64,000 nt of DNA, from assembly GCF_003729955.1 (NCBI RefSeq), contig NZ_RJTX01000001.1, positions 868,001-932,000 of the forward strand. Reading direction: 5' to 3'. Both the position numbers and the translations under genes were made by a program. Numbering within the stretch: the stretch's first letter is position 1; each line of letters starts with the position of its first letter. The stretch comes from Chryseobacterium daecheongense. GTDB taxonomy: Bacteria > Bacteroidota > Bacteroidia > Flavobacteriales > Weeksellaceae. Shown here piece by piece: positions 1-64,000 of this stretch. The notes beneath the pieces are model-generated. The model ran no database searches. It was not told the origin of the DNA and saw only the letters and a program-made list of their open reading frames with translations.

Positions 1-1105
1 TATCATAACTTAGCTTTGCATATTGTTCATGAGCCAGTTTCTTCACTTTAGCATCATAATCCATCTGATAAGACGAACGGAAAGCAGAAAGTGCTTCCTG
101 TTTTTTATCAACAGCCAGGTAAGCATTTCCTAACTGATAATATGCATTTTGTGCCAACGCAGAATTGCTGTTGATCAATTGATTATAATAGGAAACGGCT
201 TCATCATATTTTTTAAGCTGTGCGGCTACGAATCCCATTTCATAAAGGTCATTTTCAGAAGGGTTCTGCTGAACACTCAGGTAATCTTTCAAGTGAGGAT
301 ATGCCGAAGTATAGTCCTTTTTCATGAAGTAGCTTTCTCCGATAATCTTATGAACTTCCGCTTTATAGGAATCGGAAATATCTTCATTCAATAAAGCATT
401 TCCTTCAGAAATAGCCTTATCATAATCCTTATCATTATAATACATCTGCACATAGTACGGACGCACCAGCTTCGAATATTTCTCCTGGTCCTTTATAGAA
501 TCGAAAAACTGGAATGCCTTATCATTTTGTCTGTTGGTATAGTACAAATGTCCTAGCATGTAGGCAATATCTCCTTTCTGAGATTCATCGGCCGTTTTAT
601 ATGCTTCTTCCAAGGCATCCACAGCTCCTTTGGAATCCCCCATCATGAATTTAGCATATCCTAATTTCAGGATATATTGGGTATTTTCTTCCTTGGAAAG
701 CTGATACTGGTTCACTTTCTTCAACGTTTCCAGTGCTTTTTCAAAATCTTTTTTAGCTAAGTAGTAATCTGCCAAAGGCATGTTTGCCTGAGCAAAATAG
801 GCAGAGTTCGGATATTCTTTCATAAAAGCATCCAACCCTTCTTCAGCATGGTTTTTCTGAAGGATCACTCCAATGACATTATCAAAAAACTGCGCAGCTT
901 CCTTTTTCGATTGAGACAAGTGCTGATTGTAAAAATACTGTCTTGCGTACTCGTATTGGGAAGCATTGTATATTTTGGTCTGATAAAGATTTTCGGCTAA
1001 ACTGAATCTGTATTTTTCCTTCTGGGCGAAGTATTGGGACTGCTGAGCCTCGGAAATTCCGTAGTAAAAAACAGCAGCAGCCAAAAGTATTTTTTTTGAT
1101 TTCAT
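1..1105 (-). CDS. Tetratricopeptide-repeat protein, C-terminal part missing at the window edge
   Basis: Reading leftward from an ATG at 1103-1105 the frame stays open to base 1, so about 368 N-terminal residues are visible. The protein opens with a signal peptide (MKSKKILLAAAVFYYGISEA, then QQSQYF), so it is exported or periplasmic. After it come repeated helix-turn-helix units of about 34 residues with the TPR pattern of small and aromatic positions (for example LADYYLAKKDFEKALETLKK, YMLGHLYYTNRQNDKAFQFF and YQLGNAYLAVDKKQEALSAF). TPR arrays are protein-protein scaffolds. Large exported TPR proteins are common in Flavobacteriia, but no partner can be named here. The family assignment is firm; the function is unknown. 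Confidence 0.88.
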   Translation of the reverse strand, partial: MKSKKILLAAAVFYYGISEAQQSQYFAQKEKYRFSLAENLYQTKIYNASQYEYARQYFYNQHLSQSKKEAAQFFDNVIGVILQKNHAEEGLDAFMKEYPNSAYFAQANMPLADYYLAKKDFEKALETLKKVNQYQLSKEENTQYILKLGYAKFMMGDSKGAVDALEEAYKTADESQKGDIAYMLGHLYYTNRQNDKAFQFFDSIKDQEKYSKLVRPYYVQMYYNDKDYDKAISEGNALLNEDISDSYKAEVHKIIGESYFMKKDYTSAYPHLKDYLSVQQNPSENDLYEMGFVAAQLKKYDEAVSYYNQLINSNSALAQNAYYQLGNAYLAVDKKQEALSAFRSSYQMDYDAKVKKLAHEQYAKLSYD

Positions 1106-1241
1106 TCTTTTGAATAAAAAAATTAGTCTATTATATCAACGAAAGTATTGAAAACTTATTGTTTAAACAAGCTTTGAAAGGGATTGTGTCCCGTTATTTC
1201 TAAATTTTATGAATTAGTTAACATTTTTTTAATTAAATCAT

Positions 1242-1249
1242 TACATTTG
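1242..1249 (+). promoter_or_regulatory. Candidate -7 element (TACATTTG) for the APC permease gene
   Basis: TACATTTG fits the Bacteroidota housekeeping -7 consensus TAnnTTTG and lies 53 bases before the permease ATG. A possible -33 element (TTA at 1218-1220) is 21 bases upstream, which is weak. The assignment rests on motif and position only. Confidence 0.45.
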
Positions 1250-1302
1250 TTTTTTACTAATAGTGTTTACGTATTAAAAAAGATTAACAAAAAAACTAGC
1301 GA

Positions 1303-2979
1303 ATGTCTTCAAATATTTTCAGGAAAAAGTCAATTTCAACTATATTAAAACAGGGTGGCGATGGAGAAGACCATGGGGGACTCAGCAAAGTGCTTAATGT
1401 AAGAGATTTAACTTTTTTCGGAATAGCAGCCGTTATTGGCGGTGGAACTTTCAGTGCTATTGGTAATGCCTGTTTCGAGGGAGGTCCCGGTGTTGTTTTG
1501 CTGTATATAATATGTGCTATTGCTTGTGGCTTTACGGCGTTGTGTTATGCAGAATTCGCATCACGTGTTCCCGTTTCCGGAAGTGCTTATACCTACGCTT
1601 ATGTTTCTTTCGGGGAACTTTTCGCCTGGATCATCGGTTGGGCATTGATCATGGAATATTCCATTGGAAATATTTATATCGCCTTCTCTTGGAGCGGCTA
1701 TTTCACCAACCTTCTCGGGACATTCGGAATTCATTTACCGGAATGGATGACCATCAATTATCATGAAGCACATACCGTGTTTACTTCTCAAAATCCTGAT
1801 ATCAATAGTGAAGGATATAAAGCATGGTCTACTGCTCCAATGATCGGGAACCTGAAACTGGTTTTTGACCTTCCTGCTTTTTTAATTAACATTATTATTA
1901 CTTACCTGGTTTACAGGGGCGCAAAAGAGTCTAAAAACTTAAGTAATGCGATGGTTGTTATCAAACTGGCCATCATTGCCCTGGTTATTATTGTAGGCTG
2001 CTTTTATGTGGATATTGATAACTGGACTCCCTTTATGCCTAATGGTTTTGGAGGTGTTATGGCTGGTGTTTCCGCTGTATTCTATGCCTATATAGGATTT
2101 GATGCCGTTTCTACACTTGCCGAAGAATGTAAGGACCCACAAAAAGATCTTCCTAAGGGAATGATCTATTCATTAATAATATGTACTGTTATTTACATTA
2201 TCATGGCATTGGTGTTAACGGGAATGGTTTCTTATACTCTTTTAGGGGTAAGTGACCCTCTTGCAGAAATTTTCGCCATCAAAGGGGTTAAATGGATGCT
2301 TTTCATTGTTTCTATTGCTGCTGTTGTAGCCATGACCAGTGTACTTCTTGTTTTCCAGATGGGGCAGCCGAGAATCTGGATGACGATGAGCCGCGATGGT
2401 TTAATGCCTAAAAAATTCTCAGAAATTCATCCTAAATACAAGACACCAAGCTTTGCAACCATTATTACCGGGTTGGTAGTAGGATTACCGATATTTTTCA
2501 CTGATGAGAAATTGGTGTTGGATTTTACCAGTATCGGAACTTTATTTGCGTTTGTTCTGGTTTGCGGTGGTGTTTTGGTATTAACCAGTAAAAAAGAAGA
2601 ATCTGATGAACCTACCAGAGGAAAATTCAGAGTTCCTTATATCAATGCGAAATTTATTTTGCCCGGATTATATATTCTTTCATTATTATTGATCAATTAT
2701 CTTTTCCCGGATTATTTTAAAAACCTGTTCGATTTCAGTGATGGAAAAATAGAGACCAATTTACCTCTTATCATATTTTATGTAGCCTGCATTGTGCTTT
2801 CCATTCTGGCCTTTATTAAAAACTATTCATTGATTCCTTTATTAGGTTTAGTTTCCTGTCTTTATCTTCTTACAGGAATGACGGCTTCTAACTGGGCCTG
2901 GTTCTTCTGCTGGCTTTTGATAGGACTTGTGATCTATTTCCTGTATGGATATAAGAACAGCAAACTCGGAAAAGCTTGA
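1303..2979 (+). CDS. APC-superfamily amino acid permease
   Basis: This is a 558-residue polytopic inner-membrane protein with about 12 hydrophobic segments. It has the hallmark first-helix motif of the amino acid-polyamine-organocation superfamily (GIAAVIGGGTFSAIG, about residues 40-54) and the conserved segment AVFYAYIGFDAVSTLAEE (about 258-275). Relatives are cation- or proton-coupled amino acid importers or exchangers. The longer-than-usual loop between helices 3 and 4 (about residues 145-180) resembles the cationic amino acid transporter (CAT) branch. The gene stands alone: it is preceded by a TAnnTTTG element and followed by a strong terminator. The substrate cannot be read from sequence. 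Confidence 0.9.
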   Translation: MSSNIFRKKSISTILKQGGDGEDHGGLSKVLNVRDLTFFGIAAVIGGGTFSAIGNACFEGGPGVVLLYIICAIACGFTALCYAEFASRVPVSGSAYTYAYVSFGELFAWIIGWALIMEYSIGNIYIAFSWSGYFTNLLGTFGIHLPEWMTINYHEAHTVFTSQNPDINSEGYKAWSTAPMIGNLKLVFDLPAFLINIIITYLVYRGAKESKNLSNAMVVIKLAIIALVIIVGCFYVDIDNWTPFMPNGFGGVMAGVSAVFYAYIGFDAVSTLAEECKDPQKDLPKGMIYSLIICTVIYIIMALVLTGMVSYTLLGVSDPLAEIFAIKGVKWMLFIVSIAAVVAMTSVLLVFQMGQPRIWMTMSRDGLMPKKFSEIHPKYKTPSFATIITGLVVGLPIFFTDEKLVLDFTSIGTLFAFVLVCGGVLVLTSKKEESDEPTRGKFRVPYINAKFILPGLYILSLLLINYLFPDYFKNLFDFSDGKIETNLPLIIFYVACIVLSILAFIKNYSLIPLLGLVSCLYLLTGMTASNWAWFFCWLLIGLVIYFLYGYKNSKLGKA

Positions 2980-2996
2980 TCATAAAAACAATATAG

Positions 2997-3037
2997 AAAA
3001 AAGGCAAAATTGTAAAATACAGTTTTGCCTTTTTTAT
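2997..3037 (+). terminator. Rho-independent terminator of the permease gene
   Basis: The arms AAAAAGGCAAAA (2998-3009) and TTTTGCCTTTTT (3023-3034) pair perfectly around a 13-base loop and run into a T tract. It starts 18 bases after the permease stop codon. Confidence 0.85.
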
Positions 3038-3101
3038 TTTCATTACAAAATTGGCGAAATTATTGCTTTCAATTTTTCAGAAACTATAAACTAATTATGC
3101 C

Positions 3102-3416
3102 ATGTCTGAAAGAATAAAAACATACAGCGAATTTTATCAGTTTTATCTTACCGAACACCGCAAGCTGGGAACCCGAATTTTTCATTTCATCGGAACCTTA
3201 CTGGTTTTTGTGGTGATTGGATACGTCATCAGCTCAGGAAAAGAACGGTTTTTATGGTATATTCCTATTGTGGGATACGGGTTTGCCTGGTTCAGTCATG
3301 CTGTGATTGAAAAGAATAAACCGGCAACATTCAAATATCCTTTGTGGTCATTGATCTCAGATTTCAGGTTGTTTTTTGAGCTGCTGATCGGTAAGCAAAA
3401 ATTTTATGGTAATTGA
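3102..3416 (+). CDS. DUF962 (Mpo1/YGL010w-like) small membrane protein
   Basis: The 104-residue protein has the DUF962 signature order: FYLTEHRKLGTRIFHFIGT at the N terminus, two hydrophobic segments (about 31-48 and 54-70), then FAWFSHAVIEKNKPATFKYP and WSLISDFRLFF. The conserved His residues (HR, HFIGT, SHAVIEKN) are present. The yeast member Mpo1 is an Fe(II)-dependent dioxygenase acting in alpha-oxidation of 2-hydroxy fatty acids. Whether bacterial members do this is not established, so only the family is asserted. It is a single-gene unit followed by a GC-rich hairpin. Confidence 0.85.
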   Translation: MSERIKTYSEFYQFYLTEHRKLGTRIFHFIGTLLVFVVIGYVISSGKERFLWYIPIVGYGFAWFSHAVIEKNKPATFKYPLWSLISDFRLFFELLIGKQKFYGN

Positions 3417-3476
3417 AGGACAAAAAGTCTGAAGCCTTATTGATGCATTCATAAGCTCACAAGCAGCTATAAAATA

Positions 3477-3523
3477 GTTTCGGGCGGGGTGCCGGGGGGG
3501 GTGAAAAGCCCCCCGCCCGAAAC
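3477..3523 (-). terminator. GC-rich hairpin between convergent genes, with a G8 run in the loop
   Basis: The arms GTTTCGGGCGGGG (3477-3489) and CCCCGCCCGAAAC (3511-3523) pair over 13 bp. The loop includes a run of eight G (3494-3501), striking in this AT-rich genome. It sits 60 bases after the DUF962 stop and 7 bases beyond the stop of the minus-strand transglutaminase-like gene, the right place for a shared terminator. T tracts are weak on both sides, so it might instead be a REP-like element. Confidence 0.6.
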
Positions 3524-3530
3524 TTTATCC

Positions 3531-5555
3531 TTAATTATTGAAACGTTTCTTAAAGCTAAATTTAAGCCTGTTCATCAATCCTGGTTCAATAATATCGATT
3601 CCCAATCCGAAATTACTATCAGCAACTGTATGATGGGCTGTTCTGAAATCTTCAAATTCGGCTTGCGGAATTTCCATGTTCACTAAAGGTTGGTACTCTA
3701 TGAAGACTGTTGCACCGTTTTTGGTGATCTTCTTTCGGCTGGTAAATTCAAAATACGGATTCTTGATAGTACTTTCCTGGGCTGTATACTTTTCTTCAGT
3801 ATCAATTTTCTGATCAGTATATAAATTGATCTCGTATTTCTCACTGTCGAAATTATGCCAGAAAGGTAAATCCTTATGCATAAAATCTCTTGCACTTGCT
3901 TTTACCACGTTACGGTCAAAATACATCAGGAATCTGTTGTTTTTGGCATCTACATAATATGGATTTTCAACCGTTGCCTGATATTGGATTTTAAATTCAT
4001 TCAGCTTTTTATCATCGCTTACAATATCAATAGTAGCATCTTTGAAAATGTTTCTTACGTCGGTTCCGTTTCTGTCATTGGAATAATTCAGGCTATAGAA
4101 CAGAAAATTATTCCAGCTGTCCACGATTTCTCTTTTATGGGTATTTTTAAAATACCTTCTCATTGCATTGGCGCGATTCCCTTTATAGGTAGTAACCAGC
4201 TTCAAGGTACCTTTAGTATCCTGGGCATTGAACTCTACTTTTTCATCAATACAGTAATAGGGGAATTTATAAGCTTTTCTTTCCTGTAATTCCTGATCAC
4301 GCTTCACTTCAAGGTAGTGCATGAAATAGATAAACCCTCTGTTTTCAATCAATCCGAATTCATCACGAATGGTAGCATCTATAAAATATGTTTCTCCTTT
4401 ATAATTGATTTTCACGATTACATGATTGAAGCTCAATAAAGAAGGAAGGTAATATTTGATGTAAAAATCAGTATGGAAATTCACCAGAACAATAGAAGAA
4501 TCAACACCGATATAATCCAGAATCACTTTTAATAAAACCGATTTTGCTTTGCAGTCTCCTTGCTTATTCTCATATGTAATAGCCGGTTCCTGTGGTTTAT
4601 GCCCGTTCATTTCATCTGCATTGAAAATATAATAAATATTATTCTGAACATATTCAATGGCAAACTGAAGTTTTTCATCCTGATCTGTAATAGCATCGAG
4701 TTTCTCCACCAGATTCGGAGCAAATTCTTTTAATGAAGCCTTATTAAAAATCTCTTCGTAAATCGGAGCAATGTAGTTGGACAAGTCTTTCCAATTACTT
4801 TCCGTAGCAAAATCTATAAAAGGGAAAATCTCACGATTGGCATCTACCGGATTGATATAGTTCTCTTCATCAATGATAAACCGTTCCCCTTTTTTCAGAT
4901 AACTGATCTCAGGCTCCATTACATTTCCTTTTTCATCCCTAAAGAATGTTTTTTTATAAGCAATCGTTTCATTACGCTCATTGATAAACGTAAACCTGAA
5001 GTTTCCGTAAGCCCAGTAATTGTCCGGGCTTACCCATACATATTTAGAGAATTCCTTTCTCAAAAAATCACGGTCTGTAAAGGTTTTTACCCGGGTATCT
5101 TCCAGAATAAGAATATCATACAGTCTCAGATCTTTTATCGTGATATTTATTTTCTTAGTACTGCTTAATATCCCTCCACTACTCTGGTTTTCATTATCTA
5201 AAACCTTGATTTTGGTATCCGGAATTTTATCAATTAACACTCCATCTCTTAGAACACTAATTCTGTGAATGTTGTATATTTCATTTTCTTCAACAACAAC
5301 ATCTGTTACGGAAGCTCTTTCCAGATTGGAAGGTTCATTAAGGGTATAAGCCATACAGACATATTCCTTATTTTCCGTATTGCTTGTATGATAAATTTTA
5401 TCAAGAAAATAGCAATAGTCTCTTCCTTCATTGATCTGACTGTTTGAAAAATCAGATTCTTTTATTCTTTCCGTCAGTTGCAGGTCATCCACACTTCTCG
5501 CCCATTCTTCTGGCTGTTGGATCCTGTAATTTTCAATTGGCATTGGGTTCTCCAT
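3531..5555 (-). CDS. DUF3857-type transglutaminase-like protein
   Basis: The protein is about 674 residues and lacks an obvious signal peptide. An N-terminal beta-rich DUF3857-like region (about residues 55-240) is followed by a transglutaminase/protease-like core. The putative triad is visible as Cys335 in QGDCKAKSVLLK, His378 in FNHVIVKINY and Asp393 in GETYFIDAT. A C-terminal DUF3858-like beta region follows. Such proteins are widespread in Bacteroidota and their substrates are unknown. The ATG at 5553-5555 was chosen; an in-frame GTG four codons upstream (5565-5567) is the alternative. It is transcribed alone toward the hairpin at 3477-3523. Confidence 0.83.
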   Translation of the reverse strand: MENPMPIENYRIQQPEEWARSVDDLQLTERIKESDFSNSQINEGRDYCYFLDKIYHTSNTENKEYVCMAYTLNEPSNLERASVTDVVVEENEIYNIHRISVLRDGVLIDKIPDTKIKVLDNENQSSGGILSSTKKINITIKDLRLYDILILEDTRVKTFTDRDFLRKEFSKYVWVSPDNYWAYGNFRFTFINERNETIAYKKTFFRDEKGNVMEPEISYLKKGERFIIDEENYINPVDANREIFPFIDFATESNWKDLSNYIAPIYEEIFNKASLKEFAPNLVEKLDAITDQDEKLQFAIEYVQNNIYYIFNADEMNGHKPQEPAITYENKQGDCKAKSVLLKVILDYIGVDSSIVLVNFHTDFYIKYYLPSLLSFNHVIVKINYKGETYFIDATIRDEFGLIENRGFIYFMHYLEVKRDQELQERKAYKFPYYCIDEKVEFNAQDTKGTLKLVTTYKGNRANAMRRYFKNTHKREIVDSWNNFLFYSLNYSNDRNGTDVRNIFKDATIDIVSDDKKLNEFKIQYQATVENPYYVDAKNNRFLMYFDRNVVKASARDFMHKDLPFWHNFDSEKYEINLYTDQKIDTEEKYTAQESTIKNPYFEFTSRKKITKNGATVFIEYQPLVNMEIPQAEFEDFRTAHHTVADSNFGLGIDIIEPGLMNRLKFSFKKRFNN

Positions 5556-5706
5556 ATTTATATACACTTTGTGGTTTGGTAAAAAGTTAAGGGGTTTAAA
5601 TTAATTAATTAAAAAGTAAAAAACAAGAGTAGATTAACGACAGTCTATGGAATTCTCAAATAAAGTTCGGCACAGTAATTGTCCCGTAAGGGATAAAATC
5701 AGAATT

Positions 5707-6054
5707 ATGAGAAGTATCAGAACATTTTTAAAGGGTACTATTCCAGCCTTAGCTTTATTGACGATTATGCAATGTACTGCTTCTGCCAACGCAGGGAATG
5801 GAGATGAAAAAACATTTATTGTAGGCCCGGAAACAGCAGATTGTACAGGAGTTGCTCCTATGAAATGTCTTCAGGTAAAAGAAAAGCAATCGGAAAACTG
5901 GACGAATTTTTACAGCAATATTGAAGGTTTTACCTATGAACCGGGATATGAGTATGTTTTAAAAGTAAAGACTGAAAAAATTGCCAATCCACCAGCAGAT
6001 GCCTCTTCTATTAAATATACTTTGATCAAACAGGTTTCCAAAACCAAGAAATAA
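5707..6054 (+). CDS. DUF4377 domain-containing (lipo)protein
   Basis: The likely 115-residue protein starts MRSIRTFLKGTIPALALLTI and reaches a Cys in IMQC, a plausible though non-canonical lipobox, so it is probably a lipoprotein or periplasmic protein. The rest matches DUF4377: a strand ending ETADCTGVAPMKCLQVKE, then ENWTNFYSNIEGFTYEPGYE, YVLKVKTEKIANPPADASS and KYTLIKQVSKTKK. DUF4377 often occurs with HslJ/META domains in stress-related envelope proteins; its function is unknown. An in-frame ATG at 5647 would add 20 residues that spoil the signal sequence, so the downstream start was preferred. Confidence 0.82.
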   Translation: MRSIRTFLKGTIPALALLTIMQCTASANAGNGDEKTFIVGPETADCTGVAPMKCLQVKEKQSENWTNFYSNIEGFTYEPGYEYVLKVKTEKIANPPADASSIKYTLIKQVSKTKK

Positions 6055-6056
6055 AT

Positions 6057-6085
6057 AAAAACTCCCGGAATCCCGGGAGTTTTTT
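6057..6085. terminator. Bidirectional terminator between the DUF4377 and SPFH genes
   Basis: The 8-bp core ACTCCCGG/CCGGGAGT around a 4-base loop is extended by AAAA on the left and TTTT on the right, giving T tracts in both orientations. It fills the 33-base gap between the two stop codons. Confidence 0.88.
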
Positions 6086-6087
6086 AT

Positions 6088-7029
6088 TTAATGTTCATGT
6101 TCTTTTGTTGGAGGCGGATAATTTCCTTTAGTAACTTCTCCCACCGTATTCGCCGTTGTCATTGCAACAACCAGGTCATTCAGCATATTGCTTGCCGCTG
6201 TCGGTGAATTCGGCAACAGGACAAGATTACTTCTGTTACTGGCCCCTACGGAATGCAAGGTGTCATAATGTTGTGTAACAACGATCAATGCAGAAGCTTC
6301 ATGAGAATTGATATCTACATTATTCAGCATTCTTACAGATTCTTCAAGACCTTTGGCAATTTCTCTTCTCTGATCTGCAATACCCTGACCTTGTAATTTT
6401 TTAGATTCAGCTTCTGCTTTAGCTACCGCAACGATTCTGATTCTCTGGGCTTCAGACTCATATTCTGCGGCTGTTTTTTCTCTTTCCGCTGCGTTGATCC
6501 TGTTCATGGCATGCTTTACCTGCTCATCGGGATCAATATCCGTTACCAATGCTTTAATGATATCATATCCATAACTTTGCATCGCTTCCTGCAATTCACC
6601 CTTTACGGCGATTGCTATATCGTCTTTTTTCACAAAGACATCATCCAGCTTCAGTTTAGGAACTTCTGCTCTTACCACATCAAAAACATAAGATGTAATT
6701 TGATTTTCAGGATTTTCTAAACGATAATAAGCATCTCCAACCTGGGTTCTGATCACTTGATACTGAACGGAAATCTTCATTTTAATGAAAACATTATCCA
6801 GGGTTTTCGTATCGATCATAACATCCAGCTGCTGAATTCTTAGATTTAATCTTTTAGCAATCTGATCGATGATCGGGATTTTAAGGTGAAGCCCGGAATG
6901 TCTTACAGACTGAAATTTTCCGAAACGTTCAATGATGGCAGCGGTTTCCTGCTTCACTACAAAGAATGAGGCAAAAAGGATAATAAGTCCGAAAAAAATA
7001 AGCGGAGCTAATAAAAAAGGAAAATTCAT
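6088..7029 (-). CDS. SPFH/Band 7 (stomatin/prohibitin-like) membrane protein
   Basis: The 313-residue protein has one N-terminal membrane anchor (about residues 5-24). An SPFH domain follows (about 25-190), with the typical opening FFVVKQETAAIIERFGKFQ and the segment DIKALVTDIDPDEQVKHAMNRINAAERE in slightly varied form. A charged Ala/Glu-rich coiled coil (about 175-240) comes next. SPFH proteins oligomerise at membrane microdomains and often act with FtsH-type proteases; nothing beyond this is shown here. The C-terminal tail is Pro/His-rich. The gene is monocistronic and shares the terminator at 6057-6085. Confidence 0.9.
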   Translation of the reverse strand: MNFPFLLAPLIFFGLIILFASFFVVKQETAAIIERFGKFQSVRHSGLHLKIPIIDQIAKRLNLRIQQLDVMIDTKTLDNVFIKMKISVQYQVIRTQVGDAYYRLENPENQITSYVFDVVRAEVPKLKLDDVFVKKDDIAIAVKGELQEAMQSYGYDIIKALVTDIDPDEQVKHAMNRINAAEREKTAAEYESEAQRIRIVAVAKAEAESKKLQGQGIADQRREIAKGLEESVRMLNNVDINSHEASALIVVTQHYDTLHSVGASNRSNLVLLPNSPTAASNMLNDLVVAMTTANTVGEVTKGNYPPPTKEHEH

Positions 7030-7099
7030 AGTTTAATATTTTTTGAATAAGTCGCAGTAACTTATGTTTTGTTATAAATATACCACATTATTTTCAATA

Positions 7100-8458
7100 T
7101 TAAACGGTCATGCCTATATCAATTCCCTTTATTTTCCTGTAAAGATCAGTGGCATAGTTATCCGTCATCCCTGAAACAAAATCAATGACGCCAAGAACTT
7201 TCTGGTAATCCGTACCCTCTTCATAAACAAATTGTTTCGGAAGAAGCTTCAGAGCCATTTTATCGTAAGATTTTCTTTCGTCTTTCGGTTTCAGTATGGA
7301 AGGGATAAAATGATCGAGCAATTCGTACATCACATTATAACCAGCATTCTCAATCTCCACCACGGCTTTATGGTTATAAATCTTTTCAATGGAAAAGCTT
7401 TCGATATCCTGTAATGTTCGGTTCTCGGATTTGTATATATCCAGCAATGCCTTATCTAAATTTCCTTCCAGGATTGTAGTAAAGTTGTGTTGATATAATT
7501 CAATGGATTTATTGATCAAAGCATTAATTACTTTTGCTCTCAGATAAGAAATCTTTTCATTATCATTTCCGATAGAATCAAGCTTTCTTTTGACTCTGTC
7601 TACATCATCAGTCTCAGATTTTACCAGCTCAAAAAACAGGTTTTTGCAGTCTGCTGTGGATACAATACCCAATCTGTGGGCATCTTCCATATCAATGATA
7701 TTATAGCAAATATCGTCTGCCGCTTCTACCAGCCAAACGAATGGGTGTCTTTTGAAAATATGCGGTTCTTCACTTTCAGAAATCAGTTGGGTTCCTTTGA
7801 CTATATCTAAAAAAGTCTCTTTTTCATTCTGGAAAAACCCGAATTTCTTTCTGTGAATGATTCCTTTTTTCTTGGCAATAGCTTCACACGGATATTTGGC
7901 AATACTTGCCAATGTGGTCATTGTAAGCTGAACCCCACCTTCATCTTTTCCCTGTTGCTGATGGGTCAACACCCTGATTGCATTAGCGTTTCCTTCAAAA
8001 TTCACGAGATCTGCCCATTCTTTTTCAGAAAATTTAGGCTTCAGATCTTTCTCATTCTTTTCAAAATAGCTTGCGATGGCATCTTCTCCCGAGTGTCCGA
8101 ATGCAGGATTTCCCACATCATGGCATAAACAAGCTGCTGCAATTACATTTCCAAGGTTATAGAGATAAAAATTCTTTGCGTCTTCGGTAAGATCATTCTG
8201 AAAGCTTTCAAAAACAAACTCTCCTATGATACTTCCCAAACTTCTTCCCACTGATGAAACTTCCAGAGAATGCGTTAAGCGGTTATGTACAAAAACACTT
8301 CCGGGAAGCGGAAAAACCTGTGTTTTATTCTGCAGCCTTCTGAATGCGGACGAGAAGATGATTCTGTCAAAATCTCTCTGAAAATCCGTTCTTGAGGCTT
8401 TAGTATGGGGATTATTTCCTGTACGCTGATTAGTAAAAATCTGGTTTAAATTCATCAT
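7100..8458 (-). CDS. dgt: Deoxyguanosinetriphosphate triphosphohydrolase (dGTPase)
   Basis: The 452-residue HD-superfamily enzyme is expected to hydrolyse dNTPs such as dGTP to the nucleoside and tripolyphosphate, tuning dNTP pools. The N-terminal family block (ASRTDFQRDFDRIIFSSAFRRLQNKTQVFP) is present. Metal ligands are visible as His63 in RLTHSLEVSSVGRS, His113-Asp114 in CLCHDVGNPAFGHSGEDA, and an Asp in the later EAADDICYNIIDMEDA. Length matches the family. The start MMNLNQIF offers two adjacent ATGs; the first is reported. There is no clear operon partner. Confidence 0.93.
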   Translation of the reverse strand: MMNLNQIFTNQRTGNNPHTKASRTDFQRDFDRIIFSSAFRRLQNKTQVFPLPGSVFVHNRLTHSLEVSSVGRSLGSIIGEFVFESFQNDLTEDAKNFYLYNLGNVIAAACLCHDVGNPAFGHSGEDAIASYFEKNEKDLKPKFSEKEWADLVNFEGNANAIRVLTHQQQGKDEGGVQLTMTTLASIAKYPCEAIAKKKGIIHRKKFGFFQNEKETFLDIVKGTQLISESEEPHIFKRHPFVWLVEAADDICYNIIDMEDAHRLGIVSTADCKNLFFELVKSETDDVDRVKRKLDSIGNDNEKISYLRAKVINALINKSIELYQHNFTTILEGNLDKALLDIYKSENRTLQDIESFSIEKIYNHKAVVEIENAGYNVMYELLDHFIPSILKPKDERKSYDKMALKLLPKQFVYEEGTDYQKVLGVIDFVSGMTDNYATDLYRKIKGIDIGMTV

Positions 8459-8607
8459 TTTTCAAAATTACTTCAAATTTTATTTGTAGTAAAGAAATCC
8501 ATTAGTTTTTTCAAAAAAAGACCGTATTAAAAGCAGTATGCATCCGTAAAAACCCTTGAAGAACTTTACTGTTCTTAACTTAACTTAGTTCAATAAAAAC
8601 TAAAACC

Positions 8608-9150
8608 ATGTCTGAATTATTAAAACAAATACTGGGCAGTACAATCATTACAACTCTGATCACATCTGTTATTGTCTATTTCTTCCACAAAAGGACCGAA
8701 AGACAGAATGCTCTTATCAAAAGGGAATTTGAAAAACTTTCCCAAAAAGACACCGCTCATTTTGAGTGGAGAAAAAGCACGGTGGAATTACTGGGGCAGG
8801 TTTACATTCATCTTAACCGTACTTCTTTGGGGTTTAAGAATAGCTATTCCAAACTGAAAAAATATGATCCTTTTTATGAAAATGAGATCATGTACCACTC
8901 TAACAAACACATCCGCGATCTGTTAATCAATAATGGGCATTATCTGCCACCGGAATTATTGGACGAAGCCACAAAACTTATTGAACATTTTGATGTATGG
9001 TTAACAAAATATAACCAAGTGCGAACTGTGGAGAAAAATGACCAGGCAAGGCAGATCTATGTAGGTCCGGACGGATTCCCCTTTCCAGAAAATGCGGAAA
9101 AAATGTTCAAGGACAAATATATGGAGATGTTCAACGGCCTGCATGAATGA
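8608..9150 (+). CDS. Unrecognised protein with an N-terminal membrane anchor
   Basis: The 180-residue protein has one hydrophobic stretch near the N terminus (about residues 9-26, TIITTLITSVIVYFF). After it comes a long charged helical region that is probably cytoplasmic. Motifs such as HFEWRKSTVELLGQVYIHLNR and HYLPPELLDEATKLIEHFDVW suggest an all-helical bundle, but no family was recognised. It stands alone between divergent dgt and the glycosylase gene, with 58 bases to the latter; co-transcription is possible. The coding call is supported by ATG, length and lack of competing frames. Confidence 0.75.
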   Translation: MSELLKQILGSTIITTLITSVIVYFFHKRTERQNALIKREFEKLSQKDTAHFEWRKSTVELLGQVYIHLNRTSLGFKNSYSKLKKYDPFYENEIMYHSNKHIRDLLINNGHYLPPELLDEATKLIEHFDVWLTKYNQVRTVEKNDQARQIYVGPDGFPFPENAEKMFKDKYMEMFNGLHE

Positions 9151-9208
9151 ATCTCTTTTTTAGTTTTCCAATGGCAACATTCTTGCTTTGATTATGTAAA
9201 TTCCATCT

Positions 9209-9943
9209 ATGCCGGAAGGTCCATCAATACTATTAATGAAAGAAAGCCTGCAAAAATTCACAGGTGAAAAAGTCATTGAGGTCTCCGGAAATGCCCAATT
9301 TGATAAAGACCCTTTACAAGGAAAGATCTTACTTGAAATCCGGACCTTTGGAAAACAGACCTATTTGGTCTTTGATGCATTCTGTGCAAGAATCCATTTG
9401 CTTATGTTTGGCTCTTACAGTGTCGATGAGCAGACAAAACCTGATCAAAGCCTACGTTTAGCCCTGAAGTTTAAAAATGGAAGTTTTTATTTTTATACCT
9501 GCTCCGTAAAACTCCTTCCACTTGATCATTTAGCTCAAATCGATTGGGAAGCAGATGTTTTAAGCGACGCCTGGGATCCTCAGAAAGCAGAAAAAAAATT
9601 AAAAGCCAAACCTCAGATGATGGTTTGTGATGCATTATTGGATCAGGATATTTTTTCAGGAGTCGGGAATATCATAAAAAATGAAGTGCTGTTCAGAATC
9701 GGAGTACAGCCTGAAAGCTTAGTTGGAAATTTACCTTCAAAGAAGCTGAAAGAATTAATTAAAGAAGCCAGAAACTACAGTTTCGATTTCTTGGAATGGA
9801 AAAGAGAATTTGTTCTGAAAAAGCACTGGCTGGTTCATACCAAAACCACTTGCCCGAAATGTGGGCAAAAGCTCATTAAAAAGTATACCGGTCTCGGCAA
9901 GAGACGAAGCTTTTACTGTGAGAGAGATCAAAAGTTATACTAA
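9209..9943 (+). CDS. Fpg/Nei-family DNA glycosylase with an incomplete zinc-finger Cys set
   Basis: The 244-residue base-excision repair enzyme begins MPEGPS, giving the catalytic N-terminal Pro and Glu once Met is removed. The beta-hairpin lysine is K49 (TFGKQTYLVF), and the helix-two-turn-helix is DIFSGVGNIIKNEVLFRIG (about 148-166). The C-terminal zinc finger starts CPKCG but its second half reads FYCERDQKLY: the fourth ligand expected two residues after the third Cys is Asp. Whether it removes oxidised purines (Fpg) or pyrimidines (Nei) cannot be decided. It converges on the SMR gene, with 5 bases between the stops. Confidence 0.88.
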   Translation: MPEGPSILLMKESLQKFTGEKVIEVSGNAQFDKDPLQGKILLEIRTFGKQTYLVFDAFCARIHLLMFGSYSVDEQTKPDQSLRLALKFKNGSFYFYTCSVKLLPLDHLAQIDWEADVLSDAWDPQKAEKKLKAKPQMMVCDALLDQDIFSGVGNIIKNEVLFRIGVQPESLVGNLPSKKLKELIKEARNYSFDFLEWKREFVLKKHWLVHTKTTCPKCGQKLIKKYTGLGKRRSFYCERDQKLY

Positions 9944-9948
9944 TTATT

Positions 9949-10284
9949 CTAATGCATTCCCATTTTTGAAAAAAGATTAATGATCATTACGCCAATAATG
10001 ATGAGAATAATTCCTATAATGGCAGGCCAGTCCGGAACCTGCTTAAAAGCAATGATCCCGATAATTGTAATACAAACAATTCCCACTCCGGACCAAATCG
10101 CATACGTAATTCCTACCGGGATCTGGCGAAGCGTAAGACTTAAACAATAAAAAGCGGCTGAGTACCCTATAACTGTAACTACAGATGGTACCAGCTTTGT
10201 AAACTCTTCGGATTTTTTCAGAAAAGTAGTGGCTATGATCTCAAAAACGATAGCCAACATCAGATAAATATAACTTCTTCCCAT
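9949..10284 (-). CDS. SMR-family small multidrug efflux protein
   Basis: The 111-residue protein has four hydrophobic helices, as in EmrE/QacC. The membrane-embedded acidic residue is Glu15 (AIVFEIIATTFLKKSEEFT), and the family motif PVGITYAIWSGVGIV lies in helix 3 (about residues 56-70). SMR proteins work as dual-topology dimers exchanging protons for lipophilic cations. Some relatives export guanidinium or polyamines instead, and the sequence alone does not settle the substrate. Confidence 0.9.
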   Translation of the reverse strand: MGRSYIYLMLAIVFEIIATTFLKKSEEFTKLVPSVVTVIGYSAAFYCLSLTLRQIPVGITYAIWSGVGIVCITIIGIIAFKQVPDWPAIIGIILIIIGVMIINLFSKMGMH

Positions 10285-10647
10285 ACTTGCTCCTTCTTTA
10301 TGGCAAAATTAGCAAATCCATTATTAAAGATTTTGTTCATATGGCTATAAAATTCTGATTAAAAGCATTTAAAAACGAATTTCTTATCAAAGAAATCACT
10401 TAGTGTTGAAATTTATACGTCTCAAAAACACTCTTTACAACTATTATGCAACCCATTCTTTCTATTTTGTTTTGTCAGGTTCACTATAGAAGTCTTCAAA
10501 AGCTTGTGAATTTTTTAATTTTTTAAACAAAACATAATTAAAGCCATAATAAATTCACAATAATATATTAAATAAATATAAACGAAAGGTTACTTAAATT
10601 TAACACAAAACACCCATAAACAACTGATATACATCATGATTTTAGAC
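10285..10647. other. AT-rich intergenic stretch with no recognised gene
   Basis: This gap lies between the divergently placed SMR gene and the promoter of the microprotein. It presumably contains the SMR promoter next to 10285, but no convincing TAnnTTTG element, hairpin or short reading frame stood out. Nothing else could be supported. Confidence 0.5.
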
Positions 10648-10677
10648 TTGCAATATCAATTTAAAGTCGTAACTTTG
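10648..10677 (+). promoter_or_regulatory. Consensus Bacteroidota promoter (TTG-N19-TAACTTTG)
   Basis: A -33 TTG (10648-10650) and a -7 TAACTTTG (10670-10677) are separated by exactly 19 bases, the preferred spacing of the flavobacterial housekeeping promoter. Initiation would fall near 10683, leaving a leader of about 43 bases before the microprotein ATG. This is the best promoter match seen in the window. Confidence 0.75.
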
Positions 10678-10725
10678 CATTATCAAATTAACAAAAATAA
10701 TCAAATAAATTAAAAATTAAGCAAA

Positions 10726-10809
10726 ATGGTAACTTACATCGGAATCGCAACATGTTTAGTAGTATTAGCTTCTTATTTCGCAACTGTTAGAAGAGAGAAT
10801 ACTAACTAA
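10726..10809 (+). CDS. 27-residue single-pass membrane microprotein
   Basis: The ATG at 10726 opens a 27-codon frame ending TAA. The peptide begins MVTYIGIATCLVVLASYF, a single hydrophobic helix, and ends with a short charged tail (VRRENTN). The positive residues after the helix predict a cytoplasmic C terminus. Support comes from its consensus promoter at 10648-10677 and structured 3' region, rather than homology: no family was recognised. Small hydrophobic proteins of this kind often bind membrane complexes or act as type I toxins, but nothing nearby decides. It could instead be a leader peptide or an sRNA transcript. Confidence 0.6.
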   Translation: MVTYIGIATCLVVLASYFATVRRENTN

Positions 10810-10866
10810 GATTTCAGAACTGAATTGTATTGTTTATGTTTTTTAATCTGAATACTCAGATTGCTG

Positions 10867-10893
10867 CTCTTTTACTCATCGGGAGTAAAAGGG
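10867..10893 (+). terminator. Stem-loop downstream of the microprotein
   Basis: The segments 10867-10877 and 10883-10893 pair through CTTTTACTC/GAGTAAAAG around a five-base loop, but no T tract follows. It may stabilise the short mRNA's 3' end or act as a weak terminator ahead of the better one at 10955-10982. Confidence 0.4.
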
Positions 10894-10954
10894 CCCAAAA
10901 ACATAAAAACACCGTTTACTAAAAACGTAACAAATTTTAATATTATATTAGTCT

Positions 10955-10982
10955 AGCCGAACTTGAAGTTCGGCTTTTCTTT
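10955..10982 (+). terminator. Rho-independent terminator upstream of the AAA+ gene
   Basis: The stem AGCCGAAC/GTTCGGCT (10955-10962 with 10968-10975) has loop TTGAA and is followed by TTTCTTTTT. It closes the microprotein transcription unit and isolates the downstream AAA+ gene. Confidence 0.82.
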
Positions 10983-10999
10983 TTACTTTCAGAAAGCTT

Positions 11000-11007
11000 T
11001 ATCTTTG
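11000..11007 (+). promoter_or_regulatory. Candidate -7 element (TATCTTTG) for the AAA+ ATPase gene
   Basis: TATCTTTG lies 20 bases before the ATG at 11028 and directly after the preceding terminator. No clear -33 TTG was found at the expected distance. Confidence 0.55.
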
Positions 11008-11027
11008 CAATCATTAATTTTTGAATC

Positions 11028-11747
11028 ATGAATCTGTACAATCTTATTATCCAGGACAAAGAAGAGGTAACGCTGAATGATGTTTTTCTAGATCCGGCCA
11101 ACAAGGAACAGTTTGTACAGCTCATTAAAGAGCATACCTATATCAAGGAACTTCAGGAATATGGGCTTCCTATCAACAATAAAGTTCTTCTTCAGGGGAG
11201 TTCGGGCTGTGGAAAGACCATGACTGCCAAAGCCATTGCCAATGCTTTGGGAAAAAGTATCATCATCCTGAATTTAAGCAATATTGTTTCCTCCCGAATC
11301 GGAGAAACTTCCCAGAACATCAAAATGATCTTCGATAAAGCGAGCCGTGAAAGATCTGTGCTTTTCCTTGACGAACTGGACCAGATTGGGAAAGCAAGAG
11401 GAAGTGACGATAAAGATGTGGGCGAAATGAGAAGATTAGTGAATACTTTGCTTCAACTGATCGATTACTATCCTGAAAATGCCCTTTTGCTTTGTGCTAC
11501 CAATCATCCTGAAATTATTGATACGGCTTTGATCAGACGTTTTCAATTGAAAATTAATTATGAAATGCCTTCCAAAGAGTTTCTGGATCAGTATTATGAT
11601 AATTTGTTGTCTCAATTTCCGGAAGATTTAAGGGATATTGAGCGTCAATATGGGATTTCTTTTGCGGAGGCGAAAGATTATGCGTTAACGGTGGTGAAAG
11701 GGAATTTGATAAAGAAATTGGAAGCAAAGAATGAAACTATTGCATGA
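11028..11747 (+). CDS. Stand-alone AAA+ ATPase
   Basis: The 239-residue protein consists almost entirely of one AAA+ module. Walker A is GSSGCGKT (57-64), Walker B VLFLDELD (111-118), sensor 1 ATN (157-159), and an RR pair in ALIRRFQLK sits at the arginine-finger position. The N-terminal 50 residues are a short helical cap and the C-terminal lid is small. There is no protease, helicase or substrate-binding domain, so it must act through a partner. Relatives resemble the cores of FtsH or ARC-like ATPases, but nothing nearby identifies the target. It may be co-transcribed with the small membrane protein 45 bases downstream. Confidence 0.87.
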   Translation: MNLYNLIIQDKEEVTLNDVFLDPANKEQFVQLIKEHTYIKELQEYGLPINNKVLLQGSSGCGKTMTAKAIANALGKSIIILNLSNIVSSRIGETSQNIKMIFDKASRERSVLFLDELDQIGKARGSDDKDVGEMRRLVNTLLQLIDYYPENALLLCATNHPEIIDTALIRRFQLKINYEMPSKEFLDQYYDNLLSQFPEDLRDIERQYGISFAEAKDYALTVVKGNLIKKLEAKNETIA

Positions 11748-11792
11748 AAAAATACGAATTGAATTAATAAAAATATTTGATTCAAAATAAAA

Positions 11793-12158
11793 ATGAAAAA
11801 CATAATCCGAATAACATCAATTATATCTTATTTTTCAATAATCCTTGCGGGACAAATGATTGGGCTTCCATTTATTTTATGGCTAATTCTCACTGTTTTT
11901 GATTTTGGAAATATTGATCAATTGTTTGCCATACTTGGAGTTATTGGTATCGCTTTAAGTTTCACTAAGTGGAAGAATAAAATTTCAGTAACAATTATTA
12001 GTTTAATATTAATGTTATCTCCTATAATAAGTAGATTAATGCAAGCTCCAATAAAAATGTTTGACTATTTAGCTTTTAAAATCCCATTGGCTGTTTTCTT
12101 AATCACATATGCTATTTTTATTATAATGAATATAATTGAAAGAAAGAAAGTTGTTTGA
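11793..12158 (+). CDS. Small four-helix membrane protein of unknown function
   Basis: The 121-residue protein is hydrophobic throughout, with about four membrane segments (roughly residues 8-35, 43-57, 65-80 and 95-115). No family signature was recognised. Its codons are more AT-rich than those of neighbouring genes (many Ile and Phe), which may indicate a young or horizontally acquired gene, though composition alone is weak evidence. It follows the AAA+ gene on the same strand and ends before the bidirectional terminator at 12206-12237. Confidence 0.7.
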   Translation: MKNIIRITSIISYFSIILAGQMIGLPFILWLILTVFDFGNIDQLFAILGVIGIALSFTKWKNKISVTIISLILMLSPIISRLMQAPIKMFDYLAFKIPLAVFLITYAIFIIMNIIERKKVV

Positions 12159-12205
12159 AGCAATTGGGAAACCTATATAAAACCCTTTTTCTCATTAACA
12201 AAAAC

Positions 12206-12237
12206 AAAAATCCCTCTCAGTTTTGAGAGGGATTTTT
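12206..12237. terminator. Bidirectional terminator between the membrane protein and gcvP
   Basis: The stem TCCCTCTCA/TGAGAGGGA (12211-12219 with 12224-12232) has loop GTTT and is flanked by AAAAA and TTTTT, so it serves both convergent genes. Confidence 0.88.
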
Positions 12238-12257
12238 TATATCTAAAAAACTTGTAA

Positions 12258-15116
12258 TTACATATAAGCTTCAATCGGCTCACAAGTACAAACTAAGTTT
12301 CTGTCTCCATACGCTTCATCTACTCTGGATACAGAAGCAAAGAATTTGTGGTCTCTTACCCACTCTAGCGGATACGCTGCTTTTTCTCTGCTATATGGTT
12401 TATCCCAAGAATCTGAGATTACCAATTGCTCTGTGTGAGGCGCATTTTTCAATACATTGTTTGTTGCATCTGCTTCTCCGTTAGCAATTTCATCGATTTC
12501 TTTTTTGATAGAGATCAATGCTTCTGCAAAACGGTCGATTTCTGCTTTGCTTTCAGATTCTGTAGGCTCAATCATTAATGTTCCTGCAACCGGGAAAGAA
12601 ACTGTTGGAGCATGGAAACCATAATCCATTAATCTCTTCGCTACATCAGCTACTTCAATTCCTAAAGACTTGAACTGTCTGAAATCCACGATACATTCGT
12701 GAGCTACTTTTCCGTTCTCGTTAGAATATAAGATTGGGAAATGCTCAGCTAATATTTCTTTTAAATAGTTGGCATTTAAGATGGCGTGTTCAGTAGCTTT
12801 TTTCAAGCCTGAAGTACCTAACATTTTAATATAAGCGTAAGAGATATTCAAGATCAATCCTGAACCGTAAGGCGCAGCTGAAATCCCTTCAATAGCTTCT
12901 TTAGAACCAATTCTGATGTTCGCATTGGTAGGAAGGAAAGGCACTAAATGTTTAGCCACACAGATTGGCCCTACTCCAGGTCCTCCTCCTCCGTGAGGAA
13001 TGGCGAATGTTTTGTGAAGATTCAAGTGACAAACATCTGCTCCAATGTTTCCAGGACTTGTGTATCCTACCTGAGCATTCATGTTGGCACCATCCATATA
13101 TACTTGTCCTCCATGTTGGTGGATCAGGTTAGTAATTTCTTTGATATTCGCATCGAAGAATCCGTAGGTAGACGGATACGTGATCATTACACAAGATAAG
13201 TTTTCTGAATGCTGTTCCGTTTTTGCTTTTAAGTCTTCGAAATCAATTTCTCCGTTCTCAAGATTTTTAACCACAACAATTTTCATTCCTGCCATCGCCG
13301 CAGAAGCCGGATTGGTTCCGTGGGCAGACTGAGGAATCAATACTACATTTCTGTGAGCTTCTCCTCTTGATTTGTGGTATTCTCTGATCACCATTAATCC
13401 TGCATATTCTCCCTGAGCCCCTGAGTTCGGCTGAAGTGAAGTTCCTGCAAAACCAGTGATTTCCGCTAAGTCTTTTTCAAGCTCACGGATCATTTCCTGG
13501 TACCCTTCTGCCTGATCAACTGGTACGAAAGGGTGAACACTTCCCCAGTTATCCCAAGAAAGCGGTAACATTTGGGTTGCTGCATTAAGCTTCATCGTAC
13601 AAGAACCCAAAGAAATCATAGAATGCGTCAATGATAAATCTTTTCTTTCCAGACGCTTGATGTAACGCATCAATTCCGTTTCCGTATGGTATTTGTTGAA
13701 TACTTCTTCTGTAAGGATTTCATCTTTTCTCAAGATATCTGCAGGAATGCTGTACCCTTCTTTGATTTCTAATTTGAAAGCCTGCTTATCTTTGAACTGT
13801 GCAAAGGAAGTCATTAAGTAATTCAGCTTCTCAAGCGTAGTACTTTCGTTGATAGCGATGCTTACCACACCTTCCGTGAAGTAATTCAGATTGATTTTAT
13901 GATCTTTCATCATTCTCATCAATCTTCCTTTTTCATCTTCGCTCATTAAGATTTTCACTGTATCGAAGATAGGCTCCTCCACTGTGTTGTATCCTAAAGC
14001 TTTAAGACCGTTATTCAAAGCGTTGGCTTTAAAGTGGATCTGATCTGCGATATAATTTAATCCTTTCGGACCATGATAAACAGCGTACATTCCTGCCATT
14101 ACTGCCAAAAGAACCTGAGCTGTACAGATATTTGAAGTCGCCTTTTCCCTTTTGATATGCTGTTCTCTTGTCTGTAAAGCCATTCTCAATGCACGTCTTC
14201 CGTACATATCCTGAGAAACTCCGATAATTCTTCCCGGAATGTCTCTCTTATACTCTTCTCTACAAGCGAAAAATGCAGCGTGAGGACCGCCGTATCCCAT
14301 TGGAATACCGAATCTCTGAGTAGTACCTACTGCACAGTCAGCACCCATAGTGGCCGGTGATTTCAATTTCACCAAAGCCATCGGATCACAAGCTACAACA
14401 ACTTGTAGATCAAGTTTCTTATAATCTACGATATTTTCTGTGTAATCCAGAACAATACCGTTTTTACCAGGATACTGCAATAGAACTCCGTAGTAAGAAC
14501 CATCAAACTCATGAGTTTTATGATCTCCTACAACGATTTCGATTTCCAACCCTTCCGCTTTAGTTTTTAAAACAGAAACGGTTTGAGGCAAAACCAAATC
14601 GGAAACAAAGAATTTGTTTGCATTGGCTTTTTTCTGATCTTTCGTTCTATTGTTAAAGAACATGTGCATAGCTTCCGCAGCAGCTGTAGATTCATCCAAT
14701 AACGAAGCATTTGCCAAACCAAAACCTGTAAGATCACATACAACAGTCTGGAAATTAAGAAGAGCTTCTAATCTTCCTTGTGCAATTTCTGCCTGATAAG
14801 GAGTATATGCCGTATACCAGCTAGGATTTTCAAAGATATTTCTCTGAATAGCTGATGGCAAAAGTGTATTGTAGTATCCAAAACCAATATAGCTCGTAAA
14901 CTCCGTATTCTTCGATGCCAATTCCTTTGAGCGGATCAGCATTTGGTATTCTGAAAGAGGTTCTGAGATGTCAAGGTCTTTTTCTAAACGGATAGAGGAT
15001 GGGATGGTTTGAGAAATTAACTCTTCAATACTTGAAACGCCAATTTTTTCCAACATTGCCTGTTTATCGGCTTCATTTAAGGAAATGTGACGGTTCACAA
15101 ACTGTTCTGTATTCAT
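12258..15116 (-). CDS. gcvP: Glycine dehydrogenase (decarboxylating), P-protein
   Basis: The 952-residue single-chain P-protein of the glycine cleavage system decarboxylates glycine using pyridoxal phosphate and passes the aminomethyl group to lipoyl H-protein. Full length for the fused N+C type is present. Visible motifs include the N-terminal TSYIGFGYYNTLLPSAI, SLGSCTMKLNAATQMLP and the PLP-lysine segment LNLHKTFAIPHGGGGPG (Lys near residue 701). The other gcv genes (T, H) are not in the window, so the system is split. It is monocistronic, sharing the terminator at 12206-12237. Confidence 0.97.
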   Translation of the reverse strand: MNTEQFVNRHISLNEADKQAMLEKIGVSSIEELISQTIPSSIRLEKDLDISEPLSEYQMLIRSKELASKNTEFTSYIGFGYYNTLLPSAIQRNIFENPSWYTAYTPYQAEIAQGRLEALLNFQTVVCDLTGFGLANASLLDESTAAAEAMHMFFNNRTKDQKKANANKFFVSDLVLPQTVSVLKTKAEGLEIEIVVGDHKTHEFDGSYYGVLLQYPGKNGIVLDYTENIVDYKKLDLQVVVACDPMALVKLKSPATMGADCAVGTTQRFGIPMGYGGPHAAFFACREEYKRDIPGRIIGVSQDMYGRRALRMALQTREQHIKREKATSNICTAQVLLAVMAGMYAVYHGPKGLNYIADQIHFKANALNNGLKALGYNTVEEPIFDTVKILMSEDEKGRLMRMMKDHKINLNYFTEGVVSIAINESTTLEKLNYLMTSFAQFKDKQAFKLEIKEGYSIPADILRKDEILTEEVFNKYHTETELMRYIKRLERKDLSLTHSMISLGSCTMKLNAATQMLPLSWDNWGSVHPFVPVDQAEGYQEMIRELEKDLAEITGFAGTSLQPNSGAQGEYAGLMVIREYHKSRGEAHRNVVLIPQSAHGTNPASAAMAGMKIVVVKNLENGEIDFEDLKAKTEQHSENLSCVMITYPSTYGFFDANIKEITNLIHQHGGQVYMDGANMNAQVGYTSPGNIGADVCHLNLHKTFAIPHGGGGPGVGPICVAKHLVPFLPTNANIRIGSKEAIEGISAAPYGSGLILNISYAYIKMLGTSGLKKATEHAILNANYLKEILAEHFPILYSNENGKVAHECIVDFRQFKSLGIEVADVAKRLMDYGFHAPTVSFPVAGTLMIEPTESESKAEIDRFAEALISIKKEIDEIANGEADATNNVLKNAPHTEQLVISDSWDKPYSREKAAYPLEWVRDHKFFASVSRVDEAYGDRNLVCTCEPIEAYM

Positions 15117-15376
15117 TTTTTATATTAGATTTTGTTTGTAAAAAAGATGGGTAAAATTACAAATTTTTAAGGGATTGCACAAGAGAGGAAAATCGGCAGC
15201 AAAATGATAAAAAAATTAAATAACTGTTTCTCTTTTTGGGTTTAAAACCATTTTCTGTGAGCTAAATTCAAGATAGATTCTATCTTTTTCAACCATAAAA
15301 AGTTTCATTAAACATGCTGATTATCAGGTTTCAGATATTTTTTGAAAATTTATTAATTATATTTATTCTAAATTAA

Positions 15377-15384
15377 TATATTTG
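15377..15384 (+). promoter_or_regulatory. Candidate -7 element (TATATTTG) immediately before the Cys-rich microprotein
   Basis: TATATTTG fits TAnnTTTG and ends only 4 bases before the ATG at 15389, so a transcript initiated from it would be nearly leaderless. No good -33 TTG was seen. Confidence 0.45.
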
Positions 15385-15388
15385 CAGC

Positions 15389-15541
15389 ATGAATATGATT
15401 GTTCCATTCAAAGTAGCACCATTAGCTCCTGCATACTCTGCTTCTAATGAAGAGATGTATTGTGGAAAAAAGTCTTGCTGTAAGAAATTCAAAACGGGAA
15501 AAAGATGCAAAAAATGCCCGGGGAGAAAAAAGCTGGCTTAG
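15389..15541 (+). CDS. 50-residue cysteine-rich basic microprotein
   Basis: An ATG at 15389 opens a 50-codon frame ending TAG. A short N-terminal stretch of hydrophobic and small residues ([19 protein letters not shown]) leads into a basic region with five Cys arranged C-x4-CC-x8-C-x2-C ([20 protein letters not shown]), ending PGRKK. The Cys/Lys pattern suggests a small zinc-binding or nucleic-acid-binding knuckle. No family was recognised. Its stop codon overlaps by 4 bases the stop of the convergent J-domain gene. Coding is inferred from the non-random Cys pattern and promoter-like element. Confidence 0.62.
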
Positions 15542-16185
15542 CTAAAGTTTTTTACTAAAAAATACAGCGCCAACGCTAACAGTATAACTGCCACCAAAAT
15601 TTTCGCAATTTTCGGCTGGCCATGTGGATTAGTCGCAGTTCTCGGCTGTGATTTGAACAGATCTTCCACATCATTTCTGAATTTCTCTCCATCATTTTCA
15701 AAAACTTCCGTAATGGTAATCCCCTTTACAACCGTTTTATGCAACAATGAATTGGTGGCATGAAGCAGAAGCTGGAATTTACCATCCTTAAATTCCGTAA
15801 TTTTAAAAACTCTTTCACCATAAGGCTTTTCCAACCCGAAAGGAAGCACTTTCACCACATCCGCATTGCTGGTCTGCCAGCTGATGATGATCTCCTCTCC
15901 TTTTTTTGCATGAATTTTATTGGAAGTAAATGTCTTAATAGATGGCGGAATGTTATACCTGAAACTTTTCTGATGATTCTCTAAATTCTGATCATAAGTC
16001 CTTCTTTTAGCTGCATCGCTCAGAATCTCATACGCTTCCTGAATTTCACGGAAACGGTCAGCAAAAAAATCATCATTTTCATTTTTATCGGGATGATATT
16101 TTAAGGAAAGCTTTCGATATGCTTTTTTGATGTCTTCTTCTGAAGCATCCTGAGAAATCCCTAGAAAATAGTAGTAATCTTTCAT
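15538..16185 (-). CDS. J-domain protein with a C-terminal membrane anchor
   Basis: The 215-residue protein starts with a complete J domain (residues 3-70: [20 protein letters not shown], then HPD at 31-33, [13 protein letters not shown]). A beta-rich middle (about 80-165, including [18 protein letters not shown]) follows, then a single C-terminal hydrophobic helix (about 195-212), suggesting a tail-anchored topology with the J domain in the cytoplasm. J domains stimulate DnaK ATPase; the Zn finger and C-terminal domains of DnaJ proper are absent, so it is a specialised co-chaperone. The middle region resembles an Ig-like fold, but this is inference. Confidence 0.88.
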
Positions 16186-16299
16186 GTAACAAATGCAAAA
16201 ATAAGGATTTATTTTCCGAATTTCCGGGTTTCAAGGCTAAAATTACAGGCTTATCTATTGTCCTTCTGAGTGGAAAGAACGGAATTCTGAATAAAAAAG

Positions 16300-16334
16300 T
16301 TCCGGCGCGGGAAGCTTCGCTTCCCGCGCCGGAA
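16300..16334. repeat. Perfect 16-bp GC-rich inverted repeat
   Basis: The arms TTCCGGCGCGGGAAGC (16300-16315) and GCTTCCCGCGCCGGAA (16319-16334) are exactly complementary around a 3-base loop. It lies in the 174-base gap between the J-domain gene start and the stop of the next minus-strand gene, so it could terminate the sigma operon. Its GC content is far above the surroundings, as in REP-type elements. Confidence 0.75.
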
Positions 16335-16359
16335 ATAACAATTTCAATTTAGTTTAATA

Positions 16360-16629
16360 TTATGCTTCTACTTCAAAGCTTTGGTCTTTTCTGCTGCAGC
16401 ATCTTCCTTTCCCGAATTCTTTTTTGAATTTTCCTTTCAGTTCCTGATACTGCTCATCATTCATTTCTCTGATTTTATCGGCCAATCCGAATGGAGATTT
16501 TTCCTTGATTCCGTATTCATCGAAAATACCTCTCATGAATTTTCTTCTTTCTCCTATTTTTTTAGCTGCCAATGCAACGCCCACAACGGCTAGTGCTCCT
16601 AATGCACCTTTTAATGCTGAATTTTTCAT
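16360..16629 (-). CDS. Small protein of a sigma-factor operon, unknown function
   Basis: The 89-residue protein has an N-terminal hydrophobic Ala/Gly/Val segment (ALKGALGALAVVGVALAAKK, about 4-23), then a charged helical region (LADKIREMNDEQYQELKGKFKKEF), a CC pair and an acidic end. It could be a membrane-anchored cytoplasmic protein. The helical segment echoes the SPEEREKFKEVW helix of the upstream neighbour, and both may be products of the ECF sigma operon (17660 to 16360). No family was recognised. Confidence 0.7.
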   Translation of the reverse strand: MKNSALKGALGALAVVGVALAAKKIGERRKFMRGIFDEYGIKEKSPFGLADKIREMNDEQYQELKGKFKKEFGKGRCCSRKDQSFEVEA

Positions 16630-16646
16630 TTTTTCAAAATTTTAAA

Positions 16647-16709
16647 TTTTACTACTTCTTGTTTTTTTATATAGACGAATGAATTCTAATTTTACTTTAC
16701 TACTTCTTT
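16647..16709. repeat. Direct repeat TTTACTACTTCTT, two copies
   Basis: TTTACTACTTCTT occurs at 16647-16659 and again at 16697-16709, 50 bases apart, in the gap upstream of the 89-residue protein. Read on the minus strand this is AAGAAGTAGTAAA. The regular spacing suggests a duplicated segment or a binding site; no known operator is recognised. Confidence 0.5.
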
Positions 16710-16721
16710 TAAAAATTCTAA

Positions 16722-17069
16722 TTATTCGTTTGTTTTTTTATGTCTGTTGAAGAATCCGCTTTCGCATCTGCTTCTCCATACTTCCTTGAATTTCTCTCTT
16801 TCTTCAGGAGACAGGTTCATCATTTTTTCTCTCATTTTTCTTTCTTTGAAGCCTCTCACTCCCCTTTCGAATTTCCCGTGGAATCCTCCGAAAAGAATTT
16901 TGCTTAAAACCAATACTCCCATGGCTTGCCAGAATGTAATGGATTTCGCACCTAGAATTTCAGGAAGCAAGGCATTCCAAAGCCACATTACAATCCAGGT
17001 AACGCCCAGAAAAATCAATGGTGGACAAAGAATTAAAAAAATCCAACCTTTTTTGTGTTTATGATTCAT
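16722..17069 (-). CDS. Membrane protein encoded directly after an ECF sigma factor
   Basis: The 115-residue protein has two hydrophobic helices (about 9-30 and 45-62) followed by a charged, mostly basic C-terminal helix (KERKMREKMMNLSPEEREKFKEVWRSRC). It follows the sigma gene by 12 bases on the same strand, the position where anti-sigma factors are usually found. However, it lacks a recognised anti-sigma domain and its charged tail is C-terminal. It may be an anti-sigma protein, a target or an effector. Confidence 0.72.
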   Translation of the reverse strand: MNHKHKKGWIFLILCPPLIFLGVTWIVMWLWNALLPEILGAKSITFWQAMGVLVLSKILFGGFHGKFERGVRGFKERKMREKMMNLSPEEREKFKEVWRSRCESGFFNRHKKTNE

Positions 17070-17081
17070 AATATTTGCTTT

Positions 17082-17660
17082 CTAACTGTTTAAATCTTCG
17101 TATAACTTTCTTAATCTATTTCTTAAATGCTTCACAGCATAATTTTTTCTGCTGATGATCGTCTTGATATTTTCGCCTTGTTCATCGGCTATTTCCTGGA
17201 GGGTTTTGTCGTTCAGCTCATTTTCAACGTAGACCAGTCTTTGTTTTTCCGGAAGTTCTTCCAAAGCTTCAAAAAGCTTTTTCCAAATCTCATCCTGAAA
17301 CATTTTAACTTCCGGACCGGCACTTTCGTCCATCAGTAAGATATCTTTGATAGAGAAGTCTCCGTCCTCATCTTCATATACAAAATCTTCAAGATTTTCC
17401 GTTTTCTTTTTACGGTAACGGTCCGTAATTTTGTTTGCCGTAACCCTGTACAGCCAACCTCCTACGTTCACAATCTCGGAAAGATTGGTAAGACTACTGA
17501 ACTGATACCACACTTCCTGCAGAATATCTTCCGCATCTTCGGTGTTTTTCACTTTGGGACGAATATAGGACATCAGCTTTCCTCCGTACTTAGAAACGGT
17601 TTGGGCAATGATATTTTCCTTGTCCTTCTGTGGCATTGTTATTTTTTCGACAACCTCCAT
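17082..17660 (-). CDS. ECF-type RNA polymerase sigma factor
   Basis: The 192-residue sigma-70 family protein has region 2 (about 25-95, with NTEDAEDILQEVWYQF and GWLYRVTANKITDRYRKK) and region 4 (about 125-180, with LPEKQRLVYVENELNDKTLQEIADEQGENIKTI). The short linker and lack of regions 1 and 3 fit ECF factors. It heads an operon with two small proteins. Its sequence is clearly different from the two paralogous ECF factors at 41.7 and 45.5 kb, and the promoter motif found there was not seen upstream of this gene. A second ATG at codon 9 is an alternative start. Confidence 0.9.
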   Translation of the reverse strand: MEVVEKITMPQKDKENIIAQTVSKYGGKLMSYIRPKVKNTEDAEDILQEVWYQFSSLTNLSEIVNVGGWLYRVTANKITDRYRKKKTENLEDFVYEDEDGDFSIKDILLMDESAGPEVKMFQDEIWKKLFEALEELPEKQRLVYVENELNDKTLQEIADEQGENIKTIISRKNYAVKHLRNRLRKLYEDLNS

Positions 17661-17750
17661 ATTGCTATGACGATCAGTCTTTTGATTTTACTTTAATAAA
17701 TTTAAAATATTTTCTACTCTTTTATTATCAAATGAATATTTTTATTTTTC

Positions 17751-17844
17751 TTGTCATTCTGAACGAAGTGAAAAATCTTCTAACGGCTAAATAATCTTAT
17801 GCAAGAGATTCTTCATTCTGCTGTGCTTCATTCAGAATGACAAA
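17751..17844. repeat. Intergenic inverted-repeat element of the TCATTCTGAA...GAAG type
   Basis: The left arm TTGTCATTCTGAACGAAGTG (17751-17770) is answered by CTTCATTCAGAATGACAAA (17826-17844), with further short internal pairing between. Elements carrying this motif are scattered in intergenic regions of many Bacteroidota genomes (general knowledge). A degenerate single arm occurs at 27537-27554. It is probably non-coding and folds into a long hairpin. Confidence 0.7.
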
Positions 17845-17869
17845 GTGAGTGTTTAGCAATGAAAACAAG

Positions 17870-17898
17870 AAACGGAAAGCAAAACACTTTCCGTTTTT
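17870..17898. terminator. Terminator of the SRPBCC/DoxX gene run
   Basis: The stem AAACGGAAAG/CTTTCCGTTT (17870-17879 with 17887-17896) has a 7-base loop and lies 28 bases beyond the stop of the DoxX-like gene, which reads leftward into it. T runs flank it on the + side and are weaker on the minus side. Confidence 0.7.
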
Positions 17899-17924
17899 AT
17901 TTCTCTGAAAATTTGTCAGTATTT

Positions 17925-18383
17925 TTAAGATAAATATATTCCAAAATACCAGGTCCATGCTATTAAAATAATCTGCATAGGGATTCTTTCCGTATACAGA
18001 TATTTCATTCCCGGACCGGTGTAATTTGCTTTAAATATATTAATGTTCTTTTTTGACGAATTGATATTCGCAACGAAGACCAACACATAAAAAATAATCA
18101 GCAGAATGGCTGTTGTTTCCCGGATCGATGGAATCATCAAACCAATTCCAGCGGCTATTTCAATAATTCCTGTGAAATAGACCCAGAACATTTTGCCCGG
18201 AATAAAGTCAGGAATCATCATGGCCATTCCTTTCTGAAATTTGAAATGCGAAAAACCAGTAAAAATGATGAAGACGGCCATTCCCAGATTTCCCGAGAAT
18301 AAGAAATTCCAGCTTCCCTGAAAAATTTTGGTTCCCAGCAAAGCCAGAATAAAAGTTCCGAAAAGAATAGCTAAGAGCTTCAT
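17925..18383 (-). CDS. DoxX-like integral membrane protein
   Basis: The 152-residue protein has four hydrophobic helices, with the DoxX-type features FIIFTGFSHFKF and VYFTGIIEIAAGIGLMIPSIRETTAILLIIFYVLVFVANI. DoxX-family members are small quinone-linked or stress-related membrane proteins; the role of this branch is unknown. Its start overlaps the stop of the upstream SRPBCC gene by four bases (ATGA), indicating translational coupling and a shared transcript. It is the last gene of the long minus-strand run. Confidence 0.82.
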   Translation of the reverse strand: MKLLAILFGTFILALLGTKIFQGSWNFLFSGNLGMAVFIIFTGFSHFKFQKGMAMMIPDFIPGKMFWVYFTGIIEIAAGIGLMIPSIRETTAILLIIFYVLVFVANINSSKKNINIFKANYTGPGMKYLYTERIPMQIILIAWTWYFGIYLS

Positions 18384-18829
18384 GAATTTTCAGCAAGATT
18401 TTTCACTACTTCCAATCCCTTGATGAAACCAGTATTCATATGTTCTTCCCATTCTTTATCTACCTGTACTTCCACATGGAGTTTTGTTTTTCCGTCCAGA
18501 TCTGTTAAAAAATATTTTTCCTGAGCCCCGCTCCACTCCATTACTTCTTTGCTTTGTGTATCTTCCACTCCGTTGCTTACCATCCCCAAATGTTTAAAGA
18601 CTATCTGGTTGGGTTCTTCCAAACTGTCTATGGTTGAAACCATCCCTTCATCATTGGCATTGAGGAAATAGGTTTTTCCGCCTACTTTCCAATCTGTTTT
18701 CATTTTTGACCCGGTACTGTCCGGGCTGAAAAATTGAGTCCATCGGCCATAGGTTTCCGGGCCCCAAAGAATGTCCCATACTTTTTGCAAGGGAGCATTA
18801 ATGACCGTTTCGTAAGATAATGTTTCCAT
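18380..18829 (-). CDS. SRPBCC (START/Bet v 1-like) protein, tandem copy 2
   Basis: The 149-residue protein has the helix-grip pattern: METLSYETVINAPLQKVWDI at the start, FFSPDSTGSKMKTDWKVGG, then a C-terminal helix (KEWEEHMNTGFIKGLEVVKNLAEN). It is a close paralogue of the adjacent upstream gene (METLSFEV...ATPEKVW), so the pair arose by tandem duplication. SRPBCC proteins bind hydrophobic ligands in a deep cavity; the AHSA1-like branch has no agreed function. It is coupled by ATGA overlap to the DoxX-like gene. Confidence 0.83.
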   Translation of the reverse strand: METLSYETVINAPLQKVWDILWGPETYGRWTQFFSPDSTGSKMKTDWKVGGKTYFLNANDEGMVSTIDSLEEPNQIVFKHLGMVSNGVEDTQSKEVMEWSGAQEKYFLTDLDGKTKLHVEVQVDKEWEEHMNTGFIKGLEVVKNLAENS

Positions 18830-18853
18830 ATATAATATTTTTTGTAGTTAGAT

Positions 18854-19282
18854 TTACAGTTGATTTTCCGAAAGGTTTTTAACAATTCCCAATGCTTTCG
18901 GGAATTTATCTTCAAAGAATCCTTTAAACTCTTCCGGAGTTTGTATTATTCCTTTTAAAGTAGTTCCTGATTCTGTTTCTTCTAAAATATAAGACTCTGT
19001 AGCTTCGCCCCAATCCTGTGGCTGCTCCACACCGTCATAGATTTCACCCAAATGCAGAAATTTTATTTCTTTATTAGGTATGTTTTTTTCAACACGGCTG
19101 TACATACCATTATTGTTAGGATCAAAAAACTTTACAAGAGTTCCTTCTTCAAGGGTTCCTTCATAAAATGAGCCTTCAGTAAAAGCAGTTGTCCATTGTC
19201 TGTAGCTTATGTCATTCCAGAGTACGCTCCATACTTTTTCGGGTGTTGCTTCTATTTGAACTTCAAAAGATAATGTCTCCAT
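18854..19282 (-). CDS. SRPBCC (START/Bet v 1-like) protein, tandem copy 1
   Basis: The 142-residue protein begins METLSFEVQIEATPEKVWSV, the standard N-terminal strand and helix of the fold, and ends with the long helix FEDKFPKALGIVKNLSENQ. The start was set at 19282 because the paralogue downstream begins METLSYE; an in-frame ATG at 19312 would add ten residues (MVYQLIKNYK). Ligand unknown. There are 24 bases between the two paralogues. Confidence 0.83.
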   Translation of the reverse strand: METLSFEVQIEATPEKVWSVLWNDISYRQWTTAFTEGSFYEGTLEEGTLVKFFDPNNNGMYSRVEKNIPNKEIKFLHLGEIYDGVEQPQDWGEATESYILEETESGTTLKGIIQTPEEFKGFFEDKFPKALGIVKNLSENQL

Positions 19283-19337
19283 CTTGTAATTTTTAATTAG
19301 TTGATACACCATTGAGGTGAATGGTTCAAATATATCA

Positions 19338-20171
19338 TTATCCTCCTACAAAATCACCACCATTGATGTGTATGACTTCTCCCGTAATGTAATTGGCATC
19401 TTCGGAAGCCAGAAAAACAAAGGCCGGCGCCACTTCTGAAGGCTGCCCCGCACGTTTTAACGGAGTATCTTTTCCAAAGGTTGAAAGATCATCGAATGTT
19501 TCCTTCACAAGAGGTGTCCATATAGGGCCGGGTGCAATTCCATTAACCAGTATCTTTTTTTCTGCAAGATTAGTAGATAAGGAACGAATAAAAGACAGGA
19601 TAGCTCCTTTGGTGGCTGCATAATCAATCAGGTGATCGCTTCCGCGATACGCTGTAACGGATGTTGTACAGATAATTCTTCCGCCTTCTCCTATTAACGG
19701 CAAAAAAGCCCGCGTCAATGCAATCATTGAAATGATATTGGTATGGAAGGTTTCTTCAATCTGTTCATCGGAAATCTTTTCAAGGGTATCCTTGGAAGTG
19801 TGGATTCCGGCATTGTTAATCAGGATATCCAGATTTTTCCACTTTTTTTTGATTGTATTCAGGCATTTTGTCCTGAACGTTTTTTTGGTAAGATCTCCTT
19901 TCAATAAAATACATTCACCTCCTTCTTTTTCAACCAGCTTTTGGGTTTCTTTCGCATCATCATCACTTTCTTTGTAAATGATGGCTATATCTGCTCCTTC
20001 TCTTGCAAAATGAACGGCAACAGCCTGCCCTATTCCGCTGTCCCCTCCTGTTATTATTGCTTTTTTACCTGCTAATTTTTGGCTTCCAAGATAGTTTTCA
20101 CGGATGATCTCCGGAAACAGGCCTTCTTTGGGGACTTTTGATTTAGATTGTGACTTGTTCTGTGTTTTCAT
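19338..20171 (-). CDS. Short-chain dehydrogenase/reductase
   Basis: The 277-residue protein carries all classical SDR elements: cofactor motif TGGDSGIG (41-48), NNAG (119-122), catalytic Ser near 171 (CTTSVTAYRG), Tyr184 and Lys188 (YAATK), and the C-terminal YITGEVIHINGGDFVGG. The N-terminal extension with KVPKEGLFPEI is typical of the general-stress or glucose-dehydrogenase-like SDR subgroup (YhxC/YhdF-like). The substrate is unknown. An ATG at 20198 would add nine residues. It may share a transcript with its neighbours. Confidence 0.88.
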   Translation of the reverse strand: MKTQNKSQSKSKVPKEGLFPEIIRENYLGSQKLAGKKAIITGGDSGIGQAVAVHFAREGADIAIIYKESDDDAKETQKLVEKEGGECILLKGDLTKKTFRTKCLNTIKKKWKNLDILINNAGIHTSKDTLEKISDEQIEETFHTNIISMIALTRAFLPLIGEGGRIICTTSVTAYRGSDHLIDYAATKGAILSFIRSLSTNLAEKKILVNGIAPGPIWTPLVKETFDDLSTFGKDTPLKRAGQPSEVAPAFVFLASEDANYITGEVIHINGGDFVGG

Positions 20172-20218
20172 AAGCAAATCTTTCTCTAAATACATCAAAC
20201 AGCAAGCCGAAACAGTGT

Positions 20219-21076
20219 TTAAGAATGATAAGCTTCTTCTAAATCTTTTATAATAATTTTCTGCATTTTCATCATCGCCTGTACCACTTTCTGTGCTTTT
20301 TCCTGATCGGAATCATTCATTAACTGAATTAATCTTTTAGGAACGATCTGCCAGCTAAAACCATACTTATCTTTCAACCATCCACACATGCTCTCTCTTC
20401 CACCTCCTGAAATAAGGGTATTCCACAGGTGATCCGTTTCCTCCTGATCATCTGTCATGATGACCATAGAGATTCCTTCATTGAAGTCAAACTGGTGATC
20501 ATACGAATTATCCATGCAGAATAAGTCATATCCATCAATAATAAAATGGGCATGCTGAATATTTTCGGGAACTTCTCCCGCTTCTCCGCCATCTTTGTAT
20601 TTCAATACATTTCCAATACTTGAGTTCGGGAACGTCTGCGTATAGAATTCCATTGCTTCCATAGCTTTTCCATTATTTTGGTGGATGAACATTAGGGTAG
20701 GAATAATTTTCTGATCGCTTGCTTTTTCTCCCAGGAACAGCTGCCACGTAACTCCATACTGATCTCGAACCCAGCCGTATTTTTTACTCCATGGATAAGA
20801 ATCTAACGGCATTAAAGCCATCCCGCCCTCCAGTAGCTGATCCCAGTATTTTTGGACCTCATCTTCAGTTTCACAGATGACCATAAAAGAAACGGAAGCA
20901 TTCTTCTGGAAATGCGGGCCTCCGTTCAGCAGCATCAGCTTTTGACCAAACAATTCAATATTCAATACAACAGGGGTATCTGCGGTAATTTTTCCGTTGA
21001 ATACCTGGCAATAAAAGTCTGCCGATTGTTTTGCATCTCCGTCATACCAGAGACACGGGAAAATATCATTATTCAT
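20219..21076 (-). CDS. Two-domain VOC (PhnB/3-demethylubiquinone methyltransferase-like) protein
   Basis: The 285-residue protein holds two tandem glyoxalase-like modules: FPCLWYDGDAKQSADFYCQV (N-terminal) and PTLMFIHQNNGKAMEAMEFY (about residue 130 on). Each ends with a DQYGVTWQ or DKYGFSWQIVP motif. The Pfam family name refers to a methyltransferase, but this fold has no SAM site; actual functions are mostly unknown. The WSKKYGWVRDQYGVTWQLF segment is typical. It lies 11 bases from the GNAT gene upstream. Confidence 0.85.
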   Translation of the reverse strand: MNNDIFPCLWYDGDAKQSADFYCQVFNGKITADTPVVLNIELFGQKLMLLNGGPHFQKNASVSFMVICETEDEVQKYWDQLLEGGMALMPLDSYPWSKKYGWVRDQYGVTWQLFLGEKASDQKIIPTLMFIHQNNGKAMEAMEFYTQTFPNSSIGNVLKYKDGGEAGEVPENIQHAHFIIDGYDLFCMDNSYDHQFDFNEGISMVIMTDDQEETDHLWNTLISGGGRESMCGWLKDKYGFSWQIVPKRLIQLMNDSDQEKAQKVVQAMMKMQKIIIKDLEEAYHS

Positions 21077-21087
21077 AGTTTTAATGT

Positions 21088-21525
21088 TTATAATTTGTAC
21101 GAAAAATTGGTTATATCTTCTTCCGGAATTCCTTTGAGTTTCCTATAGAAGCGTAAAGCATGCTCATCTACATTATCTGCCTGAAGAAAAACTTCTGCCG
21201 CATCCAGATTTTTAGAAATTTCAAATATTTTCTGCATCAATAACGTTCCGATTCCTTTTCTCTGAAAATTGTTTTTAACTGCCAGGTCATAAACATAGAC
21301 TTCCAGATGGCCATGAAGTGAAGGCATGAGATAAGCCGTCAATCCACCTATGATTTCATATTCGTTTTCGGCAATAAGGTAGATGAAATTGTCGTTCTTT
21401 AAAAGGTTCTTGAAATATTCCAATCCCGGATTCTGTGAGTTTTTCACTTCAAAGACCTCCACATATAATTTTTCAAGAAGTCTCAGTTTTTCAGAATCAT
21501 CAGGATTCAATCTCGAAATTTTCAT
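21088..21525 (-). CDS. GNAT acetyltransferase resembling the AAC(3)-I aminoglycoside acetyltransferases
   Basis: The 145-residue protein has the acetyl-CoA motif QRKGIGTLL (motif A). It is preceded by YEIIGGLTAYLMPSLHG and EVYVYDLAVKNN, the arrangement I associate with AAC(3)-I enzymes, and followed by AEVFLQADNVDEHALRFYRK. This suggests 3-N-acetylation of aminoglycosides, but other GNAT substrates cannot be excluded from sequence. The start at 21525 was chosen over 21549 because it gives the usual MKISRLNPDD opening. It overlaps the upstream helix-hairpin-helix gene by 26 bases. Confidence 0.78.
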   Translation of the reverse strand: MKISRLNPDDSEKLRLLEKLYVEVFEVKNSQNPGLEYFKNLLKNDNFIYLIAENEYEIIGGLTAYLMPSLHGHLEVYVYDLAVKNNFQRKGIGTLLMQKIFEISKNLDAAEVFLQADNVDEHALRFYRKLKGIPEEDITNFSYKL

Positions 21526-21775
21526 TTTTAAAGGAGACTTTATATTCATTCATATGATTCTTAAGCTTATCCATGGTATTTTTCCCAAAACCATGAAGGC
21601 TCATGATCTCTTCTTCAGAATAGTCGGAAAGCTTTTCCAGGGAATCTATTTTCTCTTTTTCCAAAGCTCTTCTTGCGGGCATTGCAATAATCCCCTTGAG
21701 AAAATCCCCTTTGACAGTGCGATGATCTGTACAAACGGAATTGAGACATCTTGCCATTATCACTAAATTGAGCAT
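21500..21775 (-). CDS. Small helix-hairpin-helix protein (RNA polymerase alpha-CTD-like)
   Basis: The 91-residue protein contains IAMPARRALEKEKIDSLEKL followed by SEEEIMSLHGFGKNTMDKLK, the helix-hairpin-helix pattern of stand-alone alpha-CTD-like or DNA-binding proteins. The N-terminal 25 residues (two Cys, one His) are less typical, so the true start might be the second Met (codon 7). DNA or RNA binding is inferred from the fold only. It overlaps the GNAT gene downstream and is separated from the next SRPBCC gene by 16 bases. Confidence 0.75.
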   Translation of the reverse strand: MLNLVIMARCLNSVCTDHRTVKGDFLKGIIAMPARRALEKEKIDSLEKLSDYSEEEIMSLHGFGKNTMDKLKNHMNEYKVSFKNENFEIES

Positions 21776-21791
21776 GGTCTTAGGAAGTTTT

Positions 21792-22205
21792 TTAGTGGTT
21801 CTCTACATATTTATGGAAATTATTGAGAATGGCATACCATCCGTCTCTTTGCATTTCCACGGAGTTTTGCTTTTCCGAATCGAACTCTATACGGACTTTG
21901 GTCGTATTTTCATCCACTTTATCAAAGTTTATTTCTACATTTCTTCCATCTTCCATATGATATTTTATTTTCTCATTAGGGATCACCTCATCATAAACTC
22001 CCTCAAAATCAAATCCAAAACTTCCATCCTTAGCTTCCATTCTGTTTTTAAATTTTCCTCCGACTCTTAAATCATTTTCGGAGCTTGGACATTGCCATGA
22101 TTCGTGAGCAAAATTCCATTTGGTGATATGTTTAGGAGTATTGTAATAATCCCAAACCTTCTGAACAGGTTCTAAAATAGTGATGTCAATTTTAATAGGT
22201 TCCAT
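21792..22205 (-). CDS. SRPBCC (AHSA1-like) protein
   Basis: The 137-residue protein is recognised by KIDITILEPVQKVWDYYNTP, KHITKWNFAHESWQCP, the glycine turn DLRVGGKFKNRMEAKDGSFG and the C-terminal helix EMQRDGWYAILNNFHKYVEN. It represents a different subgroup (AHSA1/YndB-like) from the tandem pair at 18.4-19.3 kb. The ligand is unknown. Confidence 0.87.
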   Translation of the reverse strand: MEPIKIDITILEPVQKVWDYYNTPKHITKWNFAHESWQCPSSENDLRVGGKFKNRMEAKDGSFGFDFEGVYDEVIPNEKIKYHMEDGRNVEINFDKVDENTTKVRIEFDSEKQNSVEMQRDGWYAILNNFHKYVENH

Positions 22206-22285
22206 ATCATTTAATTTTTAATGTGGTGTGAAAGGGCAGCCAAAGCAACATTTGGCCACCCGTTTATAATTAGTTAAATATAAGA

Positions 22286-22717
22286 TTATTTTGTGTATTC
22301 TTCATTATAGTTCACCATCCAATGAACTCCGTATTTGTCCTGGAAGCTTCCGAAATAGTCGCCCCAGAACTGATCTTCGATCGGCATTTCTATATTCCCG
22401 CCTTCTGAAAGGCCTTTGAAAAGCCTGTCTGCTTCTTCCCTGGATTCAGGGAAAATGGAAACATAATTATTATTTCCTACGTTAAGCTTCTGTCCAAACG
22501 ACGGAACAATATCTGAAGCCATTAAAAGATCGTTTCCGATGGGAAGGGCAATATGCATTACTCTGTTTTTTTCTTCTTCAGAAAGGTTTTCTGTTCCGGG
22601 AGCATTTCCCATTTTATGAACTTCACCTGCGAATTCACCTCCGAAAACAGATTTGTAAAAATTGAAAGCTTCTTCTGCTTTCCCGTCAAAATTGAGGTAT
22701 GGATTTAATTTAGCCAT
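22286..22717 (-). CDS. VOC/PhnB-like protein
   Basis: The 143-residue single-domain protein starts MAKLNPYLNFDGKAEEAFNF, followed by YKSVFGGEF, the loop NVGNNNYVSIFPESREEADR, and a C-terminal FQDKYGVHWMVNY. These are the hallmarks of the PhnB-like branch of the vicinal-oxygen-chelate superfamily. These proteins are mostly uncharacterised; PhnB itself is not required for phosphonate breakdown. It is spaced 80 bases from the SRPBCC gene downstream. Confidence 0.87.
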   Translation of the reverse strand: MAKLNPYLNFDGKAEEAFNFYKSVFGGEFAGEVHKMGNAPGTENLSEEEKNRVMHIALPIGNDLLMASDIVPSFGQKLNVGNNNYVSIFPESREEADRLFKGLSEGGNIEMPIEDQFWGDYFGSFQDKYGVHWMVNYNEEYTK

Positions 22718-22752
22718 GATTTTTATTTTTAAAAGTTATTGTTTCTTTAATT

Positions 22753-23529
22753 TTAATGGTGTAAGAATTTTTCCACTTCTGATGTTGTAAAGCTGATCAG
22801 GTTTTGATCTGTATTTCCCTCAAAATCTGCCATCATATAAGAACCGTGAGTTGCAGGCAGGATCATTAATTGTGAATCAGGGATCAAACGCCACATTTCT
22901 ACGGTATGTTCCGGCTTCATAACATCTTTATCTCCTGTGATCAATAACGTTGGTGATTGGATACCCTTTAAAATATCTTCACTCCAGTCTTCAAAAGTCT
23001 GCATTCTCTTGCTGTCTTTATCAAAGAGATTTTCGAGCTTTGAGAAGTCCGGGTTTAGGTTTAAAAAATTAATTTTAAGCGGTTCAGGCATTATTTCCAG
23101 TGTGGCTTCCTGCATTCCTTCAAAAAAACCTTCTATCATTCCGCTTCTTTTGAAAAAAGCCGAAGCTACGATCAGCTTTTCCACCAGGTCAGGATAGAGA
23201 TGGGCAATCTGCATTACTGTATTGCCGCCGTTGCTGAATCCCCAGAATGAGGCTTTATGAATATTAATTTCTTTTAAAAGCGCCGCTACATCATGAGCAT
23301 CCTGCTCAAAAGTTTCCGGAATGTCTCTATGTTCTGTCATTCCGTGGTTTTGAAGATCAATCCCGATAAGCCGAAATCGGTCTTCAAGCCTTGCAATCAC
23401 TTCTTTGAAATCAAACAGAATGGATGATCCTCCTCCATGAATCAGCACCAAAGGTTTTCCGGAGCCATATATTTCATAATACATCTGGATCCCGTTCACT
23501 GTTTTATATCCTTTTTCTTTCGGCGTCAT
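22753..23529 (-). CDS. Alpha/beta-hydrolase
   Basis: The 258-residue protein has the oxyanion HGGG motif (VLIHGGGSS), the nucleophile elbow GFSNGG (Ser near residue 97), a late Asp in LLITGDKDVMKPEH and the catalytic His in PATHGSYM. This complete triad predicts an active esterase, lactonase or related hydrolase. The substrate is unknown. It starts 3 bases after the stop of the DinB gene upstream, so the two are very probably co-transcribed. Confidence 0.9.
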   Translation of the reverse strand: MTPKEKGYKTVNGIQMYYEIYGSGKPLVLIHGGGSSILFDFKEVIARLEDRFRLIGIDLQNHGMTEHRDIPETFEQDAHDVAALLKEINIHKASFWGFSNGGNTVMQIAHLYPDLVEKLIVASAFFKRSGMIEGFFEGMQEATLEIMPEPLKINFLNLNPDFSKLENLFDKDSKRMQTFEDWSEDILKGIQSPTLLITGDKDVMKPEHTVEMWRLIPDSQLMILPATHGSYMMADFEGNTDQNLISFTTSEVEKFLHH

Positions 23530-23532
23530 TGA

Positions 23533-24057
23533 TTAATATTTAAGATCTTTATCAAAATCGTATTTCATTCCCTCGTATCCGAGGATTCTACGCATCAGTC
23601 CCATTTGCCCGGAAAGGTAATCCTCACGTCCAATACACATTCCTATAAAGTTTAAAGCAGTTTCTGGGAAAAAATCAATGTTCATTCCCATTGGAAAAGG
23701 TTTTTCAAGCTCTTCATCGGAAACTTCAAGCAATTTCTGATATACAAGCGGTGAAATTTTATGAAACTCTTCTTTAAGCTGTTGCAGAGAAGGATAATTC
23801 AGGTTTTTATCCAATGCTTTTCCCTGGAAGAAAAAATCTTTATACTGAAACTCTTCATTGAGTCCAAGAATGCTTCCCATTGCATAACGCATATCCAGAA
23901 AGTTCCCCACCATCCAAATGACATGATTGGTTCTTCCTTCTATTCTTTTTAATGCATCTTCTTCTGATATTCCGTCGAGAACCAACAAGAAACTCTGGCT
24001 GTGTCCTCGAAAGGCCGGAATAATGATTTCTAATTTTTTTGATTTTGGGGTGTCCAT
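23533..24057 (-). CDS. DinB-like four-helix protein with altered metal-binding motif
   Basis: The 174-residue protein has the DinB/YfiT-like fold pattern: FLLVLDGISEEDALKRIEGR, NHVIWMVGNFLDMRYAMGSIL and a final SGQMGLMRRILGYEG. The usual metal site is HEAYHSGQ in the last helix, as in the homologue two genes upstream. Here the equivalent reads GREDYLSGQ, so at least two expected His ligands are missing. DinB proteins include mycothiol- or bacillithiol-dependent transferases. This copy may be catalytically inactive or use other ligands. It is tightly linked to the hydrolase gene. Confidence 0.84.
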   Translation of the reverse strand: MDTPKSKKLEIIIPAFRGHSQSFLLVLDGISEEDALKRIEGRTNHVIWMVGNFLDMRYAMGSILGLNEEFQYKDFFFQGKALDKNLNYPSLQQLKEEFHKISPLVYQKLLEVSDEELEKPFPMGMNIDFFPETALNFIGMCIGREDYLSGQMGLMRRILGYEGMKYDFDKDLKY

Positions 24058-24078
24058 TTGATTGATTGTTTTAATTGT

Positions 24079-24519
24079 TTAAAAGTCGTCCCGTTCAGCA
24101 TAAGGAACATGAAGTCCTTCTTCTACAAATCTTTTCAGAATTCTTAAATACATGGCCCAACAGAAAGAGGTTTGCCGGAAATGGTCATTGGTTGATTTCC
24201 ACCCCGAATGATAAAAGCTTATGCGGGTGCCGTTTTTTGTTTCTTTAAGAATACATCCAACCTGTGTTCCTAACCAGTCTTTATCTGCCTCCGTCATTAC
24301 GTATTCAATTTCAAAAGGAGGATTGAGCTTCGAAATCTTTCCCTTCCAGATATATTCTTCCGAAAACTCAAAGGTGTATTCTGAGTCTGGTTCTGGAGTT
24401 CCCTGACAATAGTGGGTCCACCATTCATTTAAAAATTCGGGAACGGAAAACATCTGGAAAACATTCTCCAGGGTTGCGTTGACTTCAAGATTATGAAGTA
24501 TTGAAAATGAGTTTTCCAT
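24079..24519 (-). CDS. SRPBCC (AHSA1-like) protein
   Basis: The 146-residue protein opens with ILHNLEVNATLENVFQMFSV and FLNEWWTHYCQG, and has the beta-strand FEIEYVMTEADKDWLGTQVG. ISFYHSGWKSTNDHF and the C-terminal helix CWAMYLRILKRFVEEG follow. This arrangement identifies the AHSA1/SRPBCC fold. It lies 22 bases from the DinB gene downstream and 57 bases from the one upstream, within the common minus-strand run. Ligand and function unknown. Confidence 0.86.
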   Translation of the reverse strand: MENSFSILHNLEVNATLENVFQMFSVPEFLNEWWTHYCQGTPEPDSEYTFEFSEEYIWKGKISKLNPPFEIEYVMTEADKDWLGTQVGCILKETKNGTRISFYHSGWKSTNDHFRQTSFCWAMYLRILKRFVEEGLHVPYAERDDF

Positions 24520-24575
24520 GGTTATTGATTTTATCGTTTTTATCGTTGCTTGAGCAGATTACACAGATATTAAAT

Positions 24576-25037
24576 CTATTTTATGACTCCCGGTTTTCCG
24601 AGAATTCTTCTAAGATATCCGATTTGCCCGCTATGATACGCTTCATGAAAAGATAGAATGGCAAGATCATTGACGTTTTCATGATCAATTTTTTCAAGTT
24701 TATTGAAAGCTGATTCCAGTTTATCCTGAGAGTCTTTTAAATAGGATTTCAACTCTTCGAAGTTTATTAACTCATCTTTTCTGTTCAAAGGAATTTCTCC
24801 TCTGTTATATGCTGAGAATTTTTCATTATCCCAAACAGATTCTTCACCCAGAATATTCAGGAAAGCATTTCTTATGTAGATCATGTGCCCTAAAATCCAG
24901 TTCATACAATTGGCATCTCCGTTTGGAAAAATCATGGATTCTTCATGGGTAATACCCTCAAGATTCATAGAAATCACTTTATAGTTGCTGACTGCCTGTA
25001 TTTTTATGATTTCAATATCGTTTGCTATTGTTTCCAT
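24576..25037 (-). CDS. DinB-family protein with intact His motif
   Basis: The 153-residue four-helix protein has conserved positions for the metal-binding DinB fold: HEESMIFPNGDANCMNWILG, GHMIYIRNAFL, and the C-terminal SFHEAYHSGQIGYLRRILGK, which contains two His of the usual three-His site. Relatives act as thiol-dependent transferases or hydrolases, but most are unassigned. Comparison with the 23.5-24.0 kb copy shows that the HEAYH site is lost there. Confidence 0.87.
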   Translation of the reverse strand: METIANDIEIIKIQAVSNYKVISMNLEGITHEESMIFPNGDANCMNWILGHMIYIRNAFLNILGEESVWDNEKFSAYNRGEIPLNRKDELINFEELKSYLKDSQDKLESAFNKLEKIDHENVNDLAILSFHEAYHSGQIGYLRRILGKPGVIK

Positions 25038-25069
25038 ATTTTATATTTTAGTGGTTATAATTTGTTGAT

Positions 25070-25477
25070 TTATTCTGACGGAAACTGAGATATATCCGCA
25101 AAGGTTACATTCCAGCCGTGTCCATTGATATCCCAAAAAGAATTCTGGTACATCCATCCGTAGTCTTGCGGTTCTTCGTCCTGTGTTCCTCCGTTTTTCA
25201 AGGCTGTATTCACAACAGTATCGACTTCCTCACGGCTGTTAAGCCCAATGGCTACAAGAACCTGCGCGGTATCTCCTTTAGGAACGGGCTTATGGGAAAA
25301 AGTCTGGAAATACTCTTCTGTTAAGAACATCACGTAGATATCATCATTCATGATGACACAGGCCGCCTTATCATCGGAAAACTGCTCATTAATGGAAAAG
25401 CCGAGGTTCGTCCAGAACTCTCTTGTTTTCTGGATATCTTTTACCGGAAGGTTGACATAAATTTGGCTGATTTTCAT
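25070..25477 (-). CDS. VOC/glyoxalase-like protein
   Basis: The 135-residue protein starts IYVNLPVKDIQKTREFWTNL and ends GWMYQNSFWDINGHGWNVTF, the beta-alpha-beta-beta-beta pattern and final Trp-rich strand of VOC proteins related to glyoxalase/bleomycin-resistance families. One metal-ligand position (Glu or His) is not obvious. Its function is unknown. It is the first gene of the SRPBCC/VOC/DinB run downstream of the Crp-type regulator, separated from it by 76 bases. Confidence 0.87.
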   Translation of the reverse strand: MKISQIYVNLPVKDIQKTREFWTNLGFSINEQFSDDKAACVIMNDDIYVMFLTEEYFQTFSHKPVPKGDTAQVLVAIGLNSREEVDTVVNTALKNGGTQDEEPQDYGWMYQNSFWDINGHGWNVTFADISQFPSE

Positions 25478-25553
25478 TTTGTAATTTTTAGTGTTAAACT
25501 TTTAACCAAAATTACCAAGTCGGTATGAAAATCAACTTGCCATAAGACAAGAT

Positions 25554-26144
25554 TTAAATTTTCTTCGGATGGGAAACCAATTCTTTCCGGATTCTGCTTA
25601 AGGAAGTATCTGTAACACCAAGATAGGAAGCGATTTGCTTCAGCGGAGCATATTGTACCACCTGTGATTTTTGTTCCAGCAGATTGAGATAACGTTTGGT
25701 GGCAGAAAGGGTAAACATTTCAACAGAACGTTGTTTATAAGCAAAAAGCTGTTGAGACATCCATGATCTTCCCCATTCTCTAAGGTTCGGGATTTTATGG
25801 AAAAGATCCTGAAATACTTCGAAATCCAGTCTCCAGCATTCGCAATCTGTGATGCACACAATATTTTCCTGGGTAGGAATTCTTTGGAAAAGTGATGATA
25901 CCTCAATTACAACTTCATTGTCGATAAAAAAATGGGTGGTTACCTCATTTCCATTGAAGTCATTAACAAATGAGCGAGCCAATCCGTTTTCTATGATATA
26001 GTATTCATTCGCAGTTTTTCCTTCTTCGAGGATAAAATCTCCTTTCTGGAATTGAACTTTTTCATGAGCTTTAAATATCTCATCAAGCTCCTCGGGCAGG
26101 AAAAACGGAAAATCATAAGAAATTTCCAGGGCTTTATAACTCAT
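25554..26144 (-). CDS. Crp/Fnr-family transcriptional regulator
   Basis: The 196-residue regulator has an N-terminal cyclic-nucleotide-binding-like beta roll (about 20-115: VQFQKGDFILEEGKTANEYY, IIENGLARSFVNDFNGNEVT). A C-terminal winged-helix recognition segment follows (APLKQIASYLGVTDTSLSRI, about 168-187). It lacks the Arg-Ser pair that binds cAMP in Crp, so the effector is unknown. It lies at the head of the minus-strand run, on the same strand, and is a plausible regulator of it; that is inference. Confidence 0.87.
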   Translation of the reverse strand: MSYKALEISYDFPFFLPEELDEIFKAHEKVQFQKGDFILEEGKTANEYYIIENGLARSFVNDFNGNEVTTHFFIDNEVVIEVSSLFQRIPTQENIVCITDCECWRLDFEVFQDLFHKIPNLREWGRSWMSQQLFAYKQRSVEMFTLSATKRYLNLLEQKSQVVQYAPLKQIASYLGVTDTSLSRIRKELVSHPKKI

Positions 26145-26233
26145 TTGGCTAGCTGTTTTTAGGATCTTAAAAATAAAATTTTTCTTGCATTCAATACAAG
26201 AAATTATTTTTTTTAACTATTTAATAAGATATC

Positions 26234-27466
26234 TTAAAATAAAGACAACTGTATCGGCTTGGAACTTCCAGGTTTCTGAGCATCTCCAAAAACAGTTTTC
26301 CCTCCGAATCGCCAAGAGTTTTGTCTTTCTTCTTCAATAACCTGTTGAATATCAAAATCCGGGGTAAAGTTTTTTTCAGCGGTTGTGATTACTTCATGCA
26401 GCTTATTTAAAGTTTTTAGCTTATCGGCATTTCCCAGTTTGGATTTTTCAATTCCTTTTTTGAGAATATGTATGCTTTCGTCATATACTTTGGTAGGAAC
26501 CGGAAAAGGGTGTCCGTCCTTTCCTCCGTGAGCGAAGGAAAACCTTGCAGGATCCGTAAACCTGGACGGCGCGCCATGAATCACTTCACTTACCAAAGCC
26601 AGAGACTGCATGGTTCTTGGTCCTACTCCTTCCAACATCAATAGATCTTCAAAATTTTGCGGTTGCTGTTCTCGGGTTACATATAAAAGCGCTCCCAGTC
26701 TTTTCAAATCAACATCTGAAGCCTGTACATCATGATGATTAGGAAGAATCAATCTTGAAAAATCGCTCATGATCTTTGCGGAATCCGTATGGGAAATTTC
26801 AACAATTCCTTTCCTATTATCGGAAGCTTCCGCAGCCGTGAGGTTGAGAATTTGTCCTCTGAAAACCCCGTTAATTCCCGTATGGGGTTCTTCAACAAAA
26901 GATTTTATATTTTCGGAGTGCCAGTGATACCGTCTCGCTGTTCCATCGGATTCATGCATTCCCTGTTGAACTACGCTCCAATTTCCATTATCTGCTAAAA
27001 TAAAGTTGTGGAGATACAATTGATAACCATCATGAATAGCTGTATTATCCACTTTTGCAGAAAGTTTGCTTGCTTTCACTAATTCTGTTCCGTTCAAACC
27101 GGTTTTATCTGCAATTTGAATCAGTTCCGAAGGAGTATCTCTGGAGAATTTACCTTTTCCACCACAGATGTAAAGGCCAAGAGATTGAGCATTAGGATTA
27201 ATGGAACGTTTTAAAGCCCCCATTACTGAGGTGGTGATCCCTGAAGAATGCCAATCCATCCCCATTACTGCCCCAAAGCTCTGAAACCAGAACGGATCAG
27301 CCAGCCTGCGGAGTACCTCGTCTTTTCCGTAATCCATTAAGATGACTTCAACAATAGAAAGTCCCAGAACAGACATACGTTCATACAACCATGGCGGTAC
27401 TTTGCCATAGTGAAGGGGTAAATCTGCTGTTCCTGAACGTTTCATTGCATTTTTTGTTTCCGCCAA
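26234..27466 (-). CDS. DUF763-family protein with a helix-hairpin-helix motif
   Basis: The 410-residue protein shows the DUF763 pattern: MKRSGTADLPLHYGKVPPWL, DWHSSGITTSVMGALKRSI, LGLYICGGKGKFSRDTPSEL, a central DNGNWSVVQQGMHESDGTAR, and ISHTDSAKIMSDF. A C-terminal LLMLEGVGPRTMQSLALVSE (about residue 276) looks like a helix-hairpin-helix, so nucleic-acid binding is likely. The family is mainly known from archaea and thermophiles, with scattered bacterial members; its biochemical role is unknown. An alternative start is Met8. Confidence 0.85.
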   Translation of the reverse strand: MAETKNAMKRSGTADLPLHYGKVPPWLYERMSVLGLSIVEVILMDYGKDEVLRRLADPFWFQSFGAVMGMDWHSSGITTSVMGALKRSINPNAQSLGLYICGGKGKFSRDTPSELIQIADKTGLNGTELVKASKLSAKVDNTAIHDGYQLYLHNFILADNGNWSVVQQGMHESDGTARRYHWHSENIKSFVEEPHTGINGVFRGQILNLTAAEASDNRKGIVEISHTDSAKIMSDFSRLILPNHHDVQASDVDLKRLGALLYVTREQQPQNFEDLLMLEGVGPRTMQSLALVSEVIHGAPSRFTDPARFSFAHGGKDGHPFPVPTKVYDESIHILKKGIEKSKLGNADKLKTLNKLHEVITTAEKNFTPDFDIQQVIEEERQNSWRFGGKTVFGDAQKPGSSKPIQLSLF

Positions 27467-27536
27467 AGGCGAAATTACTTTTATATTGTTGTATATCTTA
27501 TGATCTGACTCAATATTATAATCTATTCCCTACACT

Positions 27537-27554
27537 ATCGCTTCATTCAGAATG
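27537..27554. repeat. Single arm of the TCATTCTGAA...GAAG repeat
   Basis: ATCGCTTCATTCAGAATG matches the right arm of the inverted repeat at 17751-17844 with few differences. Its partner arm is missing, so this is probably a decayed copy. Confidence 0.5.
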
Positions 27555-27571
27555 ATGTGTATATGTAAAAA

Positions 27572-27982
27572 TCAATGAATTGAATAGAATTCCAAATCTT
27601 TATGTTTCTCTTCATCAAATTTCTCATTGAAAATGATTTTATTTCCGAACGGATCATCTACGGTAAAGGAAACGGTATCATAAAAGGTTTTTTCAAGACC
27701 TGGCCTGTTATATTTGTACTTCTTATCCAAGAGCTCTTTATGATACTCCGGGACACCTTCTCCCAAGATAAAAATCCGGCTTCCGGGAGTTCCGTCTCCG
27801 TGATGTTCACTTAAATGAAGAATAATATTGTTCTTTTTCACTTCCATATAAACCGGAGTATTTTCTTCGAAATGATGTTCCCAAACGATTTCAAAGCCTA
27901 ACCAGTCTACATAGAATTCAACGGTCTTCTGATAATCGAAAATCCTAACAATAGGAATAACCTGTTCTGCTGTCATCATCAA
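27572..27982 (-). CDS. Glyoxalase-superfamily (bleomycin-resistance-like) protein
   Basis: The 136-residue single VOC module is recognised by IPIVRIFDYQKTVEFYVDWL, GFEIVWEHHFEENTPVYMEV, ILHLSEHHGDGTPGSRIFI and the final DTVSFTVDDPFGNKIIFNEK. The NNIILHLSEHHGDGTPG block is characteristic of the bleomycin-resistance-like glyoxalase subgroup. Drug binding cannot be inferred from this alone. It stands between the DUF763 gene and tpx. Confidence 0.87.
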   Translation of the reverse strand: MMMTAEQVIPIVRIFDYQKTVEFYVDWLGFEIVWEHHFEENTPVYMEVKKNNIILHLSEHHGDGTPGSRIFILGEGVPEYHKELLDKKYKYNRPGLEKTFYDTVSFTVDDPFGNKIIFNEKFDEEKHKDLEFYSIH

Positions 27983-28022
27983 ATGATTATAAGTGTGAAA
28001 GAATATTAATCAATATTGCTGA

Positions 28023-28058
28023 AAAAGCCTTGCGAAAATAAGATTCTCACAAGGCTTT
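28023..28058 (-). terminator. Terminator of tpx
   Basis: The arms AAAGCCTTG and CAAGGCTTT (28024-28032 with 28050-28058) enclose a partly paired loop and give a T run on the minus strand. It lies 20 bases beyond the tpx stop. Confidence 0.75.
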
Positions 28059-28077
28059 CGTCCATTGTAGGTTTTAC

Positions 28078-28578
28078 TTATTTTAACGCTGCAATCGCTG
28101 CCTCATAATTCGGCTCTTGAGTAATTTCAGGAACCTGTTCTGTGTAAACTACTTTATTATTTTCGTCAGTAACAATTACAGCTCTGCTCAAAAGACCTTT
28201 CATTGGAGAATCTGTAATAGTTACCTCATAATCATCTCCAAAGCTGCTTCTGAAATCCGAAAGTGTTTCAACATTATTCAGTCCTTCTGCAGCACAGAAT
28301 CTTCCTAAGGCAAAAGGTAAATCTTTTGAAACGTTAATTACAACGGTATTGTGCAGTTTTGAAGCTTCTTCATTGAACTTTCTTGCAGAAGCCGCACAAA
28401 TTCCTGTATCTATACTTGGAAAAATATTGAAGACTTTTTTCTTCCCGTCGAAATCCTGCAGTGTTTTTACATGCAGATTGGAATCTACCAATGCAAAATC
28501 TCTTACTGTAATTCCTACAGATGGAAGAACTCCTATAGTGTGTACTTCATTTCCTTTTAAAGTAATAGTAGTTGACAT
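28078..28578 (-). CDS. tpx: Thiol peroxidase (atypical 2-Cys peroxiredoxin)
   Basis: The 166-residue protein reduces hydroperoxides using thioredoxin. The peroxidatic Cys61 lies in PSIDTGICAASARKF and the resolving Cys95 in PFALGRFCAAEGL, the spacing found in E. coli Tpx. The N terminus MSTTITLKGNEVHTIGVLPS is typical. The gene is divergent from icd, and consensus-type promoter elements for both lie in the 169-base gap. It ends at the hairpin 28023-28058. Confidence 0.95.
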   Translation of the reverse strand: MSTTITLKGNEVHTIGVLPSVGITVRDFALVDSNLHVKTLQDFDGKKKVFNIFPSIDTGICAASARKFNEEASKLHNTVVINVSKDLPFALGRFCAAEGLNNVETLSDFRSSFGDDYEVTITDSPMKGLLSRAVIVTDENNKVVYTEQVPEITQEPNYEAAIAALK

Positions 28579-28600
28579 AAACTTTGTTTTTTTAGTTTAT

Positions 28601-28634
28601 CAAATTTACTCAAATTACACGCATTTCTGCTCAA
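28601..28634 (-). promoter_or_regulatory. Candidate tpx promoter (TTG-N23-TAAATTTG, minus strand)
   Basis: On the minus strand TTG (28632-28634) and TAAATTTG (28601-28608) are 23 bases apart, at the upper limit for Bacteroidota promoters. The -7 element lies 22 bases before the tpx ATG. Confidence 0.55.
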
Positions 28635-28681
28635 ATAATGGTTAAATAATTCTTAAAGTGCAAAAACTTCCTGAGTATTAA

Positions 28682-30967
<2,286 letters not shown>

Positions 30968-30987
30968 GTTTTAAAAATAATAAATGT

Positions 30988-31016
30988 AAAAAGCCCCATA
31001 AAAGGGGCTTTTTTTG
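30988..31016 (+). terminator. Rho-independent terminator of icd
   Basis: The stem AAAAAGCCCC/GGGGCTTTTT (30988-30997 with 31004-31013), with a six-base loop and a T7 tail, lies 20 bases after the icd stop. Confidence 0.92.
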
Positions 31017-31077
31017 TTGTCTTTTTATTCCAGTATAAAAGCTTTATAACATTTTGGATTATTATTTATTACAATAG

Positions 31078-31107
31078 ATAACAAAACCTCTCAAAAATGA
31101 GAGGTTT
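31078..31107 (-). terminator. Terminator of the MFS/metallo-hydrolase operon
   Basis: The stem AAACCTCTCA/TGAGAGGTTT (31084-31093 with 31098-31107) has loop AAAA and a short T run on the minus strand. It lies 41 bases beyond the metallo-hydrolase stop. Confidence 0.72.
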
Positions 31108-31147
31108 CATTGTAGAAAATTATGAGTAGAAAATATAAGTGTAATTA

Positions 31148-32146
31148 TTAAGGGGTCATAAAGCTTTCCGGGAACCATTCGAATCCTTTGGTTTTCTTTT
31201 GGGTAAAGCCTAATCCGGGCCATGGCAAATGATACGCAAAAGCTCTGGCTTTTGACTCTGCTAATTGCTGAAGTAGCTGTATTCTGGATTGGGCAGCAAT
31301 ATCCAGATCTGTATCCCCAAAATATCCCCAATCCGGATGCGGAAACAGAATCACATCGGAATGGATAAGATCAGCAATATAAATCAGCTTTTCTTTTCCG
31401 GAAGAAATCGTCATCACCGTTAATCCGGGTGTATGTCCCGGAGCTAACTGAAAACTGAAATGATCGTACAAACTTTTATTCAGATCAAAAAATTTCAGTT
31501 TAGGCTGTATGGTTTTCAGAATATTCTGAATAGCAGGAATAATCTGGTTAAGAAATTCCGGCTGCTCCTTCAAAGCACTGTTGCTGAAATCCTTAATAGT
31601 AGCCTTCAACCAAAAATCATATTCAATTTTTGAAATAAAAAGATGGGCATTGGGAAACACCAGTTTATTCTGCTTATCCACTACACCGCCAATATGATCG
31701 GGATGAGCGTGCGAAATAAAAACATCCGTAACATCTCCCGCTGTAAATCCTGCTTTCTGAAGGCTTCTCAAGAGAAAGCCGGTTCTTTCATCGGCAAAGA
31801 TTCCCATTCCTGTATCCAGTAAGACCAGTTTATCTTTTGTTTTAATTAAAAGAATATTCATAGCCATGTCGATAAAGTCTTCAGATCGGAAATTCTCTTT
31901 AAGAATAGTTTTCATTTTCGCCAGATTTCCTCTCGGAGCAAAAGATTTTAAATTCTGCTCATGAATATACCCGTCTGTCAGGATGAATAATTCCAATTCC
32001 CCAAGACGGATTTTTTTGAATCCTGAAAGATCATTTTCAGGTTCTGAATATTTTCTTTCATTGGCTGCAGCAAAAACTCCTGAAAAAGGAGCAATGCTTA
32101 GTGCTCCTGCCAACAATCCGTTTTTTAAAAGTTCTCTTCTGTTCAT
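31148..32146 (-). CDS. Exported MBL-fold metallo-hydrolase
   Basis: The 332-residue protein has a Tat-like signal peptide (NRRELLKNGLLAGALSIAPF, with paired Arg). The MBL-fold metal motif HAHPDHIGG (about residues 150-158) follows, with further metal residues in LAPGHTPGLTVM and the Asp of YIADLIHSD. The HxHxDH pattern is shared by lactonases and other hydrolases; a role in degrading a small toxic ester or lactone is possible but unproved. Its start lies 3 bases beyond the stop of the MFS gene, so they form an operon. Confidence 0.88.
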   Translation of the reverse strand: MNRRELLKNGLLAGALSIAPFSGVFAAANERKYSEPENDLSGFKKIRLGELELFILTDGYIHEQNLKSFAPRGNLAKMKTILKENFRSEDFIDMAMNILLIKTKDKLVLLDTGMGIFADERTGFLLRSLQKAGFTAGDVTDVFISHAHPDHIGGVVDKQNKLVFPNAHLFISKIEYDFWLKATIKDFSNSALKEQPEFLNQIIPAIQNILKTIQPKLKFFDLNKSLYDHFSFQLAPGHTPGLTVMTISSGKEKLIYIADLIHSDVILFPHPDWGYFGDTDLDIAAQSRIQLLQQLAESKARAFAYHLPWPGLGFTQKKTKGFEWFPESFMTP

Positions 32147-32149
32147 CGT

Positions 32150-33340
32150 TTAAATATGTGCTTTTCTGATTTTGATCATGCTTAAAATAAAGAGTCCCAA
32201 AATTCCCAATATGAAATATCCTTCGGCTACCTGCAACTGAATTTCAGGCTTAATCAGGGCTACAATTCCATAGCTGATTCCTGAAGTAATAATAAAGGCA
32301 ACTCCACCCGTTAAACCTCCTGCAAGACCTGCGGAATCCGGAAACCTTCCCAGACAATAGGCAAAATAATTATTAAAGATAAATCCTGCCGTAATGTGAA
32401 TGGCAAATGCAAATGCCACCAAACTATAAAGATTGCTTGTAAAATAGGATGCCGCAAACATCAGAACAATCAATGCCAGCTGAATGAAATTAGCATATCG
32501 TATCTTAGGCAGGAATGCTTTATTGATCAATGCTTTTCCTAAAAAACCTCCTACCATCCAGGCAAATCCTAAAATCAGGGAAGCATAACCAGCGATGACC
32601 TCGGAATAACCCATTTTATGTTCAATAATGAAAGCCCCGCAAAGATTGAAAAAAATGACCATTGCATAGCTTAATCCACACATCAGCATCCCATAGAAGA
32701 AATCTTTGGTTTTAAACATCCTTTCATATTCCTTCAATAGAAAACTAATATGAAAAGGATTTTTTGTTTTTAAAGTTTCTCCTGAGAATATCAATTCTAG
32801 AATCAATATCAATAAGCTGTATCCGGCTAAAACATAAAAATTAGACTGCCATCCGAAATGCTTCTGGAGATATCCACCGATAAATGGGGCAATGATAGGT
32901 CCAACCGACCAGACAATTGTCATGATACTTAAATAATGCTTACGTTGCTCACCTTCATAAACATCAACAAAAAATGCACGTTTGGAAACGACCGCAAGCC
33001 CCGATAAAGCTCCCTGACAAACCCGCATCGCATAAATCACCATAATATTGTCAGTAGACACCGTAATTAAAAAACTCACGACAAATAATGCCATAGAGAT
33101 CAGGGAAATCCTGTATCTTCCAAAGGAATCAGCGATACTTCCGGCAAAGAATTGAGTGAGCCCATAACTGATCAGAAATATGGATAAGGTAAGCTGGATA
33201 CTGCTTTCCGGAAGATTGAATTCCGTTGCCATACTCGGCATCGAAGGCAGGTAAATATCCGTTGCCAAACCGGATATAGGAATAACAGCAAAAGCCAGTA
33301 TAGTGGCAATAAATTTGTTTTTTTCTTTAAGAGTCCTCAT
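32150..33340 (-). CDS. MFS drug exporter, Bcr/CflA type
   Basis: The 396-residue protein has 12 predicted helices. The N-terminal pattern LAFAVIPISGLATDIYLPSM (SxxATDIYLPSMP) and GSIADSFGRYRISLISMALF (motif A, loop 2-3) are characteristic of the Bcr/CflA family of proton-coupled drug and metabolite exporters. The VWSVGPIIAPFIGGYL segment in helix 5 carries the family motif C. The neighbouring exported metallo-hydrolase and reductase suggest a combined detoxification unit. Confidence 0.9.
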   Translation of the reverse strand: MRTLKEKNKFIATILAFAVIPISGLATDIYLPSMPSMATEFNLPESSIQLTLSIFLISYGLTQFFAGSIADSFGRYRISLISMALFVVSFLITVSTDNIMVIYAMRVCQGALSGLAVVSKRAFFVDVYEGEQRKHYLSIMTIVWSVGPIIAPFIGGYLQKHFGWQSNFYVLAGYSLLILILELIFSGETLKTKNPFHISFLLKEYERMFKTKDFFYGMLMCGLSYAMVIFFNLCGAFIIEHKMGYSEVIAGYASLILGFAWMVGGFLGKALINKAFLPKIRYANFIQLALIVLMFAASYFTSNLYSLVAFAFAIHITAGFIFNNYFAYCLGRFPDSAGLAGGLTGGVAFIITSGISYGIVALIKPEIQLQVAEGYFILGILGLFILSMIKIRKAHI

Positions 33341-33406
33341 TTATCTTTTCATCTTTTTAAAAAATCTGAGCCTTGAAATTCAAAAGCCCAGATCATATAT
33401 ATCAGT

Positions 33407-34408
33407 TTAATTATTAACCAGCTTCATAGAACCTTCCGTATATCTTTCTCCTACATTCGGATATTTTTTTAGAAGAGCATCTATGGTATCCAGATCAGAT
33501 TGGGATAGCTCAATATTGATAGCCTGAATATTTTCTTCCAGGTATTTGATACGTTTCGTTCCCGGAATCGGAATGATATCATCCCCCTGATTCAATACCC
33601 ACGCTAAAGCTAGTTGAGTTCCTTTTACGCCTTTGGAAGCTGCAAAATCATTAAATTCTTTAGCCAGGTTTCTGTTATTCTCAAGGTATTCCTGCTGATA
33701 GCGAGGCAGAGATTTTCTGAAGTCATCATCCCCGAAATTCTGAACTTCATTGATGTTTGCAAAAAGTCCTCTTGCCAATGGAGAATAAGGGACTAATGAA
33801 ATTCCAAGTTCTCTGATAGTCGGTAAGATTTCTTTTTCCACATCTTTGGTCAGGATAGAATATTCAGATTGTAAAGCGGCAATTGGATGTATCTTATTGG
33901 CTTTTCTGATAGATTCCGCAGAAGCTTCCGACAATCCCAAATATCTCACTTTACCTGCTTTCACCAAATCAGCCATAGCTCCAACTGTTTCTTCAACAGG
34001 AACATTCGGGTCTACTCTGTGTGCGTAATAAAGATCAATGGTATCTATTTTCAGTCTCTGAAGGCTTAAGTCAACAGCCTGTTTGATCCATTCCGGGGAA
34101 CCGTCAAAATAAGTTCCAGGAGCTCCACTGTGGCTTGCTTTACCATCTTTAAACCTGAATCCGAATTTAGTAGCAATAAAAATCTTGTCGCGATTCGGTA
34201 CCAATACTTTAGAAATCAATTTTTCGTTCTCTCCGTTAGCATACATATCGGCTGTATCCCAAAAGTTAACGCCTAAATCCAATGCTTTGTGCAAAGTATT
34301 GATGCTTTCCTGTTCATCTGCGGGACCATATGCAAAACTCATCCCCATGCATCCCAATCCGATAGCAGATAACTGTTCTCCTGTGTTTCCTAATTTTTTA
34401 AATTTCAT
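33407..34408 (-). CDS. Aldo/keto reductase
   Basis: The 333-residue TIM-barrel NADPH reductase is recognised by KFKKLGNTGEQLSAIGLGCM and GMSFAYGP. The catalytic tetrad shows as Asp in FWDTADMYANGENEKL with Tyr, Lys in FIATKFGF and His in LYYAHRVDPNVP. The start was set at MKFKKL (34408); the open frame extends 30 codons upstream without family similarity. It lies 66 bases before the MFS gene and 86 bases after the AraC gene, all on the minus strand. Confidence 0.92.
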   Translation of the reverse strand: MKFKKLGNTGEQLSAIGLGCMGMSFAYGPADEQESINTLHKALDLGVNFWDTADMYANGENEKLISKVLVPNRDKIFIATKFGFRFKDGKASHSGAPGTYFDGSPEWIKQAVDLSLQRLKIDTIDLYYAHRVDPNVPVEETVGAMADLVKAGKVRYLGLSEASAESIRKANKIHPIAALQSEYSILTKDVEKEILPTIRELGISLVPYSPLARGLFANINEVQNFGDDDFRKSLPRYQQEYLENNRNLAKEFNDFAASKGVKGTQLALAWVLNQGDDIIPIPGTKRIKYLEENIQAINIELSQSDLDTIDALLKKYPNVGERYTEGSMKLVNN

Positions 34409-34494
34409 AATGTTGGTGATTGTAATTAATGGAACAAAATTAGAACAAGAACCATCAGTTCTTGATATAGAATTCAAACTAAGAATTATAAAAT

Positions 34495-35397
34495 TCAAAC
34501 AAGGTTACTTCTGAGTGCATTCGGAGTATATCCTGTTTGTTTTTTGAAGTAATTGGTAAAATACGCAGGTTCTTCAAACCCCAATCCATAGGCAATTTCA
34601 GAAACATTCCAGTCTGTATGTTTCAAAAGGGCATTTGCTTCCCGGATGATCCTTGCCGTGATCTGCTGTGTGGTTGTTTTTCCTGTGATCTCCTTTACAG
34701 AACGGTTTAAAGAATTAACATGAATGGAAAGACTTTCCGCATAATCAGTAGGCGTTTTAAGCTTCAGGTATGCTTCCGGGCTGTCAATAGGAAACTGCCT
34801 TTCCAACAGTTCCATGAATAAGGAAGCTACCCGTTGCGAAGCGTTCTGATAAGGCTCAAAGCTTTCAGCAGGTTGCATTTTCATAGTTTCGTGTATCAAG
34901 AGATGAAGATAAGCACGCAACATATCATATTTATGCAGATAATCGGACTGAATCTCAGTCATCATTTTCATAAATATTTCAGAAACGGATTGCTGCTGTT
35001 GCTCATCCACAAAGAAAACAGGAGTTCCTCCAATTTTGAAAAGCGGTGATTCCTGAATATTTCCCAGACGGTTCCCATTTTGCAGAAACTGGTCTGTAAA
35101 CAGGCAAAACCACCCTCTCTGATCTTCTTCCTCCGCTTCCCAGGAATATGGAACAACGGGGTTGGAAAATAATAATGCAGGTTTGTCCACATAGATCCAT
35201 TTATCCGCATAATGAAGCTTTCCTTTTCCTATGATTAAAGAAATTTTATAATAATCTCTTCTGCTGTAAGGTGTAACGGATGAACAATTCTCCCTTGAAA
35301 ACACATTGAAGTGTCCTATTCCCGGAGTTTTGATACACGAAAAACCTTCTTTGCCGTTACGCTCGTAAAATCCTCTTATTGTTTCTATTGATTCCAT
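34495..35397 (-). CDS. AraC-family transcriptional regulator
   Basis: The 300-residue protein has a cupin-like N-terminal sensor half (about 20-160) and a C-terminal AraC DNA-binding domain: SLSIHVNSLNRSVKEITGKT and SEIAYGLGFEEPAYFTNYFK with KQTGYTPNALR. It is the first gene upstream of the reductase-exporter-hydrolase group, and regulation of that group is a reasonable inference. The inducer is unknown. Confidence 0.9.
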   Translation of the reverse strand: MESIETIRGFYERNGKEGFSCIKTPGIGHFNVFSRENCSSVTPYSRRDYYKISLIIGKGKLHYADKWIYVDKPALLFSNPVVPYSWEAEEEDQRGWFCLFTDQFLQNGNRLGNIQESPLFKIGGTPVFFVDEQQQQSVSEIFMKMMTEIQSDYLHKYDMLRAYLHLLIHETMKMQPAESFEPYQNASQRVASLFMELLERQFPIDSPEAYLKLKTPTDYAESLSIHVNSLNRSVKEITGKTTTQQITARIIREANALLKHTDWNVSEIAYGLGFEEPAYFTNYFKKQTGYTPNALRSNLV

Positions 35398-35461
35398 GAT
35401 TCAAAATTATAAAATTCAAACAGTAATCTGACAAAAAATAATAACAATTGATAAAATAAAA

Positions 35462-35500
35462 AATGACTGATCCGAAGATCAGCCATTAAAAAAATTGAAT
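35462..35500 (-). terminator. Terminator of the 35.5 kb secreted-protein gene
   Basis: The stem CTGATC/GATCAG (35467-35472 with 35477-35482), extended by AATG/CATT after a mismatch, has loop CGAA. It gives a T-rich stretch on the minus strand and lies within 60 bases of the gene's stop. Confidence 0.65.
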
Positions 35501-35518
35501 GTATAGTTGAATAGTTAG

Positions 35519-35944
35519 TTAATGCTTGTGGCCGTTTCCTTTATCGCCTTTGTAAGCTTTTACTTTTGGCGCCATATGCTTGTATTTCTTATTGTTATTT
35601 TTGTTTCGGTTGTAAACGGCTACCGGATTTTGTCCTTTATAATATTTGTTTTTAAACTTTATATATTTCTGTGGTCCCAGTATTCTTTCAATTTCATAAT
35701 ATCTGTCTGTTCTCCATCTGTCAGGATTGTCACCATATACTCTAAGCCAGGAATTATAATCGGAATATCTGTTATTAAGAGCATTCAGCTCTCTTACCTG
35801 AATAGCAGTTAATACTAAATCTGTAGCAATATTTGTCCAGTTAACATCCGTAATACTTCTTCTGTAATCATTATAATAATCTGACTGGGCAAAGCTTAAT
35901 GTAAATGTTCCAAAAAGCATCATTGTCAATAAAATCTTTTTCAT
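35519..35944 (-). CDS. Secreted basic protein of unknown function
   Basis: The 141-residue protein starts with a clear signal peptide (MKKILLTMMLFGTFTLSFAQ, cut after Gln). A Tyr/Asp/Arg-rich region (DYYNDYRRSITDVNWTNIAT) follows, then a segment ending ILGPQKYIKFKNKYYKGQNP. The C-terminal tail is Lys/Asn/His-rich and ends GNGHKH. The middle resembles small periplasmic helical proteins, but no family was firmly recognised. The start at 35944 was chosen for the signal peptide; upstream in-frame codons are unlikely to be coding. Confidence 0.72.
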   Translation of the reverse strand: MKKILLTMMLFGTFTLSFAQSDYYNDYRRSITDVNWTNIATDLVLTAIQVRELNALNNRYSDYNSWLRVYGDNPDRWRTDRYYEIERILGPQKYIKFKNKYYKGQNPVAVYNRNKNNNKKYKHMAPKVKAYKGDKGNGHKH

Positions 35945-36099
35945 TTTCTGTAATTTTTTTTGTTCAATGATATGATACTCACAATTTAAATGCCAAATTA
36001 TTTTCATGTATCACAATTTTTGTTAAATCCCTTATAACAGGCTTAATACGATTAAAATATTTCCTACTTTTATGTAAACACCCAGATATCTGAAACTGT

Positions 36100-37374
36100 A
36101 TGGAAATTATTGTGATCATTCTCCTTATTCTGCTGAACGGCATTTTCTCCATGTCTGAAATGGCCCTGGTGTCTTCCCGGAATTTCAAGCTGAAAAGTGA
36201 AACAAGAAAAGGGAATTCCAATGCTAAAACAGCTATGGAACTTTCAGAGAACCCCAATAAATTCCTTTCAACTGTGCAGATCGGCATTACACTGATCGGT
36301 ATTTTACTGGGAATCTATTCCGGGGATAAATTAACAGCAGATCTGGCTCAATATATTTCTAAATTTGAAGGCTTGGCAGAATATTCCAAAGGTATTGCCT
36401 CCGTACTTATTGTCGCCATCATCACATTTTTATCTATTGTTTTTGGTGAATTGTTGCCGAAGAGGCTCGGGTTAAAATTTCCTGAGAAAATTGCGATGTT
36501 CATTGCCAAACCCATGTATTGGATCTCGGCTTTGGCCTCTCCTTTTGTCTGGCTTCTTACCATTACCAATGAAGGAGTTTTGAAGCTTATGGGTATCAGC
36601 AATGATGAAAAAGAGCTGGTAACCGAAGAAGAAATAAAATCTATCATCAAAGAAGGGAAAGAAGGCGGAATTATTGAAGAAAAGGAACACGATGTTTTAA
36701 AGAACGCTTTTGAGCTGGGAGACAGAAGAGTTAATTCTTTAGCCACTTACCGTTCCCATATCATTGCTCTCGATGCAGATGACAGCTATGAAACCGTAAA
36801 GGAAAAAATCAAAAACAGCCCTTATTCCACTTATCCTGTCACAGATGGTAATAATCTTGATAACATCATCGGAATTGTAAAAATGAAAGATTTGTTTGAT
36901 CTGGATCATGAACATTTCGATTTACGGGGACATCTGAGAAAAGCCGTATTCGTAAGTGAAAATTCCTTCATTTATCCTTTAATGGAAAGCTTCCAGAATA
37001 ATAAATCCCACATTGCCGTTGTGATTGATGAATATGGCACTACAAAAGGAATTATAACGTTAAATGACATTCTTGATGATCTTGTTGGAAATATTCCGGA
37101 TGGATCTGATGAAGAGCCTGAAATCATCAAGCGTAACGAAAACTCATGGCTTGTTGACGGCAAATGCCCTATTCATACTTTTAAAAAGCACTTTAAACTG
37201 GAAATAGATGCTGAAACGGAGCGGAATTTTATCAGTATTTCCGGGTTTTTCATTCATGAATTCGGGAATATTCCCCAAACCGGCGACCGGATAAAAATCG
37301 GAAACCTGCTGATGGAAATTGTGGATAAAGATGGCAACAGGATTGATAAAATCCTTGTTACGAAAGTGATTTAA
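36100..37374 (+). CDS. CorC/HlyC-family (CNNM-type) membrane protein with CBS pair
   Basis: The 424-residue protein comprises a DUF21/CNNM membrane domain (about 1-180: MEIIVIILLILLNGIFSMSE; SEMALVSSRNFKLKSETRKG; ELLPKRLGLKFPEKIA). A tandem CBS pair follows (about 210-330: TYPVTDGNNLDNIIGIVKM; HIAVVIDEYGTTKGIITLND), then a C-terminal CorC_HlyC domain (about 345-424). Members are linked to Mg2+ or Co2+ efflux in bacteria and are often misnamed hemolysins. Monocistronic. Confidence 0.92.
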   Translation: MEIIVIILLILLNGIFSMSEMALVSSRNFKLKSETRKGNSNAKTAMELSENPNKFLSTVQIGITLIGILLGIYSGDKLTADLAQYISKFEGLAEYSKGIASVLIVAIITFLSIVFGELLPKRLGLKFPEKIAMFIAKPMYWISALASPFVWLLTITNEGVLKLMGISNDEKELVTEEEIKSIIKEGKEGGIIEEKEHDVLKNAFELGDRRVNSLATYRSHIIALDADDSYETVKEKIKNSPYSTYPVTDGNNLDNIIGIVKMKDLFDLDHEHFDLRGHLRKAVFVSENSFIYPLMESFQNNKSHIAVVIDEYGTTKGIITLNDILDDLVGNIPDGSDEEPEIIKRNENSWLVDGKCPIHTFKKHFKLEIDAETERNFISISGFFIHEFGNIPQTGDRIKIGNLLMEIVDKDGNRIDKILVTKVI

Positions 37375-37483
37375 TTATTTATTACGATTACAGATTATTC
37401 AATATTTAATGGAGAATGATCAATTTATAATTTTTAATTCGTAATTTTAAAGTAAAGTTATAATCAACCCAATCTCAATACTT

Positions 37484-37771
37484 ATGGAAAATATAAAATT
37501 TAAAATATCTCCATATCAAGATGAATTGCAGATATTAATTGATGAGAAAAAAGCAGGCTATATGTCCATAGAGATTGACGGAAGGCTTTTAATTGTGTAT
37601 TACACCAAGCTTGATCCGGAACATGAAGGGAAAGGATATGCCAAAATGCTTTTGGATGAACTTGTACGATATGCTGAAGAAAAAGACTTATTGGTTGACC
37701 CGGAATGCGATTTTGTAAGACAGCAGTTTGAAAACCATCCGGCAAGATACAAAGACATCTGGCATGCCTAA
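37484..37771 (+). CDS. Small GNAT-type (YjdJ/NATD1-like) acetyltransferase
   Basis: The 95-residue minimal GNAT domain has DGRLLIVYYTKLDPEHEGKG, a compact acetyl-CoA binding stretch (HEGKGYAKMLLDELVRYAEE), and the final DCDFVRQQF-like segment (ECDFVRQQFENHPARYKDIW). These mark the YjdJ/NATD1-like branch; the substrate is unknown. Its stop overlaps the stop of the converging MBL gene by 4 bases. Confidence 0.86.
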   Translation: MENIKFKISPYQDELQILIDEKKAGYMSIEIDGRLLIVYYTKLDPEHEGKGYAKMLLDELVRYAEEKDLLVDPECDFVRQQFENHPARYKDIWHA

Positions 37772-38862
37772 TCTTCCCACCACGTTGTAAAATGGTTATC
37801 TGCCTTGTTTAAATCAACAATTTCACCGATCATTGGGGTCAGTATATTGAGATTTTTTCCCTTTCCAAGTTCGGTTACCTTTTTCAAAGGCTCATTCCAT
37901 GCGTGCAGTGCTAAAGCAAATTTTGATGAATGAACCGGAATAATGTTTTTGGCATTCACATCTATACTGGCCTGTATCACATCTTCCGGCAATGCATGAA
38001 TATATTTCCAGGCTTCATTGTATTGCCCGTTTTCAATGATCGCAAAATCAAATGGTCCATACGTTTCACCGATCATTTTAAAATGGGTATCGTATCCGCT
38101 GTCACCACCCAGAAATATTTTTTTAGTCGGCGTTTCCAAAACATAAGAGGTCCAAAGAGTATTATTCCTCTTTACTTTTCTTCCTGAAAAGTGTCTTGCA
38201 GGAGTATAGATAATTGTACTGTCGTTTTTTAAATCGATGGATGTACCCCATTCTTCTTCAATAAGCTGATCCGGAGTATACCCCCATCTTTCCAGGTGCG
38301 CTCCTACTCCCAAAGGCAAGATTGCCTTATTTACCCTGTTTCTAATTGCTTTTACCGTAGGATAATCAAGATGATCGAAATGATCATGGGTAATAATCAG
38401 ATAATCCAGATTGGGAATATCTTCAGGCTTGAAAATATCAGATCCGGCAAATGCCTTATTGAAAAATTTAAATGGGGAACCGTAAGAGCTCAACACAGGA
38501 TCTATTAAAAAAGAAAGACCATCAGTCTGGATATAATACGATGAATGGCCCAGCCAAATAAAAACCTCCTCTCTTTTAGAAAGATTTCTTAAATCTGTAT
38601 GAACAGACGGAATGTTTTTCAAAGGCTTCAGAAGCGGATTTTTTTTCGCAAAAAAGAAATCATACATCACTTTCGGCATACTATAGCCTTCCGCAATAGA
38701 TGGTGTAGGGCTCAAATTCTGAAACTGTTTGTCTTTATACAGTTTGGACTGTTTCATACGCTGTAACCTTTCTCCTTTAGGTTCTGCTCCGAAAGCCTGC
38801 TGTCCGGTTATGATAAAATAGAGTGCTATAAAAACAGCTATAACGATAAGTAAATAAATCAT
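37768..38862 (-). CDS. Membrane-anchored MBL-fold hydrolase, NAPE-PLD/UlaG-like
   Basis: The 364-residue protein has an N-terminal hydrophobic segment (MIYLLIVIAVFIALYFIITG) as signal anchor. The MBL core carries FIWLGHSSYYIQTDGLSFLI, metal motif THDHFDHLDY (about 170), ARHFSGRKVKRNNTLWTSYV and GGDSGYDTHF. The ARHFSGR segment is typical of the NAPE-PLD-like family. Phospholipid or other phosphodiester substrates are possible but unproved. The ATG at 38862 gives a proper signal anchor; upstream in-frame codons do not. Confidence 0.88.
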   Translation of the reverse strand: MIYLLIVIAVFIALYFIITGQQAFGAEPKGERLQRMKQSKLYKDKQFQNLSPTPSIAEGYSMPKVMYDFFFAKKNPLLKPLKNIPSVHTDLRNLSKREEVFIWLGHSSYYIQTDGLSFLIDPVLSSYGSPFKFFNKAFAGSDIFKPEDIPNLDYLIITHDHFDHLDYPTVKAIRNRVNKAILPLGVGAHLERWGYTPDQLIEEEWGTSIDLKNDSTIIYTPARHFSGRKVKRNNTLWTSYVLETPTKKIFLGGDSGYDTHFKMIGETYGPFDFAIIENGQYNEAWKYIHALPEDVIQASIDVNAKNIIPVHSSKFALALHAWNEPLKKVTELGKGKNLNILTPMIGEIVDLNKADNHFTTWWED

Positions 38863-39044
38863 TTGTCTTTGAAAATAAGCGTCAAATGTATTGACTTTTT
38901 GAATGAAATGAAAATCCCCAGTGTCCGGATCCTTTATTTTAACTAAAATTATAAGGATTTCAGAATAATTTATTGTTGAATTCATCAATCCATACTGTAA
39001 AACTCTTTAATTTAGCAGATTGATTAAAAAAAACTTAAGTTAGG

Positions 39045-40580
39045 TTGAAAAGCTATTCGATCATATTATTATTTATGATTCTCACTTCATGCTCTGTTCA
39101 GAAACACAATGAACAGAGAACTTCTCTTATTCCCCCTGAAAAGCTGAAAGAAGATGTGGATTACGCCTATCGTAAGCTCCAGAAGATGCATCCGCAACTA
39201 TACTGGTATATTTCAAAAGAGGAATTGGATCATAAGTTCGACAGCGTAAAAAATACCATCAACAGACCTCTTACTCCGCTTCAGTTTTATTTTACTTTGC
39301 AACCGGTGATTGCAAGCATCAGAGAAGGACATTTATCGCTCAGAATTCCTAGGAAGAGATTCAAAAAGAAAGATTTCAGATCGTTTCGGAATAAAAAAGG
39401 GATGTTCAGCCGTTTCGGATATTACGTTAAGGATGATCATCTGTATATTGTTGAAAATAAAGATTCTATACAAGGGATACCACCCGGAACAGAAATATTA
39501 TCCATTAATAACATTCCTGTTTCAGATTATCTTAAAAAGTACAGAAATCTGATCAGCAGTGATGGATTCAATACCACTTTTCAGCCCTATTTTCTGAAAG
39601 ACACTTTTTTTAATTTTTATACCGCAGAAAAGGGACTTGCCGATAGTGCCACCATTGAAACGATCTATAATAATGTAAAGAAGGTTTATACCTTAAAGAG
39701 AGAAACCAAGTCCGAAAATGATCTTGAAGTCGATAAAAAACAAAAGAAAAGAACTCTTGAGAAAAAAGTGAATGATTATATTGCTTTTAATAATTCCTAT
39801 AACAGAAATTTCAAATTTTTAGATAAAGACAGCAGTATTGCTTATATAAAAGTAAGAAGTTTTTCAAGAAGCTATTCTGACCAGTTTTATAAGGAAGCTT
39901 TTACCAAAATTAAACATGCAAAAGCCTCTTACCTCATCATAGACATCCGTAATAATTACGGCGGTTCTTTATATGAGATCAATAATCTGTATTCCTATCT
40001 TGCACCGGAACCTTTTGTATTGATAAAGCCTTCGGAAGTTACTTCTAAAATGACTCCCCTTAAGACCAATTATTTCAGAAAAAGCAATGTCCTGCAATAC
40101 GCTTTTAAAAGCCTGACTTATCCTACTTATGTTTTTGCCCAAACCTTCAGTACCTATAAAAAAGACGGCAAAGTTTTTTACAAAATGAAGGAAAACAAAT
40201 CCACAAAGCCTGATAAAAATGCTTTTAACGGGAAGGTATTCGTCCTGGTGAATGGTGGCAGCTTTTCAGCATCTTCCATTATTTCGTCAAAGCTTAAAAA
40301 TGATCAACGTGCCATTATTGTAGGTGAAGAAACAGGAGGTGCCAATGACGGCACTGTTGCCGGATTCTATTCTTATCAAAAGCTCCCTAATTCCAAAATT
40401 GATCTACCGATCGGGTTACTTTTGGTACAGCCTAATATCAATTTTACTAATACACAGCGAGGAGTCATTCCGGATGTGAATGTAACTGAGAGCATTCAGG
40501 ATATTATTGATAAAAAAGATCCTCAAATGGATTGGGTGATGAAAGAAATAGGAAGAGAGAAGGGAAACAGTATACAATAA
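39045..40580 (+). CDS. S41-family C-terminal-processing-like protease, predicted lipoprotein, TTG start
   Basis: The 511-residue protein has lipoprotein signal MKSYSIILLFMILTSC with lipobox LTSC, so it is probably attached to a cell membrane. A long N-terminal helical region with a PDZ-like GIPPGTEILSINNIPVSDYL (about 148-167) is followed by an S41 peptidase domain. The catalytic Ser is in VNGGSFSASSIISSKL, with GEETGGAND after it. The only start that supplies a full signal peptide is TTG at 39045; the next ATG (39075) would leave a stub before the lipobox Cys. Confidence 0.83.
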   Translation: MKSYSIILLFMILTSCSVQKHNEQRTSLIPPEKLKEDVDYAYRKLQKMHPQLYWYISKEELDHKFDSVKNTINRPLTPLQFYFTLQPVIASIREGHLSLRIPRKRFKKKDFRSFRNKKGMFSRFGYYVKDDHLYIVENKDSIQGIPPGTEILSINNIPVSDYLKKYRNLISSDGFNTTFQPYFLKDTFFNFYTAEKGLADSATIETIYNNVKKVYTLKRETKSENDLEVDKKQKKRTLEKKVNDYIAFNNSYNRNFKFLDKDSSIAYIKVRSFSRSYSDQFYKEAFTKIKHAKASYLIIDIRNNYGGSLYEINNLYSYLAPEPFVLIKPSEVTSKMTPLKTNYFRKSNVLQYAFKSLTYPTYVFAQTFSTYKKDGKVFYKMKENKSTKPDKNAFNGKVFVLVNGGSFSASSIISSKLKNDQRAIIVGEETGGANDGTVAGFYSYQKLPNSKIDLPIGLLLVQPNINFTNTQRGVIPDVNVTESIQDIIDKKDPQMDWVMKEIGREKGNSIQ

Positions 40581-40619
40581 AAAAGATTTCGGCGGGCTTT
40601 CAGCCCGCCGAAATCTTTT
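40581..40619. terminator. Perfect 18-bp bidirectional terminator hairpin
   Basis: The arms AAAAGATTTCGGCGGGCT (40581-40598) and AGCCCGCCGAAATCTTTT (40602-40619) are exactly complementary around a 3-base loop, with A and T runs outside. It fills the gap between the S41 protease stop and the stop of the converging membrane-protein gene. Confidence 0.9.
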
Positions 40620-41216
40620 TTATTTCTTTAATTGTTCTATAAGGTTTTCCACCTGTTTAATATATCTTCCGTAGAATTTCTCAAACCACCACCTGCCCAT
40701 GATAAACAGACCAAATAAAGCGACCAGAAGAGTTATAATGATGGTCAGTGCAGTCTGCAGATCTGTCAGGGGTTTCGCGTATGGAATAAATTCCAGGACA
40801 ATGATCAGCTCACAAACCAGAAAGGGAGCGAAAGCCACATAGAAAGAAAAGTAATACTGTTTATTTAAATTGAACTGATGTAATAATTCCACTAATCCTT
40901 CATATGTATTCAGGACCGGATTGCTCATATCTTTATACAGTTTAAAAAACTTACTGAAAAAGAATACGGTAACGAACACCATCGAGGCGACCAGGATGGC
41001 AATATAAAATTTAAATTTAAATGGGGCTTCACATAGAGCGATCAGTCCGAAAGCAAAGATAAAAATCCCGATGGTTGACCAAGCTTCCATTCGCATATTT
41101 TTACGCATTTTCTCAAGAGGAAGATGGATCTTATTTCTTTGCTCAATACTGATTTTTGGTGTTTCTTCAAGAGCATCATCTTCATTCCATGTATTTTTTA
41201 GTTCATCTATATTCAT
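40620..41216 (-). CDS. Membrane protein paired with an ECF sigma factor (anti-sigma candidate), copy B
   Basis: The 198-residue protein has a hydrophilic N-terminal ~45 residues (MNIDELKNTWNEDDALEETP; ISIEQRNKIHLPLEKMRKNM) predicted cytoplasmic, then four hydrophobic helices (about 45-62, 67-90, 120-142, 152-172). It ends WWFEKFYGRYIKQVENLIEQ. The N-terminal block and YGRYIKQV end are shared with the protein encoded after the sister sigma gene at 44.1-45.0 kb. Being encoded 20 bases after an ECF sigma gene and sharing this block, it is a probable membrane anti-sigma factor; no experimental family assignment is known to me. Confidence 0.8.
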   Translation of the reverse strand: MNIDELKNTWNEDDALEETPKISIEQRNKIHLPLEKMRKNMRMEAWSTIGIFIFAFGLIALCEAPFKFKFYIAILVASMVFVTVFFFSKFFKLYKDMSNPVLNTYEGLVELLHQFNLNKQYYFSFYVAFAPFLVCELIIVLEFIPYAKPLTDLQTALTIIITLLVALFGLFIMGRWWFEKFYGRYIKQVENLIEQLKK

Positions 41217-41236
41217 TGTTGCTGTTTTAAAAATTA

Positions 41237-41734
41237 CTATTTATTTGAGTGTAAGATATCTTTCAGTTTATTCTTGGCGCGGTTCATTTTCACCCTTACA
41301 TTTCCTTCAGAGATCCCCATCTGTTCTGCAATCTGCTTGCCCGAGAAATCTTCCAGATAGTAGAAAATAAAAGCTTTATCAATAGGATTCAGCTGATGGA
41401 TCGCATGATACATTGCAGACAGTTTTTCTTCTTTTTCAAGGTTATATTCCTCCTGTACTATTTTGTAATTGGAAAAATCTTCATTGGCAATGAAACTTCT
41501 CTTTTTTTCAGACTTCAGGAAAATAATAGCCGTATTCAGAGCAATCCTGTATAACCAGGTGGAAAATTCACTTTCTCCTCTGAAAGAAGGATATGCCTTC
41601 CAGACCTGATAGTTGATCTCCTGGAAGAGATCATCTCGGTCGTCTTTCTCATGCATATACATCTTAGAAATCTTGAAAATGATTCCTTTATGCTTTTCTA
41701 TTTTTTCTAAAAAATCCTGTTCTGATGAGGTCAT
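41237..41734 (-). CDS. ECF sigma factor, copy B of a paralogous pair
   Basis: The 165-residue sigma factor has region 2 (KISKMYMHEKDDRDDLFQEI; STWLYRIALNTAIIFLKSEK) and region 4 (LNPIDKAFIFYYLEDFSGKQ; IAEQMGISEGNVRVKMNRAK). It is obviously paralogous to the 45.0-45.5 kb gene: both share FLEKIEKHKG, IFKISKMYM and SEKKRSFI. The element TGTAAC-N15-CAACTAAC lies upstream, at 41753-41781, suggesting that the factor or its sister reads its own promoter. It is followed by its membrane partner after 20 bases. Confidence 0.92.
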   Translation of the reverse strand: MTSSEQDFLEKIEKHKGIIFKISKMYMHEKDDRDDLFQEINYQVWKAYPSFRGESEFSTWLYRIALNTAIIFLKSEKKRSFIANEDFSNYKIVQEEYNLEKEEKLSAMYHAIHQLNPIDKAFIFYYLEDFSGKQIAEQMGISEGNVRVKMNRAKNKLKDILHSNK

Positions 41735-41752
41735 GGTTGCTTACTCTATAGA

Positions 41753-41781
41753 GTTAGTTGGGCTTCAAAAAAAATGTTACA
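41753..41781 (-). promoter_or_regulatory. Shared ECF-type promoter motif, site 1 (sigma B)
   Basis: On the minus strand TGTAAC (41781 to 41776) is followed after exactly 15 bases by CAACTAAC (41760 to 41753). The near-identical arrangement at three other sites in this locus, and only there among the places searched by eye, marks it as the likely sigma recognition sequence. Confidence 0.75.
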
Positions 41782-41806
41782 GATTTTTTCAAAAAAATAA
41801 TAAAAA

Positions 41807-41834
41807 AAACCGGCAGAAAATTTCCTGCCGGTTT
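41807..41834 (-). terminator. Terminator of the M4 metalloprotease gene
   Basis: The stem AAACCGGCAG/CTGCCGGTTT (41807-41816 with 41825-41834) has an A/T-rich loop and a long T run on the minus strand. It lies 25 bases beyond the metalloprotease stop. Its arms resemble the hairpin at 43962-43985. Confidence 0.85.
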
Positions 41835-41858
41835 CATTGATGTCGGTACAATTCAATT

Positions 41859-43877
41859 TTACTCAACTACTATTTTTTTGGAAACAGTAGATCCCTCAGA
41901 ACTAATCTTTAATAAGTAAACTCCTTTTTGAACTCCGTCAATATTAATTTTATTTTTCCCTTTATTCAGTTTTTCTTCTTTTTTAACCAATCTTCCTGAA
42001 ACATCATATATTTCAAATACTGCATCATTTTTGGTGTTTTCTATAGTGAAAACACCTCCTTTCGCCGGATTAGGATAGATACTAAACTGATTCTCCAATT
42101 TATTCCCCACTTCATTAGTTGCTAACAACCCATTACCAAATCCAACAGCATACCATGCTTTTACGTTCTGAAGCTGCTCATTGCTGGAAGCTCCGTAAAG
42201 ATCTGTTACAGCTTGCTTTGACAAGTTATAAGCATCTACAAATTGGCTGTTTGCCGTAAGGTAATTCGCTAAAGTTCTATAGGCAATTTTTTCTGCCTTT
42301 TGAATAGTAATCCCTGTTACGCTAAAAGCATTCCCAAGATCATTGGTTCCCGAACCTCCCACAGAAAGCAGATAAAACCAGTAATTTCCTACCCCGCTGT
42401 TCGTATGCACTCCTCCAAAATCATTATTCTGTGTATAGGGACCAGCCGTATTCGCCCAATAGGTTCCCTGGTAAGTATCCGGTTGTTGTGAACCCAATGC
42501 TGCAGGTCCTGAATTAGGATTCGACATGCTTCTTAAATAGGTAAACCCTAAAGCAGGATTAGGGATTCCTTCTCCAATGGTCCAGTTCGGATTAATATTG
42601 GAATAAAATTCTATAGACGCTCCGAATATATCTGCAAATGATTCATTCAATGCACCGGATTCTCCCTGATAGGCCAAATTAGCCGTTCTGCTTACCATCA
42701 GGTGAGAATATTCGTGTCCCGCCACATCTAATGCCACAAATGGATTGAAAAATCCTGCCTGACCTTGATATTTTCCATTTCCATATACCATTGCCACAAC
42801 ACCTTGCGTATCAATTGCAGCAGCATTTACTCCGTTTTCTGGCTGTCCTGAACCAGCAAAATTAATATTATAGTAATTCCTGATAATAGATCCACCGTTA
42901 TCATAAGAATTTCTGTTATGTCTGTTTACATAATAATCATAAGCCATCTTCATAGCCCAGTGCACTTCAACAGCTGGTTTAGTTTCCGTTGCCGTAAAGT
43001 TAGCCGTAGCGTTGGTATATTCGGTGATAGTCCCCGTTAAGCCTCCTCCAGGCGTTCCATTACCGTCCCAACCAGTTCCGTTCATGGTGTGGATATTTCT
43101 TGCATTATCTTTTAAACGATAGCTTCCGTTGTATGAATCAACGGTAATTTGTTGATTTCCTTTATAATAAGTTGCACTTGTAGAGGATGCATCAACTAAA
43201 GGTCCTACTGTACTTACAGGAATATTATGATGATGAATCTTTTCTAATTTCTTTACAACTTGTTTTGTGGTATTATCAATATAATACATATAGCTTTTCA
43301 ATGCTTTTAATGAAAGCGCATTGATTTGGCTTGTCAAGTGCAGGCTTACTTCTCTTCCTGTAATAACTTTAGTAATTACCTGATCAAATTCATCGAAAGT
43401 AATATTTTGTGCTTTCATGTCAGCATTAACGATACTTTCCGCTTCTGTTCTGGTAAGAGGTTGTTTGATCGTCAGATTAATATTACTGCTTAATTCCCCA
43501 TTCACAAAAGTAAGTTTACCTTCTTTTTCATGAAGTAAAATCACCTCATCAGCTACTTTTATCCCTTTATAGAAATGCTGATACGTAGAATGTTTTATTC
43601 CCAATTCATCCGTTGAAGCCTTTACGAATGTATACGTATGATCACTGCTCGTTCCCAGCCATTCTCCTAAATGAGCAGATAAAAAATCAGCAGATACATC
43701 TCTCCCGCTAAAGTTAGCATGGAAGCTTCCTACAAAAGAATTAAAAGAAATCTTAGGCAGATCTTTAACAGCAATTTCTGTTCTGTTCTTATCCTGTGCC
43801 TGCAATACAGATAACGGAGCAAGGCCAACAGCAAAAACAAATGATAATGTTTTAACAATAGTAATGCTTTTCTTCAT
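41859..43877 (-). CDS. Secreted M4 (thermolysin-like) metalloprotease with T9SS sorting domain
   Basis: The 672-residue pre-pro-enzyme has a signal peptide (MKKSITIVKTLSFVFAVGLA, cut near LQA), an N-terminal FTP/PepSY-like propeptide (about 40-210) and the M4 catalytic domain. Zinc ligands are His388 and His392 of HEYSH with Glu389 as base, and Glu412 in GALNESFADIFG. GGVHTNSGVGNYWFYLLS carries the C-domain His. The C-terminal ~75 residues (FSIYPNPAKGGVF to KKIVVE) form a type-A T9SS sorting domain, so the protease is exported through the outer membrane. It has the ECF-type motif upstream. Confidence 0.95.
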   Translation of the reverse strand: MKKSITIVKTLSFVFAVGLAPLSVLQAQDKNRTEIAVKDLPKISFNSFVGSFHANFSGRDVSADFLSAHLGEWLGTSSDHTYTFVKASTDELGIKHSTYQHFYKGIKVADEVILLHEKEGKLTFVNGELSSNINLTIKQPLTRTEAESIVNADMKAQNITFDEFDQVITKVITGREVSLHLTSQINALSLKALKSYMYYIDNTTKQVVKKLEKIHHHNIPVSTVGPLVDASSTSATYYKGNQQITVDSYNGSYRLKDNARNIHTMNGTGWDGNGTPGGGLTGTITEYTNATANFTATETKPAVEVHWAMKMAYDYYVNRHNRNSYDNGGSIIRNYYNINFAGSGQPENGVNAAAIDTQGVVAMVYGNGKYQGQAGFFNPFVALDVAGHEYSHLMVSRTANLAYQGESGALNESFADIFGASIEFYSNINPNWTIGEGIPNPALGFTYLRSMSNPNSGPAALGSQQPDTYQGTYWANTAGPYTQNNDFGGVHTNSGVGNYWFYLLSVGGSGTNDLGNAFSVTGITIQKAEKIAYRTLANYLTANSQFVDAYNLSKQAVTDLYGASSNEQLQNVKAWYAVGFGNGLLATNEVGNKLENQFSIYPNPAKGGVFTIENTKNDAVFEIYDVSGRLVKKEEKLNKGKNKINIDGVQKGVYLLKISSEGSTVSKKIVVE

Positions 43878-43900
43878 AATATTTTGATTTATTCTCGACA

Positions 43901-43929
43901 GTTAGTAGAAAAAAAATAAATTTGTTACA
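43901..43929 (-). promoter_or_regulatory. Shared ECF-type promoter motif, site 2 (M4 protease)
   Basis: TGTAAC-N15-CTACTAAC occurs on the minus strand (TGTAAC 43929 to 43924; CTACTAAC 43908 to 43901). Its downstream edge is 24 bases before the protease ATG. Confidence 0.78.
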
Positions 43930-43961
43930 GTTATCTCATTCTTTTTTTGCTAAAACAAAAA

Positions 43962-44118
43962 ACCGACAGGAAATTTCCTATCGGTCATCATGATGTTTGT
44001 GTTTTTTTTTAATTTATTCAACTACTATCTTTAGAAATTAGAAATAGTATTTCCGTAATAGTTACCTATGCTGGACTTAATTTCTCACAGTTAGTAGGAA
44101 AAAATCAAAAATGTTACA
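43962..44118 (-). pseudogene. Deletion scar of a second T9SS-exported gene
   Basis: Reading leftward, this segment holds an intact shared promoter motif (44118 to 44090), about 50 non-coding bases, then only the last codons of a reading frame (44037 to 44014, encoding LKIVVE then stop), which match the KKIVVE end of the M4 protease. A hairpin follows (43962-43985, ACCGACAGG... against CCTATCGGT) resembling the M4 gene's terminator. There is no start codon or body, so an internal deletion appears to have removed almost the whole gene, leaving its promoter and 3' end. A former M4 paralogue is likely. Confidence 0.68.
44090..44118 (-). promoter_or_regulatory. Shared ECF-type promoter motif, site 3 (deletion scar)
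   Basis: TGTAAC (44118 to 44113) and CTACTAAC (44097 to 44090) are again 15 bases apart on the minus strand. Downstream lies only the truncated 3' end of a gene. Confidence 0.72.
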
Positions 44119-44143
44119 TATAAATTGTATTTTTTTTTAATGT

Positions 44144-44959
44144 CTAATTAAGTTTGTTCAACGCATTCAGAAGTGACTTCGCATCAATGAAATGCAATTT
44201 AATCCCTGCAATAATGATAATGCTAAAAACAGCTGTTAAAAAGACAATAATGAGGATGTAAACAGATATAAACCACAAAATGGTATTCAGAACATTTCCT
44301 TTAATTCCATATTTCGTCATAAAAAATTTTTGAGACCTCTCAAACCATGTTTTTTTGGTGGTAATTCCGGGTTTTACTTCTATTCCGTTCAATTCATCTA
44401 CCAAAAGCACCACTTCCTTAATATATTTCCCATACATATAATGGATCCAGTATTTGATAATAACATAGATAAGAAAGAGGGTGATTAGGAAGCTGAAACC
44501 AAATATGGCAAGGTTATATTCCATATCAAAGTGGAAATTGATCTGTATCAATGACAGTAATAAAGCGAGCGGAATATAGGAAATGTAATAGGAAATATAA
44601 ATTTCTTTCGATATTAGAAGCTGTGTTCTGAGGTTAAATAAATCATAATTGGTATTGATACTGCTTTTTTTGAGCATCTTATACAGTTTGAGAAACCTCG
44701 AATAAAAATAAACAATAAGAGCAAGTGTCAGAATTGTAACACATATCGATATTGTCCTGATATTCACGTCATTTATTGAAAACGGGGAACCAATGAGGAG
44801 CATGGGCAATGTAATAACCATCAGCCAAAATTCGGTTTCCATATTGATTTTAAGCATCTGTAGCGGTGAATGAATTTCATTCTGCTTTTCCAGCGATACT
44901 TCAGGAGGGGACTGCCTGTTGTCCTTATTCCAGAGTTCTTTAAAGTTTTCTAGTTCCAT
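44144..44959 (-). CDS. Membrane protein paired with an ECF sigma factor (anti-sigma candidate), copy A
   Basis: The 271-residue protein opens MELENFKELWNKDNRQSPPE, then VSLEKQNEIHSPLQMLKINM. This aligns with the N-terminal block of the copy-B protein (LKNTWN...ISIEQRNKIHLPLEKMRKNM). Four hydrophobic helices follow, then the YGKYIKEVVLLVDEL segment matching YGRYIKQVENLIEQ. It is longer than copy B, with an extra C-terminal part (about 200-271) containing another hydrophobic helix. It is encoded 16 bases after the sister sigma gene; anti-sigma function is inferred from position and conserved N terminus. Confidence 0.8.
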   Translation of the reverse strand: MELENFKELWNKDNRQSPPEVSLEKQNEIHSPLQMLKINMETEFWLMVITLPMLLIGSPFSINDVNIRTISICVTILTLALIVYFYSRFLKLYKMLKKSSINTNYDLFNLRTQLLISKEIYISYYISYIPLALLLSLIQINFHFDMEYNLAIFGFSFLITLFLIYVIIKYWIHYMYGKYIKEVVLLVDELNGIEVKPGITTKKTWFERSQKFFMTKYGIKGNVLNTILWFISVYILIIVFLTAVFSIIIIAGIKLHFIDAKSLLNALNKLN

Positions 44960-44975
44960 TCCTTAATGTTTTGGT

Positions 44976-45479
44976 TTAAATAGCCCTCTGTTTTTCAACG
45001 ATTTCTTTTAATTTAGCTTTAGCCCTATTGAGCTTTACCCTCGCATTCACTTCCGTAATACCCAGCTGAAGAGCTATTTCCTTACCCGGAAAGTCTTCCA
45101 GAAAGAAAAAAATAAGTGCTTTATCAATGGGACTGAGTTGTTGAATGGCTTCATACATCATCTTCATATTCTTATCATCTGTGTCGTTATAAGATTCCTG
45201 ATGAACCGTAATATTTTCTATATTTTGATTTTGTATAAAACTACGTTTTTTTTCGCTTCGGAGAAATACGATGGCTGTGTTGAGTGCTGTTCTGTAAAGC
45301 CAAGTTGAGAAATCGCTCTTCCTTTGGAAATCGGCGTATGATTTCCAGGCCTGGTAAATGATCTCCTGGTAGAGATCATTCTGATCGTCCTGATTATCCA
45401 TATACATCTTAGAAATCTTGAAAATCACGCCCTTATGCTTTTCAATTTTCTCCAAGAATTCTTTTTCCTGTAAAGACAT
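44976..45479 (-). CDS. ECF sigma factor, copy A of a paralogous pair
   Basis: The 167-residue sigma-70 family protein has regions 2 (KISKMYMDNQDDQNDLYQEI; STWLYRTALNTAIVFLRSEK) and 4 (LSPIDKALIFFFLEDFPGKE; IALQLGITEVNARVKLNRAK). It is more similar to copy B than to the ECF factor at 17.1-17.7 kb. The promoter motif TGTAAC-N15-CTACTAAC lies at 45497-45525. It is 16 bases from its membrane partner. Recognition of the same promoter by both copies is a prediction from motif sharing. Confidence 0.92.
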   Translation of the reverse strand: MSLQEKEFLEKIEKHKGVIFKISKMYMDNQDDQNDLYQEIIYQAWKSYADFQRKSDFSTWLYRTALNTAIVFLRSEKKRSFIQNQNIENITVHQESYNDTDDKNMKMMYEAIQQLSPIDKALIFFFLEDFPGKEIALQLGITEVNARVKLNRAKAKLKEIVEKQRAI

Positions 45480-45496
45480 GGCTTGTAGTCTTTACA

Positions 45497-45525
45497 GTTA
45501 GTAGCATTTTTTTACAAATGTTACA
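45497..45525 (-). promoter_or_regulatory. Shared ECF-type promoter motif, site 4 (sigma A)
   Basis: TGTAAC (45525 to 45520) and CTACTAAC (45504 to 45497), 15 bases apart on the minus strand, 18 bases before the sigma A ATG. Confidence 0.78.
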
Positions 45526-45556
45526 TTTTTTAACACAAATAAAGTATTAAAAACTA

Positions 45557-45595
45557 AAAATCCTCAATAAAAGAAACACTTCATTGAGGATTTTA
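45557..45595 (-). terminator. Terminator of the GapN-type dehydrogenase gene
   Basis: AAAATCCTCAAT pairs with ATTGAGGATTTT (45557-45568 with 45583-45594) around a 14-base loop, with T runs on the minus strand. It lies 24 bases beyond the dehydrogenase stop. Confidence 0.78.
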
Positions 45596-45618
45596 AATAT
45601 TATGTTAAATTCAAATAC

Positions 45619-47244
45619 CTAGAATATGTAATCGGTGCTCAGGAAATTAGAGTCATGATCTCTTACAATTGTATTTAATAATTCCTTGTTGGATTCCGTT
45701 AATTTCGCCGCCACCAAAGATCTGATCGAGAATGAACGAAGCGCATCAAACACGGAAAGTGTACCTTCCGCACTGTCTTTTCTTCCGGTGAACGGGAAAA
45801 CATCCGGCCCTCTTTGTGCCTGACAATTGATATTCACACGGCTTACCAGATTCACGAACGGATCAATCAGTTCCGCTACCTCCTGCGGATCTTCACTGAA
45901 GATGCTTACCTGCATTCCATGCGAAGCATTCACCTGATAATCGATAGGTTCCTCAATCGTATCAAAAGGCACCACCGGAATCACAGGACCAAACTGTTCT
46001 TCATGATAAAGCTTCATTTCATTGTTCACAGGATACACCACTGCCGGAAAAACAAAAGATTCCTCTGTATAGCCACCATTTTCATTGAGAACCTTTGCTC
46101 CTTTTGCCACAGCATCATCAATACATTCTTTCAGATAGCCGGGCTTATTCATTTCGGGAAGAGGTGTTACTTTCACATCTTTTTCCCAAGGTAATCCGGG
46201 TTTTAAAGCTGAAACAGCTGCTGTTAATTTTTCAGTGAATTCCGCAGCAACGTCTTTTTGTACAAAGATCAGCTTAAGGGCAGTACAACGTTGTCCGTTG
46301 AAGGATAATGATCCCAGAATACATTCGCTTACCGCAACATCAAGATTAGCGTTTTTAGTGACGATCGCTGCATTTTTGGCATCTAAGCTTAAAATTGCTC
46401 TTAACCTATTTACCTTTGGATGCAGTTTTTTCAATCCGTTGGCAACTTTACTTGATCCGATGAAGGCCAATACATTCACCTTTCCGCTTTCCATGATCGG
46501 GGTAATGATTTCCGAACCTTTACCGTACAAAGTATTCACGGTTCCCTTCGGAAATGCTTCCTTAAAGGCATTCAATAAAGGATAATGAGCCAGGACCCCA
46601 TGTTTCGGAAGCTTGAATAAAATGGTATTCCCCATAATCAATGCCGGAATAAGGGTGGTGAAAATTTCATTCAGAGGATAATTGAACGGTCCCATACTTA
46701 AAACCACTCCAAGCGGTGCCCTTCTTATCTGGGCAATAGTTCCTTCTGCCTGTTGAAAACGTGATGACTCTCTGTCCAGGTCTTTTAAGGCATCAATGGT
46801 CTGGTTGATGTAATCTACGGTACGGTCAAATTCTTTGGTAGAATCCGCCAATGTTTTTCCGATTTCCCACATTAGTAATTTAATGATAAGATCCCGTTGC
46901 TGGATCATCAGGTACACAAATTTCTGCATACATCTGATTCGTCCTTCCACAGACATGGTGGGCCATTCTCCCAATCCGTTATCATAAGCTTTAACGCAGG
47001 CATCAAGAACTTCCAGGGCTTCCTCCGGACCGATATTCGGAATGCTTCCCAGCAGTTTCCTTTCTAAACCGTTTTCCGTAGGAATGCAAACGGGTGAATA
47101 GATGTTTTGTACTTCTCCTTTCCACTCTACCAATTCTCCATTGAGGAGATATGTTCTTTGATGAATTTCGGGAACCTTATATTCTTCCGGGATTGCGTTT
47201 TCGCTTTTAAAAATTTCAGGAAATACTGTATTGACTGAATCCAT
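45619..47244 (-). CDS. GapN-like NADP-dependent glyceraldehyde-3-phosphate dehydrogenase (ALDH family)
   Basis: The 541-residue enzyme of the aldehyde dehydrogenase superfamily has a catalytic Cys in LGSLSFNGQRCTALKLIFVQ, the general-base Glu region replaced by LSLDAKNAAIVTKNANLD, and FNYPLNEIFTTLIPALIMGN at the substrate-binding loop. The FNGQRCTALK block and about 540-residue length match the non-phosphorylating GAPDH/GapN branch in Bacteroidota, which would oxidise glyceraldehyde-3-phosphate directly to 3-phosphoglycerate with NADPH formation. Exact substrate not proven. Monocistronic. Confidence 0.83.
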   Translation of the reverse strand: MDSVNTVFPEIFKSENAIPEEYKVPEIHQRTYLLNGELVEWKGEVQNIYSPVCIPTENGLERKLLGSIPNIGPEEALEVLDACVKAYDNGLGEWPTMSVEGRIRCMQKFVYLMIQQRDLIIKLLMWEIGKTLADSTKEFDRTVDYINQTIDALKDLDRESSRFQQAEGTIAQIRRAPLGVVLSMGPFNYPLNEIFTTLIPALIMGNTILFKLPKHGVLAHYPLLNAFKEAFPKGTVNTLYGKGSEIITPIMESGKVNVLAFIGSSKVANGLKKLHPKVNRLRAILSLDAKNAAIVTKNANLDVAVSECILGSLSFNGQRCTALKLIFVQKDVAAEFTEKLTAAVSALKPGLPWEKDVKVTPLPEMNKPGYLKECIDDAVAKGAKVLNENGGYTEESFVFPAVVYPVNNEMKLYHEEQFGPVIPVVPFDTIEEPIDYQVNASHGMQVSIFSEDPQEVAELIDPFVNLVSRVNINCQAQRGPDVFPFTGRKDSAEGTLSVFDALRSFSIRSLVAAKLTESNKELLNTIVRDHDSNFLSTDYIF

Positions 47245-47451
47245 ATTTTTTTAATGTTAGTGTAATTGTTGAATAAAGGTAGAGGATAAAAATGATTTTG
47301 AGAATAACGGATTGATAGATTTGCTCTATTTGAAATAAAAAAACCAACAATTTTGCTGATCATACGAAAGCCAGTCATTCCTTACCACTAATGTTGTCAT
47401 TATTTTTCTTAAGAAAAACAAACAAAATTCAATTACATTATTCAGAAGTCT

Positions 47452-48210
47452 TTAAAGATGAAAATACCTCGGATCCGGATACTGAAACTCAAAACCCAGC
47501 TCTGAAATTAATTTAGCTGGAGAAATGAGTCTTCCTTTCTCTGTCCGCACTCCCAAATAAGGCAGATCTTTCTGTGCGCAGATCACTTCCTCCTTGTTAG
47601 GATGAATGGGCGCTACCACATTATAGACTTTGGACTGCGACTGTTTTTCCAGCATTTTTTCAACCACCGAGCAGATATCCGCATAATGAACATGGTTCAC
47701 CAGCTGATCCAGATTGGAAATATTGTAATTCTTTAATAATCTCGTTCCTCCCATTAATCCTGCCAGTCTCAGAATATTAGCCTGAGGAAATTGATGGGTA
47801 ATGAAACTTTCACTTTCCACCCTGTCAGCAGAAAGATCGACTTCGGTAAATTCTTTTTCTGCTTGCGGATACACTCCGGTAGAACTCATCAAAAACAGCT
47901 GACCTTTATAATCTCCAAGGAACTTCAACAAGTTTTTCTGCCTGTTTTTCATGGAAACCTGCATTCCCCTGATTCCTGAAAACGGAACGGTAATAATGAT
48001 GGCATCCAACTGTGATGCCACTTCCCACCCTGTTATTTCCTCAGAACGATCATCAGCAAAGTCTACCAACGTTGCATGATATCCTTTAGAAGCTAAATCT
48101 TCAGCTTTAGACTGAGTAGTTGTAGTGACAAAAATTTCGTACTGGTGTGATAATCTTTCCGCCATATGATTTCCTAACCAGCCAAAACCTATGATCCCTA
48201 ATTTTTTCAT
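47452..48210 (-). CDS. NAD(P)-binding Rossmann-fold protein (extended SDR/YeeZ-like)
   Basis: The 252-residue protein starts MKKLGIIGFGWLGNHMAERL with a Rossmann glycine motif (GFGWLG). It has the strand LDAIIITVPFSGIRG, FLMSSTGVYPQAEKEFTEVD (short-chain epimerase-like) and the C-terminal ILRLAGLMGGTRLLKN. This resembles YeeZ-like nucleoside-diphosphate-sugar epimerase relatives. The catalytic YxxxK is not evident, so substrate and activity are unknown. The start at 48210 was chosen from the Rossmann motif; upstream codons are not conserved-looking. Confidence 0.82.
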   Translation of the reverse strand: MKKLGIIGFGWLGNHMAERLSHQYEIFVTTTTQSKAEDLASKGYHATLVDFADDRSEEITGWEVASQLDAIIITVPFSGIRGMQVSMKNRQKNLLKFLGDYKGQLFLMSSTGVYPQAEKEFTEVDLSADRVESESFITHQFPQANILRLAGLMGGTRLLKNYNISNLDQLVNHVHYADICSVVEKMLEKQSQSKVYNVVAPIHPNKEEVICAQKDLPYLGVRTEKGRLISPAKLISELGFEFQYPDPRYFHL

Positions 48211-48389
48211 AGAGAATGCTTGTATTCTATAATATTCAAAAATATTGTTTTTAGTGCTATATTTTGTTTTTTTCTTCCCAATGTTCACCATTTAATAAGG
48301 AATACATCAAAAATTCACTATAAGCAATATATTTTTATTGTTTATCAATAAATATTTATTAATTTAGCGCCATAAAAATAAATATTGTC

Positions 48390-48842
48390 ATGAAAAAAAT
48401 TTCAATTGTGTTTCTTCAGGCAGTCATTGTGTTGATTGGTATTGTAGCACTTGCTGTTTTGATCCGCTTTCCTTTAACTGAGGGAAGAGCTAAAGATTTA
48501 GATCTATTCAGCATTTACGCTGATCCGCTTATTTTGTATGGATATTTATCGTCAATTGCCTTTTTTGTGGCATTGTATAACGCTTTCAGATTGCTTGGAT
48601 ATGTCGGGCAGAATAAAGTGTTCTCACTACCCTCTGTTAAGGCTTTAAAGAATATAAAGTATTGCGCTATAGTAACAGGTATTTTAATTGTGATTGCGGG
48701 AATATATGTTAATATGACTCATCATAAGGATGATGATCCAGCAGGATTTACTGCTATTTGTTTTGTGGCTTGCTTTGCATCTGTTGTAGTTGCCACCGCT
48801 GCTGCCATATTTGAAAAATCTTGCAAAATGCCGTGGATATGA
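48390..48842 (+). CDS. DUF2975 membrane protein
   Basis: The 150-residue protein has four hydrophobic helices in the DUF2975 order: MKKISIVFLQAVIVLIGIVA, LYGYLSSIAFFVALYNAFRL with the conserved LLGYVGQNKVFSLPSVKALK loop, then two C-terminal helices. DUF2975 genes are nearly always followed by a small XRE regulator, as here (29 bases downstream). The pair may form a membrane-linked regulatory switch of unknown signal. Confidence 0.88.
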   Translation: MKKISIVFLQAVIVLIGIVALAVLIRFPLTEGRAKDLDLFSIYADPLILYGYLSSIAFFVALYNAFRLLGYVGQNKVFSLPSVKALKNIKYCAIVTGILIVIAGIYVNMTHHKDDDPAGFTAICFVACFASVVVATAAAIFEKSCKMPWI

Positions 48843-48871
48843 AATCTGAAAACGACCTAACTATTTAAGCT

Positions 48872-49087
48872 ATGCCAATTATTGTAAACCTAGACGTGAT
48901 GATGGCCAAACGAAAAATCTCTCTGAATGAGCTTTCCGAAAGAGTCGATCTGACATTATCTAACCTTTCTATTTTAAAGACAGGAAAAGCAAAAGCCGTT
49001 CGTTTCAGTACTTTAGAAGCCATCTGTAAAGCATTAGACTGCCAACCTGGAGATATTTTAGAATACATTCCTGACGAGACAAAATAA
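48872..49087 (+). CDS. XRE/Cro-CI-type helix-turn-helix regulator
   Basis: The 71-residue protein is essentially one HTH domain (YozG-like): NLDVMMAKRKISLNELSERV, DLTLSNLSILKTGKAKAVRF, EAICKALDCQPGDILEYIPD. This domain is typical of the regulator found after DUF2975. It presumably autoregulates the pair. It ends before the hairpin at 49109-49132. Confidence 0.9.
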   Translation: MPIIVNLDVMMAKRKISLNELSERVDLTLSNLSILKTGKAKAVRFSTLEAICKALDCQPGDILEYIPDETK

Positions 49088-49108
49088 TGAATCGCTTAGA
49101 TAAACCAT

Positions 49109-49132
49109 AAAACCTGCTTTACAGCAGGTTTT
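49109..49132 (+). terminator. Terminator of the DUF2975/XRE pair
   Basis: The stem AAAACCTGCT/AGCAGGTTTT (49109-49118 with 49123-49132) with loop TTAC. It lies 22 bases after the XRE stop and ends 8 bases before the converging gene's stop, so it may serve both. Confidence 0.82.
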
Positions 49133-49139
49133 ATACAAT

Positions 49140-49682
49140 TTATGAATTCCTATAAACAAAATTTCCAAATTCGTCTACCAAATCATGGAATCGATGTTCG
49201 CTATGTCTTACATAATCTCCAATTTGAGCATTTTTAGAAACATATCTTTTATGTAAAAGTCCGGTATTTCCGTTTTCGGTATCTAACAACAAATAATCAT
49301 CATAGATATCAATAATTTTATAAATAGTGCGAATGGCAACCGTGACATGGAAAACCAAAAAATCGTCAGGGTTTGGTTTATTATTATGACCTATTGATAT
49401 TATGTTATACTCGAAAGCATTTTCATACAGTCCTTTTTGTTTTTTTATATCATTGATTTCCCTGAAGTTAATATGGCTAAATATTTCAGTTTCGCCATCA
49501 AATCTTTTCTCTTCTGAAGAGTGAATAATTCTTGCTTTAACTTCCCAATAAAGTCCAGTAGATACAGACTTTAAGACCATTCCTTTTTTAAATCCAGATT
49601 CGACATCTGAAATCTGTACAATTATTCCATAATTTGTAAGATTAAAAGAGGATATTACTCTGTATTTATTTTTAGAATCCAA
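49140..49682 (-). CDS. Unrecognised cytoplasmic protein
   Basis: The 180-residue protein has no signal peptide or membrane segment. It is beta-rich at the N terminus (YRVISSFNLTNYGIIVQISD; SGFKKGMVLKSVSTGLYWEV) and has LLLDTENGNTGLLHKRYVSK toward the C terminus. The DVESGFKKGMVLKS segment looks like a small barrel (KOW/SH3-like or translation-factor-like), but no family can be named with confidence. It lies 5 bases after the hutU stop on the same strand, so it may be co-transcribed with it. Confidence 0.65.
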   Translation of the reverse strand: MDSKNKYRVISSFNLTNYGIIVQISDVESGFKKGMVLKSVSTGLYWEVKARIIHSSEEKRFDGETEIFSHINFREINDIKKQKGLYENAFEYNIISIGHNNKPNPDDFLVFHVTVAIRTIYKIIDIYDDYLLLDTENGNTGLLHKRYVSKNAQIGDYVRHSEHRFHDLVDEFGNFVYRNS

Positions 49683-49687
49683 GATAA

Positions 49688-51685
49688 TTAAAATATATTC
49701 TCATCCACAAAATTCGGCAGTGTCACTTTCAGCTTCGGTTCCACTTCCATGGCTCTTTTAATGGCGAAAATAGCGCCTTCATTTCTTGCCCAGCTTCTTC
49801 TGGAGATTCCGTTGTTGACATCCCAGAAAAGCATAGATTTCAGTCTTCTGTCTGCATCATCACTTCCATCCAATAACATTCCAAAACCACCATTGATCAC
49901 TTCTCCCCAACCAACTCCACCTCCATTATGGATGGAAACCCAGGTTGCCCCACGGAAGCTGTCACCAATCACATTATGGATCGCCATATCTGCTGTAAAT
50001 CTGGAACCGTCATAAATATTGGAAGTTTCCCTGTACGGCGAATCCGTTCCCGAAACATCATGATGGTCTCTTCCTAATACTACAGGGCCGATGTCACCAT
50101 TCTTGATGGCTTTGTTGAAAGCTTCTGCAATTTTCATTCTTCCTTCCGCATCTGCGTAAAGGATTCTCGCCTGGGAGCCTACGACCAATTTGTTTTCCTG
50201 CGCCCCTTTAATCCATTGGATATTATCTTTCATCTGCTGCTGGATCTCTTCAGGGGAATTCTGCTGAATTTCTTCTAAAACAGCACACGCAATATCATCC
50301 GTTTTCTGTAGATCTTCCGGTTTTCCGCTTGTACAAACCCAACGGAATGGCCCGAAACCATAATCAAAACACATAGGTCCCATAATATCCTGAACATAGC
50401 TTGGATATTTAAATTCTCTTCCTAATGTAGGATTTTCCGCCATTACATCTGCTCCGGCTCTGGAAGCTTCCAGTAAGAAAGCATTTCCGTAATCGAAGAA
50501 GTAGGTTCCTTTTTCCGTGTGTTTATTGATAGCTGCGGCATGTCTTCGTAAGCTTTCCTGAACTTTTTCCTTGAATAATTCCGGATCTTCTGCCATCATT
50601 TTATTAGACTCTTCAAAGCTTTGGCCTACAGGATAATATCCTCCTGCCCAAGGGTTATGAAGTGAAGTCTGGTCTGAACCAATATCAATTCTTAAATCCT
50701 CCTGATCAAATTTCTCCCAAACCTCAACTACATTTCCTAAATAAGCCAAAGAAACGGTTTCTTTATTTTCTTGAGCAGTTCTTACTCTTTCCACCAACTG
50801 ATCAAGATCTTCATAAATTTCATTCACCCACTTCTGATCGTGACGGATTTTGGTGATCTTCGGATTCACTTCTGCACAAACCGTTACACAGCCTGCAATA
50901 TTTCCTGCTTTCGGCTGAGCCCCACTCATTCCTCCTAGTCCGGAAGTCACAAAGAGACCGCCTTTCGGTTCTTTGTTGATTTTTCTGAAAGCATTCAAAG
51001 CAGTGATCGTAGTTCCATGAACAATTCCCTGTGGCCCGATATACATATAACTTCCTGCTGTCATTTGTCCGTACTGCGTTACCCCTAAAGCATTAAACTT
51101 TTCCCAATCATCCGGTTTTGAATAATTCGGGATCATCATTCCATTGGTTACCACCACTCTCGGAGCATCTTTATGAGACGGGAACAATCCCATCGGATGC
51201 CCGGAATACATTACTAAAGTCTGCTCATCCGTCATTTCAGACAAATACTTCATCGTCAGAAGGTATTGCGCCCAGTTGGAAAATACAGCCCCATTTCCTC
51301 CGTAAGTAATCAGCTCATGCGGATGCTGGGCCACTGCATAATCCAGGTTATTCTGGATCATCAGCATAATCGCTTTTGCCTGCTCAGATTTCCCCGGATA
51401 ATCCGTGATAGGTCTTGCCTTCATTTCATAATCCGGACGGAAACGATACATATAGATTCTTCCGTAATCTTCCAATTCCTGCCTGAATTCAGGCAATAAT
51501 TCCGCATGAAATTTCGGATCGAAGTAACGCAATGCATTCTTTAATGCCAGTTTTTTTTCTTCTTCTCCTAAAATCTCTTTACGCTTCGGGGCATGATTGA
51601 TATTGGATTCATAAGGTTTGGGCTGTGGTAATTGATCGGGTATCCCTTGTTGTATCTGTTCCTGGAAAGTCATATTGTTATTCAA
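49688..51685 (-). CDS. hutU: Urocanate hydratase
   Basis: The 665-residue enzyme converts urocanate to 4-imidazolone-5-propionate in histidine catabolism, using tightly bound NAD+. Family blocks include LITYGGNGAVFSNWAQYLLT, MYSGHPMGLFPS, GQMTAGSYMYIGPQGIVHGT, SGLGGMSGAQPKAGNIAG (NAD-binding) and FDYGFGPFRWVCTSGKPEDL. The length is that of the longer (about 670 residue) bacterial subgroup. Other hut genes are not adjacent. Two possible starts (51685 or Met5 at 51673) differ by four residues. Confidence 0.95.
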   Translation of the reverse strand: MNNNMTFQEQIQQGIPDQLPQPKPYESNINHAPKRKEILGEEEKKLALKNALRYFDPKFHAELLPEFRQELEDYGRIYMYRFRPDYEMKARPITDYPGKSEQAKAIMLMIQNNLDYAVAQHPHELITYGGNGAVFSNWAQYLLTMKYLSEMTDEQTLVMYSGHPMGLFPSHKDAPRVVVTNGMMIPNYSKPDDWEKFNALGVTQYGQMTAGSYMYIGPQGIVHGTTITALNAFRKINKEPKGGLFVTSGLGGMSGAQPKAGNIAGCVTVCAEVNPKITKIRHDQKWVNEIYEDLDQLVERVRTAQENKETVSLAYLGNVVEVWEKFDQEDLRIDIGSDQTSLHNPWAGGYYPVGQSFEESNKMMAEDPELFKEKVQESLRRHAAAINKHTEKGTYFFDYGNAFLLEASRAGADVMAENPTLGREFKYPSYVQDIMGPMCFDYGFGPFRWVCTSGKPEDLQKTDDIACAVLEEIQQNSPEEIQQQMKDNIQWIKGAQENKLVVGSQARILYADAEGRMKIAEAFNKAIKNGDIGPVVLGRDHHDVSGTDSPYRETSNIYDGSRFTADMAIHNVIGDSFRGATWVSIHNGGGVGWGEVINGGFGMLLDGSDDADRRLKSMLFWDVNNGISRRSWARNEGAIFAIKRAMEVEPKLKVTLPNFVDENIF

Positions 51686-51765
51686 AGTTCAACGATTTTT
51701 ATTCAAAAGTTTGAAGTTTTAAAGATATTCAAATTAGAAAATATAATGCAACTAAACGGTAAAAA

Positions 51766-51823
51766 TTCCCCTCCTCCGGAGGGGTGGATTCAAAAATCAC
51801 TAAATTTTTGAAGACGGGGTGGT
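51766..51823 (+). repeat. Left inverted repeat of the DUF559 element
   Basis: The segment starting TTCCCCTCC (51766) and ending ACGGGGTGGT (51823) contains CCTCCGGAGGGGTGG, then an A/T-rich stretch (AAATTTTTGA) and GACGGGGTGGT. Its reverse complement matches the right repeat at 52252-52299 imperfectly over about 48-58 bases. The 3' end of the DUF559 gene lies inside it. Confidence 0.65.
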
Positions 51824-52234
51824 TCCATACTTCCACACAATAAAATCTTCCAGCTCCTTCATCACTACAGAAAGATTATTTCTCACATCAAAATCAGTAA
51901 TCCTGAAAATAACCAGTCCCAATGATTCCAAATAATTCTGCCGGATGTCGTCATATTCCTGTTTCATATCATGGCTTGGGCCGTCAATTTCAATAACAAG
52001 TCCCAACGTTTTCACATAAAAATCCACAATATAATTCCCAATGATTCTCTGCCTGTCGAAATCAATATCATGGAATGTTTTTGCTCGAACCTGTTTCCAG
52101 AATATAACTTCACTAAGGATTCCGGCTTTACGTTTATCTTTTAATAATATTTTTAAGTTCGGATTATATGGAAGATCTTTTACGAAGTTCTTGTGGATAG
52201 GAACTCCGTTGATTTGGGTTAGAATTTCTGTCAT
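51800..52234 (-). CDS. DUF559 (Vsr-like endonuclease-fold) protein
   Basis: The 144-residue protein shows the DUF559 pattern: SEVIFWKQVRAKTFHDIDFD, RQRIIGNYIVDFYVKTLGLV, EIDGPSHDMKQEYDDIRQNY, LESLGLVIFRITDFDVRNNL. Acidic and Glu residues in IVDFY...LVIEIDG are those expected for a PD-(D/E)XK/Vsr-like nuclease core. No nuclease activity is proven for the family. Its end (YGTTPSSKI) is encoded by the flanking repeat. Confidence 0.85.
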   Translation of the reverse strand: MTEILTQINGVPIHKNFVKDLPYNPNLKILLKDKRKAGILSEVIFWKQVRAKTFHDIDFDRQRIIGNYIVDFYVKTLGLVIEIDGPSHDMKQEYDDIRQNYLESLGLVIFRITDFDVRNNLSVVMKELEDFIVWKYGTTPSSKI

Positions 52235-52251
52235 TTGTGTTTTCTTTTTTT

Positions 52252-52299
52252 ACCACCCCGTCAAAATTTTCAATTTTGCCACCCCTCCTTTGGAGGGAA
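52252..52299 (-). repeat. Right inverted repeat of the DUF559 element
   Basis: The + strand segment ACCACCCCGTC (from 52252) through TTTTGCCACCCCTCCTTTGG to AGGGAA (52299) is the inverted counterpart of the left repeat. Shared blocks on the reverse strand are GGAGGGGTGG, an A/T-rich spacer and GACGGGGTGGT. It lies 18 bases upstream of the DUF559 start. Confidence 0.65.
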
Positions 52300-52342
52300 A
52301 TGTTTTTCTTTCAAAACAGAATGGTCTTCCAAAAATAAAAAA

Positions 52343-52366
52343 ACCTTACTGAAAGCTCAGTAAGGT
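52343..52366 (-). terminator. Terminator of the type-B T9SS adhesin gene
   Basis: The stem ACCTTACTGA/TCAGTAAGGT (52343-52352 with 52357-52366) with loop AAGC and a long T run on the minus strand, 54 bases beyond the adhesin stop. Its arms are the same as those of the hairpin at 56813-56833. Confidence 0.85.
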
Positions 52367-52419
52367 CGGATGGATTGATTCTATGTTCTAAATTGAGAAA
52401 GTTATGGTTATATGATATA

Positions 52420-55400
52420 TTAATTATTACTTTTTACGACAACCCAACCGTTGAACACTCTTCCATCCGGCAATGTGATCACGTACCAATAACTGGATGT
52501 AGGAACCGTTCTTCCTGCTATTGTTCCATCCCAAATAAATTGTGTATTGGAATCCTGTTCAAAAACTTTAAATCCGTAACGGTCATATATTTTTACATTG
52601 GATCTCTTACTTCCGAATACGTGAAGATCTTTCACAATCCAATGATCATTGATTCCGTCTCCGTTAGGGGTGATGGCATTTTTAATATCGAGGATAACGC
52701 CGTCCTGCTTAATGATACACTCCCCTTCCACGTATTTCACATAGAACGTGGTAACTCCTGTAGGTAAATTGTGGAAAACATTGCCGGATTGCCACGTTGT
52801 ACCATTTATTGAATACAGGATAGGTTTTGTACCCGTTGCATGAACCGTAATACTGTTTCCATTAGCTTCCAGGCTTTGAATGACCGGAACGTCAAAATGT
52901 TTCACTTCAAAAGTATCGGTATAAGAACAGCCGTTATCTGCAGTTACAGTCAGACTATAAGTTCCCAGTACGGTAATATTGGAAATGCTATCTGTTGTAG
53001 AAATCACCTGCCCGGAAGGATCGCTCCAGACATAGCTTACGATATTGTAATTGGCAATTTGAGCAGTATAACTTAAAGAGCTGTCCGGACAGAAGAATTG
53101 GGTCGGAATATCAAAAATCGGAGTTGGCTTAAGAGACAAATGAATCTCCACCACTTCCGGACAATATCCCGGAACACTGACTTTTACGTAAATAATATTC
53201 GGTCCTGTATTCTGATTGAACTGATAGTTAGCCGGAGTACTAATGGCATTCGTATTCGCATTGAGATCAGCCAATGTAGGATAATAGGTGAATGTAACAT
53301 TCGTTCCGGTATATATTTGTGACTGGAACTGTGTTAAATTCACGTTTTCTATTCCATCATTCCCTGTGTCACAGACGTTATTAAGCTGGAAAGGACCTCC
53401 GTTCTGAACCACCACTTTAGTTCCGATAACAAAGCTAATGCTTGCAATATCATCACATCCAGGCAAATTCTGTACTTTCACCCAAATTTGGGTTGGGAAA
53501 GGCTGTGCTGTGAAATTTTGCGGATTAGGAATCGGATTAGTTCCGTTTTGAGCATCTGTTTGTGTAAGATAAAAAGTAAATACATTATTCGGATTCGGAA
53601 GATCTACCATTTGATTGGTATAACTCATTAAGTTGACCTCATAAACTCCATCTAAATTATCATCACATATCGTAATACTTGAATTGATCGCTTTCGGAGG
53701 GAAATAGGTATTTAACTGAATGGAAGCTATGGAATAACATCCCGTAGTCTGAGACTGGAATCTCGCCCAAACTTCCACCATGGAAATGTTCGTTGTGACA
53801 CTTGTCCCTATTTGAGTGGCCGGATTTCCGGCATTCGCTTCAGCAGCAGTATTATAATAAGATATCGTCATATCCGAAAGCGGCTGTGTATTCTGTGATG
53901 CAATGAATAACTGCGGAATGGCATCATTCAGCGGGAAGGTTTCACTCAGATTGAAATCCTCATCACATCTGTCTAACACTGCATTGTGCAGAACCACAGG
54001 AGGTAAAAAGCTTACGTTAAGATTTAATTGTGCAGCTGAAAAACATTCACTGCTATTAAATTTCACTTTAACATATACTGTAATATTTCCCGGCTGAATC
54101 GCAAACTGTCCCGGATTTGTAATTTCATTAGAGAAAGTTTGTGTGGCAGGATCATAAGAAGTGTAATACGTGAAAGTAACAGGACTTGATCCATTATAAA
54201 TTTGTGCCTGAGCTTGAGTGAGGTCATACGTTTCCGTCCCGTCATTATTATTATCACAAATATTCAGCAAAGAAATATTGACAGGTGAATTTACTGCAGG
54301 AGTAGCGACCAGGCTTAAATTAAAAGGATATATTTCCACACAATTGTATGAGGTGATTTTTACAAACACCTGAAGACTTCCTGCAACTGTAACACTGGTA
54401 ATGGGGTTGTTGCCGCTTTGCGCATCAGCCAGGGTGGCATAAAATAGTGTAGTTGCATTCTGTGTGCCTATTATTCCGGCTGAAAATTGAGCAAGAGAGA
54501 CATTTTCTGTATTATTGTTATTAACATCACAAATCACAAAACTGGACTGAACAATAACCGGATGTACCAGATTCACGTTGATGGCTCTAACCGTGAAACA
54601 CGTATCCGACTGTTCAAAACGGACATAATAAGTTTGTGTCACAAAATTTCCGTTATTGGTAATGGTTTGATTAGGACTGATCGGGTTATTCCCCAACATG
54701 GCACTGCTGAAATCAGCATAAAATTCTATAACAGGTACGGATGAAGGGGCAACCAGCATATTCGTTGATAATGTATTCAGGTTAATCGAAATATCGTCGG
54801 TTCCGTTAAAGCAGATATATTCATTCTTTTCGCTGACAATAATTTTAGTGAAAGTAACATTCATATTCACCTGTGCAACGGCAAAACATCCGTTTGGAAT
54901 CTGCACTCTAATAAATACCGGATATTGCCCTTCCTTGATGGAAGTTAAAGGAATTCCGGTTCCGGCAAAAGCATCCGCATACGTTTCATAAGCCGTAAAA
55001 GTGGCTCCGGGTTGTGTAGAAACCAGTGGTCCTATATTCAGTGCAAAATCGAAAGCTTCATTATTATCCGCATTGATATCACACATTGTATAAGGGAACG
55101 TTATAGGTGAATTGATATTAACTCCCGGCTTGAACTGAAAATGTACAGGTCCTAATACATAAGTGCAGGAAGCATCCTGAACCCTTACCCAAATATTAGT
55201 ATTGGTGGTAATATCTGCCGTTAAAACAGCATTCGTATTGTTCTGAGCTGCTGTCTGGCTAAGATGATAAGAAATTCCCGTAGTCCCAGGTGCAAAAAGT
55301 TCATTATTAAGCAAACTAAGATCATAAGCCGGCTCTACTCCATCATTATTAGTATCACAAAGCAGTATGGTATCTTTCAATAAATTTTTAGTCAGAAAAT

Positions 55401-56625
55401 TAAGTGTTAAAACTGCCACTCTGAAACATGTGGGTACATTAGGATTCTGAATTCTGACATATAAAACGGTATTCGCACTTAAAGTATAGGACGTTGATAT
55501 TGCATTTTGTCCATTCTGAGCATCTTGCAGAGAGGTATGAAAACTGAAAGTAAAATTAGCCGGGTTTTGCGAAGTCACATTCTGCTGCAAACTGTTAAGA
55601 TTGATATTCAACGGGGCATTTCCACAAAAATCCTGCGTATGATTCTTTGCAGCAGGATAAGTTGCATCAAAGGTTAACGGAAAATCATCTGTTAAAATAA
55701 GCTGGCTGTTTCCACAAATATTAAAAGCAACATTCGCAGTATACACTTCGTTTTGTGTTGGGCAGATGGTCGTCTGAATTCCTGTACTTACCGTTTGTCC
55801 GGCCGAATTCGTCCAGGTCACTTCCGGCTGGATCACATTTCCCTGTGGATTAAATCTCCATCCTTCCTGCGCAGCCTGCCAAACGCCTGTATTCCTGGTG
55901 GCGGGAGAAACTCCGGCTGTTCCGTCATTATTAATAACACCAATCAAAGCATTTGCAAATTTCCGGGTAGGACATGGAAGTGGTTTTTTATCGATAAAAA
56001 CTTCAATAACATTCGTTGTTTCGTGCAATACGATCTGAGAAGAAGAACGATCTGTACATCCCGTTATTCTTCCTTCGTAGAAATTGATCACAAACTTCCT
56101 GAAAGGGGCCGTTCCTATAACAGAATAATAAATCTCCGACTGATCTGCGGAAGAAAATACCATGTCATGATACGCACCGAAAATAGAGTTTTTAGGAAGA
56201 CCCGTACTTGGATTGGGCCATTGAACATTCGGGTAATTGATATTCCCAAGTTGGCTGAGATCAAAAGTGACCATTCCGTTGGAACCTACCACAAGCGCTT
56301 CAAAGTACTGATTATAAAAACAAAACTTAAAGGGAAGATCCAGCTTCGTGGCAAACAGATCATCATAATTGGCATTCAGAGGTGTCCCTTGATTGAAAGG
56401 AATAACCGGATTATAGGCTTCCGGATTGACCTGGTAACCTGTTGTTGCATTCAATACGGGATATTCCACATGAAGCTGTATGCAGCCGTTCGCATCCAGG
56501 TCATTGGTACAGGTTACGTTAAAGCTCTCATTACCCACCGCATCTTTTACTTTAACGTTTGTAGGTGTCTGTGAAAAAGCAACACCCCATATAAACAAGA
56601 ATAAAATTTGTAAAGATCTCTTCAT
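52420..56625 (-). CDS. Very large secreted repeat protein with T9SS type-B (CHU_C/gliding) sorting domain
   Basis: The 1401-residue protein has a signal peptide (MKRSLQILFLFIWGVAFSQ) and an N-terminal domain of about 300 residues, then about nine repeats of some 90-110 residues. Each opens near a CDxNxDGxE pattern (CDTNNDGVEPAYDL, CDINADNNEAFDF, CDVNNNNTENVSL, CDNNNDGTETYDL, CDDNLDGVYEVNL, CDTGNDGIENVNL), likely a Ca2+-binding loop, followed by TxxYTxxADAQxGxNxI-like segments. The C-terminal ~90 residues (ITPNGDGINDHWIVKDLHVF to VFNGWVVVKSNN) are the CHU_C/type-B sorting domain. It is probably a surface adhesin. Confidence 0.92.
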   Translation of the reverse strand: MKRSLQILFLFIWGVAFSQTPTNVKVKDAVGNESFNVTCTNDLDANGCIQLHVEYPVLNATTGYQVNPEAYNPVIPFNQGTPLNANYDDLFATKLDLPFKFCFYNQYFEALVVGSNGMVTFDLSQLGNINYPNVQWPNPSTGLPKNSIFGAYHDMVFSSADQSEIYYSVIGTAPFRKFVINFYEGRITGCTDRSSSQIVLHETTNVIEVFIDKKPLPCPTRKFANALIGVINNDGTAGVSPATRNTGVWQAAQEGWRFNPQGNVIQPEVTWTNSAGQTVSTGIQTTICPTQNEVYTANVAFNICGNSQLILTDDFPLTFDATYPAAKNHTQDFCGNAPLNINLNSLQQNVTSQNPANFTFSFHTSLQDAQNGQNAISTSYTLSANTVLYVRIQNPNVPTCFRVAVLTLNFLTKNLLKDTILLCDTNNDGVEPAYDLSLLNNELFAPGTTGISYHLSQTAAQNNTNAVLTADITTNTNIWVRVQDASCTYVLGPVHFQFKPGVNINSPITFPYTMCDINADNNEAFDFALNIGPLVSTQPGATFTAYETYADAFAGTGIPLTSIKEGQYPVFIRVQIPNGCFAVAQVNMNVTFTKIIVSEKNEYICFNGTDDISINLNTLSTNMLVAPSSVPVIEFYADFSSAMLGNNPISPNQTITNNGNFVTQTYYVRFEQSDTCFTVRAINVNLVHPVIVQSSFVICDVNNNNTENVSLAQFSAGIIGTQNATTLFYATLADAQSGNNPITSVTVAGSLQVFVKITSYNCVEIYPFNLSLVATPAVNSPVNISLLNICDNNNDGTETYDLTQAQAQIYNGSSPVTFTYYTSYDPATQTFSNEITNPGQFAIQPGNITVYVKVKFNSSECFSAAQLNLNVSFLPPVVLHNAVLDRCDEDFNLSETFPLNDAIPQLFIASQNTQPLSDMTISYYNTAAEANAGNPATQIGTSVTTNISMVEVWARFQSQTTGCYSIASIQLNTYFPPKAINSSITICDDNLDGVYEVNLMSYTNQMVDLPNPNNVFTFYLTQTDAQNGTNPIPNPQNFTAQPFPTQIWVKVQNLPGCDDIASISFVIGTKVVVQNGGPFQLNNVCDTGNDGIENVNLTQFQSQIYTGTNVTFTYYPTLADLNANTNAISTPANYQFNQNTGPNIIYVKVSVPGYCPEVVEIHLSLKPTPIFDIPTQFFCPDSSLSYTAQIANYNIVSYVWSDPSGQVISTTDSISNITVLGTYSLTVTADNGCSYTDTFEVKHFDVPVIQSLEANGNSITVHATGTKPILYSINGTTWQSGNVFHNLPTGVTTFYVKYVEGECIIKQDGVILDIKNAITPNGDGINDHWIVKDLHVFGSKRSNVKIYDRYGFKVFEQDSNTQFIWDGTIAGRTVPTSSYWYVITLPDGRVFNGWVVVKSNN

Positions 56626-56811
56626 ACCAAAAAAATTAATCTGTTATATATCACAATAAAATTACAAATAAAAATCATAAATCATATCATTTAATTGTGA
56701 AATATACAATCATAAACATTTATTAATATATGATTGAGATCAATTTTCCACCTAAAACTATTTTATAAATTCTTGCAAAGGCTTATGAACATTCATAAAT
56801 CCGAAATAAAA

Positions 56812-56834
56812 AACCTTACTGAATCAGTAAGGTT
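56812..56834 (-). terminator. Terminator of the acidic protein gene, overlapping its stop codon
   Basis: The stem AACCTTACTGA/TCAGTAAGGTT (56812-56822 with 56824-56834) overlaps the TAA of the acidic protein. The core arms equal those at 52343-52366, so the two terminators flanking the adhesin gene are duplicates of one sequence. Confidence 0.75.
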
Positions 56835-57126
56835 AATCAATTACATCTGTATTTTCTTCTTCATGATCATCGTCATTATCACTCAGACTCCAGTAATTAT
56901 TTTCTTCATCCTCTGCTCCCAGCTCTTCCATTTCATCGTCATCTTCAATTCCCGGAATATCGAGGCCTTTATCTATTTTATCTTCATCCGAATCTTCATT
57001 CAGGATCGGATTTCCGTCACCATCCAACGGGATATGCTCTTCCTGGTTAAAAAGATCTTCTTCAGGGTCGTAATCCATCTGTTCTAACTTCCTGTTTTGC
57101 TCATTAATATTGTCTTCTGGTATCAT
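56833..57126 (-). CDS. Highly acidic small protein
   Basis: The 97-residue protein starts MIPEDNINEQNRKLEQMDYD and is dominated by Asp and Glu throughout (PLDGDGNPILNEDSDEDKID; ENNYWSLSDNDDDHEEENTD). It has no membrane segment or signal peptide. The segment EDLFNQEEHIPLDGDGNPIL contains a D-x-D-x-N calcium-loop-like motif, but calcium binding is unproved. The start at 57126 was chosen over an upstream one because that extension is basic and hydrophobic, unlike the rest. Confidence 0.72.
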   Translation of the reverse strand: MIPEDNINEQNRKLEQMDYDPEEDLFNQEEHIPLDGDGNPILNEDSDEDKIDKGLDIPGIEDDDEMEELGAEDEENNYWSLSDNDDDHEEENTDVID

Positions 57127-57177
57127 ACTATTATTTTTTAAGGTTACTTTATAAGAACAAAAATAATTCCAAATAAA

Positions 57178-57207
57178 AAGCCTCACTTTCATTAAAAAGT
57201 GAGGCTT
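57178..57207 (-). terminator. Terminator of the 57.2 kb small gene
   Basis: The stem AAGCCTCACTTT/AAAGTGAGGCTT (57178-57189 with 57196-57207) has a six-base loop and a T-rich run on the minus strand. It lies 27 bases beyond the gene's stop. Confidence 0.82.
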
Positions 57208-57233
57208 CTTACTAACTTTAATATTAAAAACTA

Positions 57234-57491
57234 CTACTCATCTTCATAGTCCTTAGTCTTTTCCCAGGCTTCGGAAGCCAACTCCTGGATTTCTTCCCAG
57301 ACATCTTTAGCAGATTTTTTCGCCTGTGTCATAAATCCCTGTTTGGTTGCTTCCTGATTCTTACTCTTCATATCGTTAATGTAATCTTTCACCTGCTGAG
57401 AATAGCTCTCCACACTATATCCCGGATTATTGTGCAGATTTTTCTGAAGATTACTAAAATCGTGTGATGCTTTAAATCTGTTCGTATCCAT
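57234..57491 (-). CDS. Small helical soluble protein of unknown function
   Basis: The 85-residue protein starts MDTNRFKASHDFSNLQKNLH and has an amphipathic C-terminal region (AKKSAKDVWEEIQELASEAW) ending KTKDYEDE. No signal peptide or membrane segment. The pattern is of a charged helical protein resembling small stress-associated proteins, but none was identified. The start at 57491 was chosen; upstream codons to 57530 are less likely. Confidence 0.68.
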   Translation of the reverse strand: MDTNRFKASHDFSNLQKNLHNNPGYSVESYSQQVKDYINDMKSKNQEATKQGFMTQAKKSAKDVWEEIQELASEAWEKTKDYEDE

Positions 57492-57557
57492 AATAAAAGA
57501 TTTAAGTGATTGGGAATGAATATACTTCAATTTTCATTCCGAAATGGAAACGCAGAT

Positions 57558-58211
57558 CTACAGATTGGTATTATTCAGCATGGGAACGAATTTATAGGCG
57601 CCAAATTCTTCTTTTTCAAATTCTGTAGGAGAAATTTTTGTAAACCGATACAAAACCTGTTCATCTGTTGGTCCCAATGGAATCACCATTTTCCCTCCCA
57701 CTTTCAGCTGCTTCAATAATTCCGTAGGCAAAACCGATGCCCCGCAAGTCACAATGATTTTATCAAATGGAGCAAAAGTAGGCAATCCGGCAAAACCATC
57801 CCCAAAACTCTGAAATTTTGGATAAAGGTGGAGTTCTCTGAATTTTTTCTTAGAAAAATCAAAAAGGTCTTTTTGTCTTTCGACAGTATACACCAATCCT
57901 TTCATGGCCAATAAAACAGCAGTCTGGTATCCGCAGCCCGTCCCGATCTCCAGGATCTTCTCTCCAGCTTTTACCTGTAAAAGCTCAGACTGTTCTGCTA
58001 CTGTGGAAGGATGGGAGATCGTCTGATGTGCCAAAATAGGAAAAGCCCGGTCTTCATAGGCATAATCTTCAAAAATGCTTTCGATGAAAAGATGTCTTGG
58101 AACTTCATTCATGGCGGCAAGTACATGTTCATCAGAAATCCCGATTTTCTGTCGGAGATAATCCACTAATTTTTTTCTTTTCCCTTTATGTACAAACGAA
58201 TCATGCATCAT
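57558..58211 (-). CDS. pcm: Protein-L-isoaspartate O-methyltransferase
   Basis: The 217-residue enzyme methylates isoaspartyl residues in damaged proteins, using S-adenosylmethionine, so that they can revert to Asp. Motifs visible are the SAM-binding LEIGTGCGYQTAVLLAM (about residue 85), ISHPSTVAEQSELLQVKAGE, KIIVTCGASVLPTELLKQLK and GGKMVIPLG. Length and order match PCMT. It lies 66 bases upstream of the helical protein gene, on the same strand. Confidence 0.95.
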   Translation of the reverse strand: MMHDSFVHKGKRKKLVDYLRQKIGISDEHVLAAMNEVPRHLFIESIFEDYAYEDRAFPILAHQTISHPSTVAEQSELLQVKAGEKILEIGTGCGYQTAVLLAMKGLVYTVERQKDLFDFSKKKFRELHLYPKFQSFGDGFAGLPTFAPFDKIIVTCGASVLPTELLKQLKVGGKMVIPLGPTDEQVLYRFTKISPTEFEKEEFGAYKFVPMLNNTNL

Positions 58212-58318
58212 TGGATAGTAGTTATTAGGTAACAGGTGCTAGTTTGTACAAAAGTAACAAAACAATCTATAATGATCAACCTAAAACCTATCATCTGTTT
58301 CTGAATACCTAAAATTAT

Positions 58319-58326
58319 TATCTTTA
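58319..58326 (+). promoter_or_regulatory. Candidate -7 element (TATCTTTA) for the Gfo/Idh/MocA gene
   Basis: TATCTTTA differs from TAnnTTTG only in the last base and lies 17 bases before the ATG at 58344. Confidence 0.4.
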
Positions 58327-58343
58327 CAAAAATTAAAAAAGCT

Positions 58344-59312
58344 ATGTTGAAAGCAGGTTTGGTAGGAGCCGGACATCTGGGAAAAATACATTTAAGACTC
58401 TTAAGCCAGTCAGATCAATATGAACTGGTAGGTTTTCATGATAAAGATGTAGAAAATGGAAAAAAATTAGAAGCCGAATTCGGATACCCTTATTTTGAAA
58501 ACTTTGATGATCTTTTGGATCAGATTGATATGTTGGATATTGTAACTCCAACTGTTTATCACTACGATTATGCCTTGAAAGCGATTGAAAAAGGCCTTCA
58601 TTTTTTCATTGAAAAACCGGTTACGCAGACCCTTCAGCAAGCAGAAGAAATTCTTTACAAATGCAGGGAAAATAGTATTAAAGCACAGGTTGGACATGTT
58701 GAAAGATATAATCCGGCCTTCATTGCCACTAAAGAATACATCAATGACCCGATGTTTATTGAAATTCACAGACTGGCGGAATTCAATCCACGTGGAACAG
58801 ATGTTTCTGTAGTGCTGGATTTAATGATCCACGATCTGGATATTTTATTGAGCATTGTGAAATCCAAAGTAAAAAACATTCATGCAAGCGGTGTTTGTGT
58901 GGTAAGCAAAACTCCGGATATTGCGAATGCCAGAATAGAATTTGAAAACGGATGCGTTGCGAATCTTACAACGTCCAGAATTTCAATGAAAGCTATGAGA
59001 AAAAGCCGTTTTTTCCAGAAAGACGCCTATATTTCAGTAGATTTCCTAGAAAAAAAGGCAGAAGTGATCCGTATGAAAGATGCTCCGGAGAATCCTACTC
59101 CATTTGATATGATTATTGAAAATGCAGATGGAGAAAAGAATCAGATCTTGTTTGAATATCCGAATATCCAAGCTAATAATGCCATTTTGGATGAGCTTAA
59201 CTCTTTTGCAGAAGCCATTACCGAAAATAAAAATGTTGAGGTATCTCTGGAAGATGGTACTGAGGCCTTAAAAGTAGCTTTGGAAGTAATGAAACTGATC
59301 AGCAAAAATTAA
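58344..59312 (+). CDS. Gfo/Idh/MocA-family oxidoreductase
   Basis: The 322-residue protein starts MLKAGLVGAGHLGKIHLRLL with the Rossmann motif GAGHLG, followed by IEKPVTQTLQQAEEIL (EKP motif, about residue 93) and GHVERYNPAFIATKEY. The C-terminal Gfo-type domain starts near residue 120 with VLDLMIHDLDILLSIV carrying the conserved His-Asp. Members use NAD(P) with sugars or related polyols. Substrate unknown. The end overlaps no other gene; decayed DNA follows. Confidence 0.9.
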   Translation: MLKAGLVGAGHLGKIHLRLLSQSDQYELVGFHDKDVENGKKLEAEFGYPYFENFDDLLDQIDMLDIVTPTVYHYDYALKAIEKGLHFFIEKPVTQTLQQAEEILYKCRENSIKAQVGHVERYNPAFIATKEYINDPMFIEIHRLAEFNPRGTDVSVVLDLMIHDLDILLSIVKSKVKNIHASGVCVVSKTPDIANARIEFENGCVANLTTSRISMKAMRKSRFFQKDAYISVDFLEKKAEVIRMKDAPENPTPFDMIIENADGEKNQILFEYPNIQANNAILDELNSFAEAITENKNVEVSLEDGTEALKVALEVMKLISKN

Positions 59313-59326
59313 AATTACAACCTTCC

Positions 59327-59624
59327 CTTTTTTTATTCACAATAAGTAGTATTACCATTCTGTCTTGTAGCCCTTCTAAGAAAAGCGGCTACGAGATAGT
59401 TTGTAACTTATTCTCATACTTTCGCCGGTTTCATCCTTACTAAAAATAGAGAAATTAAAGATTTAACAGTACAAAGCAGGTTTCGGAACAAAAAAAACAA
59501 TATATTTGAAAAGCAATTCAATAAACAGTTGAAAGAATTTGTTTTACAAACCCGCTGGATTCCTGTCCAAATCAATGGCGTGAATGTAGATTCCCATGAC
59601 GGAGTCACTATTCATTATGTTTAA
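59327..59624 (+). pseudogene. Decayed lipoprotein gene with a TonB-C-like end
   Basis: One frame gives a lipoprotein-like beginning (LFLFTISSITILSC, then SPSKKSGYEI) around 59327-59395, but no ATG, GTG or TTG precedes it. After a stop at 59397-59399 the next frame continues to 59624 and encodes a coherent segment (FAGFILTKNREIKDLTVQSR; KQLKEFVLQTRWIPVQINGV; ending DGVTIHYV). That segment resembles the TonB C-terminal type pattern (RWIPVQINGV, then a hydrophobic strand). A frameshift near 59397-59415 and loss of the start codon explain both frames. Function before decay is unknown. Confidence 0.6.
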
Positions 59625-59663
59625 AATTTAAATCCCCTAACTATTAATAATTAAAAAACTACT

Positions 59664-61394
59664 ATGAAAAGAGCCATCCTATTATCCGCTTTATTATTGT
59701 CTCAATTTGGGACATCACAATTACTAACAACAAATGGTCAAAAAATTATTAATGATAAAGGTGAAAATATCCAGCTGAGAGGTCTTGGTCTCGGAGGTTG
59801 GATGTTGCAGGAAGGATATATGCTGAAAACAGCTGATTTTGCCGGTCCGCAATATAAAATCAAAGAGAAAATTGCCGAGCTGGTAGGTGAAGACGGAATG
59901 AATGATTTCTACAAAGCCTATCTTAAAAACGGCATTACGAAACAGGACATTGATTTTCTTGCGAAAGCGGGATTCAACTCAATCAGGCTTCCGATGCATT
60001 ATAATCTTTACACACTGCCTATTGAGAAAGAACCTGTAAAAGGACAAAATACCTGGCTGGAAGAAGGATTTAAGATGACGGATGATCTATTGAAATGGTG
60101 TGCAGACAACAAAATCTATTTGATCCTGGATTTACACGCCGCTCCTGGCGGACAAGGAAATGATGTGAATATTTCCGACAATGATAAATCCAAGCCATCC
60201 CTTTGGGAAAGTGAAGAGAACCAGAAAAAGACGATTGCCCTTTGGAAAAAACTGGCTGAAAGATATAAGAATGAGCCATGGATCGGCGGTTATGATCTGA
60301 TCAATGAGCCTAACATCAATTTTACCGGCAAAAATCCGAACGGAACGGATGAAATGTCCAATGCACCACTTTGGAAATTACAAAAAGAAATCACAGAGGC
60401 CATCCGACAGGTGGATAAAAAACACATCATTATTATTGAAGGAAACGGATGGGGAAATAATTACAACGGACTGATCCCTCTTTGGGACAACAATATGGTA
60501 TTCAGCTTCCATAAATACTGGAACTATAATAATGATGAAACCCTGAAGTTTGCTTTAGAACTGAGAGAGAAGCACAATATTCCGATCTGGCTGGGAGAAA
60601 CCGGGGAAAATTCCAATGTGTGGTTTACAGAATTGATCCGTCTGCTGGATAAACACAATATCGGGTATGCTTTCTGGCCTATGAAGAAGATTGATAATAT
60701 CGCGGGAATTACCAATGTAAAAATCACTCCTGAGTATCAAAAACTATTAGATTACTGGAAAAACGGAGGGGAAAAACCTTCCAGGGATTTTGCCTACAAA
60801 GCATTGATGAAAATTGCCGATAATTACAAATTCAGTAATGTTGAGATCAAAAATGATGTGACTGATGCGATGTTCCGACAAACAAAGGAAGAATCAACCA
60901 AACCTTTTAAAAATCATCAGGCACCGGGAAGAATTTTTGCCTCGGAATATGATTTGGGAAGAATGGGGTCTGCTTATTCCGATAAAGACTACATGAATCT
61001 TTGGGTAAGTGATCCTGAAAAAAGGTCAGACTGGAATTCCGGTCAGCAGATGAGAAATGACGGCGTGGATATTTATTTATGTAATGACAAAATCACCAAT
61101 CAATATTACATTGGGAAAACCGAAACCGGAGAATGGCTTCAATACACCATTACCGGTAAAACAGATAAGGATTATACTTTTAACATCAGATATTCGGGAA
61201 GTAAGGATTCAAAAATAAAAATTGAAGATGCTTCAGGAAAACAATTGGCAACGGCAACATTGGCTTCTACAGGCGGAAATGAAAACTGGAAAACCACTTC
61301 TGTAAAAGGAGTTCATCTTAAAAAAGGTGAAAACAAAATAAGGATCGTCTTTGAAAATGATGGAACCAATCTGAATTATTTTGAAGTACAATAA
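59664..61394 (+). CDS. Secreted GH5-family glycoside hydrolase with C-terminal carbohydrate-binding-like domain
   Basis: The 576-residue enzyme has a signal peptide (MKRAILLSALLLSQFGTS). The GH5 catalytic barrel (about 25-380) shows the acid/base Glu215 in YDLINEPNINF and the nucleophile Glu312 in IWLGETGENSNVWF, with RLPMHYNLY and LDLHAAPGGQGN as further barrel motifs. A beta-sandwich tail (about 430-576, ending ENKIRIVFENDGTNLNYFEV) resembles CBM6/CBM35-like modules. It probably cleaves beta-glucans or related polysaccharides; the exact substrate is not readable. Confidence 0.91.
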   Translation: MKRAILLSALLLSQFGTSQLLTTNGQKIINDKGENIQLRGLGLGGWMLQEGYMLKTADFAGPQYKIKEKIAELVGEDGMNDFYKAYLKNGITKQDIDFLAKAGFNSIRLPMHYNLYTLPIEKEPVKGQNTWLEEGFKMTDDLLKWCADNKIYLILDLHAAPGGQGNDVNISDNDKSKPSLWESEENQKKTIALWKKLAERYKNEPWIGGYDLINEPNINFTGKNPNGTDEMSNAPLWKLQKEITEAIRQVDKKHIIIIEGNGWGNNYNGLIPLWDNNMVFSFHKYWNYNNDETLKFALELREKHNIPIWLGETGENSNVWFTELIRLLDKHNIGYAFWPMKKIDNIAGITNVKITPEYQKLLDYWKNGGEKPSRDFAYKALMKIADNYKFSNVEIKNDVTDAMFRQTKEESTKPFKNHQAPGRIFASEYDLGRMGSAYSDKDYMNLWVSDPEKRSDWNSGQQMRNDGVDIYLCNDKITNQYYIGKTETGEWLQYTITGKTDKDYTFNIRYSGSKDSKIKIEDASGKQLATATLASTGGNENWKTTSVKGVHLKKGENKIRIVFENDGTNLNYFEVQ

Positions 61395-61411
61395 GAAATA
61401 TCTTAAATTGC

Positions 61412-61445
61412 AAATCCCTTTTAGAATCTAAAAGGGATTTATTTT
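61412..61445 (+). terminator. Terminator of the GH5 gene
   Basis: The stem AAATCCCTTTTAG/CTAAAAGGGATTT (61412-61424 with 61428-61440) with loop AAT and following T run, 17 bases after the GH5 stop. Confidence 0.88.
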
Positions 61446-61457
61446 TAAATCAGTACT

Positions 61458-62336
61458 ATGAAAAAAATAAGCTTACTTTTCCTGTTGATTTCCTCTTTTA
61501 TATGGGCACAGAATTCAGTTCTGGAACAGAAAATCAATACAATTCTTAAAGATAAAAAGGCAACCGTAGGGATTTCAGTCCTTGGAATTGAAAATGGCTT
61601 CCAATATCAGAAAAACGGAGAGAAGAAGCTGCCTATGCAAAGTGTTTTTAAGTTTCATATTGCTTGTGCTGTTCTGGAACTTGTAGATAAAGGAAGACTT
61701 TCCCTGGATCAGAAAATATTGGTAAAAAAATCCGATCTTCTGGAAAACACCTGGTCACCTATGCGCGACAAATATCCAAACGGAGACGTAGAACTCACCC
61801 TTGGTGAAATCATAGATTACACTGTTGCTATGAGTGACAATAATGGCTGCGATATTCTCTTGCGTTTAATCGGAGGAACAAAAACGGTTCAAAAATTCAT
61901 GGATTCAAAGAGAGTGACCGGCTTTCAGATCAAATTTAATGAAGAGGAAATGCACAAAGACTGGAATGCTCAGTATGAAAATTACAGTACCACCCATTCC
62001 ATCGTACAGGTTTTAAAGAAATTCTATAACGGAAAACTGCTATCCAAAAAATCCACAGATTATCTGATGAACGTCATGCTTGGAACTAAGACCGGAACTA
62101 ATAAAATGGTTGAGCAACTTCCGAAAGGCACTCCTGTCGCTCATAAAACAGGAGCATCGGGTAAAAATAAAGAGGGCTTAACAGGTGCAGAAAATGATAT
62201 GGGAATCGTTACTTTACCGAACGGTAAACATTTTGCAATAGCTGTATTCGTAAGTAATTCCACAGAAACAGATGCAGTAAACTGTAAAATTGTTTCTGAT
62301 GTGACCAAAGTGGTTTGGGATTATTTTAATAAGTAA
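61458..62336 (+). CDS. Class A (subclass A2-like) beta-lactamase
   Basis: The 292-residue enzyme has a signal peptide (MKKISLLFLLISSFIWAQ) for periplasmic export. Class A motifs are visible as Ser62-x-x-Lys65 (MQSVFKFH), SDN at 126-128 (MSDNNGCDIL), the omega-loop Glu162 (FNEEEMH) and KTG at 230-232 (AHKTGASGK). The EEMH arrangement and KTGA-SGK are typical of the extended-spectrum A2 group (PER/CIA/CGA-like) seen in Bacteroidota. It likely hydrolyses penicillins and cephalosporins; the spectrum cannot be read here. No regulator is adjacent. Confidence 0.92.
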   Translation: MKKISLLFLLISSFIWAQNSVLEQKINTILKDKKATVGISVLGIENGFQYQKNGEKKLPMQSVFKFHIACAVLELVDKGRLSLDQKILVKKSDLLENTWSPMRDKYPNGDVELTLGEIIDYTVAMSDNNGCDILLRLIGGTKTVQKFMDSKRVTGFQIKFNEEEMHKDWNAQYENYSTTHSIVQVLKKFYNGKLLSKKSTDYLMNVMLGTKTGTNKMVEQLPKGTPVAHKTGASGKNKEGLTGAENDMGIVTLPNGKHFAIAVFVSNSTETDAVNCKIVSDVTKVVWDYFNK

Positions 62337-62378
62337 ATTTTAAAGCTTAATTTTAAGCGCTCTTAAAAAGCCATTGTC

Positions 62379-62795
62379 ATGAAAAAAATTGTATTGACAT
62401 TAAGTGTATTGTGTTTTTCTTTCTTTTACTCACAAAAGAATCAGAATTACCTGGAAGTAAGTTATGGAAGCATTTGCTGCGGTCCGCCTTCTGATGTTCC
62501 GGTAATGAACTATATTACCCAGTTCCAAAAGAAAAATAAGCTGAAAGCTTTTGAAATCTATGAACAATCGGGATTAGGCAGAGAAGGTGAATTCAGTTTT
62601 TATATCGGGATTGATAAACTATCCAAAACTCAGAAAAGTAATTTTATCAAAGGGTTGAAAGCCGTTGTAAAAGCACAAAACGATAAGAGGAATGAAAGCA
62701 GAGACGGAATTGTCTATTTCGAAGAATCGGCACCCGTTACTCAATCTGATCTGTCAAAAAAAACAAATATAACTCTCTATAAAAAAACAAAATAA
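62379..62795 (+). CDS. Small secreted protein of unknown function
   Basis: The 138-residue protein has a signal peptide (MKKIVLTLSVLCFSFFYS, cut near YSQ). The mature part starts with EVSYGSICCGPPSDVPVMNY, containing a CC pair, followed by a helix region (TQFQKKNKLKAFEIYEQSGL) and a beta-rich REGEFSFYIGIDKLSK. No family was recognised. It lies 42 bases after the beta-lactamase gene and 14 bases before the hydroxybutyryl-CoA dehydrogenase gene on the same strand; it may share their transcript. Confidence 0.72.
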   Translation: MKKIVLTLSVLCFSFFYSQKNQNYLEVSYGSICCGPPSDVPVMNYITQFQKKNKLKAFEIYEQSGLGREGEFSFYIGIDKLSKTQKSNFIKGLKAVVKAQNDKRNESRDGIVYFEESAPVTQSDLSKKTNITLYKKTK

Positions 62796-62809
62796 TTAAA
62801 TACGTAAAA

Positions 62810-63703
62810 ATGATCAAGAACATCGTAGTTATTGGAGCAGGAACCATGGGGAATGGTATTGCACACACTTTCGCACAAAGCGGTTTTAAAGTCAACCTGG
62901 TAGACGTATCTCAGGAAGCTTTAGACAGAGGCTTACAAACCATTACCACCAATCTTGACAGAATAATTGCAAAAGGTAACCTTACTGAAGAACAGAAAGC
63001 TGAAACGTTAGGAAACATCACTACTTTCACTCAATTGAAAGATGCGGCAGGTAATGCGGATCTTATTGTAGAAGCAGCTACGGAAAACCAGGATCTGAAA
63101 CTGAAGATCTTCGGGCAGATGGATGAGTTTTCTCCGGAACACTGTATTCTGGCGACCAATACCTCTTCTATTTCCATCACTAAAATTGCTGCGGCAACGA
63201 AAAGAGCGGATAAAGTGATCGGCATGCATTTTATGAACCCGGTTCCCATCATGAAATTAGTAGAGATCATCAAAGGATATTCTACTTCAAAAGAAACTTT
63301 CGATGTGATCTATGAAATGAGTAAAACGCTAGGAAAAGTTCCTGTGGAAGTAAATGATTATCCGGGATTTGTGGCAAACAGAATCTTGATGCCGATGATC
63401 AACGAATCTATAGAAACGCTTTACAATGGAGTGGCAGGTGTTGAGGAAATCGATACGGTAATGAAATTAGGGATGGCCCATCCAATGGGACCTCTTCAAT
63501 TGGCAGATTTCATCGGTCTTGATGTTTGTCTGGCTATTTTGAATGTGATGTATGATGGTTTCAAAAACCCTAAATATGCTCCCAATCCATTATTAGTAAA
63601 TATGGTAATGGCCGGAAAACTGGGTGTGAAATCGGGAGAAGGATTCTATGATTATTCAGAAAGCAAAAAAGCGGAGAAAGTTTCCAAGATGTTTTTAAAA
63701 TAA
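62810..63703 (+). CDS. 3-hydroxybutyryl-CoA dehydrogenase
   Basis: The 297-residue enzyme interconverts 3-hydroxybutyryl-CoA and acetoacetyl-CoA with NAD(P)H. NAD motif GAGTMGNG lies at about 8-15 (VIGAGTMGNGIAHTFAQSGF). The catalytic His is in MHFMNPVPIMKLVEII and Asn in YPGFVANRILMPMINE, with GVAGVEEIDTVMKLGMAHPM following. Length matches stand-alone Hbd/PaaH enzymes. It ends at a hairpin at 63730-63760. Confidence 0.94.
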   Translation: MIKNIVVIGAGTMGNGIAHTFAQSGFKVNLVDVSQEALDRGLQTITTNLDRIIAKGNLTEEQKAETLGNITTFTQLKDAAGNADLIVEAATENQDLKLKIFGQMDEFSPEHCILATNTSSISITKIAAATKRADKVIGMHFMNPVPIMKLVEIIKGYSTSKETFDVIYEMSKTLGKVPVEVNDYPGFVANRILMPMINESIETLYNGVAGVEEIDTVMKLGMAHPMGPLQLADFIGLDVCLAILNVMYDGFKNPKYAPNPLLVNMVMAGKLGVKSGEGFYDYSESKKAEKVSKMFLK

Positions 63704-63729
63704 AGCGACAATAAAGCAAATCATAAAAT

Positions 63730-63760
63730 AAATGATCATCATGAAAATGGTGGTCATTTT
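63730..63760 (+). terminator. Terminator of the 3-hydroxybutyryl-CoA dehydrogenase gene
   Basis: The stem AAATGATCATCAT/ATGGTGGTCATTT (63730-63742 with 63747-63759), with three G-T pairs, has loop GAAA and a short T tail. Confidence 0.75.
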
Positions 63761-63839
63761 TACTATAAACAGCAGATAATATCCTTCATAAAATTTTACA
63801 AAAATTAGAACTGACAGGAGTAAATATCAATAATTTTAT

Positions 63840-63847
63840 TATCTTTG
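63840..63847 (+). promoter_or_regulatory. Candidate -7 element (TATCTTTG) for the last gene
   Basis: TATCTTTG lies 22 bases before the ATG at 63870, the same element and a similar distance as before the AAA+ ATPase gene. A -33 TTG is not obvious. Confidence 0.5.
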
Positions 63848-63869
63848 AGAAAGTTAAAACATTAAAAAA

Positions 63870-64000
63870 ATGAAATTACCAAAATTTTTATTAGCAGATA
63901 ATTCGGAATTTCCAGAAGATTTATTCGTGGTTCATACAGAATACCCAAGATTTATCTTAAACGTTGAGGAAGAAGAAGTTGAGTGGCTAGATGATTTGGA
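63870..64000 (+). CDS. Conserved acidic flavobacterial protein, 3' part outside the window
   Basis: Only 43 complete codons are visible. They start MKLPKFLLADNSEFPEDLFV, then VHTEYPRFILNVEEEEVEWL. I recognise this as the opening of a small acidic protein common in Flavobacteriia, with no known function. The frame is open to the window end. Its own -7-like element lies at 63840-63847. Confidence 0.78.
   Translation, partial: MKLPKFLLADNSEFPEDLFVVHTEYPRFILNVEEEEVEWLDDL

Follow-up and report, generated by a model that had tools for sequence, protein, structure and literature searches.

Organisation of the locus

The window, the 64,000-nucleotide stretch of Chryseobacterium daecheongense DNA analysed here, contains a minus-strand locus (40620..45525) in which two ECF sigma factor genes, each followed by a membrane protein gene, bracket a short non-coding unit and the gene for an M4 metalloprotease with a T9SS sorting domain. 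In order of transcription, its features are:

45497..45525, minus strand: sigma-2 promoter motif, TGTAAC-N15-CTACTAAC, 17 nt ahead of the ATG
44976..45479, minus strand: sigma-2, an ECF sigma factor of 167 aa (Sigma-70 domains; comparison with sigma-1)
44144..44959, minus strand: TM2, a membrane protein of 271 aa and putative anti-sigma factor (hydrophobic stretches; N-terminal block)
44090..44118, minus strand: short-unit promoter motif, TGTAAC-N15-CTACTAAC (motif search)
43957..44083, minus strand: short non-coding unit, drawn here at about 127 nt, a relic of an M4 3' end and candidate small RNA
43961..43986, minus strand: predicted terminator hairpin of the short unit
43901..43929, minus strand: M4 protease promoter motif, 23 nt ahead of the ATG
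41859..43877, minus strand: M4 metalloprotease of 672 aa bearing an FTP propeptide and a T9SS sorting domain (domain matches)
41806..41835, minus strand: predicted terminator hairpin of the M4 gene
41753..41781, minus strand: sigma-1 promoter motif, TGTAAC-N15-CAACTAAC, 18 nt ahead of the ATG
41237..41734, minus strand: sigma-1, an ECF sigma factor of 165 aa (Sigma-70 domains; comparison with sigma-2)
40620..41216, minus strand: TM1, a membrane protein of 198 aa and putative anti-sigma factor (hydrophobic stretches; N-terminal block)

Both sigma proteins match Sigma70_r2 and Sigma70_r4_2 above the Pfam cut-offs and TIGR02937 (sigma70-ECF) above its cut-off, and they are 61% identical to one another, confirming the two paralogous ECF sigma genes recognised in the first-pass annotation. 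The membrane protein genes, placed there within 20 bases of the sigma genes, follow at gaps of 20 bases (sigma-1/TM1) and 16 bases (sigma-2/TM2). The protease contains FTP, M4, M4_C and Por_Secre_tail domains, an HEYSH zinc motif of the HExxH type and a C-terminal sorting domain scoring above the TIGR04183 cut-off; its earlier designation as an M4 metalloprotease with a T9SS sorting domain is thus upheld. The number of M4 genes varies from 0 to 2 among related loci. Locus L036, of the environmental strain C. angstadtii KM, contains the two sigma pairs, the short unit and M4; in L032, of C. defluvii DSM 14219, sigma-1 appears to be broken.

A promoter motif with exact spacing

Exact copies of TGTAAC-N15-C(T/A)ACTAAC lie ahead of sigma-2, sigma-1, the M4 gene and the short unit, each with a 15-base spacer. 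Allowing two mismatches recovered the same four sites and no more from the window, against a mean of 0.42 and a maximum of 3 in 100 shuffles, bearing out the identical spacing first noticed by eye. Across the 3.83-Mb genome these four sites are the sole exact copies at spacer 15, and permitting spacers of 13-17 added one further exact match, with a spacer of 17, to give five against 0 for the reversed control. In the genome-wide search suggested in the first-pass annotation, the exact 15-spaced copies are thus confined to the locus. With two mismatches the genome yields 30 matches and the reversed control 84, so weaker matches are uninformative and near-exact ones are needed; a wider regulon in this genome drawn from weak matches was accordingly dropped. 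The exact N17 site (C4:495925) and a one-mismatch site (C3:23320) have their nearest downstream ORF starts 168 and 80 nt away, respectively, and are treated as chance matches. The motif is absent from the 90 nt ahead of the annotated starts of this genome's four M43 genes.

When 80 related loci were scored with spacers of 12-18 permitted, the motif was found ahead of 65 of 66 sigma-1 genes, 17 of 18 M4 genes and 14 of 57 sigma-2-type genes, with a spacer of 15 throughout. Comparison of the locus in related genomes, also proposed at the outset, thus finds both motif and exact spacer kept ahead of sigma-1 and M4. The same holds family-wide, the motif being present at 29 of the 30 best-scoring partner-gene loci, every one with spacer 15. 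A scan of 148 genomes of the genus returned 213 matches, compared with 47 for the reversed pattern, and only one of 29 motif loci falls inside a long ORF whereas 22 of 30 control loci do. Although the genome is AT-rich and the spacers are rich in T, a chance or compositional origin of the motif is rejected as vanishingly improbable, since the window shuffles, the genome-wide and genus-wide reversed controls, the ORF positions and the related-locus counts all contradict it. At the level of sequence, these results support the motif as the sigma genes' own promoter code in relatives, with exact spacing.

Recognition of the motif and a probable wider regulon

Elsewhere in the genus the motif precedes genes for T9SS metalloproteases (M36, M4, M12B and M43) and for PNGase F. 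In a hand-picked sample of 39 sites beyond the locus, 17 of 19 sites at spacer 15 and 15 of 20 at spacer 16 lie upstream of secreted-protease or PNGase F genes. Whether M36 genes carry the motif at spacer 15 or at spacer 16 depends on the species, so the spacing may be looser than the locus implies, or another sigma factor may be involved. This wider regulon, like the non-coding counterparts of the short unit described below, is an addition to the first-pass annotation. Title listings from an open-access literature search showed no named regulator of Chryseobacterium T9SS cargo proteases or PNGase F, and a search combining TGTAAC, sigma and Bacteroidetes returned nothing relevant as judged by title.

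The bipartite motif, from which promoter status is assigned, precedes both sigma operons in the window, and self-activation would fit both genes. Among relatives, though, 43 of the 57 sigma-2-type genes do not carry it, so that autoregulation often seems limited to sigma-1. The short unit's motif persists in six genomes that have no sigma-1 orthologue, and three of these also retain that of M4; sigma-2 therefore probably reads the sites there. A looser pattern applied to these six genomes gave 14 matches compared with 10 for the reversed control, and given this high control rate the argument rests on where the sites sit.

Recognition by sigma-1 and sigma-2 has to be weighed against a different ECF factor reading the motif, with the two sigma genes as mere targets. 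Additional ECF paralogues (43-48% identity) are present in the genomes examined, all six sigma-1-less genomes hold third-rank paralogues at 45-48% identity, and the excerpts of PMC4800418 and PMC9723704 link T9SS genes of Porphyromonas gingivalis and Flavobacterium psychrophilum to other ECF factors. The motif, however, travels with this particular sigma factor and its partner (29 of 30 family loci, 65 of 66 sigma-1 genes), and we regard a separate reader as improbable.

The membrane partners

TM1 and TM2 are 27% identical across about 200 aa, with four or five hydrophobic stretches. The shared YG(R/K)YIK(Q/E)V element, originally described as a tail of both proteins, lies near the C-terminus of the 198-aa TM1, but in the 271-aa TM2 it occupies residues 176-183 and is followed by an extra segment with one more hydrophobic stretch.

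An anti-sigma role is the reading we favour for these proteins. They might instead serve elsewhere, for example as a sensor or transport component under sigma control: neither has a Pfam or NCBIfam match in domain searches, a PDB fold search with TM1 returned nothing at E 0.001, their several hydrophobic stretches would be accommodated, and source annotations mostly read hypothetical protein. Such a role is rather unlikely in view of the gene order, an ECF gene lying directly upstream of the partner gene in 30 of 30 best-scoring loci fetched, and of the hydrophilic N-terminal block, in which K7, W10, P20, P33, L34, M41 and E44 are invariant across 42 sequences.

A short unit derived from an M4 gene

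The short unit has a motif of the sigma class as its putative promoter, an intrinsic terminator and no long ORF. It aligns with the coding tail and 3' UTR of the M4 gene with a score reached by none of 500 shuffles, which for the window rejects a new RNA without gene ancestry. The unit of locus L064 has almost the same sequence as the 3' UTR of the M4 gene of L065. Comparisons of the L032 and L064 units with the window and L032 M4 ends are not significant, the score being reached by 9 to 413 of 500 shuffles; M4 ancestry thus rests on the window unit and the L064/L065 pair. The first-pass annotation had called the unit the remnant of a second T9SS gene; a relic of an M4 3' end it is, but one with its own promoter motif and terminator and with non-coding counterparts in relatives.

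There is about an even chance that the unit is only a scar, in which M4 copies come and go and a deletion spared the promoter and terminator of a functionless transcript. Both the M4 alignments and the varying M4 copy number are consistent with such a history, as are the decayed traces of the unit at four loci (L058, L060, L063 and L076) and its absence from two (L055 and L062), in the author's reading. Two boxes, AATTATTTCG and AAAACACACAATGA, are absent from the window and L032 units. The consensus folds consist of the terminator and, in one group, a further helix that shows hardly any double changes; covariation is mostly within the terminator and weak outside it. An Rfam search with E up to 5 gave 10 matches, all of them below the gathering score.

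Against a mere scar, a non-coding unit with promoter motif and terminator occupies the same place in 38 of 80 related loci, and the unit's motif is retained in 36 of the 43 loci whose sigma-2 motif is lost. Both boxes are kept in the units of many species; AATTATTTCG, present in 32 of 39 units, is missing from all 18 M4 gene ends and turns up in 132 of 10000 background windows. The predicted size of the unit is roughly 90-250 nt. The transcript is also more identical than the gap ahead of it, with the caveats of alignment gaps and selection. Six loci (L042, L051, L053, L059, L061 and L081) hold the unit without sigma-1, making read-through into sigma-1 unlikely as its chief role.

The same conservation, together with the unit's promoter motif, terminator and lack of a long ORF, would fit a functional small RNA that might damp or tune protease output, by analogy with the sigma-E small RNAs of Escherichia coli. 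Weak covariation outside the terminator and the lack of the boxes in the window's own unit speak against it, and we put this forward tentatively. With the same reserve, one may picture a protease gene whose reading frame was lost while its ECF promoter, 3' end and terminator survived, the leftover having turned in many Chryseobacterium species into a small regulatory RNA that is fired by these sigma factors and feeds back on protease output.

Proposed mechanism

We propose that the locus is probably a compact regulon in which ECF factors govern secreted proteolysis, through sigma recognition, partner inhibition, feedback and M4 activation. Each paralogous sigma factor is probably kept inactive by its co-encoded membrane protein, and both would recognise TGTAAC-N15-C(T/A)ACTAAC. 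Once released, they would raise expression of both sigma operons, giving positive feedback and likely cross-activation, and would turn on the M4 protease exported by the T9SS. The same code also lies ahead of the genes for PNGase F and for M36, M43 and M12B proteases in relatives. The fourth promoter would drive a short terminated transcript descended from a copy of the M4 gene, and in many relatives a similar unit may serve as a regulatory RNA. The self-amplifying protease switch envisaged in the first-pass annotation agrees with the motif at both sigma genes, at M4 and at other secreted protease genes in the genus; the many sigma-2-type genes without the motif do not fit it.

The exactly spaced promoter code, its likely sigma factors, a candidate anti-sigma family and a list of targets together make a directly testable regulon, and the partner membrane proteins form an unannotated family of candidate anti-sigma factors. 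Should the short unit prove functional, it would be a regulatory RNA born of a dead gene within its own regulon, and species that keep or lose M4 would offer natural comparisons.

Comparison with known systems

Classical pairs of ECF sigma and membrane anti-sigma factors are encoded in two-gene operons with their own promoter motif and targets nearby. The locus likewise has two-gene operons, its own motif and adjacent targets, but here two paralogous pairs use one code. The usual membrane anti-sigma factor has a single membrane helix and carries a recognised anti-sigma domain; TM1 and TM2 have four or five hydrophobic stretches and match no known domain. E. coli sigma-E is an autoregulated, envelope-linked ECF factor that drives the small RNAs MicA, RybB and MicL, and sigma-E-dependent small RNAs damp outer-membrane protein production. 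An ECF factor would similarly drive a small RNA here, a putative one judged from its motif, although the window's candidate descends from a protease gene.

In P. gingivalis, according to the excerpts of PMC4800418, T9SS component genes are under the control of SigP, which also binds PorX, a response regulator. This PorXY-SigP system resembles the present one in tying an ECF sigma factor of the Bacteroidota to the T9SS and protease output. Its targets are T9SS components, whereas the sites described here precede cargo protease genes; its suggested motif, C(T)AAA..., differs from TGTAAC-N15-ACTAAC; and the term anti-sigma is absent from that paper, while membrane partners accompany the sigma genes here. 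For F. psychrophilum, the excerpts of PMC9723704 describe a class of ECF-type promoters, SM6, whose -10 region contains a CGT box in place of ACTAAC and whose named targets comprise T9SS component genes along with others. SM6 is nonetheless a flavobacterial ECF promoter class that, like the regulon proposed here, brings together the T9SS, an operon encoding an ECF factor with its anti-sigma factor, and Rfp11, a putative regulatory RNA.

Layout of the sigma factor module and its shared promoter motif

The window is C2:868001-932000 in a 3.83-Mb genome of seven contigs. On the minus strand, the gene order is sigma-2, TM2, short unit, M4 protease, sigma-1 and TM1, where TM1 and TM2 are the membrane proteins encoded after the two ECF sigma genes:

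44976..45479, minus strand: sigma-2, closest named match in C. defluvii (95%)
43957..44083: short unit, non-coding, between TM2 and M4
41237..41734, minus strand: sigma-1
40577-40623: strong hairpin that has T-runs, in the S41/TM1 intergenic gap
39045-40580: S41 peptidase gene, convergent to the module

The hairpin is likely a terminator serving both convergent genes. The S41 peptidase stays beside the module in many relatives. The GFO_1087 S41 and GFO_1088 sigma families are hit weakly here, below their cut-offs.

The first-pass annotation had described a motif, TGTAAC-N15-C(T/A)ACTAAC, before both sigma genes, the protease and the short unit, and all four exact copies were confirmed. The motif ends 17 nt before the ATG of sigma-2, 23 nt before that of M4 and 18 nt before that of sigma-1. 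With spacers of 13-17 searched, only one further exact match occurs genome-wide (spacer 17); with two mismatches allowed, the whole genome yields 30 matches against 84 for a reversed control.

Conservation of the module in related genomes

Related loci were taken as the best 80 of 180 from a sigma-2 scan of genome contigs. Many Chryseobacterium loci share the order ALDH, sigma-2, TM2, [zero to two M4 genes and/or the short unit], sigma-1, TM1, S41 peptidase, and a simpler module of sigma-2, TM2 and M4 is present in L080 and L082-L085, where the sigma and M4 genes both have the motif upstream. Using a relaxed -10 part and permitting spacers of 12-18, the motif was found upstream of 65/66 sigma-1 genes, 17/18 M4 genes and 14/57 genes whose closest match is sigma-2 in these 80 loci, and the spacer was 15 at every such site. 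The same test matched 126 of 24000 random 88-nt windows of the 80 loci, real sites counted in. In relatives' sigma-1 promoters, A often replaces the first C of C(T/A)ACTAAC.

In a tree of 124 sigma proteins, whose deepest forks are weak, 44 sigma-1 rows form one supported clade and 50 sigma-2 rows another. A family-level search found matches to the membrane partner family in 56/120 genomes and 16/33 genera. An ECF gene lies immediately upstream in all 30 best-scoring partner loci (the window's own included), and 29 carry the motif, with a spacer of 15 throughout. At the sole exception, L207, the sigma match begins within the gene, so the wrong upstream region was inspected.

In C. defluvii DSM 14219 (L032:13728-14110), sigma-1 is represented by two partial matches that overlap, and nothing matching TM1 is seen ahead of the S41 gene. 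The sigma-1/TM1 pair therefore looks broken in this strain, with the unit, M4 and sigma-2 sites still kept.

A proposed metalloprotease regulon in the genus

Across 148 genomes of the genus, a search with spacers of 14-16 gave 213 motif matches versus 47 for the reversed pattern, with at least one match in 109 and 36 genomes, respectively. Only 1/29 motif loci lay inside a long ORF, compared with 22/30 control loci, and an ORF started within 75 nt at 19/29 versus 6/30. Targets were surveyed at 39 sites outside the locus, hand-picked among the matches listed; ten proteins were typed by Pfam scan and the rest assigned from similar N- and C-termini. Seventeen of the 19 spacer-15 sites stand 20-44 nt before an M36, M4 or M12B-type metalloprotease gene with a T9SS tail, while the remaining two lie 162 nt before an alpha-L-fucosidase and 193 nt before an unknown protein. 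Spacer-16 sites are followed by an M36-like, M43-like or PNGase F-like gene in 15/20 cases, and otherwise by two 96-aa ORFs, one DUF3108 protein and, at two sites, no ORF. This comparative evidence supports the earlier reading of the module as a protease switch and widens it to a putative genus-level regulon.

M36-like genes have spacer 15 in one species group (L141-L158) and 16 in another (L161-L180), and the PNGase F-like genes fetched have spacer 16; either the sigma factor accepts both lengths, or it changed along with the spacer. The 96-aa ORFs (L164, L176) start like PNGase F-like genes and may be shortened versions of them. L165 and L166, which have no ORF of at least 80 aa after the motif, may be remains of other target genes that were lost. 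The window's own genome encodes one full-length M4; its M36 matches are confined to the tail, with none to the catalytic domain, and its four M43 genes all lack the motif.

Which sigma factor reads the motif

Six loci lack sigma-1 (L042, L051, L053, L059, L061 and L081). The closest match to sigma-1 in these genomes is the sigma-2 gene (62-66% identity; runner-up 45-48%), while a comparison run on C. indologenes AA5 recovered an orthologue at 83%. The unit's motif is kept in all six loci, as is that of the M4 genes in the three that have them; elsewhere in these genomes the motif precedes an M36-like gene in one and M43-like genes in three. Because the pattern used here was loose (14 matches, 10 for the reversed control), the argument rests on site positions. 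That sigma-2 reads the motif in these genomes is the simplest explanation; reading by a third sigma paralogue is less likely.

The sigma-2 gene itself lacks the motif in 43/54 loci (L032-L085). In such species, a basal level of sigma-2 might switch on autoregulated sigma-1; in the window, both sigma genes look autoregulated.

Origin and fate of the short unit

The short unit had been called the remnant of a second T9SS gene, and this ancestry was borne out for the window. An 84-column alignment pairs the window's unit with the end of the M4 coding sequence, the stop and the 3' UTR (score 37; 0/500 shuffles reach this, top shuffle 29), so it is a genuine relic there. Against the M4 end of C. 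defluvii it scores higher still (46, top shuffle 34). A model built from units gives 58 bits to the M4 3' end of the window, with 37 for the next match in the window's genome, and the L064 unit has almost the same sequence as the 3' UTR of the L065 M4 gene. The remaining unit/M4 pairs tested gave no significant alignment. The model's third-best own-genome match (37 bits, G000:C5:148803-148890) lies just past the catalytic part of a same-strand M43 gene (C5:149707-150180), and may be no more than a similar terminator.

Of the 80 loci, 38 contain a unit that has both a terminator and a promoter motif of its own (spacer 15 in 37, 16 in L056); in the 11 of these that were translated, the unit carries no long ORF of its own. 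Among the 54 loci L032-L085, 16 lack such a unit: M4 directly follows TM2 in 10, we read decayed traces in 4, and 2 have no unit at all. L058, L060, L063 and L076, where the unit has decayed, have an extra small ORF (starting MDEIKNQ) between TM2 and sigma-1.

In many relatives, the unit's counterparts may have become a small RNA. Of the 43 loci where the sigma-2 motif is lost, 36 keep the unit's motif. Among 14 species of one group, the promoter has a mean pairwise identity of 0.91 (spacer alone 0.83), against 0.69 in the transcript and 0.45 in the preceding gap; the values for 13 species of another group are 0.89 (0.79), 0.58 and 0.38. This contrast is overstated by selecting loci for the motif and scoring gaps as differences. 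Two boxes recur: AATTATTTCG (at most one mismatch) in 32/39 units, 0/18 M4 gene ends and 132/10000 background windows, and AAAACACACAATGA (at most two) in 34/39, 2/18 and 59/10000. The unit model matches 93 of 148 genomes at E 0.01 and 54 at 1e-6 or better, the latter including M4 3' ends and species used in model building. Counting towards a unit without function, both boxes are missing from the units of the window and L032, the covariation sits in the terminator, and the terminator accounts for much of the fold z of -3.2 of the window's unit.

Membrane partners and comparison with known systems

TM1 contains roughly four hydrophobic stretches, one fewer than TM2. Both start with a hydrophilic block in which K7, W10, P20, P33, L34, M41 and E44 are invariant (42 sequences). 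Neither matches Pfam or NCBIfam, and none of 120 homologues among the matches listed has a precomputed Pfam domain. The AlphaFold model of TM1 has a mean pLDDT of 80, with low confidence at residues 11-19, and a PDB search with it found no match at E 0.001. Position and topology make both proteins candidate anti-sigma factors.

We found no earlier report of this motif or regulon in the open-access paper listings searched. As described in PMC4800418, SigP of P. gingivalis is likewise an ECF factor tied to the T9SS, but it targets component genes, involves PorX and uses another motif. The SM6 motif of F. psychrophilum also differs, having a CGT box and T9SS components as targets (PMC9723704).
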